From assembly GCA_030615745.1 (NCBI GenBank), contig JAUWYR010000005.1:11255-75254 (forward strand): a DNA stretch of 64,000 nt, given 5' to 3'. The notes under the pieces were generated by a model. That model saw only the letters and a program-made list of their open reading frames with translations. It was not told the DNA's origin and did not search any database. This stretch comes from Candidatus Zixiibacteriota bacterium (GTDB taxonomy: Bacteria > Zixibacteria > MSB-5A5 > SM23-73-2). Within the stretch, counting starts at the first letter, position 1. Every line of letters starts with the position of its first letter. Below, in pieces: positions 1-64,000 of this stretch. The position numbers and the translations under genes were made by a program.

Positions 1-29
1 TCGAGCTGTAAGATGTTTTTATCCTTCAT
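1..29 (-). CDS. Start of an unidentified gene running off the window edge
   Basis: On the minus strand an ATG at 29-27 opens a frame reading MKDKNILQL before the window ends. It is preceded six bases upstream by AAAGGA, a good ribosome binding site, which is why I accept it as a true start. Nine residues are too few to name a product. It is transcribed away from the ArsP_2-like gene, in the same direction as the whole 1.3-7.6 kb cluster, but 438 bases separate them. Confidence 0.5.
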
Positions 30-467
30 TTTATTCCTTTATGGTTATATAATCATATTTACATAAATACGAGCAAAAAAAACTTATATTTGTCATCATC
101 CTTTTTTTATTTTCAGAAGAGACTTCATCATTCCTAAGCCGAGTCATAATAGCTAAAGCTTTTAACATATCCCCTTGTTTTCTATTTTTGTCAAATTATA
201 TCTGTATATTTAAAAATACAATATGAGATAAGACAAAAAACTTAAAAAGTAAGAAAATCATTAAATTGTATCTACTGCTTGTCCAACAAAATAAACCTAA
301 TACGTAGGGGAGACCCTCGTGGTCTCCCGCTGGTGGTTGGGAGGGGACCCCCCCGCCAGAGGCGGGGGGATTTCACCAGACTCAACAAGCCCCTCCCCTA
401 CAGAAAAATTTGCATTATTTAATTGGAATGGCACTACCAGCTTAGGATGCTTCATATTCTAATGATT
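30..467. other. Gene-free stretch, AT-rich with one hairpin cluster
   Basis: No convincing reading frame. The first 270 bases are strongly AT-rich and would hold the promoter of the gene starting at 29. The rest contains the palindromic repeat at 304-401. Confidence 0.6.
304..401. repeat. Composite GTAG...CTAC hairpin repeat
   Basis: The segment opens with GTAGGGGAGACC, closes with CCCCTCCCCTAC, and holds internal inverted repeats: GGGAGACC/GGTCTCCC and CCCCCGCC/GGCGGGGG. The outer GTAGGGGA.. and ..CCCCTAC arms pair with each other. The same GTAGGGGAG module recurs at 25965, 29273 and 33302, and the CCCCCGCC-GGCGGGGG stem recurs at 30035. This looks like a REP-type intergenic repeat. Confidence 0.8.
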
Positions 468-1298
468 TTATAACTTTAAAATCAAAAGTATAATCCCTAA
501 GATTAACCCGAATCCAAGATTAAAAGCCTTGATGGTGATAAAATCTTTAACTGAATAGGAGAAAAGGGGCAACATTCCATGACCATCCTGCACAAATGAG
601 CTAACCAAAAGAACCGAAAAGGGGATCATCCCTTTATGAAACATCATCACAAAAATCAAGTGCGGACCTGATTCAGGGATCACTCCAACAAGTGCAGCTA
701 TAAGCATAACCCAGCCCAAGTTATTCTGCACGAAAAGTTCAAGGTCCCAATTTTTTAGTCCAAACTCCAATACCAGCAAAGCTAAAAAAGTCCACAAAAA
801 GATTTTTATCAGATGTTTTTTTATGATGTGCCCCCAGAGATGATCAACTATATAATGTCTTGGTGAGGCTTTTTCAGAATGATATTCATGCAGGATGCAT
901 TCCTCACATGGTCTTATTTTTAAACGGGGTGCAAGAAAATCTGTTACCCCTGAGAAAAACAAACCGGATAAAAACAATATCCCGAAAAGCAAGAGTGCAT
1001 TTTCTGGGAAAAGTGAGAGCATCACAAAAGCTTCGTCACCAGAGGTAGCGATCATCCCACCTACAATAGCCCCCAAGGACAAAAGACCGTGTCCATATAA
1101 AGAGACATTGAGAAAAGCGCCCAGGCACCCTGGAGTAACCCCAAGAGAAGAAGAGACGAAATACTGTCGCCAGACTTTCCCCTTGATTGCTTCACCAAAT
1201 CTCCCTTTAGTCAGAATTGAGAGAAAATCAACTAAAACCATCATCCCGAAAACGAAAAGGCTAATCTTTATCGATTCCTTTAAAATCTCAAAAAGCAT
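468..1298 (-). CDS. Putative 10-TM heavy-metal exporter (ArsP_2/DUF2899-like permease)
   Basis: A 276-residue, very hydrophobic membrane protein. Conserved-looking polar patches interrupt the membrane segments: GVTPGCLGAF near residue 54, GDEAFVML near 87, a Cys-rich PCEECILHEYH loop near 130-140, GVIPESGPH near 205 and SSFVQDGHG near 230. This layout fits the ArsP_2 family, which databases name putative heavy-metal or manganese exporter without firm biochemistry. The start ATG has GAGGG nine bases upstream. It follows the MinD-like ATPase genes after a 190-base gap on the same strand, so it may be the last gene of the ORP-like cluster. The substrate cannot be read from the sequence. Confidence 0.75.
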   Translation of the reverse strand: MLFEILKESIKISLFVFGMMVLVDFLSILTKGRFGEAIKGKVWRQYFVSSSLGVTPGCLGAFLNVSLYGHGLLSLGAIVGGMIATSGDEAFVMLSLFPENALLLFGILFLSGLFFSGVTDFLAPRLKIRPCEECILHEYHSEKASPRHYIVDHLWGHIIKKHLIKIFLWTFLALLVLEFGLKNWDLELFVQNNLGWVMLIAALVGVIPESGPHLIFVMMFHKGMIPFSVLLVSSFVQDGHGMLPLFSYSVKDFITIKAFNLGFGLILGIILLILKL

Positions 1299-1489
1299 CT
1301 GTTACGTCCCTCTTTAACCGGAAAGCTAAAGATTTTATATCTTTTTTATCTAAGTGAATTTAATTGTTTTTTGTTTTTGAAAATAATATCCAAAGGAAAA
1401 ATTTCAAAGCCTTTTTTTGGTTTTTTATTATGTCTTGCTATCAAATTCGTATGAATGTCTAAAGGACTCTTCGGGCTTCGCATTAATTT

Positions 1490-2362
1490 TTATTTTCTTA
1501 TTCTTGCGAAAATATTTCCCCAGATTTTTTCAACTTCTTTTGCAGAATCTGAATTTGTATATTCGAGGACAGTTTTTCCTTCTACCATAGCTTTTGTGAA
1601 GTCGTGGCTAAAAGAGATTTTTCCAACAATCTCAATCCCTTTTATTTTACAAAATCTTATTATTTTTTTTGTGTTCTCTAAGTTTATATCATATTTATTA
1701 ATGCAAACTACCGATTTGATTTTAAAATGAGAGGTGAGGTCTAAAACCCTTTTTAAATCTGATATTGCTGACAGTGTTGGTTCGGTAACCACCATAACTA
1801 AATCTGTGCCTGTAATTGACGCAATAACAGGGCAGCCGATACCTGGGGGCCCATCGATTATAACCAGGTCTAACTTATTTTCCTCCGCTAAAAGCCTTGC
1901 ATTTTCCCTCACCAAGCTCACCAATTTTCCTGAGTTCTCCTCAGCGATTCCCAATTTTGCAAAAACCATAGGACCGTATCTGCTCTCAGAGATATACCAT
2001 TCTCCAGAAGTATTTTCCTGCATTTGAATAGCTTCATCCGGACAAACCTGCGAACAAACACCACACCCCTCGCAGGAGATAGGATCGATAACTATTTCAT
2101 CTCCTTTTTCTGATACAGCAGAAAATCTACACACCTCGATACATCTTCCGCATAGAGTGCATTTTCCCATATCAATTTTTGCTTTTTTCCCTGCTATAAA
2201 ATCATGCCTTTGTTTAATCTTCGGATGGAGCAGAAGGAAAAGGTCTGCTGCATCGACATCGCAATCTGCCATAACTTTCTTTTTTGCCAAAACCGCAAAA
2301 GATGCAGTTATAACTGTTTTACCAGTCCCGCCTTTACCACTTATGATGGTAAGCTGTTTCAT
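1490..2362 (-). CDS. MinD/Mrp-type ATPase with inserted 2x[4Fe-4S] ferredoxin domain
   Basis: A deviant Walker A loop, GKGGTGKT, sits at residues 9-16. A ferredoxin insert follows at about 65-105 with two cluster motifs, CTLCGRCIEVC and CEGCGVCSQVC. The second half carries the MinD-like IIDGPPGIGCPV Walker B region near 170. Such P-loop proteins accompany NifX-like orange proteins in ORP operons and are thought to be iron-sulfur cluster carriers or assembly ATPases in the cytoplasm; the exact role is unproven. Its ATG overlaps the stop of the paralogue upstream (ATGA, 2359-2362), so the two are translationally coupled and probably work as a heterodimer. Confidence 0.93.
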   Translation of the reverse strand: MKQLTIISGKGGTGKTVITASFAVLAKKKVMADCDVDAADLFLLLHPKIKQRHDFIAGKKAKIDMGKCTLCGRCIEVCRFSAVSEKGDEIVIDPISCEGCGVCSQVCPDEAIQMQENTSGEWYISESRYGPMVFAKLGIAEENSGKLVSLVRENARLLAEENKLDLVIIDGPPGIGCPVIASITGTDLVMVVTEPTLSAISDLKRVLDLTSHFKIKSVVCINKYDINLENTKKIIRFCKIKGIEIVGKISFSHDFTKAMVEGKTVLEYTNSDSAKEVEKIWGNIFARIRK

Positions 2363-3210
2363 TTTTTCAATTCCTTCTCAATCCCCTGCCACATTTCTTG
2401 GAAGATTTTTTTATACTTCTCCCCCTCGATAAGGAGAGGGATACCGTGCGAATAAAGGACAGCGACATTCCTATCATAAGGGATTTGGGTAAGGATTGGG
2501 ATATTATCTTTTTGACAAAATTTTTTAACTTTTTCATCACCTATATCAGCTTGGTTAATTACAACTCCGAACTTAATTTTAAGTTTTTTCAGAAGCTTGA
2601 CCGCTAATTTAAGGTCGTTGAGACCAAAAGGAGTTGGCTCTGTTACCAAAATACAGAAATCGCTATCTTTCACAGATTCGATTACCGGACAGGAGGTTCC
2701 CGGAGGGACATCGATGATATTGATTTCATCCGAGTCAATTTTTTTCTTAACCTCCCTTATCAAAGGGGTTGCCATAGGTTCCCCTATCTCTAATCTTCCC
2801 TGAACAAATTTGATTGCAAAAGTTTTACCTTGCTCCAAAACCCCTATCTTTTTCTTTTTTTCCACAATTGCTTTTTGGGGACATAAAAGACTACATCCTC
2901 CGCATCCATGACAGAGGGAAGGAAAGACTAAAACCTTATCCTTTGCCACGAAGATTGCATTATAAGCACAAACCTCAGCACATTTTCCGCAGAAGTCACA
3001 CTTTTTTTCATCAACCTGAGGGACTAAGATATTAACCGGTTGTGTTTTCTCAATCTCTGGTTTTAAGAAGATATAGGAATTAGGCTCCTCTACATCGCAA
3101 TCCAAAAATCGAATATTTCTTGATTTATTCTCAGCTAAAAAAAGTGCGAGGTTGGTTGCAACTGTGGTTTTGCCAGTTCCCCCTTTACCGCTGGCAACCG
3201 AGATAATCAT
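2359..3210 (-). CDS. MinD/Mrp-type ATPase with inserted 2x[4Fe-4S] ferredoxin domain, paralogue
   Basis: Same architecture as the downstream neighbour: GKGGTGKT at residues 9-16, a ferredoxin insert at about 70-110 with CDFCGKCAEVC and CHGCGGCSLLC, and the IIDVPPGTSCPV Walker B segment near 165. The tandem arrangement of two diverged copies matches the paired ATPase genes of Desulfovibrio ORP operons (established knowledge). It lies 92 bases after the second FmdB-like gene on the same strand. I infer assembly or delivery of a metal-sulfur cofactor to the NifX-like proteins encoded upstream. Confidence 0.93.
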   Translation of the reverse strand: MIISVASGKGGTGKTTVATNLALFLAENKSRNIRFLDCDVEEPNSYIFLKPEIEKTQPVNILVPQVDEKKCDFCGKCAEVCAYNAIFVAKDKVLVFPSLCHGCGGCSLLCPQKAIVEKKKKIGVLEQGKTFAIKFVQGRLEIGEPMATPLIREVKKKIDSDEINIIDVPPGTSCPVIESVKDSDFCILVTEPTPFGLNDLKLAVKLLKKLKIKFGVVINQADIGDEKVKKFCQKDNIPILTQIPYDRNVAVLYSHGIPLLIEGEKYKKIFQEMWQGIEKELKK

Positions 3211-3302
3211 CTATAATTACCTTTAAAAAACTTTTTAATTCTGTTTTTCCACAGAAATTTTTGCAACAACTCCAACTCTTTTCTCAAATCTCGAATCAAT
3301 TT

Positions 3303-3551
3303 TTATCTGTCCCTTCTGCAGGCTCCGTCCTCAGAACAAGGAGGAGTATCGCACCTCTGGTCTCTTCCACAACAGGTGGTTCCTTTTGGAGATGATTTTC
3401 CTGAAATAACAGAGCTAAAAGATGAAATTAATTTCTTCATTCTAAATGAACCACAATGAGCACAGATGATTTTATTTTCCTTTTTAAACCCCTTTTGAAG
3501 AATCTCTGTCAATTTTCCGCAATCTTCACATTTATATTCATAAATGGGCAT
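3303..3551 (-). CDS. FmdB-family small zinc-ribbon protein with Cys-rich tail
   Basis: 82 residues opening with MPIYEYKCEDCG, then CAHCGS at about 31-36: two CxxC knuckles of the FmdB/CxxC_CxxC_SSSS zinc ribbon. After the serine-rich linker the tail is unusual, with CC, C, C and C residues (TTCCGRDQRC..PPC..GAC) in about 25 residues, suggesting a further metal site. The start is supported by AAAGGA six bases upstream. A perfect small hairpin (GGGATTA/TAATCCC, 3565-3581) lies in the gap to the preceding FmdB gene and may moderate read-through. Function of FmdB proteins is generally uncertain. Confidence 0.85.
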   Translation of the reverse strand: MPIYEYKCEDCGKLTEILQKGFKKENKIICAHCGSFRMKKLISSFSSVISGKSSPKGTTCCGRDQRCDTPPCSEDGACRRDR

Positions 3552-3596
3552 TTAACTTTCCTTTGGGATTAAACTAATCCCTTATCTTTTAGTTGG

Positions 3597-3785
3597 TCAA
3601 GTCGGAGTAGTGCATATAGAGCTACTTTTTGAACCACCTTTCCCCACCCCAAAACCTGAGAATAGCCTTTGAAGATTTTCGCTTCCGCACTTTTTACACT
3701 TTAATTTCTCAGAATCAGCTACAACCCCGACCAAAAGATCAAACTCCTCTCCACAATCTTTGCACCTGTAAGTATATATGGGCAT
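3597..3785 (-). CDS. FmdB-family small zinc-ribbon protein
   Basis: Starts MPIYTYRCKDCG and continues to CKKCGSENL, the two CxxC pairs of the FmdB zinc ribbon, then a Gly/Ser-rich tail. I place the start at the ATG 3785 rather than the TTG one codon upstream because AGGAG sits five bases before it. The two adjacent FmdB copies differ in their tails, with the downstream one being Cys-rich. Members of this family turn up beside formamidase, methyltransferase and metallocofactor genes; here the context suggests a metal-handling accessory role. Confidence 0.85.
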   Translation of the reverse strand: MPIYTYRCKDCGEEFDLLVGVVADSEKLKCKKCGSENLQRLFSGFGVGKGGSKSSSICTTPT

Positions 3786-3936
3786 CAATTCTCCTTTAGC
3801 TTACTAAAATCAATGATTCATAAAAGGAGTAAACTTTTTAACTTAGTAGTTTTGTTTAATTCTATACGCTAATCAACCATCTCTAAATTGATATCATTAA
3901 GAGTAAAAATTAATCAGAACTTTATCTTTCGATATT

Positions 3937-4161
3937 TTATCCTTTAGCCATATTAGCGCCGCATTTAGGACAACTCATCTGATAACAGGGAACACTTCTT
4001 GTGTGGGGAACTTTTTCACCACAAGAGGGGCAGATACAATATCCACCCGGTCCTGATCCTGGGCGATTACCACCCATCCTTCCTCTTCCCTTTCCACGAC
4101 CCACACCCCTTCCTGTTCCGGGTCCTTGACCCGAAGGTCCTGTTCCATCTCCTCTCGGCAT
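3937..4161 (-). CDS. Glycine-rich small protein with C-terminal zinc ribbon (DUF5320-like N-terminus)
   Basis: 74 residues. The N-terminus MPRGDGTGPSGQGPGTGRG matches the MPxGDxxGPxGxGPxTGRG signature also seen in the DUF5320 protein at 4612-4995. The C-terminal half has CICPSC and CPKC pairs and an extra Cys, so probably binds zinc or an iron-sulfur cluster. GGAGG precedes the start within the purine-rich leader. Small proteins of this type accompany NifX/Mrp clusters in anaerobes; their function is not established. Confidence 0.8.
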   Translation of the reverse strand: MPRGDGTGPSGQGPGTGRGVGRGKGRGRMGGNRPGSGPGGYCICPSCGEKVPHTRSVPCYQMSCPKCGANMAKG

Positions 4162-4189
4162 CTTTTACCTCCTTTTAAAATTTTAAGTT

Positions 4190-4423
4190 TTAATACTCAT
4201 ACTTAATAGCTATTGCTCCACGAGGACACTGCTTTACACAGGCTAAACACGCTGTGCATCTTGTGGCATCGATTTTAGCAACCAGATCCACAGAAATTGC
4301 TTTTTTCGGACAGACATCATAACAAATTCCACAACCCACACAATCCTCTTCATCCACAACTGCAAAAACTTTTTTGACCTTTGTTTTTACTCCAATTCTC
4401 CGCCTGATCTCCTCTAATTTCAA
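4190..4423 (-). CDS. 2[4Fe-4S] ferredoxin domain, possibly part of a longer interrupted gene
   Basis: Residues 25-72 hold two complete cluster motifs, CVGCGICYDVC and CTACLACVKQC, each followed by the usual proline. The first 20 residues (KLEEIRRRIG..) look like the end of a coiled coil rather than a ferredoxin start. The only initiator in frame is TTG at 4423 and it has no ribosome binding site. Reading further upstream in the same frame crosses one TAA (4450-4448) into a plausible N-terminal peptide, so the real protein may be a DUF5320-like/ferredoxin fusion (see 4448-4561). An electron-carrier role in the cluster is likely. Confidence 0.85.
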   Translation of the reverse strand: MKLEEIRRRIGVKTKVKKVFAVVDEEDCVGCGICYDVCPKKAISVDLVAKIDATRCTACLACVKQCPRGAIAIKYEY

Positions 4424-4447
4424 AGATAAATTTTGGGCTTGTTTTTT

Positions 4448-4561
4448 TTAAAGCTCCAATTCGTCTTCTCTGTTCAGGTTATTTTTATCATATGAAGGAA
4501 CCTTCCCTGTTTCTCTGAAGAAACCTCTTCTTACTCTACTATGATGTCTGTATATCCTCAT
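4448..4561 (-). pseudogene. In-frame upstream extension of the ferredoxin gene, or separate 37-aa ORF
   Basis: ATG at 4561 opens a basic peptide ending ...NNLNREDELEL, then TAA. Ignoring that one stop, the frame runs straight on as KKQAQNLSLKLEEIRRRIG into the ferredoxin. The joined sequence gives heptad-like hydrophobic spacing, just like the coiled-coil tails of the DUF5320 proteins at 4612 and 5875. A single TTA to TAA change next to a run of eight A would explain it. Alternatives are a sequencing error or two coupled small genes. The ATG has AAAGG directly against it, which is poor spacing. Confidence 0.45.
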
Positions 4562-4583
4562 CCTTTTTAAATCTCTTTTGGAT

Positions 4584-4610
4584 AAAGGGGAGGGGATAAC
4601 CCTCCCCTTT
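4584..4610 (-). terminator. Strong hairpin just after the DUF5320 gene
   Basis: AAAGGGGAGGG and CCCTCCCCTTT flank a short loop directly after the stop codon at 4612. In the minus direction the U-tract is short (TTTATCC), so it may act as a partial terminator or mRNA stabiliser inside the cluster; on the plus strand a T-run follows it. Confidence 0.5.
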
Positions 4611-4611
4611 T

Positions 4612-4995
4612 TTATTTCTTGGTCTTTTTCTCTGATTCAAGCTCTTGAATGCGCCTGTTTATCTCCTCAACTTCCTTCTGTAACAGATCTGCTTGATCTT
4701 TTAGAAACTGAGCCTCGTCCTGAGCGCTTTGTGGCTCTCCATAGTAAGGTGGAGGCCCACTGTAAGGTGGAGACCCACTATAAGGAGAAGCAAAAGGCGC
4801 ATATCCATATCCTGGCAATCCAAAAGGATAATACCCTCGCCTGAATCCAAAACCTCTACCTCTGCCGCGCCCCCGTCCAAATCCCCCAACCCAGGGATTG
4901 GCAAATCCGGGGACAGGAAAGCCAGCACAAAAGCCAGCTCCCCTTCCTGTCATAGGTCCTAATCCCATAGGACCTATTCTGTCACCCCACGGCAT
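4612..4995 (-). CDS. DUF5320-family glycine/proline-rich protein with coiled-coil tail
   Basis: 127 residues in three parts: the family signature MPWGDRIGPMGLGPMTGRG at the N-terminus followed by a single Cys; a Gly/Arg/Tyr/Pro-rich low-complexity middle (residues about 35-85, with GRGRGRGFGFRRG and repeated YSGSPPYSGPPPYYG); and a charged coiled coil at about 90-120 (LKDQADLLQKEVEEINRR). It has AAAGGAGGTG as ribosome binding site. It lies between a NifX-like gene and the ferredoxin. DUF5320 has no assigned function; the shape suggests an oligomerising scaffold or RNA/phase-type protein, which is only inference. Confidence 0.85.
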   Translation of the reverse strand: MPWGDRIGPMGLGPMTGRGAGFCAGFPVPGFANPWVGGFGRGRGRGRGFGFRRGYYPFGLPGYGYAPFASPYSGSPPYSGPPPYYGEPQSAQDEAQFLKDQADLLQKEVEEINRRIQELESEKKTKK

Positions 4996-5059
4996 ATCTT
5001 ACACCTCCTTTCAAGGTTTAAAAACTCTCTTTTTTCAACATACCAAATATCTCAAGGAG

Positions 5060-5452
5060 TCAATCGTGTTGATCTTCAGGGTGATCACATTCGCTTTTCT
5101 CGATTCCATATCCTCTGCCTGAGCCTGGTTTACAAAGGCTTTCTCCAGATTTCAGATTTCCTCTAACTAATTTATCAATCACTTCATCTATTTTTCCGGT
5201 AACTCCAACGATGGTTTCAATTCCCACCTCAGCAAAAAGTGCAGTGGCTCGCCTACCCATTCCACCTGCGATAATACAGTTTACACCCTTTTCAGAAAGA
5301 AATTGTGGCAAAAACGCAGGCTGGTGACCTGGATTTTCAACTATTTCTTTTTTCAGCACTTTCTCTTCTTCGATTTCTACAATGGTAAAACAAGGACAGC
5401 GCCCAAAATGCGAAGATACATAATCACCATCAGATGAGATTGCTACTTTCAT
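5060..5452 (-). CDS. NifX/NifB-C-type Mo-Fe cofactor-binding domain protein
   Basis: 130 residues of the dinitrogenase iron-molybdenum cofactor fold: AISSDGDYVSSHFGRCPCF at the N-terminus, an IIAGGMGRRA loop near residue 73, and a C-terminal tail with GSGRGYG, Cys and several His (SECDHPEDQHD) that could bind metal. Orange proteins of this family bind a Mo-Cu sulfide cluster in Desulfovibrio; others have no known ligand. The start ATG overlaps the stop of the preceding NifX-like gene (ATGA, 5449-5452), so the two are coupled. No nitrogenase genes are in the window. Confidence 0.9.
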   Translation of the reverse strand: MKVAISSDGDYVSSHFGRCPCFTIVEIEEEKVLKKEIVENPGHQPAFLPQFLSEKGVNCIIAGGMGRRATALFAEVGIETIVGVTGKIDEVIDKLVRGNLKSGESLCKPGSGRGYGIEKSECDHPEDQHD

Positions 5453-5832
5453 TTTTGGTCTCCTTTCTCTCCCAATCCAAAATGACGTGGCACAGAAAAA
5501 GTGGAATATTCTTTCAATTCACCATTTTTATACTTTTCCAATGCGTCTTTTACTGTTCTGGTTGCACCTCCAAATATCTTTATATCTGCTGTCTTAAGTG
5601 TTTGAAAAGCATTAGGACCAACATTACCAGTGACCACCACCTCTACTCCCTTATCCACTATCGTCTGTGCTGCCTGAATTCCAGCACCTCCCATAGCCTC
5701 TAAGGCTGGATTAGGTAAAGCTTCAAACTTCTCAGTCTCAGAATCGATAAAAAGAAAATAAGAACATCTTCCAAAACGAGGGTCTACTAAGGAACTCAAG
5801 TTTTCTCCTTGAGATGAGATTGCTATCTTCAT
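5449..5832 (-). CDS. NifX/NifB-C-type Mo-Fe cofactor-binding domain protein
   Basis: Same family as the downstream neighbour, with AISSQGENLSSLVDPRFGRC at the start and VVTGNVGPNAF near residue 75 followed by the typical KIFGGATRTVKDALEKY. The SSLVDPRFGR form is that of ORP-type rather than nitrogenase NifX proteins. I use the ATG at 5832, ten codons inside the longest frame, because AAAGGA stands six bases before it. Two NifX-like copies in tandem suggest a heteromeric carrier or a pair serving different cofactor states. Confidence 0.9.
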   Translation of the reverse strand: MKIAISSQGENLSSLVDPRFGRCSYFLFIDSETEKFEALPNPALEAMGGAGIQAAQTIVDKGVEVVVTGNVGPNAFQTLKTADIKIFGGATRTVKDALEKYKNGELKEYSTFSVPRHFGLGEKGDQK

Positions 5833-5874
5833 AAAAATTCCTTTCTTTATGGGGAAAAGCAAAATCTCCCCATT

Positions 5875-6276
5875 TTACTTTTTCTCTTTTTTTCCTTCTT
5901 TCTCAAGCTCTTTTATCCGAGCTCTAATTCCCTCCATCTCCTCTTCCAGAGCTGAAAGCTCATCTCCTAAAATCTCCTTCTCCTCCTCAACAGTTGGTTG
6001 AGGATAGGCTGGTGGATAACCATAAGGGTCTGGTGGATAACCGTAAGGAGAAGGAGGATAGGGTGGGGCATAGGGTAGATACCCAAAAACCCTTGCTCTC
6101 CACATCCAACCTCTGCCTCCACCAAATGTGCGACCTCTTCCACCACCTCTTGGAAAACCACCTCTCCCTGCTCCAAACCCGCCATATCCAAAAGCAGGAT
6201 AATCAGGATAATAGGGTTCAGACCTTTTGCTTTTCGGGTCTTTCCCAGAAGGATAAGTTTTTTTGCCTTTTGGCAT
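5875..6276 (-). CDS. Gly/Tyr/Pro-rich DUF5320-like protein with coiled-coil tail
   Basis: The N-terminus MPKGKKTYPSGKDP is a variant of the DUF5320 signature. A Gly/Arg-rich stretch (GRGGFPRGGGRGRTFGGGRG) at about 38-57 is followed by a Tyr/Pro repeat (PYGYPPDPYGYPP) and a coiled coil (ELSALEEEMEGIRARIKELEKE). ATG 6276 is preferred to the GTG at 6285, which lies inside the GGAGGTGA ribosome binding site. That site doubles as the last codons of the upstream mrp gene (KGGE-stop), and only one base separates the mrp stop from this ATG, so translation is tightly coupled. Confidence 0.8.
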   Translation of the reverse strand: MPKGKKTYPSGKDPKSKRSEPYYPDYPAFGYGGFGAGRGGFPRGGGRGRTFGGGRGWMWRARVFGYLPYAPPYPPSPYGYPPDPYGYPPAYPQPTVEEEKEILGDELSALEEEMEGIRARIKELEKEGKKEKK

Positions 6277-6277
6277 A

Positions 6278-7072
6278 TTATTCACCTCCTTTTTGTTCTA
6301 AACTTTTAGGTGTTAAAACTTTTATAATCTTCTCAAGTATCTCTATTAAAATCTTTGATGCCTGGGTTTCAGGATAATCACCGAGCAAAGGTTTTCCCTC
6401 ATCACCTGATATCACTATTTCAGGTTCCAAAGGAATCTTCCCTAAAAAGGGAATTCCCATCTGTTCTGCTGCTTTTTCACCCCCACCAGTTTTAAAAAGG
6501 TCTGTTCTTTTTCCACAATGAGGACACACAAAACCGCTCATATTTTCCACAATACCCAAGACTGGGACCCGAAGCTTTTTGGCGAAATTCACTGCTTTTC
6601 GCGAATCCAATAAAGCGATTTCCTGAGGCGTCGTTACAATGATAACTCCATCCAAGCCCTTAATCAGTTGAGTAATAGATAAAGGCTCATCTCCGGTTCC
6701 AGGTGGAGAATCGATTATCAGAAAATCTAAATCTCCCCATTCCACATCTTCCAAAAACTGTTTGATCGCGCCCATCTTAAGTGGACCTCGCCATATCACC
6801 GGAGATTCTTTGTCCTCCAAAAGAAATCCCATCGACACAACTCTTAAATTAGCTAAAAAGAAGACCGGCTGGATTTTTCCCTCAGAGCCGGTCAAAACTT
6901 GATTTTCAAGCCTCAGCATCTTGGGAATATTAGGACCGTGGATATCAACATCTAAAAGCCCGACTTTAAAATTCTTTTTAGCCAATCCTACTGCCAAGTT
7001 AACAGAAACTGTGCTTTTACCAACCCCTCCTTTATTGCTCATAACTAAAATCTTACGTTTTATTTTTTGCAT
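6278..7072 (-). CDS. Mrp/ApbC/NBP35-type iron-sulfur carrier ATPase
   Basis: 264 residues. NKGGVGKST at residues 13-21 is the deviant Walker [41 protein letters not shown] (cited here as the IWRGP switch region) and [12 protein letters not shown] are hallmarks of Mrp proteins, and CPHCG near 188 is the C-terminal CxxC that holds a bridging cluster in the dimer. Mrp proteins carry and transfer [4Fe-4S] clusters. The gene lies 23 bases after the UPF0251 regulator and has AAAGGA upstream. In ORP-type clusters Mrp is a regular member. Confidence 0.93.
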
Positions 7073-7095
7073 GGGTTTTTTCCTTTATTTTTTTA

Positions 7096-7563
7096 CTAAA
7101 ACCTAAGGCTTTGTCCAAATCCACCTCTTCCACCACCTCCCTCTGCCCAACCTCTCTTTTTTTTTGCCCTGTGAATATTCACACCTTGACAGAATGGACA
7201 AAGGGGAGGTCTTTTTGTTCCATAGGGTAGCTCCCAGCTATTTCCACAATCATAACACACATATCTTTTCAATGCTATGACAAAATCACCTCCTTCTATT
7301 CTTATGGCTTTACCGTTGGTTATCGCATCAGCAATTTTTTTCCTTGCAGAAGTCAGGACCCTTCCAAAAGTCTGACGGGAGACCTTCATCCTTTCTGCCG
7401 CCTTTTCTTGCTCTAATCCTAAAGAATCTTTTAATCTTATCGCCTCATGTTCCTCCACAGTGAGAATGACCTCAGCCAATTGGGCTAAAGGAATTCCTCT
7501 CGGCTTAAAATATGTAACATTGGGCACCGCCCTCACCCAGCGAAATCTTCTTGGTCTCGGCAT
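7096..7563 (-). CDS. UPF0251/DUF134 DNA-binding regulator with zinc ribbon
   Basis: 155 residues. MPRPRRFRWV at the start and the segment at about 35-75 (EEHEAIRLKDSLGLEQEKAAERM then KVSRQTFGRVLTSARKKIADAI) form a sigma-70 region 4-like helix-turn-helix typical of UPF0251. A zinc ribbon follows with CYDCGNSW and CPFC near 110-130, then a Gly-rich tail. It is the first gene of the cluster and is preceded by a perfect 24-bp palindrome, so I infer that it is an autoregulator controlling the operon. Ribosome binding site GGAGG lies ten bases before ATG. Confidence 0.9.
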   Translation of the reverse strand: MPRPRRFRWVRAVPNVTYFKPRGIPLAQLAEVILTVEEHEAIRLKDSLGLEQEKAAERMKVSRQTFGRVLTSARKKIADAITNGKAIRIEGGDFVIALKRYVCYDCGNSWELPYGTKRPPLCPFCQGVNIHRAKKKRGWAEGGGGRGGFGQSLRF

Positions 7564-7579
7564 AAAACTCAGCCTCCAA

Positions 7580-7603
7580 AGTTATGAGCATATGCTCATA
7601 ACT
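7580..7603 (-). promoter_or_regulatory. Perfect 24-bp palindrome, likely operator of the UPF0251 cluster
   Basis: The left arm AGTTATGAGCAT and right arm ATGCTCATAACT are exact reverse complements with no spacer. It sits 17 bases upstream of the UPF0251 start codon, between plausible promoter elements (TTGTTT or TTAGAT around 7610-7625) and the ribosome binding site. Its position fits binding by the regulator encoded immediately downstream. I saw no second perfect copy in the window. Confidence 0.8.
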
Positions 7604-7999
7604 AAATACGGAAACAAATCTAATCTCTTAACATTTTTTTAATTTTTTATTCTAAAAATATTCAAAAAAGACATCGAAAAGCAATTAGAGATAAAGCTAT
7701 GCAATAGGTAAGCATAATTAGTCATTTTGCCTTGATTTTAGGATGCTTCTGGAATAGAAAAATCGTAGCGCAAGGCTTTAGCCTTGCACAAATTACAGAC
7801 TGTAGGAACAACCCTTGTGACTGTCATCTATAATATAAGGTATCCTGCGTTTAACTTCATCTTACCAAGAGGTTAAAAAAATTACTTGATTTTTAAGAGG
7901 GAATAGGATAAAATAAATCAGTAGGACAGATTTAAAATCTGTCTTACTGAAAGAAGGTATATAAAATAGAATTCGTAATTATCCTAAGGAGGAATCATT
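7604..7999. other. Divergent intergenic region with a REP-like hairpin and promoter-like repeat
   Basis: No gene is visible. It carries the promoter side of the minus-strand cluster, a GTAG-footed hairpin at 7765-7787 (GTAGCGCAAGGC, loop TTTA, GCCTTGC) and the promoter-like repeat at 7849-7917. The sequence TAAGGAGGAATCATT before 8000 is the ribosome binding site of the decayed gene at 8000. Confidence 0.6.
7849..7917 (+). repeat. Promoter-like dispersed repeat, copy A
   Basis: One of three copies (others at 10560 and 12029). The shared core is AGGTTAAAAAAAT..ACTTGATTTTT followed by a GA-rich stretch and GGATAAAAT. It reads as a sigma-70 promoter, TTGATT, 17 bases, TAAAAT, pointing to the plus strand. 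The AAAAAT..ATTTTT arms around the -35 also form a small hairpin. In this copy it would drive the gene remnant at 8000. Confidence 0.75.
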
Positions 8000-8599
8000 A
8001 TGAAAAAGAAATTCGACCAGGTGTTCCAGTTTAAGATTACGCTGAAGGATACTAAACCTCCGGTTTGGCGACGAATCCAGGTCCCGGAAACCTATACGTT
8101 TTGGGATCTACATGTTGCCATTCAGGACGCTATGGGCTGGTCAGATTATCATCTCCATCGTTTTGAAATAGTCAATCCTTCTACCGGGATGGAAATTGAG
8201 ATAGGTTTACCAGATGAAGAATTTAATTTTGGGAGAGAAATTCTTTCGAATTAGAAAGAAAAAATAGAAGACTATTTTTCTATGGAAAATAGATTGGCAG
8301 ATTAGACATATGATTTTGGCGATAACTGGGAACACTCAATGAAATTGGAAAAGATAATCCCTCGAGAAAAAAATACAGCCTACCCGAGATGTATCGCTGG
8401 AAAACGAGCATGTCCACCTGAAGATTGCGAAGGAATTAGGAGTTACCAGCGATTGTTAGAGATCATAAGGGATAAAAATCATGAAGAGCACGAACGTATG
8501 ATGGAATGGCTTGGTGGAGAGTTTGACCCGGAATATTTTGATCCAGCGAAAGTCGATTTCAATGACCCCGATACTCGTCGAAAAATTGCTTTTGGATAG
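8000..8599 (+). pseudogene. pRiA4b ORF-3-like protein gene broken by two in-frame TAG codons
   Basis: Frame 8000 reads MKKKFDQVFQFKITLKDTKP..VWRRIQVPETYTFWDLH, the N-terminus of the plasmid pRiA4b ORF-3 family, until TAG at 8252. The same frame continues through a second TAG at 8303, then TYDFGDNWEHSMKLEKI and the C-terminal GKRACPPEDCEG..YQRLLE, ending at 8599. Together 200 codons match the usual length and motif order, so no sequence is missing. Both stops could arise by one base change (for example TGG or TAT to TAG). A functional protein would need amber read-through; other genes here end normally in TAG, so decay is more likely. Confidence 0.85.
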
Positions 8600-8679
8600 A
8601 AGAGGCACATCGCCTAAAAACGAGGCCTGTTAAAAAACCTCCTAAATGGATTTATAGTTGCTTTTTTGCTAAAGCCGGG

Positions 8680-8842
8680 CGAAATGGTCGACATTTCGTT
8701 GTTCATTCGGGAATTGGCCTGTCCGGCCAGGAAATTCCCGAATGTCATGAGGTGCAGGAGATCCCCGGAACGGGTCTTGACGACAATTCCCGCACCAACT
8801 CTTAAACGGTTCGTCAAGTGGTCTGCGACACACTTGACCTAC
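8680..8842. repeat. Hairpin cluster including dispersed GGAACGGG element, copy 1
   Basis: Three units lie in tandem. First CGAAATG/CATTTCG (8680-8698). Then TTCGGGAATT..AATTCCCGAA with a GGCC/GGCC inner stem (8706-8742), joined to a second arm pair GGTGC..GCACC that encloses the conserved core CCCCGGAACGGGTCTTGA (8751-8796). Last GTCAAGTG..CACTTGAC followed by CTAC (8813-8842), a reversed GTAG-footed hairpin. The middle unit recurs at 14913, 23429 and, inverted, 26163. Confidence 0.8.
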
Positions 8843-8867
8843 AAAGGTTTTTGCTTCTTAAAGGTTA

Positions 8868-9737
8868 ATGAAACAAAAATCAACTTTTCTTTTCCTCCTA
8901 CCTTGGATTTTAATCCTTTCCCTGTTCTGGCTTTTTCCTATCATCTATTCTCTGATCTTAAGCTTTACCAGATATTCTGTTTTGACCGGCGAAGCATCCT
9001 GGATAGGCTTTTCAAATTATCTTGAGCTTTTTAAAGACCCTGATTTCTGGACAGCTTTAAAAAACACCACATTCTTTGTGGTGGGGACAATTCCTTTCAC
9101 CACCTTTTTTGCCTTGCTCTTGGCAGTTTTGATCAATCAAAAAATTCCTCTGAAAGGTCTTTTTCGAGCAGGATTTTTTCTGCCATCTATCACCTCCATG
9201 GTTGTGGTTGCGTTGATTTTCACCAACCTTTATGCAAAAGATGGATACATAAACTTCTTATTCCAATTAATAGGATTACCCACCCCGGAAAAAGGATGGC
9301 TTCTATCCGAAAAGACCGCACTTTTATCCATTATGGCTATGGATGTGTGGATGGCAACTGGTTTTTATATGCTTTTGTTTTTAGCAGGCTTGCAGGCAAT
9401 TCCTGAGGAGCTCTATCAGATATCAGATATATTCGGAGCATCGTTTTTTCAAAAGCTTGTGCACATCGTTCTGCCATATATAAGACCAATGATGCTTTTT
9501 GTGATTCTTTTAAACACCATAAAATCCTTTCAAATATTCGTGGAGATATTTGTGATGACCAAAGGGGGACCCCTAAATTCAACTTTAACTATGGTTTATA
9601 TGGTCTATGATACCGGATTGCACAAATTCAGGATGGGATATGCCTCAGCTATAGCCTATGCTTTGTTCTTTATAATCTTTTCCTTTTCTTTTTTGCAGAT
9701 GAAGCTTTTCAGGGTGGGAAAGGCAATAGGTGAATAG
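8868..9737 (+). CDS. Sugar ABC transporter permease, MalF/UgpA type
   Basis: 289 residues with six predicted membrane segments. The first lies at residues 7-30 after a short cytoplasmic start. The EAA cytoplasmic loop that docks on the ATPase is visible as EELYQISDIFGASFFQKLVHIVLP at about 182-205 (quoted here only to mark the site). C-terminal hydrophobic segments complete the fold. It is joined directly to the second permease, which starts at the next base after its stop. No substrate-binding protein or ATPase gene is nearby, so the substrate is unknown and the ATPase must come from elsewhere. AAAGG lies only three bases before the ATG. Confidence 0.92.
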   Translation: MKQKSTFLFLLPWILILSLFWLFPIIYSLILSFTRYSVLTGEASWIGFSNYLELFKDPDFWTALKNTTFFVVGTIPFTTFFALLLAVLINQKIPLKGLFRAGFFLPSITSMVVVALIFTNLYAKDGYINFLFQLIGLPTPEKGWLLSEKTALLSIMAMDVWMATGFYMLLFLAGLQAIPEELYQISDIFGASFFQKLVHIVLPYIRPMMLFVILLNTIKSFQIFVEIFVMTKGGPLNSTLTMVYMVYDTGLHKFRMGYASAIAYALFFIIFSFSFLQMKLFRVGKAIGE

Positions 9738-10556
9738 ATGTCAAAAATACAAAGAATTATAATATTTGTAATCTTATTGATGTTATTAGCTGGAATGCTT
9801 TTCCCTATGTACTGGATGATAAAAACTTCTTTTACCCAAAAGGCTGGCTATGTTGTGGATTTAAAAAACCTTTCCCCTTGGCCCTTGACTCTAAGAAACT
9901 ACAAAGACCTCTGGATGTGGGGACCTTTCTTAAGATATTTTCTTAATAGTCTATTAGTAGCTGTTTTGGTTACCCTGGGAAACTTAATTTTCTGTTTAAT
10001 GGTGGGATATGCATTTGCCAGAAGAAGGTTTTTTTTGAAAAACCTCCTTTTTTTGTCCGTTATCTTCGTGATAATGATACCCGCACATATAATAATCATC
10101 CCACTTTTTCTTCTTATCAAGTTTTTTGGATGGTATGATACTTACTTAGCTTTAATTTTGCCATGGCTTGTTACTCCTTTAGGTGTATTTTTGATGAGGC
10201 AATATATCGAATCTTTGCCAAAAGATTTAGAGGATGCCGCAAGAATTGACGGGGCAGGCGATTTCAAGATACTTTTCTCAATCGTTATGCCCTTGTGTAA
10301 GCCTGCCTTAGCAGTATTAGGTATTCAGGTTTTTCTTGTCAACTGGAACTCATTTTTATTTCCATTTATTCTAACCTCCTCTCAGAAGATGAGAACCCTG
10401 CCTGTGGCATTAGCCCTGTATCAGGGATACCAGACAATCGATTGGCCCCACCTAATGTCAGCATCAACAATTTCAGCCTTACCTGTGATTATCTTATTTT
10501 TATTTTTCCAGCGCCAGATAATCTCAGGATTAACCGCTGGTGCATTAAAAAAATAA
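9738..10556 (+). CDS. Sugar ABC transporter permease, MalG/UgpE type
   Basis: 272 residues, six membrane segments. MKTSFTQ-like periplasmic start (IKTSFTQKAGYV near 30) and the EAA loop ESLPKDLEDAARIDGAGDF near 157-175 mark it as the MalG-type partner of the preceding gene; together they form the heterodimeric membrane channel of a CUT1-class importer. The ATG follows the previous TAG with no gap. Downstream lies promoter-like repeat B and no binding-protein gene. Confidence 0.92.
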   Translation: MSKIQRIIIFVILLMLLAGMLFPMYWMIKTSFTQKAGYVVDLKNLSPWPLTLRNYKDLWMWGPFLRYFLNSLLVAVLVTLGNLIFCLMVGYAFARRRFFLKNLLFLSVIFVIMIPAHIIIIPLFLLIKFFGWYDTYLALILPWLVTPLGVFLMRQYIESLPKDLEDAARIDGAGDFKILFSIVMPLCKPALAVLGIQVFLVNWNSFLFPFILTSSQKMRTLPVALALYQGYQTIDWPHLMSASTISALPVIILFLFFQRQIISGLTAGALKK

Positions 10557-10559
10557 GAA

Positions 10560-10618
10560 GTCATCAAGAGGTTAAAAAAAATCACTTGATTTTTGGGAGG
10601 GAATGAGGTAAAACAGAG
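10560..10618 (+). repeat. Promoter-like dispersed repeat, copy B
   Basis: Matches copies A and C: AAGAGGTTAAAAAAA, then TTGATT, 17 bases, TAAAAC. It points toward the 3' end of the minus-strand toxin gene, so any transcript would run antisense to the toxin-antitoxin operon. Confidence 0.7.
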
Positions 10619-10697
10619 AGAAGAGAAAGATATACCCACGATACTTAGAATATGACACCAGTTTGGAGAAAAAACGAAAGTTATCTCTTTTTTATTT

Positions 10698-11072
10698 TTA
10701 TCCTTTGTAATGTCTTAATATTCTGTTTCTATCCTCACTTTCCTTATCACCCTTGTAATAAATTTCAATTAACTCAATTTTATCCTCTTCTTCAAAATAA
10801 GCATAAATTACCCTGATACCAGACTGAACCCCCTTTCCCTTAAGGGAGCGACACGCAAATTTCAAGCCTTTATAGATTTTGGGGTTTTCAATTTGTAAAT
10901 CTGAAATTTGAACTACGCCTTTATTATCAATCCCTAATTTATGATAAAGATTAAGCTGGTTTTTAATAAACGTTTTTAAGTCATCTTCAAGTGTTTTAAA
11001 TCTTTTGAGAAGTTTTTTAAGGTCCTTCTCAAATTCAGGGAGGCGAGAAACTTCACGAAATATCTTCATCAT
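10698..11072 (-). CDS. RelE/ParE-superfamily toxin-like protein
   Basis: 124 residues, rich in charged residues. FEKDLKKLLKRFKTLEDDL near 14-32, KGLKFACRSLKGKGVQSGIR near 68-87 and RVIYAYFEEEDKIELIEIYYKGD near 87-109 give the alpha-alpha-beta-sheet pattern of RelE/HigB-type mRNA interferase toxins. It overlaps the end of the Panacea antitoxin gene by 20 bases, which is the usual antitoxin-first arrangement. The start could be the second Met. The catalytic residues are not certain from sequence alone. Confidence 0.8.
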   Translation of the reverse strand: MMKIFREVSRLPEFEKDLKKLLKRFKTLEDDLKTFIKNQLNLYHKLGIDNKGVVQISDLQIENPKIYKGLKFACRSLKGKGVQSGIRVIYAYFEEEDKIELIEIYYKGDKESEDRNRILRHYKG

Positions 11073-11841
11073 ATTGTCTTACTGAATAGGCAGAGGTTCG
11101 GTAAAAAACAGACTCATATTCGATAATTTCACCATCTCCTGTTGTCAACCAGGGAACGTCATTGTGGGAATAATCACTTATTTCAGTCGCATTCTTATCA
11201 GAAACTTTATTCAAAACATCATCAATTACCTTAATTTCGTTAGCCTTTAATTTAGAAAGGTCTGCCTCTCTCAAAGGTAAGTATTTGGTTTGCGGATAGT
11301 TGAAATAGGTACTTTCAACTTTTTCTACGTCCTTATCCTTCATTTTCTCAATTATTTTTTTGAATTCTATGGGGGTTGGTCCATATTTGTTCTTAATATA
11401 AGTTGCACCGATCAATTGCTCCTCATATTTTTCATAGTAATCAAAATCAATGAAATAGAGAAGCTTATAGATTACAGTCTCTCCAATATGAGGCTTTGAG
11501 CCAACTTTACTAAGAATGTAAAGTAAAACCTCTTTGAATTTCTCCAAATTTTTTTGAGGGACATTAATCCTAATTTGAGGCTTTCTTTTTCTTTCTTTCT
11601 TACCTTTCTTTAAAATAACCTCAGGTTCCTTTTCCAATTCCAGTAAAGTGTCTACATCAAGATTAAATATCTTTGATAGTTTTATTAGTTCACCAGCCGA
11701 AATTTTCCTTTCTCCTTTCTCTATTTGAGATACTGCCGGGCGTGAAATTCTTAACCTCTGAGCAAGCTTATCCTGAGTAATTCCAGTTTGCTCCCTCAAA
11801 TTTTTTATTCTTTGACCAAGTTTTTTATCAATTTCACTCAT
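11053..11841 (-). CDS. XRE helix-turn-helix plus Panacea (DUF4065/SocA-like) antitoxin
   Basis: 262 residues. An N-terminal XRE DNA-binding domain (residues 8-65: LGQRIKNLREQTGITQDKLAQ, SRPAVSQIEKG) is joined by a Lys-rich linker to a Panacea domain at about 105-250, with YKLLYFIDFDYYEKY, IGATYIKNKYGP and the late SHNDVPW. Panacea domains are hyperpromiscuous antitoxin modules (PanA, established knowledge). Here the partner is the RelE-like gene overlapping its 3' end. AAAGGAG precedes the start, and the promoter contains inverted GGATGTAA repeats, consistent with autorepression. Confidence 0.9.
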   Translation of the reverse strand: MSEIDKKLGQRIKNLREQTGITQDKLAQRLRISRPAVSQIEKGERKISAGELIKLSKIFNLDVDTLLELEKEPEVILKKGKKERKRKPQIRINVPQKNLEKFKEVLLYILSKVGSKPHIGETVIYKLLYFIDFDYYEKYEEQLIGATYIKNKYGPTPIEFKKIIEKMKDKDVEKVESTYFNYPQTKYLPLREADLSKLKANEIKVIDDVLNKVSDKNATEISDYSHNDVPWLTTGDGEIIEYESVFYRTSAYSVRQYDEDIS

Positions 11842-11863
11842 AGCTTTCTCCTTTTTTAATCTC

Positions 11864-11925
11864 TTTTAGTATTATACGTGGATGTAAGATATTTTATCAA
11901 GAGAATGTTTGATTTTTTTACATCC
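11864..11925 (-). promoter_or_regulatory. Promoter of the toxin-antitoxin operon with flanking inverted repeats
   Basis: On the minus strand TTGATA (11900-11895), 18 bases, TATAAT (11876-11871): a near-consensus sigma-70 promoter. An inverted pair, GGATGTAA at 11880-11887 and TTACATCC at 11918-11925 on the plus strand, has one arm inside the spacer and one just upstream of the -35. Such arms would let the XRE antitoxin bind and block RNA polymerase. Confidence 0.75.
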
Positions 11926-12028
11926 TATTTTCCAATCCACATCTAAGCATTCCTTTCTTGCCCGGTCAGATTTTCGGAAATCTATTTAGACTTTTCCTAA
12001 AATGTATAAGGGTTAATAAGTTGCTCTT

Positions 12029-12098
12029 GTTTAACTTCGTCTTTCCAAAAGGTTAAAAAAATCACTTGATTTTTGGGAGGGAATGGGATAAAATAGAG
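12029..12098 (+). repeat. Promoter-like dispersed repeat, copy C
   Basis: The best copy: GTTTAACTTCGTCTTTCCAA, AGGTTAAAAAAATCA, then TTGATT, 17 bases, TAAAAT. It points toward the restriction-modification genes and could be their promoter, about 165 bases before the restriction gene. Confidence 0.75.
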
Positions 12099-12118
12099 TG
12101 GATTAATTTGAAGAAACT

Positions 12119-12161
12119 AAAGAATGATTAAAAGGCTTGCAAGAAAAGATATTTATCCGAA
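12119..12161 (+). repeat. 43-bp direct repeat, left copy flanking the restriction-modification genes
   Basis: Identical at 42 of 43 positions to 13817-13859. It contains an ATG frame reading MIKRLARKDIYPN. After this copy another frame reads ..KYIRHFGYEWVICHFACKEMDE and stops just before the restriction gene, so it looks like the remains of a gene split or duplicated around the module. Confidence 0.85.
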
Positions 12162-12259
12162 CTTGTTCGGATATCCACCCAGATTGGAAATATATCCGAC
12201 ACTTTGGATATGAATGGGTAATATGCCATTTTGCCTGTAAAGAAATGGATGAATAAATA

Positions 12260-12892
12260 ATGTCCAGCAGATTGATAGAAATATTTGAAGATGAAAAACT
12301 TGTAGAGAAAATCAAAAGACGCTTGCCTTATCTATTTCAGCTTGCAGAATTAGAGAGTTCAAGAGCAGGTAAAATCGGAATGGAGGTGGGTTCGGTTCGT
12401 GAAAGGATAATAGTTGCTCTGCTTATTTATAAATTTGGTGAAGCAAATGTGGAGACTGAGATTCCTATAACTGAGCCAGAGGTGGATGCAAAATTATTTG
12501 AAGCACCGGTATCCATTAAGACGATTACAGGTAAAGGTTTTAGTGGAGTCAAAATTATATGGACTGTTGATGCTCAAAAAGCAAAAGAATTTCGGGGAAA
12601 TTATTATCCTAAGTGTGATATTTTGCTTATACAAATCAACTGGAATGACATTGGTGGATTTTATTATATCCCATTAGAAGTTCAGAAAGGACTTTTTGAT
12701 AAAATAGGTAGACAAAATTATATTAAACTTCCTAAACCTGGGACAAATCCCAGAGGCGTTGAAATTACTAAAGAAGCACTGTTAAGTTTAGTTAAAGATA
12801 TCGAGTCCAAGAGTATTAGAATAAATTGGCAAAGGACAAGAATAGATCTCAACCCATATAAAAGGTGGGTTGACCTCTGGAGGGAGGATTGA
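12260..12892 (+). CDS. ThaI-family type II restriction endonuclease
   Basis: 210 residues. LFQLAELESSRAGKIGMEVG, VRERIIVALLIYKFG and ITEPEVDAKLFEAPVSIKTI match my recollection of the ThaI family (Thermoplasma acidophilum enzyme, CGCG). The series E..(VGSVRE), EVD and SIK gives a PD-(D/E)XK-like catalytic site. The ATG follows a short leader. The methyltransferase begins one base after this stop, the classic arrangement for a restriction-modification pair. Specificity is inferred from the family only. Confidence 0.85.
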   Translation: MSSRLIEIFEDEKLVEKIKRRLPYLFQLAELESSRAGKIGMEVGSVRERIIVALLIYKFGEANVETEIPITEPEVDAKLFEAPVSIKTITGKGFSGVKIIWTVDAQKAKEFRGNYYPKCDILLIQINWNDIGGFYYIPLEVQKGLFDKIGRQNYIKLPKPGTNPRGVEITKEALLSLVKDIESKSIRINWQRTRIDLNPYKRWVDLWRED

Positions 12893-12893
12893 A

Positions 12894-13829
12894 ATGGGGT
12901 TTAATCGAAGAAAAAAGGGTACAAAAACAAGTGCTTTTGGTTCTCCAGGAAGAATCAATCATGACTCCACCTCATTTTATAAAAGTAGATTATATGAGGG
13001 ATTACCTAAGGAAAAGGTAGTCAAGTATGTAGAAAATTCTATACCAACTAAGTTTCTGGATAAAATTTTTTGTAAAACAAGTGAAAGAATGGAAGAATTA
13101 CCAGATAATAGCGTTCATCTGATGGTGACCTCTCCTCCTTACAATGTAGGAAAAGAGTATGATGAGAATCTAACCTTAAATGAGTACAGAGCTTTTTTGA
13201 AAAGGGTATGGAGTGAAGTTAAAAGGGTTCTTGTTCCGGGTGGAAGGGCATGCATAAATATTGCTAATCTTGGAAGAAAGCCATACATTCCGCTACATGC
13301 CTTTATTGTCGAGGACCTGCTTGATTTAGATTTCTTGATGCGTGGCGAGATTATCTGGAATAAAGCCTCAAGCGGTAGTCCATCAACTGCTTGGGGTAGC
13401 TGGTTAACTGCTAAAAACCCGACATTGAGAGATATTCATGAATATATTTTGGTCTTCTCTAAAGGTATGTTTACAAGAGGAGATACCAGAAGAAAAAGCA
13501 CAATTTCTAAGAAAGAATTCCTTGAGTTCACGAAAAGCGTCTGGAGTTTTTCCGCAGAGCCGGCAACAAAAGTGGGGCATCCTGCTCCATTTCCAGTAGA
13601 GTTGCCTTACAGACTGATTCAACTTTACACTTTTGAGGGTGAGATTATTCTTGACCCATTTATGGGAAGCGGGCAGTCTGCTATTGCCGCGATAAAAACC
13701 CAACGCCATTATGTAGGATATGACACAAATGAAGAATATGTGAAATTAGCAAAGAGGCGTATTAAAGAGTTTTCTATAAATTTTAATGCTCCCAAGTTAT
13801 TTGAATTTGAAGGGAAAAAGAATGATTAA
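12894..13829 (+). CDS. Type II DNA methyltransferase, TSPPY (N4-cytosine-type) class
   Basis: Catalytic motif IV is TSPPYN at about residue 75 and the SAM-binding motif I, DPFMGSGQSAIAAI, comes late at about 265, so motif order is beta-class. S/T-PPY is the signature of N4-cytosine methylases, which fits a GC-only site such as CGCG. I place the start at ATG 12894, after GGGAGG at a six-base spacing, instead of the TTG eight codons upstream. Its last codons (AAGAATGATTAA) lie in the right-hand 43-bp direct repeat. Confidence 0.9.
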   Translation: MGFNRRKKGTKTSAFGSPGRINHDSTSFYKSRLYEGLPKEKVVKYVENSIPTKFLDKIFCKTSERMEELPDNSVHLMVTSPPYNVGKEYDENLTLNEYRAFLKRVWSEVKRVLVPGGRACINIANLGRKPYIPLHAFIVEDLLDLDFLMRGEIIWNKASSGSPSTAWGSWLTAKNPTLRDIHEYILVFSKGMFTRGDTRRKSTISKKEFLEFTKSVWSFSAEPATKVGHPAPFPVELPYRLIQLYTFEGEIILDPFMGSGQSAIAAIKTQRHYVGYDTNEEYVKLAKRRIKEFSINFNAPKLFEFEGKKND

Positions 13830-13859
13830 GAGGCTTGCAAGAAAAGATATTTATCCGAA
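13817..13859 (+). repeat. 43-bp direct repeat, right copy
   Basis: Begins inside the last codons of the methyltransferase and repeats 12119-12161 with one mismatch. The internal ATG frame reads MIKRLARKDIYPNNFWYK and stops. Direct repeats on both sides of a restriction-modification pair suggest insertion by duplication, or a site at which the module can be lost by recombination. Confidence 0.85.
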
Positions 13860-13918
13860 TAATTTCTGGTATAAATGAGTTATATAGGATTACATCCTTA
13901 GAAATGAAGGGGAGTTAG

Positions 13919-14794
13919 ATGATACTTTTTTCACAACGACATAGTGAAGCAATAGAAAATAAAAAACTGACCTTATCCATCTCCAAAAAGATCAGGCAAA
14001 AAATAATTTATTGTATGCAAAGGTTTAATAGATGGTATGGATATGACGAACAAGACTCAATATTTTACGACGATCTGAAAAAATGCCTTCTTGAAAATTA
14101 CGGAGAAACATCACTTAAGGCATATGTTGATGATGTTTTCAAGGATACAGACAAAATTGAAGAATTCATTCTTGGGACCAAGCCTGAATATGTGCTTGAT
14201 ACAATTGAACTGTATGTTACTCTTATTGATAAACCAGGTCAAAAAACAAATTTCCAAAAGGAGTGCAATCAAATTTTCAAATCAGAAAACTCCCCGGTCA
14301 GAATTCTTGACGGCTATATAATCAAGTTAGACTCCGTTTTTTTAGAAAGTGAGATTCTAAACAAGGCGTACGAACTCCTCAAAGATAGTCATTTTGAGAA
14401 AGCTTGCAGGGATTTTCTTAACGCAAGAAACAATCTCACTACAGGGGATTATTCCGGGACAATTATTGAGGCAAATAACGCAATTGAGAGTACCTTAAAG
14501 AAAGTCCTCGATAAAGAAAAGGGAGATCAAGGAAATTTGAAAAAGTGGTTAATGAAATCAGGGATCATACCTGATTATTTTCAAGGATTCTGTGAACATT
14601 TTGAAGGCTTGCTCCAATCTGCTTTTACAATAGCAAATGAATCGTCACGGCATGGGAAAAAAGAAATTCCCGATAAGAGGAATGAAGTCAATTATGCAGT
14701 CGCTTCTTTCTTCTTACACCTAGCGGGTTCTTTGATCGTTTTCTTTATGGAAAGGTATCAAGAAAATTTGCCAGAAGAGGAATTACCTTTTTGA
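13919..14794 (+). CDS. AbiJ-like abortive-infection protein (HEPN-type C-terminus)
   Basis: 291 residues, mostly helical. The N-terminal part (MILFSQRHSEAIENK.., FNRWYGYDEQDS near 37-50) resembles AbiJ N-terminal domains. The C-terminal half has DYSGTIIEANNAIESTLKKVL near 180, then ESSRHGKKEI..NEVNYAVASFFLHLAGSL near 237-270, the pattern of the abortive-infection C-terminal domain related to HEPN RNases. It lies 90 bases after the methyltransferase on the same strand. I infer a phage-defence role; the trigger and target are unknown. Confidence 0.75.
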   Translation: MILFSQRHSEAIENKKLTLSISKKIRQKIIYCMQRFNRWYGYDEQDSIFYDDLKKCLLENYGETSLKAYVDDVFKDTDKIEEFILGTKPEYVLDTIELYVTLIDKPGQKTNFQKECNQIFKSENSPVRILDGYIIKLDSVFLESEILNKAYELLKDSHFEKACRDFLNARNNLTTGDYSGTIIEANNAIESTLKKVLDKEKGDQGNLKKWLMKSGIIPDYFQGFCEHFEGLLQSAFTIANESSRHGKKEIPDKRNEVNYAVASFFLHLAGSLIVFFMERYQENLPEEELPF

Positions 14795-14912
14795 TGAAGG
14801 CACGATTTTACAAAACTGCGCGTTTGTTATTCATTTTGCTCAAAGTAGAAACTCCAATTTTAAGCATCAAAGTAAAACATAAGAAAGCTGACTTTAGGAC
14901 GTTTCAAGAATA

Positions 14913-15008
14913 GAAATTCCCGAATGCGTTATTAGGTGCGGGAAATCCCCGGAACGGGTCTTGAGACAATTCCCGCACCAACTAAAAAAAGTAAAGCTGA
15001 AGCTTTAC
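14913..15008. repeat. Dispersed GGAACGGG element, copy 2, plus hairpin
   Basis: A shortened copy: AAATTCCCGAATGCG, then GGTGCGGGAAAT, core CCCCGGAACGGGTCTTGA, and ATTCCCGCACC closing the stem (14935-14979). A second hairpin GTAAAGCT/AGCTTTAC (14991-15008) follows. The region 14795-15020 has no gene. Confidence 0.8.
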
Positions 15009-15020
15009 ACTCCAAAGATG

Positions 15021-15362
15021 CTAACAGGTGAGATGAAAAAGCCCTACGATTTTTTCCTTTTGGCAAAGTTTATTAAGAGTTTTACAAGCTTCTTTTGTAT
15101 CCTGTTCAATTAATTTTATCCCCTTTTTCTTAAAAAGTTCAACCGTCTCAGGAAGAACTTCCATGTATCCATAAAATCCTTTACCAACAATCACTGTGTC
15201 TGGCTTAACCTTGAAAATATCTTCGGTTAAATCCTCAACTGAAAGCTGGTGAGAGGTCTTTCTCCACCAGGAGCTATCAATTTTATCAAGGTAGATTATA
15301 ACATCTGAGGTATATTTTTTGCTATCTATTACTATTTTTCCGAATTCATATGAGTCTATCAT
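15021..15362 (-). CDS. MTH938/NDUFAF3-family protein
   Basis: 113 residues. MIDSYEFGKIVIDSKKYTSD at the start, then WWRKTSHQL, and the conserved KPDTVIVGKGFYGYMEVLPE segment near 52-71 identify the Mth938-like fold. The eukaryotic relative NDUFAF3 is a complex I assembly factor; prokaryotic function is unknown. It lies 13 bases after the amidase gene's region on the same strand (15376 is the amidase stop), so it is cotranscribed behind the amidase. Confidence 0.85.
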   Translation of the reverse strand: MIDSYEFGKIVIDSKKYTSDVIIYLDKIDSSWWRKTSHQLSVEDLTEDIFKVKPDTVIVGKGFYGYMEVLPETVELFKKKGIKLIEQDTKEACKTLNKLCQKEKIVGLFHLTC

Positions 15363-15375
15363 AACGAATAAATTT

Positions 15376-17259
15376 TTATTCTGTTTTCTCTAAAAAATTC
15401 AAAATCCCATAATAGATACCCTCAGCGATTTTTTGTTGAAATCTTTTCTTTTTTAAAAGTATCTCCTGCTCAGGTAAGATTATGAAAGCGCATTCCACTA
15501 AAACAGATAAAAGCTGTGATGGTCTGGTCAAAGCCAAATTTGCGTAGTACAGCCCATAATCACCAAGCCTTAATTTTTTTACCAGTTCCTTTTGAATCTC
15601 TTGTGCCAGAGGTTTGGCTTGAGGGTGATAATAATAGGTGCTTGTTCCGTTGTTGTAAAAGGGATTTATCCCGTCAGGCAAGGCATTGTTATGGATGCTT
15701 ATGAGAATATCACAGTCTGCCTCAATTGCTTTTTGGGGTCGATCATAAAGTGGGACATCCTCCATCCCCTTTCTGGTCAAGATGACTTCCGCCCCTCTCC
15801 TCTCCAAGATTTTTTTCAATCTTTTTGCTATCTGAAGATTAACCACCTTTTCAGATAGTCCAGTTGGACCAACAGCTCCAGGGTCTTCAGAATGTCCAGG
15901 ATCTATCCCAATCGTCAAACCTTTTAATTTTCCTCTAAACTCAGGCTTTTTCTTAATTTCCAGAACCAAAATCTTATTCTCATAGAACACATCATAGCCC
16001 CAGAATTGCTTTTGATTTAGATAAATTTTTAACTGGTAAACCCCATTTTTTGGCTGGGTCCATTTAATCTGATCGATTATTTTATCTTCAGAATCATATC
16101 TGATCCAATCAGTATTGGAGATAGCATAATAGATGGTAAAAATTAAGCTGGATTTCTCCTGTTCCACTTTATAGGGGAGTCTTTGCTGAAGGGGTATTCT
16201 TACCTGAACACCTTTTTCTGTTTTCTTGGTTCGGATATGAGTGATGTAGCTTTTTGGAACAGGTGTTCCTTCTAAAAGAAAGGCTACCGAGTCTTTTTCC
16301 ACCCAGGCGGTCTCATCATCTGCTAATTTGATTCTAACCCAATCACCTGTCCTTCCGGTTGCCACCGCCCTTACTCCCTGAGGTTGATACAAAAGCACAT
16401 AACCCAACTTTGGACCGGTTCGGGCAATTAGGGTTGGGTCTAAAAATTCTATTATCTGTGGGGCCTGATACTTTTTTAAAGTTATCTTTGCAGGTGCTTC
16501 CTCCACCACACTTACCAAGTTGTTGAGGGAGTCAATTACAGAATTTTTTGGAAATGAAAAGGTCAAAAAGTCCCTAAGGGAGGAAAGCCTTTTTGTTAGT
16601 CTAAATATAATTTTTGCTGAATCGATCTTATCGTTTTCCTTGACGATATATGAACCATAATAAATTCCTCTGACCAAATCTTTTTCTTTCTCCTTCTCAT
16701 CCTCTTCGAAAACTACCAAATCTTTTGAAGGAAAGGTTTTATCTAAAGAAAGTTCAGCCATGGGTAGATCATAGGTGAGGCCATCGATTCTGAAATATCC
16801 CCAGCAATTAGGAGTTCCCCTGAAACTGACCTGAATGATATCCCCAGGGGTTAAAACCAAATCCAAATTTGGTTTAATACTTTCTTTTTCTATCCTTAAA
16901 GTATCATCCGGAGTAGAACTGAGTGGATGGGGGATAATGACTTTAACTGTGTCAAAAGTGGTTCCTTTTTTATTTTCTGCTTTTAATTCAAAGAAAAAAT
17001 CACCTGGTTTCAAAGGCAGGAAAGCCATGAATGCACCATTTTCATAGACTTTGACATCAAATCCATTTATCTTCAAAGATGAGTTAGGTGTAACCTGCCC
17101 GAAGATGAATGTGGAATCATATGCACCTATCTTCTGTCCATTTTTAGGATAGACCACATCTATCTTGGGAGCAGATTGGGCTATACCGAAATGTAAGCTC
17201 CAAAAGAAGAACAAAGAAAAAAAGACCTTAATACAAAATTTGTTTTTTAATCTATTCAT
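15376..17259 (-). CDS. Secreted N-acetylmuramoyl-L-alanine amidase (Amidase_3)
   Basis: 627 residues. A signal peptide (about 1-28) ends near FGIAQSAP. Domains in order: an Ig/PASTA-like N-terminal domain, an SH3-like domain near 295-330 (GDWVRIKLADDETAWVEKDS), an AMIN-like beta domain near 340-430, and the catalytic Amidase_3 domain at about 440-625. Zinc and catalytic residues are visible in IGIDPGHSEDPGAVGP, ISIHNNALP and VECAFIILPEQE. It cleaves the amide bond between muramic acid and the stem peptide during cell separation. It lies downstream of alanine racemase, another wall gene. Confidence 0.92.
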   Translation of the reverse strand: MNRLKNKFCIKVFFSLFFFWSLHFGIAQSAPKIDVVYPKNGQKIGAYDSTFIFGQVTPNSSLKINGFDVKVYENGAFMAFLPLKPGDFFFELKAENKKGTTFDTVKVIIPHPLSSTPDDTLRIEKESIKPNLDLVLTPGDIIQVSFRGTPNCWGYFRIDGLTYDLPMAELSLDKTFPSKDLVVFEEDEKEKEKDLVRGIYYGSYIVKENDKIDSAKIIFRLTKRLSSLRDFLTFSFPKNSVIDSLNNLVSVVEEAPAKITLKKYQAPQIIEFLDPTLIARTGPKLGYVLLYQPQGVRAVATGRTGDWVRIKLADDETAWVEKDSVAFLLEGTPVPKSYITHIRTKKTEKGVQVRIPLQQRLPYKVEQEKSSLIFTIYYAISNTDWIRYDSEDKIIDQIKWTQPKNGVYQLKIYLNQKQFWGYDVFYENKILVLEIKKKPEFRGKLKGLTIGIDPGHSEDPGAVGPTGLSEKVVNLQIAKRLKKILERRGAEVILTRKGMEDVPLYDRPQKAIEADCDILISIHNNALPDGINPFYNNGTSTYYYHPQAKPLAQEIQKELVKKLRLGDYGLYYANLALTRPSQLLSVLVECAFIILPEQEILLKKKRFQQKIAEGIYYGILNFLEKTE

Positions 17260-17322
17260 ATCTAAAAAAACTTTTTTATTTGTTCATTTTTATATAATCG
17301 ACATCAAAAAAAGTTTTCGTAA

Positions 17323-18462
17323 TCAATTTATGTAAACTTTGGGCAATCTTTTTCCCATTCTCGATATGATCTCATAGTTTATCGTTGAAGACCAGAAAGC
17401 TAAATCACAAGCTGTGATTTCTTCTTCCCCGTTTTTTCCGATTAAGGTTACTTCATCCCCGATTTTGACCCCTAAAATATCCGTAACATCAACCATAAAA
17501 GCATCCATACAAACTCTGCCAATTACTGGAGCTTTTTTGCCACGGATCAAAACCTCCCCTTTATTTGACAGAAGCCTGGGGTATCCATCAGCATATCCTA
17601 AGGGAATAGTAGCCACTTTGGTCTTCCTTTTTGTGAAAAAAGTTCTGCCGTAACCTATAAAACTTCCCTTTTCCACTTCTTTTAAAAACATAATCTTTGA
17701 TTCTAAAGACATAACCGGCTCAACTCTAATCGATTTTGAGAGTTCCTCGGATGGATAAACTCCATAAAGCAGGAGACCAACTCTTACCTGGTTAAAATAA
17801 CTTTCCGAAAGGTTTAAAACCGCAGCTGAGTTAGCAATAGATTTGATCAAATCCCTCTGGTTTAAAAATTCAAGTCTCTTCAAAACTTCTTTGAACTTGT
17901 TAATCTGCTTTAATGCGGACTTTTTATCTTCCCCTTCAGCCTCTGATAGCTGGGATAATATCCCTTTTATCTTTATATTTTCCAACTCTTTTATCTTTTT
18001 AAAAAACTCATAGGATTTTTCAGCAAAAAATCCATATCTTCCCATACCAGTGTCGATTTTTAAAAAAACTTCAGAGGTTTTTTTCTGTTTTTTCGCCTCT
18101 AAAGAAAGCATCCTTGCAAATTCGAAATCTGTAATAGTCGATTCCAGATCATATTCTACAATCATTTTTTCTCTTCCATAAAACTCAGGATAAAGAATAA
18201 GAATTGGCGATTTAATCCCTTTTTCTCTTAATTCTATACCCTCCTCCAGGATAGCCACACCCAGACTTCCCGCTCCGTTTTCTAAAACCACCTTTGATAC
18301 CTCGTAAGCACCATGCCCATAACCATCTGCTTTGACCACAGCCAAAAGCTCAACTTCTGGTCCTAAAGTTTTTTTAATATTTTTTGTATTTAGAGCCAAT
18401 CTTTTTAAATCGACCTCTAAAAAGGCGGGTCTTTTGAATCTGTTTTCGCAAGTTTTGCTCAT
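17323..18462 (-). CDS. alr: Alanine racemase
   Basis: 379 residues, full length. The PLP-binding lysine lies in VVKADGYGHGAYEV at about 42-55. The second catalytic base, Tyr, is in FIGYGRTFF near 263, and RVCMDAFMVDVT near 308 is the family signature. It supplies D-alanine for peptidoglycan. Transcribed toward the amidase gene 63 bases downstream. The ATG start opens MSKTCENRFKRPAFLEVDL, with the typical racemase strand beginning at AFLEVDL. Confidence 0.96.
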   Translation of the reverse strand: MSKTCENRFKRPAFLEVDLKRLALNTKNIKKTLGPEVELLAVVKADGYGHGAYEVSKVVLENGAGSLGVAILEEGIELREKGIKSPILILYPEFYGREKMIVEYDLESTITDFEFARMLSLEAKKQKKTSEVFLKIDTGMGRYGFFAEKSYEFFKKIKELENIKIKGILSQLSEAEGEDKKSALKQINKFKEVLKRLEFLNQRDLIKSIANSAAVLNLSESYFNQVRVGLLLYGVYPSEELSKSIRVEPVMSLESKIMFLKEVEKGSFIGYGRTFFTKRKTKVATIPLGYADGYPRLLSNKGEVLIRGKKAPVIGRVCMDAFMVDVTDILGVKIGDEVTLIGKNGEEEITACDLAFWSSTINYEIISRMGKRLPKVYIN

Positions 18463-18818
18463 AATTTTCAGAGTTATATATTTAATCCAGACTTTAAAGT
18501 CAAGTAAAGTTTTCTCAGGTTGAAGGTGAATGGATAAAAAATTTTGATTTAAAAAGGTCTTAAAAGAAGGTAGACCACAAACAAAAATTTATTCTACATC
18601 GTAAAAAGACGAAAGCCCCGAATAAGGGGAAGGAGAAAAGCTTACGTTTTTTTCCTTCCCCTTCCTCCCTTCTATAACCTGTTTAAAGATAATTTAATGG
18701 TTTCATTATTCTCAAAGCTATTACCCTTAACTTTTTTCAAAAGAAAACCGAAAATTCTTGCTTTTCTTTCCGATAAACATTATTTAGATATGTATAAACC
18801 ATTAAACCCGGGGGAGAG
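18463..18818. other. Divergent intergenic region between alr and the DUF3566-like gene
   Basis: No gene. A strong hairpin at 18624-18663 pairs AAGGGGAAGGA with TCCTTCCCCTT. Both sides are AT-rich and must carry promoters for the two divergent genes, but I could not fix them with confidence. Confidence 0.5.
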
Positions 18819-19193
18819 ATGAAATTTGAATTGAAAAGAATCGATGTCTGGAGTATTACCAAGATAAGCTTTTTTCTGAACGGTGTCTTTGGGTTGCTTT
18901 TTGGTTTTTTCTATGCCCTTATTCTTGCTATGGTGGGAAGTATGATTGGACCTCTATCCGGAGGGGAGTTCGATTCATTCGGTGCATTAACCGGTGCCTT
19001 CGGAATCTTTTTTGCAATTATTTTAGCTATATTTTCTGCTGTAACCGGAGGAGTCACAGCTGCTGTTTTTGCCTGGCTTTACAATCTTTTTGCCAAATGG
19101 ATCGGTGGAATAGAAATAAATTTAGCCGGGGAAAAAATTGAATCTGTCTCACCATCTGATGAAAAATCAGAGGGGATGTCCAGATATGAATGA
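18819..19193 (+). CDS. DUF3566-like membrane protein
   Basis: 124 residues. MKFELKRIDVWSITKISFFL matches the start of DUF3566 transmembrane proteins (basic residues, then the W-S-x-x-K motif before a membrane helix). Two long hydrophobic segments (about 20-45 and 60-95) surround a Gly-rich loop. GGGGAGAG is the ribosome binding site. The last eight bases overlap the start of gltX, so the two are coupled; the function is unknown. Confidence 0.75.
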   Translation: MKFELKRIDVWSITKISFFLNGVFGLLFGFFYALILAMVGSMIGPLSGGEFDSFGALTGAFGIFFAIILAIFSAVTGGVTAAVFAWLYNLFAKWIGGIEINLAGEKIESVSPSDEKSEGMSRYE

Positions 19194-20631
19194 GGTCAGA
19201 GTAAGAATTGCACCCTCTCCATCAGGTTTTCTTCATGTTGGGATTGCAAGGACTGCTATTTACAACTGGCTTTTTGCGCGTCATCATAAGGGGGTCTTTA
19301 TTCTAAGGATCGAGGATACCGACCCGTCCCGTTCAAGTCCTGAGATGGTAGAAGCTATAATCGAGAGTTTGAAATGGTTGGGTCTGGATCGGGATGAGGG
19401 ACCATACTATCAGTCCCAGAGAAAAGAACTTCATCAGAAATATGCCCAGAAGCTTTTGGAGACTAAGAAAGCTTACTTTTGCTTTTGCACGCCCCAGGAG
19501 TTGGAGGAAAAGAGAAAAAAAGCCAAAGCCTCTAAGGCTGACTGGAAATATGACCGCACCTGTTTAAAACTTTCGGATGCGGAAAAAGAGAAAAAAATAA
19601 GAAAGGGAGAGCCCAGGGCGATAAGGCTTTTGGTCCCATCAGGCAAAACAGAGTTCGATGATCTGGTTTACAAACATTTAGAAAAGGAGAACGAAGATAT
19701 TGATGACCTTATAATCGTTCGTTCAGATGGTAGACCAACTTATAATTTTGCCTGTGTTGTAGACGATGTTGAGATGAGAATCTCACATATTATAAGGGGA
19801 AATGACCACATCTCAAATACGTTCAAACAGATTCTCATCTATAAGGCTTTTGAGCTGACTCCTCCTAAATTTGCTCATATTCCTCTTATCTTAGGAAAGG
19901 ATAAAGCCAAGGTCTCCAAAAGGCATGGGGCGATCTCTGTGATGGAGTATAAGGAACAAGGCTTTCTGCGGGAAGCTTTTTTGAATTTCTTAGCCCTTCT
20001 GGGTTGGTCACCCAAAGACAACAGGGAAATCCTTTCCACAGAAAAGATGATAGAGCTGTTCTCCCTTGAAGGAGTGAATCCAGCCAATCCAATTTTTGAT
20101 CCAGAGAAACTTGAATGGATGAACGGGGAATACATCCGCGCTAGCGATAATGAAAAGCTTTGCGACCTGGTCATTCCCTTTTTGATCAAGGAGAATTTGA
20201 TTACAGACAAGACAGCGAAACAGAAAAGGGAAAGGCTTTTGAAATTTGTTTCATTGTTCAAAGAAAGATGCAAGACTTTGAAAGATTTTGCAGAAAAAGG
20301 TAAATACTTTTTTGCGTTTGACTACAGGTACGAGCCAAAAGCTGTAAGTGAACATTTCAATTCCGCTGAAGATGTTCAAAGATTGAACACTTTTGTCCAA
20401 CGCTTGGATCAACTTGAAAGATTCGAAAAAGAGAAAATTGAACAAGCGCTACGCAACCTAACAGATGAGATGAAAATAAAGCCCGCCCCCCTGATTCATA
20501 CGGTTCGCTTGGCAGCAACCGGAACCTCATCCGGACCCCCGCTTTTCGACATCTTGGAACTTCTGGGCAGAGAAGAGGTTGTAAAAAGAATCAAAAAAGC
20601 AGTTGAGTTTATTAAGACGAAATTCAATTAG
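19186..20631 (+). CDS. gltX: Glutamyl-tRNA synthetase
   Basis: 482 residues from the ATG at 19186. RIAPSPSGFLHVGIARTAIY at residues 5-24 carries the HIGH-type motif (HVGIAR). KDKAKVSKRHGAIS near 240 is the KMSKS loop. LRIEDTDPSRSS and FCFCTP follow the bacterial GluRS pattern. I chose this start because the class I fold begins at once; the longer frame adds 16 residues overlapping the upstream gene. It charges tRNA-Glu. A separate glutaminyl-tRNA synthetase is encoded nearby. Confidence 0.95.
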   Translation: MNEVRVRIAPSPSGFLHVGIARTAIYNWLFARHHKGVFILRIEDTDPSRSSPEMVEAIIESLKWLGLDRDEGPYYQSQRKELHQKYAQKLLETKKAYFCFCTPQELEEKRKKAKASKADWKYDRTCLKLSDAEKEKKIRKGEPRAIRLLVPSGKTEFDDLVYKHLEKENEDIDDLIIVRSDGRPTYNFACVVDDVEMRISHIIRGNDHISNTFKQILIYKAFELTPPKFAHIPLILGKDKAKVSKRHGAISVMEYKEQGFLREAFLNFLALLGWSPKDNREILSTEKMIELFSLEGVNPANPIFDPEKLEWMNGEYIRASDNEKLCDLVIPFLIKENLITDKTAKQKRERLLKFVSLFKERCKTLKDFAEKGKYFFAFDYRYEPKAVSEHFNSAEDVQRLNTFVQRLDQLERFEKEKIEQALRNLTDEMKIKPAPLIHTVRLAATGTSSGPPLFDILELLGREEVVKRIKKAVEFIKTKFN

Positions 20632-20672
20632 AAAAGGTCGCTGAAAAAAGCCAAATAGAGAAAGGTTTAACT

Positions 20673-20753
20673 GGAGTGTCAAGCTTTAGCTTGACCTGAA
20701 AGGTCCTGAAAGGCAGAAGATCTTTAGTTGGTTCACCTAAAGGTGAACACTCC
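20673..20753. repeat. Double hairpin repeat after gltX
   Basis: Outer arms GGAGTGT and ACACTCC enclose two stems: GTCAAGC/GCTTGAC with loop TTTA, and GTTCACCT/AGGTGAAC. It may act as the gltX terminator but has no clear U-run. Between the two stems lie AGGTCCTGAAAGG and a short spacer. Confidence 0.7.
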
Positions 20754-20780
20754 AAATTCCGCTATCAGTTGTGTAGTTGT

Positions 20781-21407
20781 GTAGGTCAGGAGCCCTGTGC
20801 TCCTGACATCCAATATTATTATTCTCCAAATTCTCCCTCAATCTCGATGGTGCCCATCACTCCCCAGTCGCGAGAATAGAACCCCTCCGCATGATATTTG
20901 TGCATCGACGAGTGCGGCCAGTCGAACGGGGAATTGACGTATCTATGTTTGACCGGATTAAAATGAATATAATCGATATGTCGATTCAAGTCTTCTTGGT
21001 CTCTAATAATATGATCCCAAAAGCGATTTTGCCATATTCTGCCGCAAACTAGATTCATTCGCTTTCGCCACAAGGCACCAAAGCTCATTTTGATTCGCTG
21101 AAGAATGTTTGAAATGTCGTGTTCTTTGGGGTCGATGACGATATGGAAATGGTCAGGTAAAATAACCCACGCCATTATGTCATAGGTTGATTTATCTTTG
21201 ACCGTATTAAATCCAGTCCAAAGCAAATCAATGTTATCGACCAACACAGGCTTTCGCCTGTATGTTACATTGGTGATGAAATAGAGATTACCCTCACCAT
21301 GGTAACGACGCAAAATGGACATAATTACAATAACAACAAAGGCTTGATTGTTAAAACAAATTGTCTCCCATGAAATAAACTGTCAGGAGCGCGGGGCTCC
21401 TGACCTA
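20781..21407 (-). mobile_element. RAYT unit: REP hairpin, transposase gene, inverted REP hairpin
   Basis: Left boundary GTAGGTCAGGAGC..GCTCCTGAC (20781-20807). The right boundary is the inverted partner GTCAGGAGC..GCTCCTGACCTAC (21382-21407). Between them is a single REP-associated tyrosine transposase gene. Such REP-RAYT-inverted REP units are known in proteobacteria, where the enzyme recognises the GTAG-type foot of the hairpin. The right hairpin supplies the 3' end of glnS. Confidence 0.88.
20819..21322 (-). CDS. REP-associated tyrosine transposase (RAYT, Y1 HUH family)
   Basis: 167 residues. The HUH metal motif is in VILPDHFHIVIDP near 55-67 and the nucleophilic Tyr in RHIDYIHFNPVKHRYV near 112-127. 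FWDHIIRDQEDL precedes it. This is the single-domain RAYT layout. It nicks and rejoins single-stranded REP DNA. The coding region is richer in G+C by eye than its AT-rich surroundings, as is neighbouring glnS. All expected motifs are intact, so it may be active. Confidence 0.92.
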   Translation of the reverse strand: MSILRRYHGEGNLYFITNVTYRRKPVLVDNIDLLWTGFNTVKDKSTYDIMAWVILPDHFHIVIDPKEHDISNILQRIKMSFGALWRKRMNLVCGRIWQNRFWDHIIRDQEDLNRHIDYIHFNPVKHRYVNSPFDWPHSSMHKYHAEGFYSRDWGVMGTIEIEGEFGE

Positions 21408-23161
21408 CTCAGTTGCTCCTTCTCGATCTTTGCCCAGGGGTCATAAAGCGATACTGTCCGATTGAATACCAGTTTTTCATCGGACGTGTCAGAATCAACG
21501 CAGAAATAGCCCAGCCTTAAGAACTGATATTTATTTCCAGGTTTTGCACCAGCAAGGTTAGGCTCAACTTTGCACGAAGTCAATATCTCCAACGAGTTCG
21601 GATTCAAATTAGCTTTGAAATCAGAACCCTCCTCCACATCGTCTGGATTTGCTTTCAGGAAAAGATGATCATACAAGCGCACTTCGGCTTCGAGAGAATG
21701 AGCAGAAGAAACCCAGTGCAAGGTAGCTTTGACCTTACGTCCTGCTTTAGCCCCGCCGCTTTTAGTCTCAGGGTCGAAACTTGCGTGCAGTTCGACCACT
21801 TCGCCCGTCTTTTCATCCTTAACTACCCTTTCACATCTGATAATATACGCGTGTTTTAGACGAACCTCTTGACCAGGAGCTAATCGGAAAAACTTTTTCG
21901 GTGGAACCTCTCGAAAATCGTCTTGTTCGATAAAAAGCACACGAGAAAAAGGAACCTTACGCGTCCCCATACTAACATCCTCTGGATTGTTTATAGCTTC
22001 TAACTCTTCGGTCTGATCTTCCGGATAGTTGTCTATGACCACCCGCAGTGGTCGCAACACAGCCATAACACGCATAGCTTTTTTATTCAAATCTTCTCTG
22101 AGGCAGTGCTCTAAAAGTGCTATATCAACGATACTATCCCTCTTGGCCACTCCGATACGCTCACAAAAGTTTCGGATTGCCTCCGGGGTGTAGCCACGTC
22201 TTCGCAAACCTGAAATCGTGGGCATTCGTGGGTCATCCCATCCCTTGACATATCCTTCTTCTACCAATTGCAGAAGCTTTCTTTTGCTCAAAACTGTGTG
22301 ACTTAAATTCAAGCGAGCGAACTCGATTTGCTGTGGGTGATGAATGTTCAATTGATCAAGAAACCAGTCGTACAAGGGGCGATGGTCTTCAAATTCTAAG
22401 GTGCAAATCGAATGGGTGATCCCTTCAATGGAATCTGATTGACCATGGGCAAAGTCGTACATCGGATAGATGCACCACTTATCGCCTGTTCGGTGATGTG
22501 TCGCATGAAGGATGCGATACATCACCGGATCCCGCAGGTTCAAATTTCCGGATGCCATATCAATTTTCGCCCGAAGAACATGGGCACCGTCCTCAAATTC
22601 GCCTGCGCGCATACGCTCGAAAAGATTTAGGTTCTCTTCGACCGAACGATTTCTGTGAGGACTTTCCCGACCGGGTTGGGTCAAGGTGCCGCGGTACTCT
22701 CTGATTTCATCAGCGCTCAAGCTGTCGACATAAGCCTTGCCATCCTTGATTAACTGCACCGCGTACTGGTATAGCTTGTCATAGTAGTCAGATGCAAAAA
22801 ACAGCCTTTCCTCCCAATCGAATCCAAGCCAGCGAACATCCTCTATGATAGATTCCACATATTCAGCTTGCTCTTTGGTTGGATTGGTATCGTCGAATCG
22901 CAAATTGCAAAAGCCTCCGTAATCGGCGGCTAAACCGAAATTTAGGCAGATCGATTTGGCGTGTCCGATGTGCAGATAGCCGTTAGGCTCCGGCGGAAAT
23001 CGGGTGTGCACTCGCCCTTCGTATTTGTTTGTGCTCAGGTCCTCCTCGATGATATCTCGGATAAAATCGGAGGGGCGAGTAGAATTGGTCTTTTTCATAC
23101 TTTTGGTTTTTTTCTCGTTTTTCTTTTTGCTGTTTTCTGGCTCGGTGTTCGGTGATTTCAT
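21383..23161 (-). CDS. glnS: Glutaminyl-tRNA synthetase
   Basis: 592 residues. After a Lys-rich N-terminal extension of about 30 residues the protein reads [20 protein letters not shown] (HIGH motif near 60) and [13 protein letters not shown] (KMSKS variant) near 288; the beta-barrel anticodon-binding part follows. It charges tRNA-Gln directly. The last eight codons (encoding SRSGAPRS) and the stop come from the REP hairpin of the RAYT unit. M1 has GAGGTG at eight bases. By eye its base composition is more GC-rich than that of flanking genes, which fits horizontal acquisition. Confidence 0.95.
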
Positions 23162-23351
23162 AACTTTTTCACCTCGATCTTGAGTGAAGTGGTGATACTT
23201 TTCTCACATTTGCACCAAGACAATATAACACTTTATAGGTCTTTATGCCAGAATAAAAATTTAATAATTGTCCGTTGCCAGAGATTTTGGGAAGGAGGAG
23301 GTTATAAAGAGATTAGAAAAAGGATAGAGTTTATAAAAAATAAATTTAGTG

Positions 23352-23535
23352 GCTGACGGGTCCCTTGACCCGTCAGCATAAAAGTTTTTTCGCCAGGTCA
23401 GGGGACCTGTCGAGCACTTTAAAAAAAGCTTCGTTAGTGCGCGGGAATTGGCCTGCCAGGGATTTCCCGCATTGTATATTAGGCTCGGGAATTCCCCGGA
23501 ACGGGTCTTGACGACAATTCCTGAGCCAACGAAAG
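23352..23535. repeat. Hairpin cluster with dispersed GGAACGGG element, copy 3
   Basis: Units in order: GCTGACGGGT..ACCCGTCAGC (23352-23377), AGGTC..GACCT (23395-23408), then a copy of the dispersed element: outer arms CTTCGTT/AACGAAAG (23429-23535), inner stem GCGGGAATT..GATTTCCCGC, and the core CCCCGGAACGGGTCTTGA closed by GGCTC..GAGCC. The gene-free stretch 23162-23583 otherwise holds the divergent starts of glnS and the phosphohexomutase gene. Confidence 0.8.
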
Positions 23536-23583
23536 AGTTTGACAAATAAATTTTTTTAACTATTTTAACCAAAAAGGAAAAAA

Positions 23584-24933
23584 ATGAACAAAACAGACCC
23601 ACAGATATTTAAAGCCTATGACATAAGAGGGATATACCCTGACCAACTTAATGAAGAAGTTTCCTACAAAATTGGAAAAGCCTTTGTTCAGTATCTAAAG
23701 CCAAAAAATGTTGCGGTGGGAAGGGATATGAGGTTATCCTCGGATGTTTTGTGGAAAAGCCTCACAAAAGGGATAATAGAATCCGGATGCGATGTGATAG
23801 ATTTGGGCTTGTGCTCCACTGATGGATTATATTTTGCGGTTGGTAAATTCGGATACGATTCGGGCATTATGATAACTGCTTCTCACAATCCACCCCAATA
23901 CAATGGAATGAAGATGTGCACAAAAAAAGCTTTTCCTTTGAGCGGGGATGTGGGGCTCGATAAGATAAAAGAGTTGGTTTTAAAAGGTGAACTCAAAAAG
24001 AAAAAAATAAAAAGAAAAGGAAGGCTCATAAAAAAAGATATAACCAAAGGCTATACCGAGCATGTCTTATCCTTTATAAACCCAAAAAAAATCAAGCCTT
24101 TTAAAATAGTTATAGATGCTGGTAATGGGATTGCTGGAAAGATAATACCGGATGTATTTTCCCATCTTCGGTGTAAGGTTGTTCCAATGTTTTTCGAATT
24201 GGATGGCTCATTTCCCCATCATCTTCCCAGCCCGATCGAGCCTGAAAATATAAAATCTCTTCAGAAGAAAGTCCTTGAAAAAAAAGCTGATTTGGGGGCA
24301 GCTTTCGATGGGGATGCGGACAGGATGTTTTTAGTGGACCAGAAAGCTAAAAGGATTGGAGGGGATATGGTAACAGCTCTGGTTGCTAAAAACCTTTTAA
24401 AAAAAGAAAAGGGCGCAACTATTCTTTATAATCTGATCTGTTCAAAAACTGTTCCTCAGGTTATAAAAAAAAGCGGGGGAATTCCGAAAAGAACAAAAGT
24501 TGGACACGCCTTGATAAAGCCTTTGATGAAAAAATATAATGCAATCTTTGGGGGGGAGCATTCCGGTCATTTTTATTTTAAAAGAAACTGGTTTGCTGAT
24601 TCAGGACTTATTGCTTTGCTTATCTGTTTAGAACTTCTCTCAGAAGAGGAAAAGCCTCTATCTTTTTTAATAGACTCAATTGACCGGTATTATCGCTCCG
24701 GGGAGCTCAATTTTAAGGTGGATGATATTCCCAGGAAATTAAAAGAGATAGAAAAACACTTTTCTTCTGCAAAAGTAGACCACTTAGATGGTCTTACTGT
24801 CGAATACAAAGATTGGTGGTTCAATCTTCGCCCCTCTAACACAGAGCCACTGGTAAGACTTAACATAGAGGCACAAAGCAAAAAGCTTTTAAAAGAGAAA
24901 AAAGAAAAACTTTCAAAGCTTATAAGAGATTAA
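23584..24933 (+). CDS. Phosphomannomutase/phosphoglucomutase
   Basis: 449 residues. The phosphoserine loop is MITASHNPPQYNG near 98-110, the metal loop is FDGDADRMF near 241, the sugar-binding loop is GGEHSGHFYF near 322, and the phosphate-binding site is RPSNTEPLVRL near 417. It interconverts hexose 1- and 6-phosphates for glycan precursors (ManB/AlgC type). AAAGGA lies five bases before the ATG. It is distinct from the glmM-like enzyme at 59264, which has GGEGNGG in the sugar-binding loop. Confidence 0.93.
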   Translation: MNKTDPQIFKAYDIRGIYPDQLNEEVSYKIGKAFVQYLKPKNVAVGRDMRLSSDVLWKSLTKGIIESGCDVIDLGLCSTDGLYFAVGKFGYDSGIMITASHNPPQYNGMKMCTKKAFPLSGDVGLDKIKELVLKGELKKKKIKRKGRLIKKDITKGYTEHVLSFINPKKIKPFKIVIDAGNGIAGKIIPDVFSHLRCKVVPMFFELDGSFPHHLPSPIEPENIKSLQKKVLEKKADLGAAFDGDADRMFLVDQKAKRIGGDMVTALVAKNLLKKEKGATILYNLICSKTVPQVIKKSGGIPKRTKVGHALIKPLMKKYNAIFGGEHSGHFYFKRNWFADSGLIALLICLELLSEEEKPLSFLIDSIDRYYRSGELNFKVDDIPRKLKEIEKHFSSAKVDHLDGLTVEYKDWWFNLRPSNTEPLVRLNIEAQSKKLLKEKKEKLSKLIRD

Positions 24934-25030
24934 TCCTCCCATTATTTTTCCTCAAGTAATTAAAAAAAATCTCGATAATTACAAATAGAGTTGAAATTTT
25001 AATAGGTTTTCTTTAACTGGGGAGAAAAAG

Positions 25031-25804
25031 ATGCAACAGGTGACCAGAGTTCTAATCGTGGATGATGAGGACAGAATCAGGGAGCTTTTAACAGATACAC
25101 TCTCAGCTTTAGGATATCATACCTTCTCAACTAAGGACGGAAAGGATGCTCTATCCTTTTTAAAAAGACAGAACATAGATTTGGTTATAGCTGATATAAG
25201 GATGCCCAAGCTCGATGGGATCTCACTTTTGAAATTGATAAAGAAAGAAAAGCCCGATCTCCCGGTTTTAATTATCACCGGATATGACTTCAACTATGCC
25301 ATGGACAAAGCCTTAGAAGGAGGAGCAGATGGCTTTTTAGCCAAGCCTTTCAGAATCGGGAAGATTGAAGAGTTGATGAAAAACGTTCTCGGAATAGGGG
25401 CCGAGCCTCTTGAAAAGACAAAACCTCCTAAAAAGGTTCTGGTGGCTGAGGATGACCCCATATTGAGAAAGATGTTTGTTGAGACTTTATCCTCCTTGGA
25501 TTATCTTTCAACCGGAGTTGAAAATGGAGAAAAAGCCTTGGACATTTTATCCTCCAAAAAATTTGACCTTCTGATAACTGATATAAAGATGCCAAAAATG
25601 GATGGTATATCTTTAGTCAAGACATTAAAAAAGAAGAAAAGCAAAATCCTGGTGATAATGGTAACCGGATATCCTAAGGATTATCCACCTCAGAAAGTCT
25701 TAGCAGAGGGGGCGGATGGATATTTAGCCAAGCCCTTCCGTGTTGAGAAGATCGATGAGTTGATGAGAGACCTTTTGGAGGAAAAAGAGGAAGTTAGAAA
25801 TTAA
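25031..25804 (+). CDS. Response regulator with two receiver domains (REC-REC)
   Basis: 257 residues. Two complete CheY-like domains: residues 6-120 with phosphoacceptor Asp in VIADIRMPKLDG, and 137-250 with Asp in LITDIKMPKMDG; each has the acidic pair (VDDED, AEDDP) and the conserved Lys (AKPF). No output domain follows. Such proteins act in phosphorelays. The two orphan-type histidine kinases at 33-37 kb are possible partners. GGGGAG precedes the ATG; a strong terminator follows. Confidence 0.93.
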   Translation: MQQVTRVLIVDDEDRIRELLTDTLSALGYHTFSTKDGKDALSFLKRQNIDLVIADIRMPKLDGISLLKLIKKEKPDLPVLIITGYDFNYAMDKALEGGADGFLAKPFRIGKIEELMKNVLGIGAEPLEKTKPPKKVLVAEDDPILRKMFVETLSSLDYLSTGVENGEKALDILSSKKFDLLITDIKMPKMDGISLVKTLKKKKSKILVIMVTGYPKDYPPQKVLAEGADGYLAKPFRVEKIDELMRDLLEEKEEVRN

Positions 25805-25835
25805 CCTCTAATTTGAAGTAAAAAGTATCCAATAA

Positions 25836-25866
25836 AAGAGGGTATATCCCTCTTTTTTTATTTTTG
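25836..25866 (+). terminator. Intrinsic terminator of the double-receiver gene
   Basis: AAAGAGGG, loop TATA, CCCTCTTT followed by a run of T interrupted once by A. It starts about 30 bases after the stop codon at 25804. Confidence 0.9.
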
Positions 25867-25883
25867 GATAAAGAGATAATGAT

Positions 25884-26059
25884 AGCGTCGGGCTTTGCGA
25901 AGCTCGAAGAGTCCTTCGGGCATGCCCGACGGAAAAAAGGAGTGCGAAAACAAGTTTTCGCAAAGTAGGGGAGCCCCTTGTGGGCTCCCGAAGGACGGGA
26001 GGGGATGAACCCCTCCCCTACGCAGAGACATACACGTCTGGGATGAACCCAGACGCTAC
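25884..26059. repeat. Cluster of GTAG-footed hairpin repeats upstream of the gene remnant
   Basis: Four modules: GCGTCGGGC..GCCCGAC with an internal hairpin; GTGCGAAAAC/GTTTTCGCA (25942-25962); the GTAGGGGAGCCCC...CTCCCCTAC module (25965-26021) with inner stems GGGAGCCC/GGGCTCCC and GGGAGGGG/CCCCTCCC; and CGTCTGGG..CCCAGACGCTAC (26035-26059). Closely similar modules recur at 28571-28703 and 29211-29297. The gene-free stretch 25805-26997 is almost wholly such repeats. Confidence 0.8.
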
Positions 26060-26082
26060 AAGAGAAAATAGGAGGTTTAAAG

Positions 26083-26133
26083 ATGAGCAAAATAAAGATT
26101 ATCAAATCTAAATGTGGTGGACAGGTCCCCTGA
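26083..26133 (+). pseudogene. Truncated 5' end of a dockerin-protein-like gene
   Basis: ATG at 26083 with AGGAGG upstream opens MSKIKIIKSKCGGQVP and stops inside the next hairpin. The preceding 50 bases, including CCCAGACGCTACA, GAAAATAGGAGGT and the first codons, match the leader of the dockerin gene at 28726 (MSKSKLIK). It is a duplicated gene start cut off by a GTGGACAGG..CCTGTCCAC hairpin. Confidence 0.7.
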
Positions 26134-26353
26134 CCTGTCCACATAAGTTGCTTTCTTATGTTGGTGCAGGAATTGTCTCAAGACCCGTTCCGGGGATTTC
26201 CTGCACTTTGCTACGGTTGGGGAATTCCCCCGCTTTTCAGTGGGATCTTTATGACAATTCCCTAACTAACAAAAAAATGGGTTTTGAATTGGTAGCCGCA
26301 ACCTTCAGGTTGCGTAAGGAATCTCATTTTCGCAGGCTAAAGCCTGCGGCTAC
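26115..26353. repeat. Hairpin cluster with inverted GGAACGGG element, copy 4
   Basis: GTGGACAGG..CCTGTCCAC (26115-26141). Next the dispersed element in reverse orientation, GTGCAGGAA..TTCCTGCAC around TCAAGACCCGTTCCGGGG (26163-26206), followed by a variant unit GGGGAATTCCCC..GGGATC. Then a paired GTAG...CTAC element (26292-26353) with stems CGCAACC/GGTTGCG and CGCAGGC/GCCTGCG. Confidence 0.8.
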
Positions 26354-26493
26354 CGTCTATCATCCTTAACATTTTTCCGCGTTTTTAATGCGGTGGATTT
26401 TAAATAGTATCCTTTCCGTTCCATCGGAATGTTATCATCCCGAAATTCCAATTTCTACAAAATAAGTGCCTGATTTTGTGTCGTCAAAAGTTA

Positions 26494-26538
26494 CCTCCCG
26501 ACAGGAATATGTGTCGGGAGGAAACTCCTGACACCACC
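26494..26538. repeat. Palindromic repeat
   Basis: CCTCCCGACA..TGTCGGGAGG with a short loop (26494-26521), then AACTCCTGACACCACC, whose CCAC end resembles a reversed GTGG foot. Confidence 0.7.
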
Positions 26539-26559
26539 TAAATTATAGCTATTTTTTTC

Positions 26560-26588
26560 TTGACAAATAGGGTTTTAAGGTTAATATA
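26560..26588 (+). promoter_or_regulatory. Probable promoter of the repeat-protein gene
   Basis: TTGACA at 26560-26565 and AATATA at 26583-26588 with a 17-base spacer. It would give a leader of about 400 bases before 26998. That leader includes the hairpin TTGCCGAATT/AATTCGGCAA near 26862-26884 and a run of CGGCAGCAAC-type repeats. Confidence 0.5.
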
Positions 26589-26997
26589 TAAGAAAGATTT
26601 CATAATAAATACTTTGATTTGACTCTTTTTAGAAAACAGCAAGTTTGTATCAGAATTTGAGGTCTTGGTTTTTCTGTTTTTGATTGTCCTCAAAGGATTG
26701 GGGAGATAAAAGGGGCAAATTAAAAAACAGAGGGGGAAGTTCTTTTAACCTCTGACCCGATGTGGGGAGGTGAGGCTTATTTTATAACCTTTTTTTGTCT
26801 GATATTGCAAGGGAAAAATTCTTAGGTTGTTTCTGCATTTTTAATGCAGAAAAATTTAACTTGCCGAATTACAAATTCGGCAACAACAGGGAATTTCAAG
26901 TTCGGCAGCAACGAGAAAGCGGCAGCAACAGGATTTTTCAAGGGGCAATTGTTAACTAAAATTTCTTTAACCCTTCTGAAAAGAAAGGAGCAAGCGA

Positions 26998-28563
26998 ATG
27001 AAATCGCAAAGAGTTTTGGTTTTAGTGGGGCTAAGTTTCATCTTTTTGTTTTCATCTTTGATTTTTGCAGATGTGCCCCAGATGATTAACTATCAGGGGA
27101 AGATAACCGACCCCCAAGGGGCGTTGATTGACACCATAGTTGCGATGACATTTAGCATCTATTCAAGCAGCATTGCGGGAGTTCCCTTATGGACAGAGAC
27201 TCAAGCTTCGGTTGTGATCGAAAAAGGGATTTTTAGTGTGCTGTTAGGGAGTGTAAATCCTATTCCGGACTCTGTTTTCGACGGGACAGTTCAGTATTTG
27301 GGGGTTAAGGTTGGTGGGGACTCTGAGATGATTCCGAGAAAGGCGATAGTCAGTGTGGGTAATGCTTTTCGCTCAGCCAAGGCTGATACCGCTGAGTATG
27401 CCCTCTCTGCTACTCCTGATGATGACTGGGACATAGACACATCAGGTTTTAACATCTACCGCCTAACCGGTAATGTAGGTATCGGATCATCGATTCCACC
27501 ACAATACAAATTAGACGTAGGAGGAACAGCCCAGATGACAGGCTTTAAGATGCTGACTGGTGCTTCTAATGGCTACGTTTTGACCTCAGATGGTTCAGGA
27601 ATGGGAACCTGGCAGTCAGCTGCTGGAGGTGATAATGACTGGACCTTCAGAATAACTGATACCGCTGACACCACCCTTATGACCGGCGGTGCCTGGGGAA
27701 TTGCCCGATACGGCAACACCCTTTACGGCAATGCGGATTCCACCCATGTGAACCTTGGGGTTGCCTGCACCACAGGAACCAGTGGGCAAAACTATAAATA
27801 CTGCACTGTGGGAGGTGGATATTCCAACACCGCCAGCGGCGTGTATGCAACCGTAGGAGGTGGAGAAAGGAACACCGCCAGCGGACAGGATGCAACCGTA
27901 GGAGGCGGATATTCCGACACCGCCAGCTACTATTATGCAACCGTAGGTGGTGGACGTTACAACACTGCCAGCGGGATTTCTTCAACCGTAGGAGGTGGAG
28001 AGAACAACACCGCCAGCGGGGCGAGTGCAACCGTAGGAGGTGGAACTTACAACACCGCCAGCGGCAAACGTGCAACCGTAGGAGGAGGATGTTACAACAC
28101 CGTCAGCGGGTGGGAGGCCACCGTGGGAGGAGGATGTTACAACACCGCCAGCGACATTCGTGCAACCGTAGGAGGTGGATGGAGAAACACCGCCAGCGGG
28201 TATATTGCAACCGTACCTGGGGGTTATGCAGATACTGCTGCTGGTGACTACTCACTGGCCGCCGGAAGCGAAGTAGTGGTTTCCTCTGACGCTGATTATA
28301 CTTTTGCTTTTGGAAGAGATTTCACGACTTCGACTCCTAATGCGGTCATCTTCCACAACACGCATAACCCTATCAAGGTCGGCATCGGGACGGCGAGCCC
28401 TCAGGGAGCTTTGGATGTGAATTCGACCACAGGAGCACTCATCGTCCCAAGAATGACCACAGCCCAGAGGAACGCCTTAACTGCAGTGAATGGTATGATT
28501 ATCTATAATACCACAACCAATCAGTTCAATTTTTATGAAAACGGAGCCTGGGTTACAAAATGA
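26998..28563 (+). CDS. Secreted protein with ten 15-residue beta-roll (YadA-head-like) repeats
   Basis: 521 residues. A signal peptide (1-24) ends at IFADVP. The N-terminal domain (25-130, MINYQGKITDPQGALID onward) is a module common in secreted proteins of FCB and candidate phyla. Residues 270-419 are ten perfect-length repeats of TVGGGxxNTASGxxA, resembling the left-handed beta-roll of YadA/Hep_Hag adhesin heads. The C-terminal part has GIGTASPQGALDV and an MTTAQRNAL..GMIIYNTTTN ending seen in surface and fibre proteins. AAGGAG lies seven bases before ATG. Probably a trimeric surface protein or adhesin; no membrane anchor or dockerin was seen. Confidence 0.85.
   Translation: MKSQRVLVLVGLSFIFLFSSLIFADVPQMINYQGKITDPQGALIDTIVAMTFSIYSSSIAGVPLWTETQASVVIEKGIFSVLLGSVNPIPDSVFDGTVQYLGVKVGGDSEMIPRKAIVSVGNAFRSAKADTAEYALSATPDDDWDIDTSGFNIYRLTGNVGIGSSIPPQYKLDVGGTAQMTGFKMLTGASNGYVLTSDGSGMGTWQSAAGGDNDWTFRITDTADTTLMTGGAWGIARYGNTLYGNADSTHVNLGVACTTGTSGQNYKYCTVGGGYSNTASGVYATVGGGERNTASGQDATVGGGYSDTASYYYATVGGGRYNTASGISSTVGGGENNTASGASATVGGGTYNTASGKRATVGGGCYNTVSGWEATVGGGCYNTASDIRATVGGGWRNTASGYIATVPGGYADTAAGDYSLAAGSEVVVSSDADYTFAFGRDFTTSTPNAVIFHNTHNPIKVGIGTASPQGALDVNSTTGALIVPRMTTAQRNALTAVNGMIIYNTTTNQFNFYENGAWVTK
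27805..28254 (+). repeat. Ten tandem 45-bp coding repeats
   Basis: Each unit encodes T-V-G-G-G-x-x-N-T-A-S-G-x-x-A. Positions 6-7 and 13-14 differ in nearly every unit (YS, ER, RY, EN, TY, CY, WR; and VY, QD, YY, IS, AS, KR, WE, IR, YI), while the framework is nearly fixed at DNA level (for example GCAACCGTAGGAGGTGGA). The last unit is degenerate (TVPGGYADTAAGDYS). Confidence 0.92.
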
Positions 28564-28570
28564 AGAACGC

Positions 28571-28703
28571 GTAGCAGAGCCTTTATGGCTCTGTGCGGAG
28601 GGATAAACCCTCCCTGGCCGGGCAGGCCGCTACGCGGAGATAAATGTAGCGTCGGGCTTTATGCCCGACGAATTAAACCGTCTGGGATGAACCCAGACGC
28701 TAC
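28571..28703. repeat. GTAG-footed hairpin repeat cluster before the dockerin gene
   Basis: GTAGCAGAGCC..GGCTCTG (28571-28593), GGAGGG..CCCTCC, a CGCTAC end, GTAGCGTCGGGC..GCCCGAC (28646-28669) and CGTCTGGG..CCCAGACGCTAC (28679-28703). Stems differ in sequence but share GTAG or CTAC feet. Confidence 0.8.
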
Positions 28704-28725
28704 AAAAGAAAATAGGAGGTAAAAA

Positions 28726-29196
28726 ATGAGTAAATCTAAACTTATTAAATTGGCAGTATTTTTCTCGGTGGTCTCTCTTTTCGTTCCCTTAATCTTTTAC
28801 GCCACTCCTCAGGCTCAGAACTTCAAATTGGTAACCGATGTCTTGGATGAGTTCGGAGGAAGGGCAAGCTCAACCAATTACTTATTAAGGGTCTCAACCG
28901 GTGGTCAGTCATCTGCTGGTGGGAAGATGCAAAGCACAAATTATCAAGCCAGTTCTGGATATGCCCATTCAGCCTGGGTCTGGCATGGTGATACAAACGG
29001 AAATGGGTATATCAACCTTGGTGATGTGATCTACTTAGCCAACTATCTCATGAAGGGAGGACCTGAACCCCAACCTATGGAGGCAGGTGCTGTCAATGAC
29101 ATCACTACTGTTTGTGATAACATCATAAATTTGGCTGACATCATCTATTTAGCCAACTACCTTATCAAAGGTGGTCCACCACCGTGTAACTTGTAG
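28726..29196 (+). CDS. Secreted protein with C-terminal dockerin-like module
   Basis: 156 residues. A signal peptide (1-25) ends near YATPQA. A short domain follows with [21 protein letters not shown] and a related [18 protein letters not shown] copy. The C-terminal 65 residues are two calcium-loop dockerin repeats: [21 protein letters not shown] and the degenerate [16 protein letters not shown], each ending KGGP. AGGAGGT precedes the ATG. In these phyla such modules often end extracellular proteins, probably mediating attachment; no cohesin is in the window. Confidence 0.85.
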
Positions 29197-29210
29197 AAGT
29201 TTAATTTTGC

Positions 29211-29297
29211 GCTGTCGGGAGGTAACTCCCGACAGCGATTAAAAAGGAGTGCGAAAACTTGTTTTCGCAAAGTAGGGGAGCCCCTCGTGGGCTCCCT
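29211..29297. repeat. Hairpin repeats after the dockerin gene
   Basis: CGCTGTCGGGAG..CTCCCGACAGCG (29211-29238), GTGCGAAAAC/GTTTTCGCA (29250-29270) and GTAGGGGAGCCCC..GGGCTCCC (29273-29297). The order of the last two repeats that of 25942-25990, including the AAAAAGGAGTGCGAAAAC link. Confidence 0.8.
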
Positions 29298-29305
29298 AAA
29301 ACAGT

Positions 29306-29677
29306 TCACTCTTTTAAAAGCAAAGCCACCGCAATTGCATAATCATAGGTATGGGAAAGACTGATAATTATTTTGCCTTTTCCAATTCTTTTTTGAATTT
29401 TATCTGAAATTTTCAACTCTGGTTTCCCGCTTCTCGTTTTTATAACCTCAAAATCTTTCCAGACAACACCTTGAGAAAGGCCTGTACCTAAAGCTTTCAT
29501 CGCCGCCTCTTTAGCACAGAATCTTCCAGCAAAAAAAATCTCAGGGAAACTCTTTTCATCACAATAACTTACCTCAGATGTGGAAAAAACCCGTTTTTTA
29601 AATCTATTCCCCCACTTCTGGATAGCCTTTTTAATCCTTTTTGTCTCAATTATATCTACCCCTAAAGAATCCACCAT
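29306..29677 (-). CDS. acpS: Holo-[acyl-carrier-protein] synthase
   Basis: 123 residues, the normal AcpS length. SLGVDIIETKRIKKAI at the N-terminus has the metal-binding Asp, FAGRFCAKEAAMKALGTGLSQG near 50-71 the second site, and KIIISLSHTYDYAIAVALL the C-terminal strand. It transfers 4'-phosphopantetheine from CoA to acyl carrier protein. Downstream on the same strand as nrdJ, but separated by 400 bases. Confidence 0.94.
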   Translation of the reverse strand: MVDSLGVDIIETKRIKKAIQKWGNRFKKRVFSTSEVSYCDEKSFPEIFFAGRFCAKEAAMKALGTGLSQGVVWKDFEVIKTRSGKPELKISDKIQKRIGKGKIIISLSHTYDYAIAVALLLKE

Positions 29678-29757
29678 AAAAATTTTTAAAAAAACACTTG
29701 CTTTTTTAATTTTTTTGTTTTACTTATTTATATGGAAAGGGTTGTTTTGAAAAACCT

Positions 29758-30003
29758 TTAACACCTAACAAATGAAGGTCGCCCCTGGATGTTGAGCGTA
29801 CGCGATGATCCCTTCTTGGAGGAGCGAAAGCAAAAGACGACCCAGTGGCTGTAAAAACCCTTTAATGTGTTAGACCGTGAGTGTTTCTTCAAAACCTCAG
29901 CCCTTTCCTTTTTATTTTCTCCCAAAAATTGGTAAACTCTATCCAACACCTTGCCATCCTTTTCTACCCTAAAAACAATTCCTGTTGGAAAATTTTTTTC
30001 CAT
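29758..30003 (-). CDS. Doubtful 81-aa ORF
   Basis: The first half (MEKNFPTGIVFRVEKDGKV..FLGENKKERAEVLKK) reads like a protein, while the second half lies in a GC-richer structured segment and looks random. There is no clear ribosome binding site. I recognise no family. It may be the remains of a gene truncated by the structured element at 29760-29880. Confidence 0.25.
   Translation of the reverse strand: MEKNFPTGIVFRVEKDGKVLDRVYQFLGENKKERAEVLKKHSRSNTLKGFYSHWVVFCFRSSKKGSSRTLNIQGRPSFVRC
29760..29880. other. Structured intergenic segment, possible small RNA
   Basis: A stem GGTCG (29778-29782) / CGACC (29838-29842) encloses a GCGTACGC palindrome and a GCGAAAGC tetraloop-like hairpin. Outer CTAACA/TGTTAG arms and near-repeats AAAAACCTTTAA and AAAAACCCTTTAA flank it. 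It is GC-richer than its surroundings. It matches no RNA family that I can name. Confidence 0.3.
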
Positions 30004-30034
30004 CTCTATTAAAGTTCAAAGAAAATATTTCCAA

Positions 30035-30055
30035 CCCCCCGCCTCTGGCGGGGGG
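30035..30055. repeat. GC-rich hairpin
   Basis: CCCCCCGCC, loop TCT, GGCGGGGGG. The stem is the same as that at about 346-369 with the loop reversed. It lies after the nrdJ stop. Confidence 0.8.
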
Positions 30056-30088
30056 ATTGGAAATAACATCCCCCCTCCCCACTCCTTT

Positions 30089-32296
30089 CTAACATTTGGA
30101 ATACCCACAGCTTCTACACACCACACAACCACCATCATATTCCAATTTAGCTCCGCAATCAGGACAATGCTCAAAATACAAATCTTTAAATGAATTCAGG
30201 TTTTTCCCCTCTCCGAAATGCTTATTTAAAACCTTGGCAATTGCATCCGGAATTGACATAATAAGCCCTCCCTCCTGAAACACAGGCGAAGCCCCTCCAA
30301 TCCCGATCAACTGATCTATGATTTTATCCACTCCAATTCCTGACCTTAACCCCAAGGAGGCAAGCCGACATATCGCCTCTGTATCCGCCATTGTTGAATA
30401 GCCAGATTTACCTATCTGAGCAAAGACCTCAAACGGTTTACCATTTAAAGTGTTCACCGTGACATAAAGATTTCCATAACCTGTTTTTATCTTCTCCGTA
30501 ATTCCGCTTAATGTTGAAGGTCGCTCCATAGGAGTTATCTTCAATTCCGCAACGGTTTTTCTCACTGACAAAACTTGCTCTGTTCGACTTTTATCCCTGT
30601 AGATAGTTATACCCTTACACCCGAGCTTATAAGCTAACTTGTAAGTCCTATCAACGTCCTCAACTTTTGCATAACTGGGCAAATTTATAGTCTTGGATAC
30701 AGCATTATCAGTATATTTCTGAAAGACTCCTTGCATTTTAATATGCCACTCAGGCGCCACATCAAAAGAAGTCACATAAATTTTTTTAATGTCTTCAGGA
30801 ATCTCATCAAACTCTTTCAAGGAGTTTTTCTCAGCAATCCTTTCTAAAAGTTTTTTGGTCAAAAATCCTTTTTCCCTACCCTGATTTTCAAAATAGGGAT
30901 TAACTTCAGTCAATTCAGTCTGATCCATAACATTTCTAACATAACAGATTGCAAAAATAGGTTCGATACCAGATGAACAGGATGCTATTATACTTATAGT
31001 CCCAGTAGGAGCAATAGTGGTGACGGTGGCATTGCGCATTGGAATATTTTTATCATAATAGATGCTTTTGCTCCAGTTAGGAAAGTTGCCTCTTTTTTTA
31101 GCTAATTCAGAGGATATCAGGTGTGACTTCTCCTGAATAAATCTCATAACTTTTTCCCCTAAATCCACAGCCTCTAAAGAATCGTAAGAAATCCGAAGTT
31201 GGACTAAAAGGTCAGCCCAACCCATAACTCCCAGACCTATCTTCCTGTTCTTTTTTGTATTCTCCTCTATCTGTGAAAGCGGATATTTGTTTACATCGAT
31301 GACATTATCGAGAAAGCGAACTGCGATTTTTGTAACCCTTTCGAGCTTATCCCAGTCAATTTCAAAAGAATCACCAATTTTTCTGACCATCTTCGACAGA
31401 TTGATAGAACCCAGATTACAGCTCTCATAGGGGAGAAGAGGTTGCTCACCGCAGGGATTGGTCGCCTCAAATAGCCCTACCTTTGTTATTGGGTTTTTTC
31501 CATTCATCTGATCAATAAACATCACTCCGGGCTCACCTGTTTTCCAGGCTTGCTTTATAATCAGGTCAAAAATCTCCTTAGCCTTTAATCTAACTGGATT
31601 GCCATTCTTATAATAAATGTTTTGGGTTCGCGGGTCTATAAGGTCGTAATATTCATCATTTTCTGCTTTCCTCATAAAATCGTCAGTCAACGCCACTGAT
31701 ATATTAAAGTTATTCAGCTCGGATAGATCTTCTTTTGAGGAGATGAACTCCAATATATCAGGATGATCCACCCTTAAAACACCCATATTTGCTCCCCTTC
31801 TTGTTCCTCCTTGTTTAACAGCCTCAGTAGCAGCATTTATCACCTTCATAAAAGATATAGGACCAGATGCAACCCCTGAAGTTGAGGCAACAACTGAGTT
31901 TTTGGGCCTCAATTTTGAAAAGGAAAAGCCTGTCCCCCCTCCTGATTTATGGATCAAAGCTGTATTTTTAACCGCATCAAAGATCGACTCCATGGAATCC
32001 TCAATTGGCAGGACAAAGCATGCGGAGAGTTGACCTAAGGGTCTTCCAGAATTCATAAGGGTAGGAGAGTTGGGTAAAAACTCCAAGTTCGACATAACAT
32101 CGTAGAATTCTTTAGCTTTGTTTTCTACCTCATCATCAGTTGCCTCATAATTTTTTTCAGCACCCGCTATCGCCTTTGCCACTCTCTGAAAAAGCTCCTC
32201 TGGAGTCTCTATGACCTTTCCCTGGTTATCTTTTATCAAATATCTTCTCTCTAAAACTTTGATTGCGTTTTCAGATAATTTCAATTGTGTATTCAT
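30089..32296 (-). CDS. nrdJ: Adenosylcobalamin-dependent (class II) ribonucleotide reductase
   Basis: 735 residues. Motifs: LPNSPTLMNSG near 75, SACFVLP (first redox Cys) near 91, HKSGGGTGFSFSKLRP, NPCGEQPLLPYESCNLGSI (active-site NPCGE plus the second redox Cys) near 281-299, and the C-terminal zinc ribbon CPDCGAKL..CVVCRSCG. There is no ATP-cone. It makes deoxyribonucleotides using B12 and so works with or without oxygen. It follows thyX by 13 bases on the same strand, forming a DNA-precursor operon. Confidence 0.96.
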   Translation of the reverse strand: MNTQLKLSENAIKVLERRYLIKDNQGKVIETPEELFQRVAKAIAGAEKNYEATDDEVENKAKEFYDVMSNLEFLPNSPTLMNSGRPLGQLSACFVLPIEDSMESIFDAVKNTALIHKSGGGTGFSFSKLRPKNSVVASTSGVASGPISFMKVINAATEAVKQGGTRRGANMGVLRVDHPDILEFISSKEDLSELNNFNISVALTDDFMRKAENDEYYDLIDPRTQNIYYKNGNPVRLKAKEIFDLIIKQAWKTGEPGVMFIDQMNGKNPITKVGLFEATNPCGEQPLLPYESCNLGSINLSKMVRKIGDSFEIDWDKLERVTKIAVRFLDNVIDVNKYPLSQIEENTKKNRKIGLGVMGWADLLVQLRISYDSLEAVDLGEKVMRFIQEKSHLISSELAKKRGNFPNWSKSIYYDKNIPMRNATVTTIAPTGTISIIASCSSGIEPIFAICYVRNVMDQTELTEVNPYFENQGREKGFLTKKLLERIAEKNSLKEFDEIPEDIKKIYVTSFDVAPEWHIKMQGVFQKYTDNAVSKTINLPSYAKVEDVDRTYKLAYKLGCKGITIYRDKSRTEQVLSVRKTVAELKITPMERPSTLSGITEKIKTGYGNLYVTVNTLNGKPFEVFAQIGKSGYSTMADTEAICRLASLGLRSGIGVDKIIDQLIGIGGASPVFQEGGLIMSIPDAIAKVLNKHFGEGKNLNSFKDLYFEHCPDCGAKLEYDGGCVVCRSCGYSKC

Positions 32297-32309
32297 CTTT
32301 TATCTTTTT

Positions 32310-32966
32310 TTAAGAATCTTTTCTTTTTATCGCAATTTTATTTTTTTCATCTATAGCAAAATCCCAGAAAACAAAAGGTGCTTTTGTTTTTAATATTTTA
32401 AGCATCTCCAGGCACACAGCCCTTATCTCCCAGTGCGCTTTTGAGCTACATCTAACCTCGAATATATGTCTGAACTCTCTGAAGTTCGCAGATAAAACGA
32501 TCTCTGATACAGTAGCATTTGGCAATATGTATCTGGCATCCTCTTTTGGAATTTTAGCTTTCACCATCTCCTGATAGAATTTTTCAGCCTCATATGCAGT
32601 TCTTTTGAATTCATCGACAAAATTGGAGTTTTCAACACTCGGAGGGATTACGAACTCAAATTCTTTTGTCGCACCTTCTTTGAGTTTCCCGTATTCAACA
32701 TATCTCTGGCTTTCCTGGGAAGGGGAGATAAGTCTGTGTCTGACCATCTCATGGGTGAATACCCGGGAACCCCCTTTGATCCTGAACGTGGCGAAAGCGT
32801 GTTCTAAAACAGAGTGATGTCCTTTTTTTATAACCTTTTTTATAAGCTCTTCGGTCGATTTAGGGGGGTCATATCTATGGAAACTGAGATAACATGTTCT
32901 ACAGGCTCTTTCAATGACGTCCTGTGCATTGGGAGTTATAGCCATAAGTTCTACTTTCAAAGACAC
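32310..32966 (-). CDS. thyX: FAD-dependent thymidylate synthase
   Basis: 218 residues. The ThyX signature RHRxxSxNExSxR appears as RHRLISPSQESQR near 77-89, with Q in place of N at one position. ARYILPNATVSEIVLSANFREFRHIFEVR near 146-174 (quoted in part) is the second flavin/dUMP region. It methylates dUMP with methylene-tetrahydrofolate and NADPH. It is the first gene of the thyX-nrdJ pair. Confidence 0.95.
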   Translation of the reverse strand: MSLKVELMAITPNAQDVIERACRTCYLSFHRYDPPKSTEELIKKVIKKGHHSVLEHAFATFRIKGGSRVFTHEMVRHRLISPSQESQRYVEYGKLKEGATKEFEFVIPPSVENSNFVDEFKRTAYEAEKFYQEMVKAKIPKEDARYILPNATVSEIVLSANFREFRHIFEVRCSSKAHWEIRAVCLEMLKILKTKAPFVFWDFAIDEKNKIAIKRKDS

Positions 32967-33456
32967 AAATACCAGCTCCTCTCAAAAATAGATTCCCCCT
33001 CTAACCTGTTGGAATATTTAGAATTAAAGCAGAATCAAATTAAATCTTCTGCCTCTTATCTTTTTTTTATCGCTGAAACTTAAATTATAAAATAAAAAAT
33101 TGTTTGTCAAGGAAAAAATGCGAATTTTTGCAAAAAAATCACAATATGTTGTGTTTTAATAAATTATGAGATACAAAATGTTGGAGGTAAGCCTTGTTAC
33201 CAAGTTCGTAGGTCGATTTTCTCATTTGAGTCATTTCTGACCAAAATCGACATTTTTGGTTGTCGAAATTGGAATTTCGACTTACTTCTTTTTCTCACCC
33301 AGTAGGGGAGGGGTTTATCCCCTCCCGTCCTTCGGGAGCCCACAAGGGGCTCCCCTACATATTACTTTTATTTTTTGGAAACGTAATAGTACGTAATAGA
33401 AGCAGGAATTTATCCTGCTGTGAGGACATTTTTGGGAGTATAAAATTGAAAAGAAT
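32967..33456. other. Gene-free region with a large hairpin array
   Basis: The first 200 bases are AT-rich promoter-like DNA for thyX. From 33208 repeats follow: GTAGGTCGATTTT..AAAATCGAC, GTCGAAATT..AATTTCGACTTAC, and the GTAGGGGAGGGG...GGGGCTCCCCTAC composite (33302-33358), which is the same module as at 25965 in reverse orientation. No gene. Confidence 0.7.
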
Positions 33457-35034
33457 CTATTTTTTGACTTCCTCTAATACTTTCCTCTTACTCGCAGGAA
33501 GTTTGATTATAAACTCAGTCCCTTTTTGAGGATGGCTTTCAACTTTTATCTCCCCATTATGCCTGGAGATAATTCCATATACAACGCTCAAACCCAGACC
33601 AGCTGCTTTATCTGTCTTGGTAGTAAAAAATGGATCGAAAATCTTTTTTAAAACCTCTCTGTTCATCCCGATGCCAGTATCTTTAACAGAAATTTTGACA
33701 GAATCGTCATCTGCCTCAGTTTTCAGGCTTATCCTCCCCCCTTGGGGCAAAGCTTCACAAGCATTCAAGATCAGACTGGTTAAAGCCTCTCTTAGCTCAG
33801 AAGGATTTCCCACCACCTTTGGAATTTCCCCTAAGTCAGTTGAAATGTCTATTTTTATCCCCTCGGACTCAGCTTCCTCCTTCCACTTCACCTTGGTTAT
33901 ATCCAGAGTCTGTTTGATTATCTGGTTCAAATCTACCTCCAGGAAAGTCTCATCCGGAGTTTTTTTGTGAAAAGCCTGGATCGCCTGTAATTTCTCTACA
34001 CCATCCTGGGCTGCCTCCTCGATGACCTTGAGGAATTTCAGTAACTTTTCATCCTCTATTTTCCTTTCCAAAAGCTCTGCTCGACCCAAGATAATAGCGA
34101 AAATATTATTGAAATCATGGTTAATTCCGTTTGCCATATCTTTTAAGGCTCTAAATTTCTCTGCCTGGATCAGCCGGGTCTGAGTCCCCCTCATATCGTC
34201 TAATGTAAGCTTTAAAGCTTTCATCTTCTCTTTATTTTTCTCATAGAGTCCAGCTTTCTCAATGGCAACAGAAGCGTTTTGTGCAAAGATAGACAAAAAC
34301 TTTAAATCTTCATCGTGGAATTTTTTTCCTGCACCTAATTTATTAACGTTTAAAACCCCTTTGACCTCTCCTCTCACTTTAAGAGGCACACAAAGAGCAG
34401 AGACATACTCTCTTTGTTTTGGAATTAAATCATCGAAATCATATTTTTTTATGTTATCAGGAGTTAAAAGTAGGGGCTGGGCGTGCTTCACCACCCATCC
34501 ACAAACGCTTTTACCCATTCCCACCTCAGCATTTCTTACAAATTCCGTCTCTTTTCCATGAGCAGCAACACAGAAAAGTTTTCCTTTCTTTTTATCATAA
34601 AGCATAAGGGAAGATTGATCTCCATTCAGACATTTAAACGCATAAGATGAGACCATCTCAAATATTCTGGATAGTTCCACCTCAGAATTAACTAAAGTAC
34701 TTAATTCAAAAAGGGATTTCAACTCCTGATACCTGTTTCCCAATGCTATGGATAATGAAATCTTCTCCTCTATAAGGGAATATCTGAGCTTACGGAGAGA
34801 TAGCTCCTGAAAGATAATATAAGCTATAAAAAGAAGGGATAACCCGAAATAACCTATGAACAAAAGATTGAAAGTGTAAGAGTTAATCTTTTGATAGTAA
34901 AGCTCACTTATATCTGAATAGAATATTACTGAAATGACGAAAACGGTTAACATTGAAAAAAGAAGGATCAACAATATCCAAAGATGCAACCCCCTTTTCT
35001 CAATTTTTTCCAATTCCTCAGGAACTAAACTCAC
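33457..35034 (-). CDS. Membrane sensor histidine kinase with GAF domain
   Basis: 525 residues. Two membrane helices (about 20-40 and 55-75), a GAF domain (about 105-265), a coiled linker, HisKA with the phosphoacceptor in ANGINHDFNNIFA near 307, and an HATPase domain with LILNACEALPQGG, DTGIGM and AGLGLSVVYGI. It lacks a receiver. It is a close paralogue of the next gene upstream and follows it by 100 bases. No DNA-binding response regulator is adjacent; the REC-REC protein at 25 kb is a candidate partner. Confidence 0.93.
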   Translation of the reverse strand: MSLVPEELEKIEKRGLHLWILLILLFSMLTVFVISVIFYSDISELYYQKINSYTFNLLFIGYFGLSLLFIAYIIFQELSLRKLRYSLIEEKISLSIALGNRYQELKSLFELSTLVNSEVELSRIFEMVSSYAFKCLNGDQSSLMLYDKKKGKLFCVAAHGKETEFVRNAEVGMGKSVCGWVVKHAQPLLLTPDNIKKYDFDDLIPKQREYVSALCVPLKVRGEVKGVLNVNKLGAGKKFHDEDLKFLSIFAQNASVAIEKAGLYEKNKEKMKALKLTLDDMRGTQTRLIQAEKFRALKDMANGINHDFNNIFAIILGRAELLERKIEDEKLLKFLKVIEEAAQDGVEKLQAIQAFHKKTPDETFLEVDLNQIIKQTLDITKVKWKEEAESEGIKIDISTDLGEIPKVVGNPSELREALTSLILNACEALPQGGRISLKTEADDDSVKISVKDTGIGMNREVLKKIFDPFFTTKTDKAAGLGLSVVYGIISRHNGEIKVESHPQKGTEFIIKLPASKRKVLEEVKK

Positions 35035-35133
35035 CGATCCCCCTTGATAGTAAACTTTATATACCTATCGGAAAACAAAAAACAAACTTTAAACCAACTT
35101 AAAAAACAAATAAATGAATAAATCATTTTCTTA

Positions 35134-37092
35134 TTAATGAGAAGAATAAGAAACGGATTCTTTTTGAATTTTAGCTTGAAGCACTACGGATAGCAACTTT
35201 TCTTGAGTAAATGGTTTGGGCACGACAAAATCGACCCCTCTCTTTTTCGCCTCACTTATGTCAATCTGGGTTCCCCAACCAGTGATAAGCGCTACCCTTG
35301 TTTCTGGACTTATCTCTTTTAATCTTCTGGTTAATTCCCAGCCGGACATCTTCTCCATTCCTAAATCTGTAAAAACTAAATCAAAAAGACCCTTTTTGAA
35401 AATCTCCAAACCCTCCTCTCCATTCTTTGCTATCCTAACTTTGTGTCCAGCTTCAACAAGCATCTCTTTAAGTATTTCTCTTACCTCTTTTTGGTCTTCA
35501 ATCAAAAGAATATCGCTTGGGAAAAAGAGAATTTTCCCCTTTTCCTCAACTATCTTTTTTTTCTGTGACTTAGGAAGTTTAATTAGAAAAGTTGCCCCTC
35601 TCTTTGGCTGACTTTCAATCGTTATAGTCCCTTTATGTCTGTAGATTATTCCATATGCAACGCTTAAACCTAAGCCTATATCCTCCACTCCTTTGGTGGA
35701 AAAGAAGGGGTCAAATGCTTTCTTTTTAACCTCCTCTGTCATCCCGATACCAGTATCACGCACTCTGATCAAAACAAAATCTTTTTGTGCTTCAGTTTCC
35801 AAAAAGATCTTGCCACCTTCAGGCATAGCATCTATCGAATTGAAAATAAGATTTGTTAAAACCTCCCTGAGCTCAGAAGGATCTCCCCAAACCTCTCCGA
35901 CCTCCTTTAAGTTGCAAAAAATCTCAATTTTTATCCCCTTAGCTTCAGCTTCATCTTTCCATTTGGGTTTAGTAATCTCAATTGTCTGTTTAATTATATT
36001 ATTAATATCCACGTTTAAAAAGAGTTTATCCGGCTCAGCTTTAGTAAGCTCCTGAAGTTTTCTTATCGTATCTGTAGCATCATTTGTCACCTTTTGGATG
36101 ATCTTAAGCGGTTTTACTATATCTTCATCTTTTATCCGCTTAAGAAGCAACTCTGTTCTTCCAGATATCACTGCCAGCATATTGTTAAAATCGTGAGCTA
36201 CTCCTCTAGCTAACTCTCCTAAAGCTCTTAATTTCTCCGATTGAACCAATTGATGTTGTGTGGATTTCAACTCCTGGATGGTATTCTCCAACACTTGGGT
36301 GCGTGATTTTAGCTTTTGATATAACTCCGCTTTATCAATGGATAGGGCTGCGTTCTCAGCAAATATCAAAACCAATTTCAAATCGCTTTGGTCAAATTGT
36401 CTTTCACCTTTAAAAACCGAAACGCTCAAAACTCCTTTTATCTGATCTTTGACTTTTAAAGGGACATACATAGCAGAAGTAGCTTTGTGCCCTTTAGCTA
36501 AATCCTTTTGAGTTTTGTTATTTTTGTTCCAGAGCAAAGGCTTTTTATATTTTATCACCCACTCTGCTATCTTCTCATCTGAGTCCAGATCAAATTTTTC
36601 TATCTTCCCTTTTTCCCTCAAAAAGAGCACACGGGAAAGTTTTCTTTTAATCTTATCATATAAAATGATTTTAGAGACCTCTGCGTCTAAGGAGCGCAAA
36701 ACAGTATGGCAGATTGTATCTAAGACCTCATTCACCTCAGTTTCGGAGTTAACCAAAGTGCTCACTTCAAACAAAGCCTTTAATTCCACAAATCTTTCCT
36801 TCAGATTAAAAGCTAAGATTTTCTGTCTGACCAAATCCTCCCGTAGCTTTTTAATAGAGTGCTCTTTTAAAAGGAGGTATGCGGAGAAAAATAAAGATAA
36901 CGCAGAAAATCCTAAAAATAAAATCGTGAAGTTATATTGGCTTAACTCCTCAGCATAGATATCCTGCAGGTCCGAATAGAAGATAACTAATAAGATAAAG
37001 GCACCGAATATCAACAAGACCATAATAGTCAAAACCCACAGGTGCCAGTCCCTTTTCTCCAGATTCTTTATCTCCTGATTGATTTGATTCAA
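35134..37092 (-). CDS. Hybrid sensor histidine kinase (2TM-GAF-HisKA-HATPase-REC)
   Basis: 652 residues. Same layout as the downstream paralogue (WHLWVLTIMVLL.. membrane helix, GAF, ARGVAHDFNNMLAVISGR, LIFNSIDAMPEGG, DTGIGM, GLGLSVAYGI) plus a C-terminal receiver at about 530-645 with VFTDLGMEKMSG. It could autophosphorylate and pass phosphate to its own receiver. Tandem duplication followed by loss of the REC domain in the neighbour is the simplest history. Confidence 0.93.
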   Translation of the reverse strand: MNQINQEIKNLEKRDWHLWVLTIMVLLIFGAFILLVIFYSDLQDIYAEELSQYNFTILFLGFSALSLFFSAYLLLKEHSIKKLREDLVRQKILAFNLKERFVELKALFEVSTLVNSETEVNEVLDTICHTVLRSLDAEVSKIILYDKIKRKLSRVLFLREKGKIEKFDLDSDEKIAEWVIKYKKPLLWNKNNKTQKDLAKGHKATSAMYVPLKVKDQIKGVLSVSVFKGERQFDQSDLKLVLIFAENAALSIDKAELYQKLKSRTQVLENTIQELKSTQHQLVQSEKLRALGELARGVAHDFNNMLAVISGRTELLLKRIKDEDIVKPLKIIQKVTNDATDTIRKLQELTKAEPDKLFLNVDINNIIKQTIEITKPKWKDEAEAKGIKIEIFCNLKEVGEVWGDPSELREVLTNLIFNSIDAMPEGGKIFLETEAQKDFVLIRVRDTGIGMTEEVKKKAFDPFFSTKGVEDIGLGLSVAYGIIYRHKGTITIESQPKRGATFLIKLPKSQKKKIVEEKGKILFFPSDILLIEDQKEVREILKEMLVEAGHKVRIAKNGEEGLEIFKKGLFDLVFTDLGMEKMSGWELTRRLKEISPETRVALITGWGTQIDISEAKKRGVDFVVPKPFTQEKLLSVVLQAKIQKESVSYSSH

Positions 37093-37188
37093 ATAAATTC
37101 CCCTTCTTTTTGTCTTTATTATTTATATTTTCGGTAGAAATGGAAGTATCTTTATAGAATCTGAGGAGTTAATTGCTTAAAGTTGACT

Positions 37189-37707
37189 TTAACTGGATGG
37201 CTTGGTTGCCCAGCTTATTCCTTTAACTAAAAGAGGTATAAGGATTAGCTGAATTATAATTCCGGGCAGTCCTGCTATAAAGGTAACTTTTAGAAAAGTG
37301 GAAAATCCATAGGGCATATTCAAAAATTGCCCCAAGATTAAAAGACCTGTGGCAAATCCAAATCTTCCCAAAATCATGGAGATAACTAAAGCCAAAATCA
37401 AAGGTAGTCTTTTGATTCTGATTAAAAGTCCTATACACAGTCCATAAATAGGCAATTCCATTGCCATTAAAGGAACAGCATATGCTGGTGGCATGCCAGT
37501 TAAAAAAAAGCTTATTATAGGGGATAATATTCCCACTACAATTCCACTCAAAGGTCCGACAAATATCCCTGCTAAGAAAACCGGGATGTGCATGGGCAAA
37601 AATATTCTCCCCACTAAGGCGAATTGGTGAAATAAAAAAGGGACTATTATCCCTAAGGCTAAAAATAGGGCGGTCAATGTGATTTTTTGGGATGAAAAAG
37701 AACTCAC
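37189..37707 (-). CDS. ECF-transporter S-component-like membrane protein
   Basis: 172 residues, five to six membrane helices. ITLTALFLALGIIVPFLFHQ and the GRIFLPMHIPVFLAGIFVGPLSGIVVG pattern (near 32-58; quoted in part) are typical of the substrate-binding S subunit of energy-coupling-factor vitamin importers. The vitamin is not deducible. Its start overlaps the methyltransferase stop (37704-37707). Confidence 0.8.
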   Translation of the reverse strand: MSSFSSQKITLTALFLALGIIVPFLFHQFALVGRIFLPMHIPVFLAGIFVGPLSGIVVGILSPIISFFLTGMPPAYAVPLMAMELPIYGLCIGLLIRIKRLPLILALVISMILGRFGFATGLLILGQFLNMPYGFSTFLKVTFIAGLPGIIIQLILIPLLVKGISWATKPSS

Positions 37708-38309
37708 TTTTTTATTCCTGAAGCTAAATACAGGGAAGGCCTGTCGATTATTTTAATATTTATAATCCCAGATTGCTCCATCATTTTTATCATTTTATTT
37801 TCTTTGGGAAGAACATCAAAAGCTACTTCTTTGTCAGCTTTTTTATGATACATTTTGATTTCCTCAGAACTCAAAAGATGAGCTATAAAAATATTCTTCC
37901 TTTTCTTTAGAACCTTTACCATTTCAATCAATGCCTTCTCCTTATCGGAGAAATGGGCAAAAGCGCCAAAGCAAACAACATAATCGAAAAGATTTTCTTT
38001 CAACGGAATTTGACTGACATCCGAGTTAATGAAGTTTAAATTCCCTTCTCTGTTTTTGGCCTGGGCTTTTTTCAACATCTGAAAAGAGAAATCTAACTCG
38101 ATTATCTTTCCTTTAGACCCAACATATTTCAATAAATAAGGAAGAAGAATACCAGTTCCAGAACCTACATCCAAAACCCAACTCCCCTCTTTTATCTTGA
38201 ATCTTGAGACAAGATCCTGGACCGGTGGAGAAACATTTGAGTAATACAACTCATCCCATGAAGAGGCGAGATTATCAAAGAAACTTTTTTTGGACATAAA
38301 TTTCACCAA
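37704..38309 (-). CDS. Class I SAM-dependent methyltransferase
   Basis: 201 residues. VLDVGSGTGILLPYL near 44-58 is motif I, IIELDFSFQMLKKA motif II, and FDYVVCFGAFAHFSDKEKAL the motif IV region. It resembles UbiE/BioC-like enzymes. The four-base overlap with the S-component gene suggests joint function, perhaps in cofactor salvage. The substrate is unknown. The ATG of MVKFMSKKSF could be at the first or fifth residue. Confidence 0.88.
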   Translation of the reverse strand: MVKFMSKKSFFDNLASSWDELYYSNVSPPVQDLVSRFKIKEGSWVLDVGSGTGILLPYLLKYVGSKGKIIELDFSFQMLKKAQAKNREGNLNFINSDVSQIPLKENLFDYVVCFGAFAHFSDKEKALIEMVKVLKKRKNIFIAHLLSSEEIKMYHKKADKEVAFDVLPKENKMIKMMEQSGIINIKIIDRPSLYLASGIKK

Positions 38310-38367
38310 ATAGAGTATCTGCTAATTAGTATCGTTTGGGACAATCTCTTTTAAAAATTTGGCAAAT

Positions 38368-38703
38368 TCAAATGGTGATTACATCATCTTTCTCCATTAA
38401 AAGCTTCAAGAGCTCAGGCATATTCCCGATTCTACCAACCTGGATTTTCTCTGATAGACCATAATAGTTAACACAGGTGGCACAAGAGATAATATCAACC
38501 CCCATATTCTCTAAGGAGAGAAGTGCATCCATAACAGGAGAACCCTCAGCAACAAGCTTAACCCCCAATCCATAGAAAACAAGCTTCTCCGGTTTTTTAT
38601 CCAGACCGACCATACCATTTATGAACTTCTTCATCATAATATGCCCGATCTCCTCTGCCCCCTCACCCATTCTGTCCGAGTTTATCAAGATAATCTTTTT
38701 CAT
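38368..38703 (-). CDS. YedF-like DsrE-fold sulfurtransferase-related protein
   Basis: 111 residues from the ATG at 38703. KKIILINSDRMGEGAEEIGHI, then PEKLVFYGLGVKLVAEGSPV and ISCATCVNYYGL match the DsrE-like C-terminal domain of YedF, tied to selenium or sulfur metabolism. The N-terminal TusA domain of full YedF is absent. I chose the internal start because GAAAGGCG precedes it and the first 23 residues of the longer frame lie in a repeat-like spacer. Confidence 0.85.
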   Translation of the reverse strand: MKKIILINSDRMGEGAEEIGHIMMKKFINGMVGLDKKPEKLVFYGLGVKLVAEGSPVMDALLSLENMGVDIISCATCVNYYGLSEKIQVGRIGNMPELLKLLMEKDDVITI

Positions 38704-38796
38704 CTTTTCGCCTTTCTTCTTACGTGTTTGCGAAGTGCAGAAAGGATTTAGGTAAGCGATAACGAACCACAAACACGCGGTTATCTGAACTTCGGC

Positions 38797-39423
38797 TCAT
38801 ATCTTTATGAAATAAGCAAATATTCCTAAAACAATTAACACCAGTCCCGTTACCCTCCTTTCATGATGCTTCAAAGAATGCCACTTTATCCTTTCAACTC
38901 CTTTGCGACCTAAATCCACCAACAAGAGCATACCGAGAACGGTCACGATCAGATAGACAATTGAAACAACAGTAATGCCTGGCCAGCCAAGAGTCCCTGC
39001 TGTAAAATAATATGCCTCAATCTCAATGCACGGCGAGAAAAACATTGCAATTCCTAAAGAAGCTATGATAGTAAGTTTCGATCTTTTGGAAATTGAGCCA
39101 ATTTCCACAGGGTTTTTGTGGTGATGAGAACTCTTTAAGTCCACCATTAGGTAAATGAGTCCAAGAAGAACCAAAATTAAAGGGGCAACAACTCTTGTAA
39201 CAAACTGGTGACTGGAAGAAAGTTTGTAACCAGCTAAGCCGATGATAATTCCAACTAAGATAGTGCTGATGGTATGAGCACCTCCAGTGATGGCTGTTAT
39301 CCACAAAGTTTCAGTTCGCGACCAATTTTCAGTTTTACCAATTGCAACTAAAGGAAGCCAATGGTTGGGAATAGAAGCGTGGATTACGCTCAGCACTAAA
39401 CTTCCAAAAAGAATTTGTATCAT
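38797..39423 (-). CDS. Polytopic metal-transporter-like membrane protein
   Basis: 208 residues, six membrane helices. HASIPNHWLPLVAIGK near 16-31 and ITGGAHTISTILVG near 45-58 put His residues in the membrane. A His-rich loop SSHHHKN near 104-110 follows. This is the pattern of NicO/RcnA-type nickel or cobalt transporters or relatives. Placement next to acr3 and a methyltransferase suggests metal or metalloid export, without proof. Confidence 0.65.
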   Translation of the reverse strand: MIQILFGSLVLSVIHASIPNHWLPLVAIGKTENWSRTETLWITAITGGAHTISTILVGIIIGLAGYKLSSSHQFVTRVVAPLILVLLGLIYLMVDLKSSHHHKNPVEIGSISKRSKLTIIASLGIAMFFSPCIEIEAYYFTAGTLGWPGITVVSIVYLIVTVLGMLLLVDLGRKGVERIKWHSLKHHERRVTGLVLIVLGIFAYFIKI

Positions 39424-39612
39424 ATCTTGCGTTTCCTTTACATATTAGCCAAACTTCAGATAACGCTCTCTGGCTTTGCGCAGTGTGGAGCATCTGGGCG
39501 AACTCTTCGGCTTCGCTGAGGATAAACTCCGTGAGCCGGATAGCCCGGGTTAAGTAAGTGCGATAGCACCGAGCCCCGATAGAATCGGGGCGAAGAGTCG
39601 CCCGAAGCCCGC
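39424..39612. other. GC-rich structured spacer between transporter and methyltransferase genes
   Basis: A hairpin GCCCCGAT/ATCGGGGC (39573-39591), a longer inverted pair CGAACTCTTCG / CGAAGAGTCGCCC, and CAGATAACGC at 39457-39466. CAGATAAC also occurs in the flanking spacers: minus strand 38779-38786 and minus strand about 40433-40445. No gene. Confidence 0.5.
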
Positions 39613-40365
39613 CTATTTCTTCCTTCCAACCACATAGCCATATCCTATGTAATCACTATATTCTTTGAAAATTTTTCTGTATTCATTCATTGCTTTGCGG
39701 AGGTCAGAGCGTAACAAAAGCTTACAACCCATCTTTATCACACCTTTGAGACCAAGTTCTTTCTTCATTGCTTTTTCCATATCAGGTATTGTTTCAGAAA
39801 AATCTACGGTTTTGATATCAACCATCCCCATCTTTTCATAGAAATTTTTCCATTCTTCGAATGTCATCGTTCTAAAACCTTCCCAAACATTATAGACTTT
39901 ATCTACTAATTCTTTTGGTGGCAGCTTTTGCCAAGTCATTTCTAAATCACCAATGTATCCACCAGATTTAGTCACTCGAAGGAATTCTGAAAATGCTTTT
40001 TCTTTCTCCAGAAGTACGGTTGTGCATTCTGCCAGAACAATATCAAAACTTTCATCTTCAAATAGTAAATTATGTGCATCAGCTCTTCTAAAACTGACTC
40101 TATCATTTAATCCCTTTTTCTTTGCCATTTCCTTTGCATATTCAATCATCCTTTCTGACAAATCCAGTCCAACAATTTCACACTCATATTTTTGAGCCAG
40201 ATGACAGGTTGTCACACCCTTTCCAGAGCCTATGTCTAAAACTTTCTTGTCCTTTCCTATTTTGCACATCCTTGCCATTTCATCAGTTTTTTCTATCCCG
40301 CCAGGATGGAGAATTTCTAAGCCACAAGAATACATCATCTCATCAATATCAGCCATTTTTCCCAT
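39613..40365 (-). CDS. Class I SAM-dependent methyltransferase next to acr3
   Basis: 250 residues. VLDIGSGKGVTTCHLAQ near 41-57 is motif I, IVGLDLSERMIEYAKE motif II, and FDIVLAECTTVLLEKEKAF the post-I region. Several Cys are present (YSCGLE, MARMCK, TTCHLA, ECTTV). Placement downstream of acr3 raises arsenite methylation as an option, but the protein lacks an obvious ArsM-type Cys arrangement, so the substrate is open. The start could also be Met-4 (MADIDEMM). Confidence 0.85.
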   Translation of the reverse strand: MGKMADIDEMMYSCGLEILHPGGIEKTDEMARMCKIGKDKKVLDIGSGKGVTTCHLAQKYECEIVGLDLSERMIEYAKEMAKKKGLNDRVSFRRADAHNLLFEDESFDIVLAECTTVLLEKEKAFSEFLRVTKSGGYIGDLEMTWQKLPPKELVDKVYNVWEGFRTMTFEEWKNFYEKMGMVDIKTVDFSETIPDMEKAMKKELGLKGVIKMGCKLLLRSDLRKAMNEYRKIFKEYSDYIGYGYVVGRKK

Positions 40366-40541
40366 TTTGTTATCTTCTTTTTATGAGTTATTCAATTTAT
40401 ATCTGCGAGCGAGAGCAATTTCACTTAACCTCCTGCGTTATCTGGTTCAGGCTTATGCCCTCACCCAAATCCCTCACTTCGTTAAGGACTTGAGATACAC
40501 GCTGTTATCCTCCGTTGGTTTATTTCTCAAATAATGTTCTC

Positions 40542-41693
40542 TCACCTCACTTTCTCCGTCTCAGCCATTATTAGAGTTCTGCGTTTACACCAGGGTAAAT
40601 CTAAATGACACTCTTCAAATAAATAGCAAGTCCTTTTGCAAATCGAAACAAGCATAAGCATCACTGGCACCTCGATCAAAACACCCACTACTGTTGCTAA
40701 AGCTGCACCTGATGCTAAGCCAAATAACATCGTAGAAGTAGCGATCGCCACCTCGAAGTGATTAGATGCACCGATAATTGCTGATGGTGCAGCGTCATGA
40801 TATGAAAACCGCCCCAATCGAGCAAGAGTGTAGCCCAATGTAAAAATGAATACCGTCTGAATAAAAAGTGGAACGGCAATCCATAAAATGGTTAAGGGAT
40901 GTTTTATGATAATTTCACCCTTGAAGGAAAATAAGAGCACCAATGTGGTTAAAAGTGCAATTATGCTAATCGGCGTAAGCCAGTGTAAGAATTTTTCCTT
41001 AAACCAATATATCCCTTTGGTTTTGATGATCCACTTACGTGAGAAATATCCAGCCACTAACGGCAAGGCAACATAGATCATGACCGAAAGCAAAATGGTT
41101 TGCCAGGGAATCGGCATTGCGTTGACACCAAGCAAAAAGCCACCCAAAGGGCCATATAACACAAGCATCATCAGTGAATTTATAGCGACCATAACCAAAG
41201 TGTGTCCATCGTTACCCTTTGCCAAATAACCCCACAAAAGCACCATTGCGGTACATGGAGCGATCCCCAAAAGAATACAGCCAGAGATGTAGCTTCTCCA
41301 TAGCTGGACTTCTTGACCTGATTTTACAATTTCTGTTCCTGACAAAAAACCATGAAATATATACCCCAAGAACAGTGTTGCAATCGCATACATTGTAAAA
41401 GGCTTAATTGCCCAGTTGATGAAAAGAGTCAGTAAAACTGGTTTTGGTGTTTTGCCTGCCCGTATTATTTCCCCAAAGTCAATTTTAACCATAATCGGAT
41501 ACATCATAAAAAACAGACAAATTGCGATGGGAATGGATACCTGGTATAAAGAAAGAGAATCCAGTTTTAATGCGATTTCAGGTGCTAACCTCCCTAAAAC
41601 AATACCTCCAACAATGCAGACTAAAACCCAAAGGGTTAAATATTTCTCAAAAATGGATAACTTTCTTTCCACTCTTATCTTTTTCCTCCTCAT
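40542..41693 (-). CDS. acr3: Acr3-type arsenite efflux permease
   Basis: 383 residues, ten membrane helices. [15 protein letters not shown] near 63, [21 protein letters not shown] near 143-163 (with the essential Cys of the PCTAMV motif) and [13 protein letters not shown] near 311 are Acr3 hallmarks. It exports arsenite using the proton gradient. The start is uncertain: the ATG at 41693 overlaps the AGGAGG ribosome site, so initiation at the GTG seven codons on is possible. No ArsR or ArsC gene is adjacent. Confidence 0.94.
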
Positions 41694-41747
41694 TCAAGAC
41701 AATGGCGTATAACTCTTAAAAAGTTGTGACATTTGGGTGGTTCAAAG

Positions 41748-41846
41748 CTAAAGCAGCTTGGTATCAGGAGCTTTATAAACCACCTTCGTCCTATCTTGGC
41801 CTAACTTCTGCAAAATCTTATAGGGTGAAACTGTTTTATCCACCAT
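41748..41846 (-). pseudogene. Remnant of a Ser/Thr protein kinase N-terminus
   Basis: A 32-residue frame reads MVDKTVSPYKILQKLGQD followed by RTKVVYKAPDTKLL and stops. It lines up with the first 30 residues of PknB-like kinases (..[24 protein letters not shown]), with a decayed Gly loop. Everything after the VxYKA strand is missing. It lies in the spacer between acr3 and kbl. Confidence 0.6.
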
Positions 41847-41887
41847 TTCCTTTAAGGCTCTACACCGAAGACACACTTATATATCTT

Positions 41888-41910
41888 GCGGGGATTTTAA
41901 CATCCCCCGC
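41888..41910. repeat. Hairpin repeat
   Basis: GCGGGGAT, loop TTTAAC, ATCCCCCGC, 40 bases after the kbl stop; it could serve as its transcription end. Confidence 0.6.
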
Positions 41911-41948
41911 TGGAACAGAGAAATTTAAACACCTTTTTTAGCAGAACA

Positions 41949-43142
41949 CTATTTCTTTAACACCCCATATTTTCCCCCGATCTTGGTGAAAGCTTCGATA
42001 GCTTTATCTAAGTGTTTTTTCTCGTGACCAGCAGATAGCTGAACCCTTATTCTCGCCTGACCACGAGGAACAACTGGATATGAAAAGCCGATAACATAGA
42101 TTCCCTCAGCTAAAAGGTCCCTGGCAAAATCAAAAGCTAATTTCTCCTCATATAACATAATAGGGACTATAGGGTGCACTCCCTCTTTTATTTCGAATCC
42201 AGCCTGGGTCATCTTTTCTCTGAAATATTTTGTGTTCTCCTCTAACTTATCCCTGAGCTCAGTAGTCTTTCCCAGCATATCGAAAACCTTGATAGATGTG
42301 TAAACAACAACTGGTGCTAAGGTGTTTGAGAAAAGATAAGGTCTTGACCTCTGGCGCAAAATATCTATTATCTCCTTTCTTCCGGTGGTGAATCCTCCAG
42401 AAGCTCCACCCAAGGCTTTTCCTAAGGTGCTGGTGATAATATCAACTCTTCCTTCAACTCCTCTGTACTCCGGAGTTCCCCTTCCGGTTTTGCCTAAAAA
42501 CCCGGTAGAGTGGGCATCATCTATCATCACCAAGGCATCATATTTTTCAGCCAAAGGACAGATCTGGTCCAATCTGGCAATATCACCATCCATGCTGAAA
42601 ACTCCATCGGTGACAACAAGACGTAGCTTATATTTCTGGGTATCCTTCAAATGAGCTTCCAGGTCGTTCATATCCACATGCTTGAATCTTCTCCGCTCAG
42701 CCTTACAAAGCCTTATGCCATCAATTATACTTGCATGATTTAACTCATCAGATATAACCGCACATTCTGAATCCAATAAGGTCTCGAAAAGACCTCCATT
42801 AGCATCAAAGCAGGAAGTATATAAAATGGTATCATCAGTCCCCAGAAAATCGGAAATTTTTCTCTCCAGCTCCTTGTGAATATCCTGGGTCCCGCAGATG
42901 AATCTTACAGATGACATCCCGAAACCATATTTTTCAACCCCCTCTTTAGCCGCTTCGATCAATTCTTTTTTTCCAGCCAGGCCTAAATAATTATTCGCAC
43001 AGAAGTTTATAACCGCACCGGTATCTACAACTTTTATATCAGCAGACTGTGGGGTGATGATAATCCTTTCACCCTTAAAAAGCCCGGCATTTTTAATATT
43101 TTCCAACTCTTTTCTTAACGTCTCTTTTAGTGCGCCATACAT
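41949..43142 (-). CDS. kbl: Glycine C-acetyltransferase (2-amino-3-ketobutyrate CoA ligase)
   Basis: 397 residues, an alpha-oxoamine synthase. [13 protein letters not shown] near 46, [12 protein letters not shown] near 106, [16 protein letters not shown] near 208, and the PLP lysine in [14 protein letters not shown] near 238. It cleaves 2-amino-3-ketobutyrate with CoA to glycine and acetyl-CoA. It lies 31 bases after tdh on the same strand, giving the two-step threonine degradation route. Confidence 0.94.
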
Positions 43143-43173
43143 AAAAACTCCTCCTTTCTCAAATCTTTTTTTA

Positions 43174-44223
43174 TTATGGAAACAAAACCACTTTCCCTGA
43201 CACCTTTGGTCGAGTCGTCATCAAACTGAACCCCTTTTCAAAATCCGTTAAAGGTAGTTTGTGAGTAACCACCGGCGATATATCTAATTTTTTGTATTTC
43301 AAAAGATTTGCCACTTTAAACCAGGTATTATACATCAATCTTCCATTGATTCCATAAATAGTTACTCCCTTGAAAATAACACCGTTGTTATAGTCAAGCT
43401 GAACCGGGCCAGATGCCACACCAAAAGCAGAGAACCTTCCTCCTTTGCGAACCAATTTGAATCCTAAATCTAAAGCCCTCTGAGTTCCAGCCATATCCAA
43501 AACCACATCCACTCCTACACCACTGGTGGCATCCATTATTATCTTTTCAACATTATCAGTCCTATCATTTAAAAGAACATCTGCTCCCATCTTTTTGGCG
43601 ATGTCCAATCTGAAGGGGTGGCGTCCTACAATATAAATCTGAGCAGCTCCTCCTACCCGAGCAACTCCGGTGGCAAAAAGCCCGGTCGGACCATCACCAA
43701 AAATAAGGACATGCTTTCCGGTTACCGGCTCAATCAAAGTACAATAAACAGCATTTCCCAGAGGCTCCTGCACCGAGGCAAATTCGGGTGGGATTAAAGG
43801 ATCATTTTTCCAAACAACTATCTCAGGAATAGCAGCGTATTCCGCAAAGCACCCATCGCAGTCAACCCCTAAGATCTTTAAATTTCTGCAGATATGCATC
43901 TGCCCGGTCAAACACTGGATGCAGTCCATACAGGGGATATGGGTCTCTGCTGAGATATAATCTCCAACTTTTATTTTTGTAACCTGGCTCCCAACCTCAA
44001 CTACCTCTCCTGCGAACTCATGCCCCATTATCTGAGGAATATTCTTTATTCTCCCCTGTGCCCATTCGTTCCACTCATAGATATGCACATCAGTGCCACA
44101 GATTGAGGTTGCTTTGACTTTTACCAGAACCTGATCCGGCTTTACCTTCGGAAGATCCACCTCTACAAGCTCCGCACCCACATCCCTTTTGGTTTTCACA
44201 ATTGTCTTCATCTTCTCTGGCAT
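43174..44223 (-). CDS. tdh: L-threonine 3-dehydrogenase
   Basis: 349 residues, zinc-type medium-chain dehydrogenase. Catalytic zinc ligands are in [13 protein letters not shown] near 41 and [12 protein letters not shown] near 67. The structural zinc loop is [15 protein letters not shown] near 98-112. The NAD-binding [18 protein letters not shown] is near 176. It oxidises threonine to 2-amino-3-ketobutyrate for Kbl. A long hairpin lies in its leader (44258-44313). Confidence 0.94.
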
Positions 44224-44257
44224 AAAAGCTCCTTTTCTTTAAAGAATTAACCTTCAA

Positions 44258-44313
44258 TTGAGGCAAAAGCCTACTCGAAAAAAAAATTCTATAGGAGTAG
44301 AACATAGCCTCAA
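44258..44313 (-). other. Extended hairpin in the tdh-kbl leader
   Basis: TTGAGGC pairs with GCCTCAA, and further in TACTC pairs with GAGTA, leaving symmetrical seven-base internal loops and an apical T-run. It lies just upstream of the tdh ribosome site. A terminator or RNA regulatory element is possible; it matches no riboswitch I know. Confidence 0.45.
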
Positions 44314-44341
44314 TCATTTTTAAATCTTTTAAAAAATGTGA

Positions 44342-45106
44342 TCAATAGACTTCAACTCTTACACCTGATTTCCCCTCTGTTTGTTTAGCTATTTTCTCCA
44401 GCTTGTTTTTTCCAACACCACCAAGGGACCCATCTGCTGGAGGATTCTCCAAACTATAAAGCTGAACCCATCTTGGCTTTATCATCCCTATCTTTTCTAT
44501 CCAATCATCTATATCTTTTTGTTTAACATTACCATTTTCTCCATCCACGAGCATAGTCTGAATCGCTATATCTCCTACATTTTTTAAATTCTCAACTATT
44601 TGATCGAAACTAACCGAGCTACAAGGTCTGTTCACTTTTTTAAAAGTCTCTTCGTTTCCACAGTCGAGCTTTAGAATGGGCAGATCAACTTTTTTTAAAG
44701 CATCTATGACCTCTTTTTTATCAAGAGTAGATGAATTGGATAGGAGAGCCATTTTTGTATGGGGTAAAAGCTTATTTTTTACCTCGATTACTAAATCTAC
44801 AATTTTTTCAAAGTCCGGATGAAGGGTTGGTTCCCCATCCCCTGAGAAGGTGATATAATCTATCTTAATCTTTTTTTGTAAAAAGTTCTCCAAAGCCTTT
44901 TTGACATCTTCTGGCTCTGGTAATTCATTTTTAAAATCTGAAAGGTCTGAGGTGAGGTATTTTGTCCAACCATAATGGCAATATACACAGTTGAAACTAC
45001 ACACTTTATATCTGGTTGGAGAAAGGTTTACCCCCAAAGATCTCCTGAGTCTTCTGGAGTTGACCGGTCCATAAATTATTGTCTTTTTAAGCCTCAGAAC
45101 CTGCAA
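44342..45106 (-). CDS. Radical SAM protein
   Basis: 254 residues. The cluster motif is CSFNCVYCHYG (CxxxCxxC) near 37-47, followed by TFSGDGEPTLHPDF near 88-101 and VDLPILKLDCGNEETFKKVNRP. This pattern fits the COG0731-type radical SAM group. The substrate is unknown. I use the TTG at 45106, six bases after AAAGG, rather than the TTG at 45121, which lies at the ribosome site itself. Confidence 0.88.
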   Translation of the reverse strand: MQVLRLKKTIIYGPVNSRRLRRSLGVNLSPTRYKVCSFNCVYCHYGWTKYLTSDLSDFKNELPEPEDVKKALENFLQKKIKIDYITFSGDGEPTLHPDFEKIVDLVIEVKNKLLPHTKMALLSNSSTLDKKEVIDALKKVDLPILKLDCGNEETFKKVNRPCSSVSFDQIVENLKNVGDIAIQTMLVDGENGNVKQKDIDDWIEKIGMIKPRWVQLYSLENPPADGSLGGVGKNKLEKIAKQTEGKSGVRVEVY

Positions 45107-45378
45107 ATTATACCTTTCCAATCGGACAAAGAACTATCACTTAAAATAGAATTAATAATACTAAATTGTGAAAAAAATGTCAAGGAAAATGGCTTTTTTA
45201 TTTAGAGGGAATAGTTAATTCAAAAAACCGAAATCTTCCATTCATCTTAAATAATCATAACCAGATTGGTTAATTTATTTATAAATCGTTTCCATTTGTA
45301 CTATCCTAAAGAATTGAAAGTTAACATACTCAGCTTCAATAGCCGTGCAACAAAGAAGGCAAATTTAGAAATTTTTTT

Positions 45379-47811
45379 TCATCGGGTGCAGGGTGCCGGT
45401 CCGCCTTTGAGCAGATAGTTAGCTAAATAGATTACGTCAGCTAGATCAACTTTATCATCGCAATTAACATCAGCGGATATAGGGGGATCCGGTTCAGGAC
45501 CACCTTTCAACAGATAGTTAGCTATATATATCACATCCCCTAAGTCGATTTTTCCATCCCCATTTGCATCTCCGATAATGAAAGGATTAGCTAAGATCGA
45601 TATGCTGGCTACCGCTGCCTTGGTGAAATCGACATAATAAGCAGTATCAAAAGCAAATACCCGGTCATCAGTTGAGTGGTAATGGGGATTGAAATCATCG
45701 AAATCCTCAATTCCCAAGATAGCTGGGAAGTTATAATCCCAGAATGAGGCGTGATCAGAGCGATCGGTAGCACCCCCAGTTATCTTCTGTGAGATTAAGT
45801 TCAGTCCGTAATCTGATATAGTGCTTATGAAAATATCAGCCAGAGCCTGATTTTCTGAGGGATACCCACAATGAACCTCAATTATGTCATCCCCGTTCCC
45901 ATCGTAGGCAATCATATCAAAGTTCACAACCCCAAGGATAGTATCTCCTCGATTGTAAGCCTCCTCAGCATAGGCAGCTGATCCTAAAAGCCCCTGCTCC
46001 TCCCCTGCGAATGCCACGAACTTCACTGTGTTGACCAAATAATACTCTTTCAAAATAGAAGCAGAAGTTAAAAGGGAAACTGTGCCTGAGGCATTGTCAT
46101 CTGCACCCGGAGCCCAATTGTAGGGATCTTCAGAGACATCATCGTAGTGCCCGGTGATCAAAAACTCCCTTCCCGGATAAATCAAGCCATCAATTGTGGC
46201 AACTACATTCAAAAGGGTCTCAGGCTCCACATTCTCATATTGGGAAAACCAGCTCTGACCTCCATCGGTGGTCTTGATTATCTCATAATAGCCAGTAGCA
46301 TAGCCGGTCAGAGAATCGATAAAGTCCACACCATAGAGGTAATAGGCATTGGAGGGCTGAGAGACCCAGTTAGCACCCAGATCAGATGTGTGAAAGACAC
46401 TTCCGTCAAAGCCAACCATCCAGCCGTGCAAACTATCCGGGAAAACTATATTATTCAGGGTAGTAGATGTGAAAAGATCCTTTTGGTTCCAGTTAGTCCC
46501 TCCATCCGTGGTGTAGACCACCCAACCACCATCTCCAACAGCCCAACCGTTTAAAGAATCAACAAAATCAACTCCTCTGAAATGGTTTAGAGTTCCGCTG
46601 GACTGAGAACTCCAGTTTGTCCCTCGGTTAGTTGTGTGTAAAATAGTTCCACTCGACCCTACTACCCATCCTCGGTACGGATCCACAAAGTCTATACCAT
46701 ACAACCTCCCACTAACCACTTGTTCTTGCTGGGTCCAGTTCTCACCTCCGTCTACGGTGAATAGAACTTTACCTTCATCTCCTACAACCCATCCAGCATG
46801 TGCATCTTCAAAATAGCTTCCCCGGAAAGCTAAGTTAATAAATTCGGGTTTGCTTTTGTTCTCCCAGGTATCCCCTCCATCAGTAGATCTGATAATAAAA
46901 CCGTAATCCCCCACCGACCACAAAGTGTCATCATCCACCCGGCAGATATCCCACAGATAAAGAGATTCACTTCCTGCAACTAAACTCCAGTAATCCCCAC
47001 CATTGACAGTCTTCAATATACCCCCCCAATAACTAACTGACCAGGCTTTCTGTCCATCAGGACTGCATACCACATCCAATAGATAAGCTCCAAATCCACC
47101 AATCTGAAAAGTGTCAAATTCAGCAGATAATCCCATCTCCTCAAACCTCTCCTTAAGATAATGGGCTGCTTTAAAGACTCCATCACTATAAGAATACCTT
47201 GTCTTAATCGAATCCTCAAACCCCCCAATCAAAACTGTATCCTCGCCAGAGAGATCATCGATCCAAGAAAGGAGTTGAGCTTGGTCGACTCTGTTCACTA
47301 TACTGTCTATGAAAGGATCATACTCCGGGGATAAAGATTCCAGATATGAGGAGACATATGTTTTCGATTCTAAAGGCAGAGGTTTTTTTTGGATCTTTTT
47401 TAAGCTAAATCCTAATAAAGCTAATTCCTCAATCTTCTTAGGATTACCCTTGACTATAGCTACGTTCTCATCCGTGATCAACACCTTAGATTTAGTCTTT
47501 ATCTTTGGCAGTTGAGGTTGAATTACTTCTGAAGGCTTTGACCATACTAAATAATACTCACCAACGTCTGCTTCCTGATCTAATATCTGAAAAGTTACCC
47601 CCTCTTTACTTAGAAATTCTAAATCTTTTTTGTTCGCGCCCGCAATCCAGAAATTTGTGGTCTTGGCATATACTTCAATTTCAGTGTTTTTTATCTTATC
47701 AATGGTTAGCTGGTCTACCTGATCAATTCTGATCAGATAGTTTGGCTGAGACCATGCTGAACTGGAAAGAACGAAAAAGCAGACGCTCAATAAAACTAAC
47801 AGCTTTTTCAT
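45379..47811 (-). CDS. Secreted M28 metallopeptidase with YCF48-like repeats and dockerin
   Basis: 810 residues. Signal peptide 1-21 (..SSSAWSQ). Residues about 240-530 are repeated YCF48/BNR-like units of the form GWxVGDxGxVxxTxDGGxNW. The M28 aminopeptidase domain at about 540-735 keeps its zinc and catalytic residues: ITGHYDDVSED, GADDNASGT, FAGEEQGLLGS, and the late NPHYHSTDD. The last 60 residues are two dockerin-like repeats ([41 protein letters not shown]). Extracellular protein breakdown is likely. It is a single-gene unit. Confidence 0.92.
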   Translation of the reverse strand: MKKLLVLLSVCFFVLSSSAWSQPNYLIRIDQVDQLTIDKIKNTEIEVYAKTTNFWIAGANKKDLEFLSKEGVTFQILDQEADVGEYYLVWSKPSEVIQPQLPKIKTKSKVLITDENVAIVKGNPKKIEELALLGFSLKKIQKKPLPLESKTYVSSYLESLSPEYDPFIDSIVNRVDQAQLLSWIDDLSGEDTVLIGGFEDSIKTRYSYSDGVFKAAHYLKERFEEMGLSAEFDTFQIGGFGAYLLDVVCSPDGQKAWSVSYWGGILKTVNGGDYWSLVAGSESLYLWDICRVDDDTLWSVGDYGFIIRSTDGGDTWENKSKPEFINLAFRGSYFEDAHAGWVVGDEGKVLFTVDGGENWTQQEQVVSGRLYGIDFVDPYRGWVVGSSGTILHTTNRGTNWSSQSSGTLNHFRGVDFVDSLNGWAVGDGGWVVYTTDGGTNWNQKDLFTSTTLNNIVFPDSLHGWMVGFDGSVFHTSDLGANWVSQPSNAYYLYGVDFIDSLTGYATGYYEIIKTTDGGQSWFSQYENVEPETLLNVVATIDGLIYPGREFLITGHYDDVSEDPYNWAPGADDNASGTVSLLTSASILKEYYLVNTVKFVAFAGEEQGLLGSAAYAEEAYNRGDTILGVVNFDMIAYDGNGDDIIEVHCGYPSENQALADIFISTISDYGLNLISQKITGGATDRSDHASFWDYNFPAILGIEDFDDFNPHYHSTDDRVFAFDTAYYVDFTKAAVASISILANPFIIGDANGDGKIDLGDVIYIANYLLKGGPEPDPPISADVNCDDKVDLADVIYLANYLLKGGPAPCTR

Positions 47812-48279
47812 TTCTTCTCCTTTCTTTTTAAAGGTTTGAACACTTAGTTTTTGTTCTGAGTTAGTTAATAAAACTATTCGATATTATCTCAACTCTCTGT
47901 GTCAAAAAAAAGAGCCTAACACAAAGTAAAAAGACCCAAGCTTCAAGCTCCTTCAGACTCTTCTACGATGTAAATATACGCAAATAATCCAAAATGTCAA
48001 TACTAATGAGTAAAAAAAATGCTCTACTTTTTGGCAGAATAAGGCTCTACACTGATCAATAGGAGTAATTGTCTGAATAGATTAACCTATATTCATTGCG
48101 TTAAGTCACTCCTTGAGCTTTTTTAAATGCTTATGAAACAAATCCAGAACAAAAGGTATGATTTTAACCTTAAGCCATTAAGAATAAACAGGTGAAAGAG
48201 AGCCGCTACCCTTTGAACAAAATCCTTATTACAAATTGAGTATGATATGAGGAATATAATTTTAAATCTACAGCATCAT
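47812..48279. other. Gene-free stretch without recognised features
   Basis: AT-rich. It contains the M28 gene's upstream region (AAAGGAG before its start). Beyond a few short inverted repeats (AAGCTTCAAGCT near 47939) I see nothing to support a gene or element. Confidence 0.5.
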
Positions 48280-49152
48280 TTAAGATCTCAGACCCGAAAC
48301 TACCCTCCTTATACCTGCTAAATCCTTAACTATCCTTATTTGATTATATAATGAACTTGAGGAGAGAAACTCAAGAAGCTTCTCAGCATTACCTAAAGCA
48401 ATCTCCAAAACCAATAAACCTCCCTTTTTCAGATATTTTACCCCTTCTTTCGCAATCTTTTTATGAAAATTTATCCCATCATCGCCACACAAAAAAGCAA
48501 TTTCTGGCTCAAAATCCTTGATCTCTTTATCTAAATTCTTGTAGTCAGAATCTTTAACATAAGGAGGGTTGGAAACAATACAATCAAAAAAATCAACAAG
48601 ATTTTTATTTTTTAGAGGATCAAAAAAATCACCCAGGACAAACTTAACTCTTTTCTCAACTTTAAAAATCTTTGCATTTTCTAAAGCAAGTTCCAAAGCG
48701 TCTTTTGAAATATCAGTGGCATAAACAAAAGAGTTTTTTAACTCATAAGCCAGAGTTATTGCGATAACTCCTGAGCCTGTTCCGATATCGATTATTTTTA
48801 TAGGCTCAGATTCTTTTTTTATGAAGTGCTGGATAACTTCATTAACCAAGGTCTCGGTCTCAGGGCGAGGTATCATTGCTCTTGGGTCAGTTTTAAATTC
48901 CAATCCATAGAATCCTGTGTTTTTTATAATGTATTGGATAGGCTTTCCTGAAATCCTTTCTTTTAGGTAAAAGAAAAGCTTATCTTTTTCTTTTTCAGAT
49001 AGAATTTTCTCTCTGTTTAAATATAGGTCCACCCTTTTTAAGTTTAAAATCGAGGATAGAAAAAGCTCAGATGTTGAGCGGGGATTTGGGAGGTTTTTCT
49101 CTTTTAAAAGGGAAGTTGCGGAGTTTAAAGTTTCAAGGAGAGTTTGAGCCAT
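48280..49152 (-). CDS. prmC: Release-factor glutamine methyltransferase
   Basis: 290 residues. IDIGTGSGVIAITLAYEL near 121-138 is the SAM motif, and FDCIVSNPPYVKDSDY near 190 holds the NPPY catalytic motif. The N-terminal helical domain has the YIIKNTGFYGLEF segment. It methylates the Gln of the GGQ loop of release factors. In many bacteria it directly follows prfA; here tldD, pmbA and other genes separate the two on the same strand. Confidence 0.94.
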   Translation of the reverse strand: MAQTLLETLNSATSLLKEKNLPNPRSTSELFLSSILNLKRVDLYLNREKILSEKEKDKLFFYLKERISGKPIQYIIKNTGFYGLEFKTDPRAMIPRPETETLVNEVIQHFIKKESEPIKIIDIGTGSGVIAITLAYELKNSFVYATDISKDALELALENAKIFKVEKRVKFVLGDFFDPLKNKNLVDFFDCIVSNPPYVKDSDYKNLDKEIKDFEPEIAFLCGDDGINFHKKIAKEGVKYLKKGGLLVLEIALGNAEKLLEFLSSSSLYNQIRIVKDLAGIRRVVSGLRS

Positions 49153-49182
49153 GGAAAAAATTCAAAATTAAAAGTTAAAAAT

Positions 49183-49407
49183 TCAAAAAAAATCTTTTTC
49201 TATCTGGTCTAAATGGCTAAATGGGAAACATGGGGTGGAACAACCCCTTTTCGGATGACCAATAAGCCAGTTCTTTGAAGAACCGCTGAATTTTTTGATT
49301 GGGATTGAAATCTCTGAAAATCCTTCTCGAAACAGTAACTTAGGTAAAAGAACTATTCCTAACCCTAATGTGCTGAAAATCTTAAAAAATCTTCTTCGAG
49401 AAATCAT
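49183..49407 (-). CDS. Short protein with twin-arginine signal, possibly a remnant
   Basis: 74 residues starting MISRRRFFKIFSTLGLGIVL, a good Tat-type signal (SRRRFFK plus hydrophobic core). The rest (SGSSKNWLIGHPKRGCSTPC..) is short and matches no family I know, so it may be the stump of a longer exported cofactor protein. The ribosome site is weak. It lies between pmbA and prmC on the same strand. Confidence 0.4.
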   Translation of the reverse strand: MISRRRFFKIFSTLGLGIVLLPKLLFREGFSEISIPIKKFSGSSKNWLIGHPKRGCSTPCFPFSHLDQIEKDFF

Positions 49408-49481
49408 TTTAGTCTTAAGTTAATCTTTTGTATTCCAGGTTGTCTCGAACTATGTTCATATCGCACAAATCCACCTTGTGC

Positions 49482-49560
49482 TTGCCGGGTCCCCCCTGGC
49501 TGGGCAGGCTGACCCGGCAATACTTTCCCTGGTCTGGTCAGGGGACCAGACCAGCACTAC
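49482..49560. repeat. Two hairpin repeats with CTAC foot
   Basis: TTGCCGGGTC..GACCCGGCAA (49482-49520) and CTGGTCTGGTC..GACCAGACCAG followed by CTAC (49530-49560), just after the pmbA stop. Confidence 0.75.
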
Positions 49561-49573
49561 GAAGTTAATTATT

Positions 49574-50899
49574 TTATTCAATAAATTTAAATCGTTTTAT
49601 CTTCATCGCTGGAACATACATAACCACACCGAATTGAGGACAGACCTTCCTTTTTTTGGTCATCATCTCGACATTTGAAAAAGCATCTAATATGCTTTGT
49701 CCCATCCTCATATTCTTAACCCCAGATTTTATCTTTCCATTCTCTATCAAAAAAGTCCCATCCTGGGTGGTTCCGGTGATCTCGGTTCTCATCGGATTCA
49801 AAAAGTTAATATACCAGAAGCGGGTTATAAATATCCCTTTTTCAGTCGATTTTATCATTTGCTCCATACTCGAATTCCCGGAACCCATAACCATATTTTT
49901 TGGATAAGGACCATAAGGGTTGTTAGGCAAAAGTGCATGACCAGTGGACTCTACTTTAGCTTTGTTAGCATAATAAGAATTGTAGACCACACCTTTTGCT
50001 ACGCCATTTTCGATCAACTTGACCTTTTTCTTGGCAACACCTTCATAGTCAAAGGGAATACCGGGCATCTCAGTCAAAAATGGGTCTTCTACAATTGTGA
50101 TATTATCCCCGGTTATCTTTTCCCCTATCTTCCCTGACATAAAGCTTCTTTGTTGAATAAATGTTTTACCTCCGAATCCTAAAAAGCCCAAGAACAAAAG
50201 GAGTGAGGCAACTGCTGCTTCTTCTAAAATAACAGTATATTCACCAGGGGGGAGCTCCTCTCGATTTTCAGACATTAAAGTTTTTTTTATTGCAGTTTCT
50301 GTTATACTTTCTATATCGATTTTACTTATATCTCTTGACAAGCCCTGAGCCCAGCCAGATTGACCATCTTTGCTTGAAGTTAAACTCAGGTATGCCTCAG
50401 TCCCCTTAAAATATTGCCTTATCCCCAAGGAATTGGAAACAGCCAAACTTTGTGTTGTGGTTTCAAAGGCGCCGCTGGCATAAAGGTTCAAAGTCTTGCA
50501 CTTTTTTACTATCAGGTCAACTGAGTCCGCCCTATCTTCTGGAGAAAAATCAAAAGTATTTTTATAAAATCCAAAGACCTCTTTTGCTCTGGGTGAAGTG
50601 GGTAAGGACAAAAACTCAGGATCCTCTTCCATATTCTTTGCAATCTCAGTTGCATTTTCAACAACTTTTTTAATATCATCATCTTCAATACCATTGGTAA
50701 CTGCCACCCCCACTTTCTTGCCTAAAACAGCTCTAACAAAAAGAGCATGGTCATATTTAGCCACATTCTGATGAATTACATTCTCCGCAAATCTGGTAAG
50801 ATTAGTATCCTCCTCCAGAAGCAAAAGCTCAGTCTGGTCAGCTGAGGAGAATCTCAGCCCTTTTTCCAATATTTCCAGAGTTTTTTCTTTTTCGATCAT
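49574..50899 (-). CDS. pmbA: TldD/PmbA-family protein (PmbA/TldE-like)
   Basis: 441 residues of the TldE fold: an N-terminal LRFSSADQTELLLLEEDTNLTRFAENVIHQN segment (near 15-45; quoted in part), ALFVRAVLGKKVGVA near 51, and the C-terminal barrel with GNSSMEQMIKSTEKGIFITRFWYINFLNP. It lacks the HExxxH motif of TldD, as expected for the non-catalytic partner. TldD-TldE heterodimers process peptides, for example in RiPP maturation and antitoxin turnover. Confidence 0.9.
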   Translation of the reverse strand: MIEKEKTLEILEKGLRFSSADQTELLLLEEDTNLTRFAENVIHQNVAKYDHALFVRAVLGKKVGVAVTNGIEDDDIKKVVENATEIAKNMEEDPEFLSLPTSPRAKEVFGFYKNTFDFSPEDRADSVDLIVKKCKTLNLYASGAFETTTQSLAVSNSLGIRQYFKGTEAYLSLTSSKDGQSGWAQGLSRDISKIDIESITETAIKKTLMSENREELPPGEYTVILEEAAVASLLLFLGFLGFGGKTFIQQRSFMSGKIGEKITGDNITIVEDPFLTEMPGIPFDYEGVAKKKVKLIENGVAKGVVYNSYYANKAKVESTGHALLPNNPYGPYPKNMVMGSGNSSMEQMIKSTEKGIFITRFWYINFLNPMRTEITGTTQDGTFLIENGKIKSGVKNMRMGQSILDAFSNVEMMTKKRKVCPQFGVVMYVPAMKIKRFKFIE

Positions 50900-50913
50900 A
50901 AAATTTTTTCTAA

Positions 50914-51135
50914 CTAACGATTGAAATATCCAATGCCTTCATTTACAAAGATGCGTTCCATAGCTTCTATTTCAGAGCCTCCTGCCTTTTTTATGGCATT
51001 CTCCAAACTTTCTCTGGTAGTATAGGGGATAACTACTTCATCTTTTTCCGGACAATAGATGCCATAATAAACATACTTCCAACCACTTTTATCATCGAGA
51101 TCTCGCATCGTGATTCTGACTTTTGATAGTGGCAT
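50914..51135 (-). CDS. Small hypothetical protein between tldD and pmbA
   Basis: 73 residues, MPLSKVRITMRDLDDKSGWK onward, soluble, with YYGIYCPEKDEVVIPY and a YF ending. I do not recognise it. Its position between tldD and pmbA on the same strand, 15 bases before pmbA, makes it a candidate partner or substrate of the protease. The start follows GGAGT. Confidence 0.65.
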   Translation of the reverse strand: MPLSKVRITMRDLDDKSGWKYVYYGIYCPEKDEVVIPYTTRESLENAIKKAGGSEIEAMERIFVNEGIGYFNR

Positions 51136-51229
51136 ATTTTACTCCTGTTTAAAGGATACTAAGTTTAAACTCTAAATCCCTAATCTTTTCACATGAATTC
51201 TTTTGACTAATCAAAAAATTTTTAAAAAA

Positions 51230-52696
51230 CTACTCTCCCACCTTCACATTCCTGAACCTGCAGGGGCTTGCACCCTGACCAACCTCCATATTTTGTGGTG
51301 GCTGTCCTTTGCCACAGTTGGGTGTTCCCCAGACTTTCCAATGTTTTTCATTGGCAACAGCATCGCAGGAGTTCCAGAACTCTACAGTATTGCCCGAATA
51401 GGTTGGCTTTTTTATCATATCACCTAATTTACCATTCTTTATCTCCCAGCCGATCTCACATCCCATCTTGAAATTATCTCTGTTGTCATCAATTGACCAG
51501 GAGGAAACTGTCTCTAAATATATTCCATCATCAACTTCAGAGATCATATCCTTCAGAGTATACTTGCCAGGCAAAAGATTGGTATTAGTCATCCTTATTA
51601 TGGGGACATCTCCCCAGCCTTCTGCTCTCATGCTGGCATTGCTTTTTGTCCCTATTATATCTGCTGTCTCCCTTGAGGTTAAGTATCCAACTAAAACCCC
51701 ATCTTTTATCAAATAACCCTTTTTTGCCTTAACACCTTCATCGTCGTATCCAAAAGTTCCCAGGCCACCAGGATAGGTTGGATCTGTTACCACATTGACT
51801 ATATCAGATGCATATTTTAACTTGCCCAATTTGTCAACTGTTGCAAAGCTCGTTCCAGAAAAGTTCTTTTCAGCTCCGAAAACCCTATCCAACTCCAAGG
51901 GATGACCGATCGACTCATGGATCTGTAAAGATATCTGTGCTCCGTCAAGTATAATAGTTTTAATTCCAGTAGGACAGGGTTTAGCATCCAACAAAGCTTT
52001 TGCCTCCTCAGCTACTCTTTCTGCATTCTCCTCTAATCTCAACTCCCCAATTAACTCATATCCTTTGGTCTGATATTCCCCTGAGGAGTTAGGATAAGAC
52101 CTTCTTCCCATCTCCCTATGAGACCTCATTGCCAAAGCGGAAATCCCGGCACCACTCTGGATTATCTCCTGCTCGATTTTCGACCCTTCTGATGAAGCAA
52201 AATATTTTTTCTCTTTTTTGAAACTCATAAAGGATTCAAAAAATCTTACACTTGAAGTCTTTTTTGTAATCTGATATAAAGATAGCAGATAATCGAGCTT
52301 CTCCTTTAGAGAAATTTTAAATGGGTCGATTTGAATTAGTGTTTTATAGGTATCGACGATTTTTTCAACAGGTGATAATACCACATCATTTTTTTTCACC
52401 TTCGCGCTTGCCTTTGCGATCTCAACTGCGAGCTCAGATACTTTTTTCACACTATCAAGTGTAAGCTCACAGGATGATGCAAATCCCCAGGAACCTTTGG
52501 CAATTACCCTTATCCCAAATCCCAAACTTTCATATTTATCTATTAATTCTGGAATCGCATTTTTTACATTGATACTTTCATCCTGGTTGTGAACAATTCT
52601 TATATCAGCATAGGTTGCTCCAGAAGATTTAGTTTGATCTAATGCAACCTCAGAAATTTTATCGAAATCGACCATATCGTCAATCTCTTGATTCAT
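51230..52696 (-). CDS. tldD: TldD metalloprotease
   Basis: 488 residues. The zinc motif IHESIGHPLELD (HExxxH) lies near 263, and GVLVGYLTSRETADIIG near 348 and AEGWGDVPIIRMTNTNL near 370 are TldD signatures. It is the catalytic half of the TldD-TldE protease. By eye it is preceded by a weak ribosome site; the ATG is that of MNQEIDDMVDF, with an alternative Met-8. Confidence 0.93.
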   Translation of the reverse strand: MNQEIDDMVDFDKISEVALDQTKSSGATYADIRIVHNQDESINVKNAIPELIDKYESLGFGIRVIAKGSWGFASSCELTLDSVKKVSELAVEIAKASAKVKKNDVVLSPVEKIVDTYKTLIQIDPFKISLKEKLDYLLSLYQITKKTSSVRFFESFMSFKKEKKYFASSEGSKIEQEIIQSGAGISALAMRSHREMGRRSYPNSSGEYQTKGYELIGELRLEENAERVAEEAKALLDAKPCPTGIKTIILDGAQISLQIHESIGHPLELDRVFGAEKNFSGTSFATVDKLGKLKYASDIVNVVTDPTYPGGLGTFGYDDEGVKAKKGYLIKDGVLVGYLTSRETADIIGTKSNASMRAEGWGDVPIIRMTNTNLLPGKYTLKDMISEVDDGIYLETVSSWSIDDNRDNFKMGCEIGWEIKNGKLGDMIKKPTYSGNTVEFWNSCDAVANEKHWKVWGTPNCGKGQPPQNMEVGQGASPCRFRNVKVGE

Positions 52697-52714
52697 ACGG
52701 AGATGCTCCGCATC

Positions 52715-53581
52715 CTATAAACTATGAGGAACTAAATACATCAAAAGCGTAACTAAAAAACTTGCAAAAACCATCCAGAAGTAAGTTTTTTCACCGAAAA
52801 GATTTTTTTGAGGATCACCGGATAAAAAAGAGCCTTTAACTAAAATCAAAGTGATAAGCCAGAAAAGAAAGACTATTTGGGTTTTATTATCTGTTATATC
52901 TTTTCCAAAAGGGAAAGCCTCCCACAAAACCCCAAAAGCATACCAGTTCAAAGCCCATCCCAGAGGAAAAGTTCCCAGAAAAAGCAGAGATAGAGTAATT
53001 TTTGACAAGTTCACAGATTTTTGCAGGCTGATTTTTTTTCTTTTAAGGTCAAATATGGAGAAAAACGAAAGAAAGGCAAATAATATCCCCCCGAACATAG
53101 CTAATATATGGGGAATCAAAACAAAACCTGGGACCTCTCCTTCAAATTTTAGCCTGATAGGTTTTATTTCCGAATTTTTGGGCTCAGGAAGGGTAAGCAA
53201 ACCCTTACCCTCTTTATCAGTAACTTTTATGTAATAAAATGCCTGATCCCCTTTTGGCTGATGAGGAATAATCCCCTTGAAATAAGAACTCTCCTCTTTC
53301 TCAGAGTTCATCAAAGTGGAGTAGTAATCAGTGTAGATTTCAGCTTTTTTCTTTTTGATTTTATAGAAAAGAAATACCTGATTTTCCGGACTTTGAATTC
53401 CTGTTACTTTAGCTGAAATAACTGCGTCTCCACCTCCTTCTTTCTTTGGAACTGTCTTATGCTCAATTGTTATTCCCCCTTTTTTCACCATCTGATTAAC
53501 AGATCTAACCATAGAGGTCTTCCTTGCGACAACTAAAAGGATGATAGTCAAGATTAAGGCAAGAATGATTTTCAGCTTCAT
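52715..53581 (-). CDS. Membrane protein of unknown function
   Basis: 288 residues. One N-terminal membrane anchor (5-22), an extracytoplasmic beta-rich domain (about 35-145, with GGITIEHKTVPKK and FLFYKIKKKKAEIY), then four membrane helices (about 150-172, 190-212, 235-255, 268-285). I do not recognise a family. It lies between prfA and tldD, 15 bases after prfA, so it is probably cotranscribed with translation genes. Confidence 0.75.
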   Translation of the reverse strand: MKLKIILALILTIILLVVARKTSMVRSVNQMVKKGGITIEHKTVPKKEGGGDAVISAKVTGIQSPENQVFLFYKIKKKKAEIYTDYYSTLMNSEKEESSYFKGIIPHQPKGDQAFYYIKVTDKEGKGLLTLPEPKNSEIKPIRLKFEGEVPGFVLIPHILAMFGGILFAFLSFFSIFDLKRKKISLQKSVNLSKITLSLLFLGTFPLGWALNWYAFGVLWEAFPFGKDITDNKTQIVFLFWLITLILVKGSFLSGDPQKNLFGEKTYFWMVFASFLVTLLMYLVPHSL

Positions 53582-53596
53582 ATCTAAGGGAAAAAA

Positions 53597-54661
53597 CTAA
53601 ATTTCCTTTAAGTCCTCTTCTCTTTTTTGTCTTTTCAAAGCTTCGATGAACTCATCTAAATCTCCTGTCAAAATATTATCAAGTTTATACAATGTCAAGC
53701 CAATTCTATGGTCAGTAACTCTACCTTGAGGGAAATTATAGGTTCTTATCTTCTCGGACCGATCACCGGATTTCACCATATTTTTTCTTTCCTTATCTAT
53801 TTTTTCCTTTTGCTCCCTTTTAACTTTATCCAGAAGCCTTGCCCTTAAGACCTTCAAAGCTTTATTTTTGTTCTTAAGCTGTGATTTCTCATCCTGGCAG
53901 GTAACTACAGTATTGGTTGGAATGTGGGTGATTCTTACTGCTGAGTCTGTGGTATTGACCGATTGACCTCCTGGTCCGGATGACCTGAAAACATCTATTC
54001 TCAAATCTTCCGGGTCTATTTCAATCTCGACCTCCTCCGCCTCAGGAAGCACCGCTACTGATGCGGCAGAGGTATGTATTCTCCCTGAAGCTTCTGTTAT
54101 GGGAACACGCTGGACCCGATGAACTCCAGATTCGTATTTCAGGGTCCCATAAGCATCGTCACCCTCCACCAAAAATATGATCTCTTTAAATCCACCCACC
54201 CCGGTGGGATTGGAGGACAGGACCTCTGCTCTCCATCCTTTTCTCTCTGCATATTTGAGATACATCTTATACAAATCTGAAGCAAAAAGCCCGGCCTCCT
54301 TCCCACCTGTTCCAGCACGTATCTCCAATATGGTATTCCTTACATCGTGGGGGTCTTTGGGCAGAAGCAAAAGCTTTAATTTATTCTCAAATTCTTTTTT
54401 CTGAGGATAAAGTTCCTCCAGCTCAGATTTAGCAAGTTCAACTAATTCGGGGTCTTTTGAGTTGTTTTTAATTTTCTCATCCTCTTCTATCTGGTTAATC
54501 AATCTTTTATATTTAGAGCCTAATTCCATGATCTCAGAGAGGTCCTTATGTTCTTTGGCTATTTTCTTATACTTTCTCTTGTCCGATAACACATCCGGGT
54601 CAGACAAAAGATTTGTTAATTCTTTATATTTTTTTTCTATTTTCTCTAAAATATCAAGCAT
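53597..54661 (-). CDS. prfA: Peptide chain release factor 1
   Basis: 354 residues. GGQ motif in [20 protein letters not shown] near 225-244; the PxT-type codon-recognition region [14 protein letters not shown] near 183; [15 protein letters not shown] near 111. It ends translation at UAA and UAG. I use ATG 54661 ([11 protein letters not shown]) because AAGAGG stands before it, not the TTG three codons upstream. Note that UAG is thus a normal stop here. Confidence 0.95.
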
Positions 54662-54679
54662 AATACACAATCCTCTTGC

Positions 54680-55642
54680 TCAAATTTCAACTCTCAAATC
54701 TCTTTTCTCTTTCGCTACTGCATTTTCCAAAGCCACAATCGCCACCTCCAATTGTGAATCCGAAGGCTCTTTAGTGGTTATCTTCTGCAACCATAAGCCG
54801 GGTGCAATCAAAAGCTTGGAGATTTTGCTTTCCCTTTTCTTTCCGGAGAGTTTCAAAAGTTCATAAGAACCACCTGCGACAAGAGGAAGAAGGATAAAAT
54901 GAATCAAAACTCTTTTCAAAAGGGTTGGTGGAGTCCCGGTTAAAAGGAAATAGATTATGTCTGATAATGAATAAAACAAGATGGCAAAAATAACCACCAC
55001 TAAGATAAAGCTGGTTCCACACCTTGGATGTTTGGTGGAATATTTTTTAACATTCTCTAAGGTCAAATCTTCTCCTGCCTCATAAGCATATACAGATTTA
55101 TGTTCTGCTCCGTGATACTGAAAAACACGCTTGAACTCACTCCATAAAGAGATAGCCCAAATATATAATAAAAACATCGTCACTCTTATTATCCCGGCAA
55201 CGAAATTGAAAGCTAAAGCATCCTTTTTCAATCTCAAAATGGTAGAGACAAACAGAGGAAAAAAGAAGAATATCAAAATCCCCAAACCAAAGGCTAAAAC
55301 CATTGTAATTCCCATTAAAAGTCCCTGTGACTTTTTGTTTTTTTCCGGGTTTTCACCCTTTTTTTCTGCCTCCTTTTTTTCGACATCCTCCATAGCCACA
55401 TCCGCAGAATAATTTAAGCTCTTTATTCCGATGAAAAGCATCTCGATTAATGATACAATGCCTCTTATCACAGGCCAGCCTAAGAGCTTATATCGTTTAG
55501 TTAAGGAGATATAATCATCATTTTTCACCACGATTTCTCCATTCTGTTTGCGCACAGCAGTTGAGACCCTGATAGGAGAACGCATCATCACCCCCTCAAT
55601 CACCGCCTGCCCACCTACGAATTTATTTGACAACAAAATCAC
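54680..55642 (-). CDS. DUF1385 membrane protein
   Basis: 320 residues. [23 protein letters not shown] near 9-31 (family signature at the start), a hydrophobic middle with four helices, [23 protein letters not shown] near 175 and HPRCGTSFI near 203 identify DUF1385, often called the PrfA-associated membrane protein. Function unknown. The GTG at 55642 overlaps GAGGTG, so the true start may be the TTG at 55633. Confidence 0.9.
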
Positions 55643-55652
55643 CTCTTATCTA

Positions 55653-55731
55653 TCCGTTCAATCCGTTTAATCCGCTGTTTAATCCGTTTAATCTGCTGTT
55701 CAATCTGTTTCATCTGCTGTTCAATCCGTTG
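55653..55731. repeat. 21-bp tandem repeat, about 3.5 units
   Basis: Units are variants of CCGTTTAATCCGCTGTTTAAT: positions 55663 onward give three full copies with C/T changes, plus a partial copy (CCGTTGAG) at the end and a CCGTTCAAT piece in front. It lies between rpmE and DUF1385 and could vary in copy number. Confidence 0.85.
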
Positions 55732-55745
55732 AGAATCTATATAAA

Positions 55746-55797
55746 AAGCGACCTTAAGTAATTAGTAGATACACTATACCTTTTCAAAAGGTCGCTT
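55746..55797 (-). terminator. Intrinsic terminator after rpmE
   Basis: On the minus strand AAGCGACCTT pairs with AAGGTCGCTT, with a 32-base loop, followed by TTTTTATAT. It starts just after the rpmE stop and would separate rpmE from DUF1385-prfA. Confidence 0.7.
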
Positions 55798-55804
55798 AAA
55801 TAAA

Positions 55805-56038
55805 CTATTTAAAAGCTTTGTTTTCTTCTTTTTGTTTTTTTATCTTCTCGTATTTTCTTTTGAATTTTTCCACCCTTCCTGCGGTATCCACAAACTTCTG
55901 TTTCCCGGTGAAAAACGGATGGCAGGCAGAACATATCTCCACCCGAATGTCTTTCACCGTAGCACGAGTGTGGATAACATTTCCACAAGCGCAGGTTATA
56001 GTGGTCTCGAAATACTTGGGATGAATCTCTTTTTTCAA
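55805..56038 (-). CDS. rpmE: 50S ribosomal protein L31
   Basis: 77 residues. [20 protein letters not shown] at the start and [20 protein letters not shown] near 38-57 give the L31 family. The Cys pairs (CAC and CSAC) show the zinc-binding C+ form, rather than the zinc-independent paralogue. The C-terminal tail is Lys-rich and longer than usual. Confidence 0.95.
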
Positions 56039-56123
56039 ACTAACTCTCCTATTTTAAAGCAACCTTATCCACTCTATACGAAAGAATTATAGTGAAATTT
56101 CAAGGAAAAGCAAGCAAAAATCT

Positions 56124-56885
56124 CTATTTCTTCTCTGTTTCTCCTTTAAGTAAAACAGAAAGCTCTTTTTTCGCCACCGGATTGTTTGGATCCAATTCCA
56201 AAGTCTTATTATATTCCTCTATTGCTTTCTTTTTTTCTCCTTTCTTTTGATAGACCAGACCCAGATAGGCGTGAGGTTCAGCTGAATTCGAATCGAGCTT
56301 TATCACTTTCTTTAGTTCCTCAATAGCTTGGTCATACATTTTTTGATTGTAATACACAAAGCTCAAGTTTTTTAGTGCCTCTAAGTATTTGGGATCGTAA
56401 GCTAAGACTTTTTTATAAGTGGATATAGCATCATCAATTCTTCCTGTCTCGTAGTAGGCTCTTCCTAAATTGGATAAAGCCTCGATATACCATGGATTTA
56501 TCTCGGTAACCTTCTCCAAAACTTCAACCGCCTTTTCTGTCATTCCTTTTTCCATGTAGGCTCCACCCAGATTGTTATATGCAGTCTCAAAGGTGGAGTC
56601 CAGCTCGATCACCTTTTCAAACTGGGCTACAGCCTGATCGAGCATTCCTTTTTCCATGTAAGCTCCACCCAGATTATTTCTTGCCTTACAGAAATTGGGG
56701 TTTATCTTTATTGATTCTTTAAACTCCTTAATAGCTAAATCATACTGACCCGTGTTTAGATACTCTACACCCCTATCGTAATGAACTGATGATTCCTTAT
56801 GACCTTTTTTTGCGCAGAAAAGCGAAAAAATTAAAAGACAAAATAGAAAAGCTAAAAAATATTTAGACCTCATTTTTCTAAACAT
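56124..56885 (-). CDS. TPR-repeat lipoprotein
   Basis: 253 residues. The signal ends in a lipobox, LIFSLFCAKK, with the lipidated Cys near 24. Six TPR units fill residues 34-245, with the repeated phrase NNLGGAYMEKGM and spacing of 34. It is probably an envelope scaffold like PilF/YbgF-type proteins. Three adjacent units have near-identical phrases (LGGAYMEKGM twice), showing recent internal duplication. Confidence 0.88.
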   Translation of the reverse strand: MFRKMRSKYFLAFLFCLLIFSLFCAKKGHKESSVHYDRGVEYLNTGQYDLAIKEFKESIKINPNFCKARNNLGGAYMEKGMLDQAVAQFEKVIELDSTFETAYNNLGGAYMEKGMTEKAVEVLEKVTEINPWYIEALSNLGRAYYETGRIDDAISTYKKVLAYDPKYLEALKNLSFVYYNQKMYDQAIEELKKVIKLDSNSAEPHAYLGLVYQKKGEKKKAIEEYNKTLELDPNNPVAKKELSVLLKGETEKK

Positions 56886-56967
56886 TACTATCCCTTTCTT
56901 CAGATATTATTTCATACCCACAATATTCGCTTAATCTCAGACCTCTCAATCCCACAAGTAGTTCCAA

Positions 56968-57186
56968 CTATTTAATCTTTACCAGAGGTAGCTCAATATT
57001 TATCCGCCCGAGGTCTTCTTCTAAGGAAACTCGTTCTGAAAGACCTACAATCTCAATCCCGAATATTTTCCCTGATTCATCTAAATCTATTAGTATCCCC
57101 TCATCCACTTTCTTTGTTTTTGCTACTTTTCCCTCTTGAAACTGGATGTACAAAGTATCAGCATTCTGATCATAGCTAATTCTCAT
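56968..57186 (-). CDS. DUF2283 small protein
   Basis: 72 residues. MRISYDQNADTLYIQFQEGK and ILIDLDESGKIFGIEIVGLS are typical of DUF2283. It starts three bases after the DUF4258 stop. DUF2283 and DUF4258 often form pairs that look like toxin-antitoxin modules, though function is not proven. Confidence 0.85.
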   Translation of the reverse strand: MRISYDQNADTLYIQFQEGKVAKTKKVDEGILIDLDESGKIFGIEIVGLSERVSLEEDLGRINIELPLVKIK

Positions 57187-57189
57187 TAT

Positions 57190-57411
57190 TTATTCCTCCA
57201 ACCAATAAGCTGTTATGATTATTATTCTTTCTTTCTCTTCAACAAAAATGACTTCCAACGTCTTGTTTTTGATTTTTTTGGATGCGAGCCTTCTTTTTGC
57301 AAAGCTTTTATTTAATCTATCAGGAGATTTTAAAGCCAAATTCGCTTGCTCTTTAGAGATATTTCTTTGTCTAAGCCTTATCATAGCGTGTTCAGTAAAG
57401 ATAATCTCCAT
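57190..57411 (-). CDS. DUF4258 small protein
   Basis: 73 residues. FTEHAMIRLRQRNISKEQAN at 5-24 and the C-terminal VIFVEEKERIIIITAYW are the DUF4258 pattern, a RelE-like fold by analogy. It lies 18 bases after glmS and just before DUF2283, so would be cotranscribed with either. Confidence 0.85.
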   Translation of the reverse strand: MEIIFTEHAMIRLRQRNISKEQANLALKSPDRLNKSFAKRRLASKKIKNKTLEVIFVEEKERIIIITAYWLEE

Positions 57412-57428
57412 AAGTTTCTGTTAGAAAT

Positions 57429-59255
57429 TTACTCCACCGTTACACTCTTAGCTAAATTCCTGGGCTGGTCAACATCACAGCCTCTAAAGATCGCCATATG
57501 GTAAGCTAAAAGTTGTAGAGGTATTATGGAGAGCAAGGGAGTTAACTGCTGTGAGGTCTGAGGAATAAAAAAGACATGGTCGACTTTATCTTCTATCTGG
57601 CTATCACCTTCAGTAGCGATAGCAATAACTTTTCCTTTGCGTGCCTTTATCTCCTCGATATTGGACAAAACCTTATTATAGACATTATCCTTAAGGGCAA
57701 TCACAACCGCAGGCATGTTCTCGTCGATTAAAGCAATAGGACCATGCTTCATCTCAGAAGCTGGATAACCTTCAGCGTGAATATAAGAGATCTCCTTAAG
57801 TTTTAAGGCTCCTTCCAATGCAACTGGGAAATTTATCCCCCGGCCCAGATACAAAAAATTGTTCTTTTTGAAATATTGTGAGGCGATCTTTTTTATATAA
57901 GAGTCCTTTTTCAAGATCTCATCCACCTGAGATGGGATTTTCTTTAAAGCTGAGATCATCTCTTTTCCCCTTTCAACTGACATTGCCCTCATTCGGGCTA
58001 AAACTAAAGCTAAAAGGGAAAGAACAGCTATCTGAGAGGTGAAGGCTTTGGTGGAGGCAACTCCTATCTCAGGACCAGCGTGGATGTATACCCCTCCATC
58101 TGTCTCCCGGGCGATCTGAGACCCTACCACATTACAAATCCCTAAAGCAGTTGCACCCTTTCTTTTCGCCTCTTTTACAGCAGCAAGAGTATCAGTGGTC
58201 TCACCTGATTGAGATATGGCAAAGACAACAGTTCCGTCATTTACGATCGGGCTTCTATATCTGAACTCAGAGGCATACTCAACCTCCACCGGAATTTGGG
58301 ATAAATCCTCAATCAGATATTCACCGATCATAGCGGCATGCCATGAGGTCCCGCATGCGGTAAAGATTAGCCGGTCTATCTGGTGAAGCTCCTCATATTG
58401 AAGGTTAAGACCATTTAACCTCGCTGTTCCCTCTTTCTCATTTAACCTGCCACGCATAGCGTTTTTTAAAGTGCTCGGCTGCTCAAATATCTCCTTAAGC
58501 ATGAAATGAGGAAAACCGCCCTTCTCAATCTGGTCCAGAGTCCAGGAGATCTCCTGAACATGTGGTGTTACCTCAACATTATCGATTGTGGTTATAGAGA
58601 ATCTCTCAGGAGTTACAGATGCCACCTCCTTATCCTCTAAATAGACCACCTGGTTTGTATGTCTCAGAATGGCTGAGACATCTGAAGCGACAAAGTTCTC
58701 CTTCTCACCCCTTCCAATAACCAATGGACTTCCATGTCTTGCAGCAACTATTAGGTCAGGATTATCCTCACAGATAACCGCTATCCCATAGGTTCCTTCT
58801 ACCTGGGACAAAGCGATTCGAGTAGCCTCGGTTAAGTCTTTCTCGTAATATTCCTCAATAAGATGAGCCAAAACCTCAGTATCGGTATCCGAGGTGAATT
58901 TGTGTCCTTTTCTTTCCAAGACCTCCCTTAAGCTTCTGTAATTCTCTATGATTCCGTTGTGAACCACTGCAATCTGAGATTTACAATCGAGGTGAGGATG
59001 GGCATTTATATCAGTTGGCTCACCATGGGTAGCCCATCTGGTGTGGGCAATGCCAATTCCGCTTTCGAACTTTTTACCTTTTATTATCTTTTCTAAAAAA
59101 GCTACCTTTCCAGCAGTCTTCTCAAATAAAAGTCCACCTCTCTCTAAAACCGCAATCCCCGCTGAGTCATAACCTCTATATTCTAATCTTTTAAGACCTT
59201 CAAGCAAAATTGGCACAGCTTTCCTCTTACCCACATAGCCAACTATCCCGCACAT
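57429..59255 (-). CDS. glmS: Glutamine-fructose-6-phosphate aminotransferase
   Basis: 608 residues, full length. N-terminal catalytic Cys in MCGIVGYVG and the amidotransferase domain (HTRWATHGEPT, VVHNGIIEN); two SIS sugar-isomerase domains from about 290 (ACGTSWHAAMIGEYL, SQSGETTDT); C-terminal DVDQPRNLAKSVTVE. It makes glucosamine 6-phosphate for peptidoglycan and LPS. It follows the glmM-like gene by eight bases. No glmS ribozyme was seen upstream because the gene is not first in its unit. Confidence 0.96.
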   Translation of the reverse strand: MCGIVGYVGKRKAVPILLEGLKRLEYRGYDSAGIAVLERGGLLFEKTAGKVAFLEKIIKGKKFESGIGIAHTRWATHGEPTDINAHPHLDCKSQIAVVHNGIIENYRSLREVLERKGHKFTSDTDTEVLAHLIEEYYEKDLTEATRIALSQVEGTYGIAVICEDNPDLIVAARHGSPLVIGRGEKENFVASDVSAILRHTNQVVYLEDKEVASVTPERFSITTIDNVEVTPHVQEISWTLDQIEKGGFPHFMLKEIFEQPSTLKNAMRGRLNEKEGTARLNGLNLQYEELHQIDRLIFTACGTSWHAAMIGEYLIEDLSQIPVEVEYASEFRYRSPIVNDGTVVFAISQSGETTDTLAAVKEAKRKGATALGICNVVGSQIARETDGGVYIHAGPEIGVASTKAFTSQIAVLSLLALVLARMRAMSVERGKEMISALKKIPSQVDEILKKDSYIKKIASQYFKKNNFLYLGRGINFPVALEGALKLKEISYIHAEGYPASEMKHGPIALIDENMPAVVIALKDNVYNKVLSNIEEIKARKGKVIAIATEGDSQIEDKVDHVFFIPQTSQQLTPLLSIIPLQLLAYHMAIFRGCDVDQPRNLAKSVTVE

Positions 59256-59263
59256 CTCTCCTC

Positions 59264-60649
59264 CTAAATTAGTGATTTTATCACGTTTCTTACAAGCCCT
59301 TCTGCTTTTCCTTTTGATCTTGCCTCAGCAAATATTCTGACAATTGGTTCGGTATTCGACTTTCTTATCTGCACCCAAGAGTCTTTGAATTCAATCTTTA
59401 GTCCATCTATTTGACTTATTCTTATCCCTTTATATCTTCTTTTCAGTCTCTCTAACCTATTTTCGAAATTTTTTCCCAATTTAATTGCTTTTTTAACCAT
59501 AAAATAAAAAGGAAATTTTTTCACTAACTCAGATATCGGTAGATTATTTTCAGCCAGATGTTGCAAAATCAGAGCCATCCCTAAAAGAGCATCCCTTACG
59601 GGGTGAAATTCCGGCAAAATAACCCCTCCATTTCCCTCACCACCTATTATCCCTTTAAGTTTTTTTAACTTTTGGGCCACATAAATCTCACCCACCTTTG
59701 TTCTATGAACTTTAGCATTGTATTTTTTAGCAATATCATCTATAACCTGAGAGGTGGAAAAATTGGTAACAACATCACCTTTCCTTTTAGAAAGTATAAA
59801 ATCAGTTGCTAAAGCCAGGGTATACTCTTCTCCTAATGGGATTCCCTTCTCAGAAACAATTGCAAGCCTGTCCACATCCGGGTCAATTGCAAATCCAATA
59901 TCAGCTTTCTTTTTTTCAACCTCCTGTATAAGTCTTTTTAAATTTCTGGCTTGTGGCTCAGGTGGATGAGAAAAATTTTTTGTAAGGTCACAGAAAAGTT
60001 CAACAACTTCACATCCTAAAGATTTTAATAAATAGGGAGCATAAAGAGAGCCTGCTCCATTGTTACAATCCAGAACAACCTTGAAATTTTTTTTTCGAAT
60101 TTTATTTAAGTCGATATATCTTAAATTAATTATCTTTTTTATATGTATTTCATCCCATCGGTTTTCAAAATATAGTTTCCCTAATCTATTCCACGGTTTA
60201 TAATCTCTTTTTTTATCAATTAGGTTAAAAAACTTTTTATTTTGTTCAGGGTTTAGAAAAGTGCCATCTTTTGAAAAGAATTTCAACCCATTCCACTCGA
60301 TTGGATTGTGGCTTGAGGTTATGACGATTCCGCCATCTGCTTTTTTCATCTTTACCGCTATCCCCACAGTTGGGGTAGGGCAGATCCCTATATCTATTAT
60401 TTGGCAACCACAGGATAGAAGACCAGATACTACTGTATGCCAGAGCATCTCACCGGATTTTCTCGAATCTCTGCCTAAGATTATTTTATCTCTTGATGCA
60501 TTCGCACCTGATTTGCAATACTCTCCAAAGGCTGAGGCGAACTTCAAAACAATCTCAGGTGATAGAGTTTTCCCCACAATTCCTCTTAATCCAGATGGAC
60601 CAAAAATAAAAGAATCTACAGAATTGTCTCTTTTTTTGTAGCTTTGCAA
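59264..60649 (-). CDS. glmM: Phosphoglucosamine mutase-like phosphohexomutase
   Basis: 461 residues. VITSSHNPIEWNGLKFF (phosphoserine loop) near 103, DPDVDRLAIV (metal loop) near 252, GGEGNGGVILPEFHPVRDAL near 334, and RKSNTEPIVRI near 430. GEGNGG and its location just before glmS favour glucosamine 1-/6-phosphate mutase activity. The reading frame begins at a TTG at 60649 with GAAAGGA seven bases upstream; there is no ATG in the first 20 codons. Confidence 0.9.
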   Translation of the reverse strand: MQSYKKRDNSVDSFIFGPSGLRGIVGKTLSPEIVLKFASAFGEYCKSGANASRDKIILGRDSRKSGEMLWHTVVSGLLSCGCQIIDIGICPTPTVGIAVKMKKADGGIVITSSHNPIEWNGLKFFSKDGTFLNPEQNKKFFNLIDKKRDYKPWNRLGKLYFENRWDEIHIKKIINLRYIDLNKIRKKNFKVVLDCNNGAGSLYAPYLLKSLGCEVVELFCDLTKNFSHPPEPQARNLKRLIQEVEKKKADIGFAIDPDVDRLAIVSEKGIPLGEEYTLALATDFILSKRKGDVVTNFSTSQVIDDIAKKYNAKVHRTKVGEIYVAQKLKKLKGIIGGEGNGGVILPEFHPVRDALLGMALILQHLAENNLPISELVKKFPFYFMVKKAIKLGKNFENRLERLKRRYKGIRISQIDGLKIEFKDSWVQIRKSNTEPIVRIFAEARSKGKAEGLVRNVIKSLI

Positions 60650-61088
60650 TTGGTAATCCTTTCTACGTAGTCGACCAGACTTAAAGTTATTCTCACCACC
60701 ACCTCATATCGTATTCCCAGCACCAGGCAACACCTAAGTTGAAAATCTCCATAATCTATTTCTTTGTTAGAACAAAATATCTAAGACTTTATGTCCTTTT
60801 AAAAAATATCAATTTTTTTTCAAAAGGCAAGTTCAAAACCTCACTTCTGTTCCCCTCTCCATTTATGGAGAGGGGCAAGGGGTGAGGACAGCTTTAGAAC
60901 AACTGACCTCAATTATATTTTCGGTTTGAATACAAGAAAAATAACAACAAATGTCTGAAAGCTTTCAATCATATTATAGTAGATTGTAACATAAATTCGG
61001 TGTTTCATAATGCAGGGTGTCATTGCGAGCGAACACAGTGAGCGTGGCAATCCCGATGAGATTGCTTCGGGCATATGCCCTCGCAATG
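60650..61088. other. Gene-free region ending in a CATTGCGAG palindromic repeat
   Basis: The glmM promoter side is AT-rich. CCCCTCTCC..GGAGAGGGG (60852-60875) is a hairpin. From 61018 a larger palindrome begins GTCATTGCGAGCGAA and ends CCTCGCAATG, with inner GGCAATC/GATTGCTT arms, a type of intergenic repeat found in many genomes. The insertion sequence remnant directly follows it. Confidence 0.65.
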
Positions 61089-61509
61089 GGTATAAAGGTT
61101 TTAAAGTGTTGCTATTTTCATTTGATTTTTAAGGAAACAGTACCAATTTATGTATTGAATTTTGTGTTTTTCCGTTAAATCACTGTATCCCGATAGATCG
61201 CATAATTGTCGGATGTTGTAGCTTTCCGTAACCCATAGCTCGAACCAGTGGCGCTGACGATATTTTCTGTTGTGAGGAGCTTTCCAGATAAAGGTCTTAA
61301 AGCATTTTTTACATTGAAATCGTTGCTTGTTTTGTTTAGTTTTACCAAAATACTTAACCTGTTTAGACCGACATTGCGGACATCGTTTTTGTGCATTTTT
61401 GACATCCTTTATTGAACTGCTTTAACAAACTATAACTAAAATAGCCATAATATATTGAAAAACAAGATACTTACAAAACTCGACAGCAACACTTTTTATC
61501 CTTTAAGCC
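61089..61509 (-). mobile_element. Internally deleted insertion sequence
   Basis: The ends are inverted: GG-TATAAAGGTTTTAAAGTG-TTGCT on the left and, read inward from the right, GG-CTTAAAGGATAAAAAGTG-TTGCT (about 20 of 25 match). The transposase start lies at the right end. After about 85 codons the sequence jumps to the left terminal repeat, so most of the element is missing. Its right 140 bases are nearly identical to 63868-64000. The flanks are CATTGCG-type palindromes; no clear target duplication. Confidence 0.8.
61101..61412 (-). pseudogene. Truncated zinc-ribbon transposase
   Basis: The frame from the right end reads KNAQKRCPQCRSKQVKYFGK, then RFQCKKCFKTFIW (two CxxC pairs, a zinc ribbon), then RHWFELWVTESYNIRQLC and soon a run-out to a stop at 61101. 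It resembles the N-terminus of IS256-variant/IS1249-like transposases. There is no ATG, GTG or TTG in this frame downstream of the TAA at about 61422; AUA at 61412 is the only near-start, or a frameshift from ATG 61405 would be needed. Confidence 0.7.
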
Positions 61510-61510
61510 C

Positions 61511-61849
61511 GCGATGACAGTGCGTTGATAATATGAGTTTTTCAGAAGCCTCGAAAAAAAGTAAACACATTCTTTCTGTTCAAACCTTTCTCATCGTAAG
61601 ATTAGAAAAGCTTTTATCTTGAATTTTTCTTAAAAGAAAGGATTTATATTCAGTGGTTCAAGAGTTCAAGTGAACAAAAACAATAACACATTTTAGATTT
61701 ATAAATAACCATTTTATTTCTTGAATAAAACAGCTTGATATGATGTAGCGTAAAATATAGTTTGAGGTGTCTTTTTGCTTGACAAAGGTTATTTTTTTCA
61801 TATTTTTTTTAAAACTATGAACTATAAACTAAGGACCATAAACCATCAT
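61511..61849. other. Gene-free stretch upstream of the tRNA genes
   Basis: AT-rich, no gene. TTGACA at 61779-61784 with TATTTT at 61801-61806 (16-base spacer) could be the promoter of the tRNA-Lys and later RNA genes. Confidence 0.45.
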
Positions 61850-61921
61850 GGGGGTGTAGCTCAGTGGTAGAGCATCTGCCTTTTAAGCAGGTGGTCGGTG
61901 GTTCGATCCCACCCACCCTCA
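61850..61921 (+). tRNA. tRNA-Lys (anticodon TTT)
   Basis: 72 bases. Acceptor GGGGGTG pairs with CACCCTC (one G-T pair), D arm GCTCAGTGGTAGAGC, anticodon stem TCTGC/GCAGG region with loop CTTTTAA, T arm GGTGG-TTCGATC-CCACC, discriminator A. CCA is not encoded. A hairpin TTGGAATTTT..AAAATTCCAA follows at 61924-61951. Confidence 0.96.
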
Positions 61922-62037
61922 GTTGGAATTTTTCTTAAGGAAAATTCCAACAGTGAATAGTAAATGGTTTTAAGTTTTTGGTTTAAACTATAAACTATTA
62001 ACTATCTACTATTAACCAGCCCGCCTACGGCGGGCTT

Positions 62038-62111
<74 letters not shown>

Positions 62112-62252
62112 CTTTTTTAATAGTTTTTAGTGTTTAGTTTTTAGTTGTTAGTATATAGAATAATTAATTTGGAAATCCTATTTTTTTGCGTATATTGATA
62201 TAGGAGGTTTATGGTTTAAACTATTAACCATAAACTAAAAAAAGCTATGCAT

Positions 62253-62613
62253 GGGGGCGATTTGGGTTCGACGGGGATTTTGGGAGAAGATTTGCATGCC
62301 GAGGTACCCAGTGCCCTCGTTAAACAATTGGGGCAAAAAATTAAGTGCAAACGATTATTCGTATGCGCTGGCTGCCTAATTTTAGGTAGCTCGTCTTACC
62401 TGAGCTTGCCTGTTGGCTCAGGCTAAGGCGTCGGCTAAAACAGGATAGCCTTTCCCTTAGCTTAAGAGGATGAGGCGAACTTAAATTTAAGCTACTTCGA
62501 GTTAAAACCTGCTTTTCGGTGTTTTCTCGGAGGAATAAATAAAAGAGAAGCTAAGCATGTAGACGATCTTTAGCTCTTATCTTCGGACGCGGGTTCGATT
62601 CCCGCCGCCTCCA
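62253..62613 (+). ncRNA. ssrA: Transfer-messenger RNA
   Basis: About 361 bases. The 5' end GGGGGCGATTTGGGTTCGAC and 3' end GGACGCGGGTTCGATTCCCG then CCGCCTCCA form the tRNA-like domain. The reading frame for the tag starts at GCA 62347 and ends at TAA 62377: ANDYSYALAA. The typical resume context AAGTGCAAACGA and pseudoknot-rich middle (GCTTGCCTG..) are visible. It rescues stalled ribosomes. Confidence 0.97.
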
Positions 62614-62645
62614 TTTTTTATTTCTTAAAAATTAAAATACCTGTA

Positions 62646-62699
62646 ACCCACCTTGTCCCAAGGTGGGTGGAACAATCCCACGTTGTTTCAACGTGGGAT
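62646..62699. repeat. Two hairpins after tmRNA
   Basis: ACCCACCTTG..CAAGGTGGGT (62646-62668) and ATCCCACGTTG..CAACGTGGGAT (62675-62699). They may terminate the RNA transcript, though a U-run (TTTTTTATTT) already follows tmRNA at 62614. Confidence 0.7.
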
Positions 62700-62833
62700 A
62701 CTGTTTATAGATTTTGTTAATTCTGCACGAAGGTAGGAATAAATTCTGACTATCTCTCAAAAAGGAACAATTTTCGATTTTTTTTGACTTTTAAATAAGT
62801 AAAGAATATATTATTAATAAGGAGGGATAAAAT

Positions 62834-63820
62834 ATGCCTGCTAATTTGCCACCTCAATATTTTGAGGCGGAAAAAAGATATCGTGAGGCTAAAACTGATG
62901 AGGAGAAGCTTCGAGCTTTGAAACAGATGCTTGCGATAATGCCAAAGCATAAGGGGACTGATAAGCTTCAGGCGGACTTAAGGAGAAGGATTTCAAAACT
63001 AAAAAAATCAGCAGAGCAGAGAAAAAAGACAAAAAAGGCGTTTTCGTATGTGATAGAAAAAGAGGGAGCAGGGCAGGTGGTTTTAGTAGGTTATCCTAAT
63101 TCCGGGAAATCTCAGATAATAAAGAGTCTGACCAACGCATCTCCTGAGGTGGCATCTTACCCCTTTACCACAAAAAAACCGAGTGCAGCGATGATGCCCT
63201 TTGACCATATACAGATTCAACTTATAGATTCCTCACCTATAACCTCTGATTATCTCGATTTCTGGATGATAGGAATTATCAGAAACTCAGATGGAGTAGT
63301 TCTGGTTGTCGATTTGGGCACTTTTGACCCGGTTAAGCAAGTGGATCGGGTTTTAAAAAGACTTTTACAGTCCAAGATAGATTTAACAAGAGAGGAAAAA
63401 GAGACCGACCCAAAAGATGGAATTGCTCATAAGAAGACAATAATCGTGGGAAATAAAGCTGAGTTAGATAAATCTTTTAGGAATTTCAATCTTTTAAAAA
63501 AAAATTACGGAAAAGATTTCCCTTTAGTCAAAATCTCAGCGGAGAAAAAAGAAAATCTAAAGCATCTAAAAAAAGAGATTTACAATCTTTTAGGGATAAT
63601 TAGAATTTACACAAAAGAGCCAAGGGAAAAGCCAGACTTTACAGACCCACTAATTCTTAAAAAAGGTGACACAGTCAAAGATGCTGCTATGGTTCTTCAT
63701 AAGGACTTCGCATATAACTTAAAATATGCTCGTGTTTGGGGTCATACAAAATTCGATGGACAGATGGTTCAAAAAGATTATATTTTACAAGATGAGGATG
63801 TGGTGGAGTTTCATATCTGA
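62834..63820 (+). CDS. TGS-domain GTPase, DRG/Obg-like
   Basis: 328 residues. A helical N-terminal region (1-70) precedes the G domain: G1 VLVGYPNSGKS near 80, a switch region YPFTTKKPSAAMM near 102, an altered G3 (LIDSSPIT instead of DxPG), and G4 VGNKAELD near 198 in place of NKxD. The C-terminal TGS domain at about 255-328 ends YILQDEDVVEFHI. GGAGGG precedes the ATG. The layout recalls archaeal/eukaryotic DRG proteins. Role is likely in translation or ribosome binding; the unusual G3 may weaken GTP hydrolysis. Confidence 0.9.
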   Translation: MPANLPPQYFEAEKRYREAKTDEEKLRALKQMLAIMPKHKGTDKLQADLRRRISKLKKSAEQRKKTKKAFSYVIEKEGAGQVVLVGYPNSGKSQIIKSLTNASPEVASYPFTTKKPSAAMMPFDHIQIQLIDSSPITSDYLDFWMIGIIRNSDGVVLVVDLGTFDPVKQVDRVLKRLLQSKIDLTREEKETDPKDGIAHKKTIIVGNKAELDKSFRNFNLLKKNYGKDFPLVKISAEKKENLKHLKKEIYNLLGIIRIYTKEPREKPDFTDPLILKKGDTVKDAAMVLHKDFAYNLKYARVWGHTKFDGQMVQKDYILQDEDVVEFHI

Positions 63821-63867
63821 AGGATTCCTATTGTGGTGTCTCTAACGTTTATTTACATCGTCATTGC

Positions 63868-64000
63868 GGGCTTAAAGGATAAAAAGTGTTGCTGTCGAGT
63901 TTTGTAAGTATCTTGTTTTTAAATATATTATGGCTATTTTAGTTATAGTTTGTTAAAGCAGTTCAATAAAGGATGTCAAAAATGCACAAAAACGATGTCC
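63868..64000 (+). mobile_element. Left end of a second, possibly complete copy of the insertion sequence
   Basis: GGGCTTAAAGGATAAAAAGT starts a segment that matches, in opposite orientation, the right end of the deleted element at 61089-61509 almost base for base over 130 bases, including the transposase start zone ATGTCAAAAATGCAC. It runs off the window. It sits next to GTCATTGCG, as the other copy does. Confidence 0.85.

Follow-up and report, generated by a model that had tools for sequence, protein, structure and literature searches.

The window, that is the whole stretch of 64,000 nucleotides analysed from a Candidatus Zixiibacteriota bacterium, holds twelve same-strand genes reading from 7563 to 1490 on the minus strand (Table 1). 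By profile searches of the window, we could confirm the coordinates, strand and gene content that a preliminary description had given for this cluster. Of the three proteins it had called DUF5320-type, DUF5320a and DUF5320b pass the Pfam gathering cut-off of PF17253 (27 bits), whereas DUF5320c (26.3) fails; the latter has the N-terminal motif common to DUF5320, but a CxxC/CxxC ribbon end replaces the coiled coil, and DUF5320c-like proteins were found in 12 other loci. Both Fd-MinD ATPases combine a deviant Walker A with two CxxCxxCxxxC motifs each.

Table 1. Genes and proposed operator of the locus, with the matches that define them
Feature	Position	Strand	Evidence
Proposed DUF134 operator, perfect 24-bp palindrome AGTTATGAGCATATGCTCATAACT	7580..7603		just upstream of DUF134
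DUF134/UPF0251 regulator, C-terminal CxxC/CxxC ribbon, then Gly-rich tail	7096..7563	-	PF02001 94.6 bits, E 5.6e-27
Mrp/NBP35 Fe-S carrier ATPase	6278..7072	-	PF10609, E 9.5e-102; KGGVGKS and CPHC
DUF5320a, Gly/Pro/aromatic/cationic region and acidic C-terminal helix	5875..6285	-	PF17253 32.3 bits; pI 9.9
NifX1, Orp8-type Di-Nase domain, starting MKIAISS at ~5832	5449..5862	-	PF02579, E 1.7e-24
NifX2, detached MrpORP-type Di-Nase domain; HFGRC, C-terminal CDH	5060..5452	-	PF02579, E 1.2e-22
DUF5320b, canonical N-motif, Gly/Arg/aromatic region, C-terminal coil	4612..4995	-	PF17253 87.9 bits; pI 10.0
2[4Fe-4S] ferredoxin	4190..4423	-	PF00037 and related; eight Cys
DUF5320c, DUF5320 N-motif, Gly/Arg-rich, C-terminal zinc ribbon, not coil	3937..4161	-	PF17253 26.3 bits, below cut-off
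FmdB-type zinc ribbon 1	3597..3788	-	PF09723, TIGR02605
FmdB-type zinc ribbon 2, Cys-rich tail	3303..3551	-	PF09723, TIGR02605
Fd-MinD ATPase 1, Orp3/Orp4-like	2359..3210	-	deviant Walker A, inserted 2[4Fe-4S], amphipathic C-terminus
Fd-MinD ATPase 2, Orp3/Orp4-like	1490..2362	-	4-bp overlap with Fd-MinD ATPase 1 gene
ArsP_2 family permease	468..1298	-	PF11449 101.5 bits; NCBIfam arsenic_eff above its cut-off

NifX1 and NifX2 are the only PF02579 genes of the genome. A search for PF00148 (NifD/K/E/N family) proteins had no match in the 2.28-Mb genome (98.6% complete) and none in 38 relatives, which excludes a link to nitrogenase; the earlier statement that the cluster lacks one holds genome-wide, and this search gave no nitrogenase elsewhere that would explain the NifX-like genes. 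In nitrogenase systems, NifX/NifB/NafY domains act as carriers of cofactor precursors (PMC5524996), and the operon could be imagined as a cofactor factory for one complex metalloenzyme (e.g. a hydrogenase, CODH or Mo enzyme), where NifX would keep the precursor bound as happens when FeMo-co is made. We consider this very improbable: besides the missing NifDKEN family, no family of client enzymes consistently neighbours the loci, and molybdopterin enzymes are near universal whether the operon is present or absent.

Several proteins correspond to parts of the Desulfovibrio ORP complex. First, Mrp matches MrpORP positions 1-256 and NifX2 matches positions 265-364 (E 3.5e-28), both score below the 450 bits that NF041136 (MrpORP) requires, and the fused protein is absent from the cluster; MrpORP (Orp9) is split here into Mrp and NifX2. 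NifX2 carries SSHFGRC, where Ser replaces the first Cys of CxHFGHCE, and keeps CDH (motifs from PMC6345978, which describes Fe-S transfer from the Mrp part of MrpORP to ORP proteins). Second, NifX1 falls in one clade with the D. gigas ORP (2wfb; E 1.6e-19) and all tailed NifX (support 96/97), and itself ends ~18 residues past the domain, having no tail of its own. Third, the Fd-MinD C-termini are amphipathic, as reported for Orp3 and Orp4 (PMC6345978). The grouping of NifX1, these C-termini and the role in cell division proposed for ORP (PMC4672049) would all suit an ORP complex in the Desulfovibrio sense, where NifX1 would carry S2MoS2CuS2MoS2, the Fd-MinD pair and Mrp at the pole or membrane would help to place the septum, and DUF5320 proteins would be structural linkers. 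However, the division role is only a proposal in the literature found, at other loci it is NifU and Fur, not division genes, that are the conserved neighbours, and molybdopterin enzymes, present in 38/39 genomes, do not discriminate those bearing the operon, making this explanation unlikely. Molybdenum demand was rejected as a discriminator on the same ground (PF00384 in 38/39 relatives).

We found 79 Fd-MinD loci, spanning more than 20 phyla. Counting only homologous loci with enough flank, Fd-MinD genes occur with NifX in 53/54 and with DUF5320 in 48/54, and the synteny is strongly conserved in other genomes; the operon is no one-off but belongs to a type shared by anaerobes from more than 20 phyla. 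DUF5320 is also present in Desulfobacterota-phylum loci that retain the fused MrpORP. Together these data make DUF5320 a usual component of such loci, so that the preliminary reading of an ‘expanded version’, with DUF5320 as an unusual extra, is not supported. PF17253 matches above cut-off occur in 11/39 genomes, every one with a NifX gene within ~1 kb on the same contig, a proximity beyond chance. One same-genus genome (86% complete) has no NifX, DUF5320 or DUF134. Among the neighbours in other loci, NifU-type scaffolds were seen at 28 and Fur at 26. As to a link with anaerobiosis, COX1 is absent from this genome, and it is lacking in 7/11 DUF5320-positive compared to 7/28 other relatives (one-sided hypergeometric ~0.03, shared ancestry ignored).

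Desulfovibrio Orp8 holds Mo-Cu and not iron, and the similarity between DUF5320 and IssA points more towards iron sulfide than towards Mo-Cu. The low-complexity parts of DUF5320a/b (Gly 21/27%, aromatic 21/20%, cationic 15/9%, Pro 20/18%, pI 9.9/10.0) match in Gly, aromatic, cationic and Pro content the thioferrate-binding tail of IssA (Gly 21%, aromatic 20%, cationic 10%, Pro 16%, pI 10.7; PMC5524996), which is a likeness of composition, not homology. DUF5320 tails are also repeatedly fused to Orp8-type NifX: 16/17 tailed NifX contain PF17253, and the 23 tailed NifX domains all belong to the Orp8 clade, the CDH group having none. One ORF combines NifX with the DUF5320 N-motif, and a tailed NifX is modelled as a globular domain followed by a disordered linker, then a helix. 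Fused tails in other loci are Gly/Met/Arg-rich with few aromatics.

The palindrome upstream of DUF134 is the sole exact TGAGCATATGCTCA site in the 2.28-Mb genome. By scanning 50 DUF134 genes, we found the same palindrome class at most 70 bp upstream of 43 of them, compared to 0.3% of shuffles; it is absent at the archaeal genes L117, L127, L129 and L140 and at L080. Exact matches numbered 14, two of which lie within coding sequence and are probably due to chance. The half-site largely tracks the DUF134 recognition helix, except in L126, which has Gln at the key position yet a TGAGC site. Because of this position and this tracking, DUF134 is very probably the autoregulator of the operon, and the palindrome is its likely, predicted operator. 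DUF134 has a sigma-region-4-like HTH (residues 52-83 of the AF2 model, with a local Foldseek match to sigma region 4). By inspection, several relatives (e.g. L161, L173) have the palindrome flanked by TTGACA on one side and CATAAT on the other, an arrangement that is not clear in the window, where a sigma-70 promoter scan for the operon gave sites no more numerous than in shuffles. Both the palindrome upstream of DUF134 and the fusion of DUF5320 tails to Orp8-type NifX look new.

The ArsP_2 permease gene adjoins the operon and may be its 13th gene; in the Zixiibacteriota relative L061, an ArsP_2-family gene lies inside the operon, between the Fd-MinD genes. This arrangement, the three loci where NifX is fused to cation-efflux transporters and the two where DUF364/DUF4213 genes (‘putative heavy-metal chelation’) neighbour the same palindrome could indicate heavy-metal or arsenic resistance, where NifX, DUF5320 and FmdB would bind toxic metal sulfides for export by ArsP_2, with DUF134 as a metal-sensing repressor. 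We judge this improbable, since ArsP_2 was found in only two independent loci, detoxification needs neither Fe-S carrier ATPases nor NifU scaffolds, and no ArsR, ArsC or copper-ATPase family was seen among the recurrent neighbours inspected.

The explanation that we tentatively prefer, although we give it slightly less than an even chance, is that the operon is an ORP-type iron-sulfide handling module of an anaerobe, serving storage and Fe-S delivery. As an Orp8-type protein, NifX1 would bind a small, negatively charged unit of metal sulfide, most probably iron sulfide. The DUF5320 proteins would associate through their C-terminal helices and provide, in trans, cationic tails rich in Gly and aromatics of the kind thought to hold the thioferrate polymer in IssA, and the assembly of NifX1 and DUF5320 would store or buffer iron and sulfide. 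NifX2 and Mrp would take up clusters, which Mrp would pass to the two Fd-MinD ATPases and then onward to apo-proteins. DUF134 would repress the operon at the 24-bp palindrome until a signal from metal or redox state, which its Cys ribbon might sense, lifts the repression. A simple ferritin substitute was rejected, as ferritin-family genes (PF00210) occur in 38/39 relatives in no complementary pattern. A bolder and rather doubtful extension is that DUF5320 proteins are detached IssA-like tails forming with Orp8-type NifX a thioferrate-like storage body, so that ORP loci, spread over anaerobes from more than 20 phyla of bacteria and archaea, would be a general iron/sulfide counterpart of ferritin, switched by DUF134 via the palindrome.

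Little is established about the storage and movement of iron and sulfide in strict anaerobes; in the literature found, storage as thioferrate is documented for one archaeon. Our data tie the unstudied DUF5320 to Orp8/IssA-type domains and give the unstudied DUF134 a likely operator, making both the DUF5320 role and the operator testable with small purified proteins and gel shift. They also correct the annotation of these NifX as nitrogenase cofactor proteins in nitrogenase-free genomes.

Comparison with known systems places the operon closest to several partial counterparts. With the Desulfovibrio ORP complex (Orp3, Orp4, Orp5, Orp8, Orp9/MrpORP), to which the cluster had rightly been compared, it shares every core part except a recognised Orp5: two 2[4Fe-4S]-MinD ATPases, an Orp8-type NifX and both MrpORP halves, here as separate genes. 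It adds DUF5320, FmdB and ferredoxin, and forms one unit under DUF134 and the palindrome, whereas Desulfovibrio has two divergent sigma-54 operons under DVU2106 (PMC3897727); no enhancer-binding-protein gene for such control lies in the cluster. IssA of Pyrococcus furiosus, which stores thioferrate, and the uncharacterised IssX clade share the IPR003731-type domain (PF02579 in NifX1). IssA has its own cationic Gly/aromatic C-terminal tail of ~70 residues, whereas NifX1 has none and DUF5320a/b carry that composition, so that the Gly/Pro-rich tail of pI ~10-12 is in trans here and fused in other loci; unlike the IssA tail, the DUF5320 proteins have an N-motif and a C-terminal helix. The NifX/NifB/NafY carriers have PF02579 in common with the operon but differ by their nitrogenase, which neither adjoins the operon nor is represented by a NifDKEN family in the genome. 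Finally, Mrp shares KGGVGKS, CPxC and a full-length ParA/NUBPL match with Mrp/NBP35/ApbC carriers and, unlike them, is encoded alongside a pair of Fd-MinD ATPases and two NifX proteins in one operon.

All 12 same-strand genes that the preliminary description had placed at window positions 1490-7563 were recovered there on the minus strand, with coordinates as described. Spacing is tight: Mrp and DUF5320a overlap, as do NifX1 and NifX2, the two Fd-MinD genes (MinD-type ATPases with an inserted 2[4Fe-4S]) overlap by 4 bp, and the widest internal gap, between DUF5320b and ferredoxin, is 188 bp. Of three claimed DUF5320-type proteins, two scored above the Pfam cut-off and the third, DUF5320c, fell just below; it carries the N-terminal motif common to DUF5320, but its C-terminal end is a zinc ribbon. 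An ArsP_2-family gene also sits between the two Fd-MinD genes of locus L061. The pRiA4b ORF-3-like gene is probably broken, as two separate ORFs each hold a part of it.

Features of the window, its genome and homologous loci
Feature	Position	Strand	Remarks
ArsP_2 / "arsenic efflux" family permease	468-1298	-	same strand as operon, 191 bp downstream
DUF5320c	3937-4161	-	zinc-ribbon C-terminal end
G+C-rich strong hairpin	4584-4610		within operon, between DUF5320b and ferredoxin genes
Perfect palindrome AGTTATGAGCATATGCTCATAACT	7580-7603		upstream of DUF134; proposed operator
pRiA4b ORF-3-like gene	8000-8599	+	two ORFs, matching positions 1-58 and 104-172 of the profile
CDF (cation-efflux) transporters ending in NifX domain	L065:4606-5820; L076:10731-12011; L117:16250-17503		near Fd-MinD
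Palindromes in two Dehalococcoidia-type loci	L126:6079; L102:8331		near DUF364/DUF4213 "putative heavy-metal chelation" gene
Molybdopterin-oxidoreductase frame	G000:C33:12355-13962		one in-frame TGA, shared by several relatives

The comparison with ORP made earlier was also borne out. First, Mrp and NifX2 cover different stretches of the MrpORP model: Mrp aligns to positions 1-256 (E 4.5e-116), NifX2 to 265-364 (E 3.5e-28), and NifX1 matches the latter stretch more weakly (E 2.9e-8). Both HFG..C and CDH, motifs described in MrpORP (PMC6345978), are retained in NifX2, with Ser in place of the first Cys. Second, a tree of 199 domains places NifX1 in a clade with D. gigas ORP (support 96/97); NifX2 lies outside that clade, among CDH-type domains. 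Together, these matches and placements indicate an ORP-type locus in which MrpORP is split in two. Since two NifX domains occur in one ORF in seven other loci (L066, L067, L069, L073, L075, L103 and L122), this suggests that NifX1 and NifX2 act as a pair. Each Fd-MinD protein carries a pair of [4Fe-4S] motifs, and its C-terminus is amphipathic.

By scanning genomes with the first Fd-MinD as query, we obtained 80 named loci, 79 of them with an Fd-MinD gene longer than 200 aa. Judged by record title, these 79 fall into 28 groups; they cover more than 20 named bacterial and archaeal phyla. For 54 loci the 5' flank reached 3 kb or more. In these, custom profiles derived from the window and the collected loci, rather than Pfam, assigned NifX to 53, DUF5320 to 48, Mrp to 28, FmdB to 17 and DUF134 to 13. 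The full set sought was present in four (L105, L112, L118 and L126). Fused-MrpORP loci in the phylum to which L128 belongs (Thermodesulfobacteriota in the record) also contain Fd-MinD, NifX and often DUF5320. DUF5320 is therefore a usual component of ORP loci and not specific to the window, so that the proposed "expanded version" is not supported: the locus represents one variant within a known, widespread kind and is not very unusual. Among loci L042-L140, a NifU-type scaffold recurs beside Fd-MinD pairs in 28, always on the same strand; other recurrent neighbours are Fur (26), a metallo-beta-lactamase fold (31), ARMT1-like/DUF89 (31), TrmO (14) and CGGC (12).

The window's genome (2.28 Mb, 98.6% complete) indeed lacks nitrogenase, PF00148 (NifDKEN family) being absent from it and from 38 relatives, and its only PF02579 genes are NifX1 and NifX2. 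COX1 was not found in this genome either. In G001, of the same genus and 86% complete, NifX, DUF5320 and DUF134 were not found, reflecting their loss, their acquisition along the window's lineage or an assembly gap. The TGA-interrupted oxidoreductase frame is possibly a selenocysteine enzyme.

The candidate operator is the strongest new result, and no description of this DUF134 site was found in the literature searched. Its 14-bp core is single-copy in the window's genome and present in 14/98 related genomes, adjoining DUF134 in 12 and inside coding sequence in the other two; read backwards, the core pattern occurred in 0/98. Of 50 DUF134 genes, 43 have a matching palindrome no more than 70 bp upstream, compared to 0.3% of shuffled sequences; such a palindrome was found upstream of Mrp in 0/45 cases, Fd-MinD in 0/163, NifX in 0/169 and DUF5320 in 4/128. 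Recognition helix and half-site mostly correspond (SRxTFG with TGAGC, SRxTIQ or TVQ with TGTGC, SRPTFH with GGAC-type); L126 is the one exception, and shared ancestry confounds the correspondence. The modelled DUF134 HTH appears sigma-region-4-like, Foldseek giving short matches (rmsd below 1 A, weak E-values), although the top-ranked hits were poor MCM alignments. Because in some relatives the palindrome lies, by inspection, between TTGACA and CATAAT, its position suggests a role in repression. The DUF364/DUF4213 gene is a possible second regulon member.

The most interesting of the candidate new results is the proposed link between DUF5320, which in the literature searched is mentioned by two papers, neither on its function, and the thioferrate-storage protein IssA. 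In many loci the Orp8-type NifX bears a Gly-rich tail with a terminal DUF5320-like helix, and Pfam calls DUF5320 in 16/17 tailed proteins. When eight DUF5320 proteins were used to train a coil profile, it picked up nine NifX proteins (E < 0.01); five shuffled versions of the ORF set gave none. All 23 tailed domains fall inside the Orp8 clade (23/23, 199-domain tree), with at least nine changes of tail state. In L134, a single ORF joins NifX to the DUF5320 N-motif (27.1 bits, cut-off 27). In the AlphaFold model of a tailed NifX, the domain is predicted with confidence (pLDDT about 98), as is the C-terminal helix (above 90), and the linker between them is disordered (about 45). Because of these fusions and of the composition of DUF5320a/b, we favour an IssA-like storage role, on a compositional and associational basis that is not proof. 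Like the published IssA tail (Gly 21%, aromatic 20%, cationic 10%, Pro 16%, pI 10.7; PMC5524996), the low-complexity parts of DUF5320a and DUF5320b contain, respectively, 21 and 27% Gly, 21 and 20% aromatic, 15 and 9% cationic and 20 and 18% Pro residues (pI 9.9 and 10.0); unlike in IssA, the proposed tail would be supplied in trans in the window, by DUF5320 proteins.
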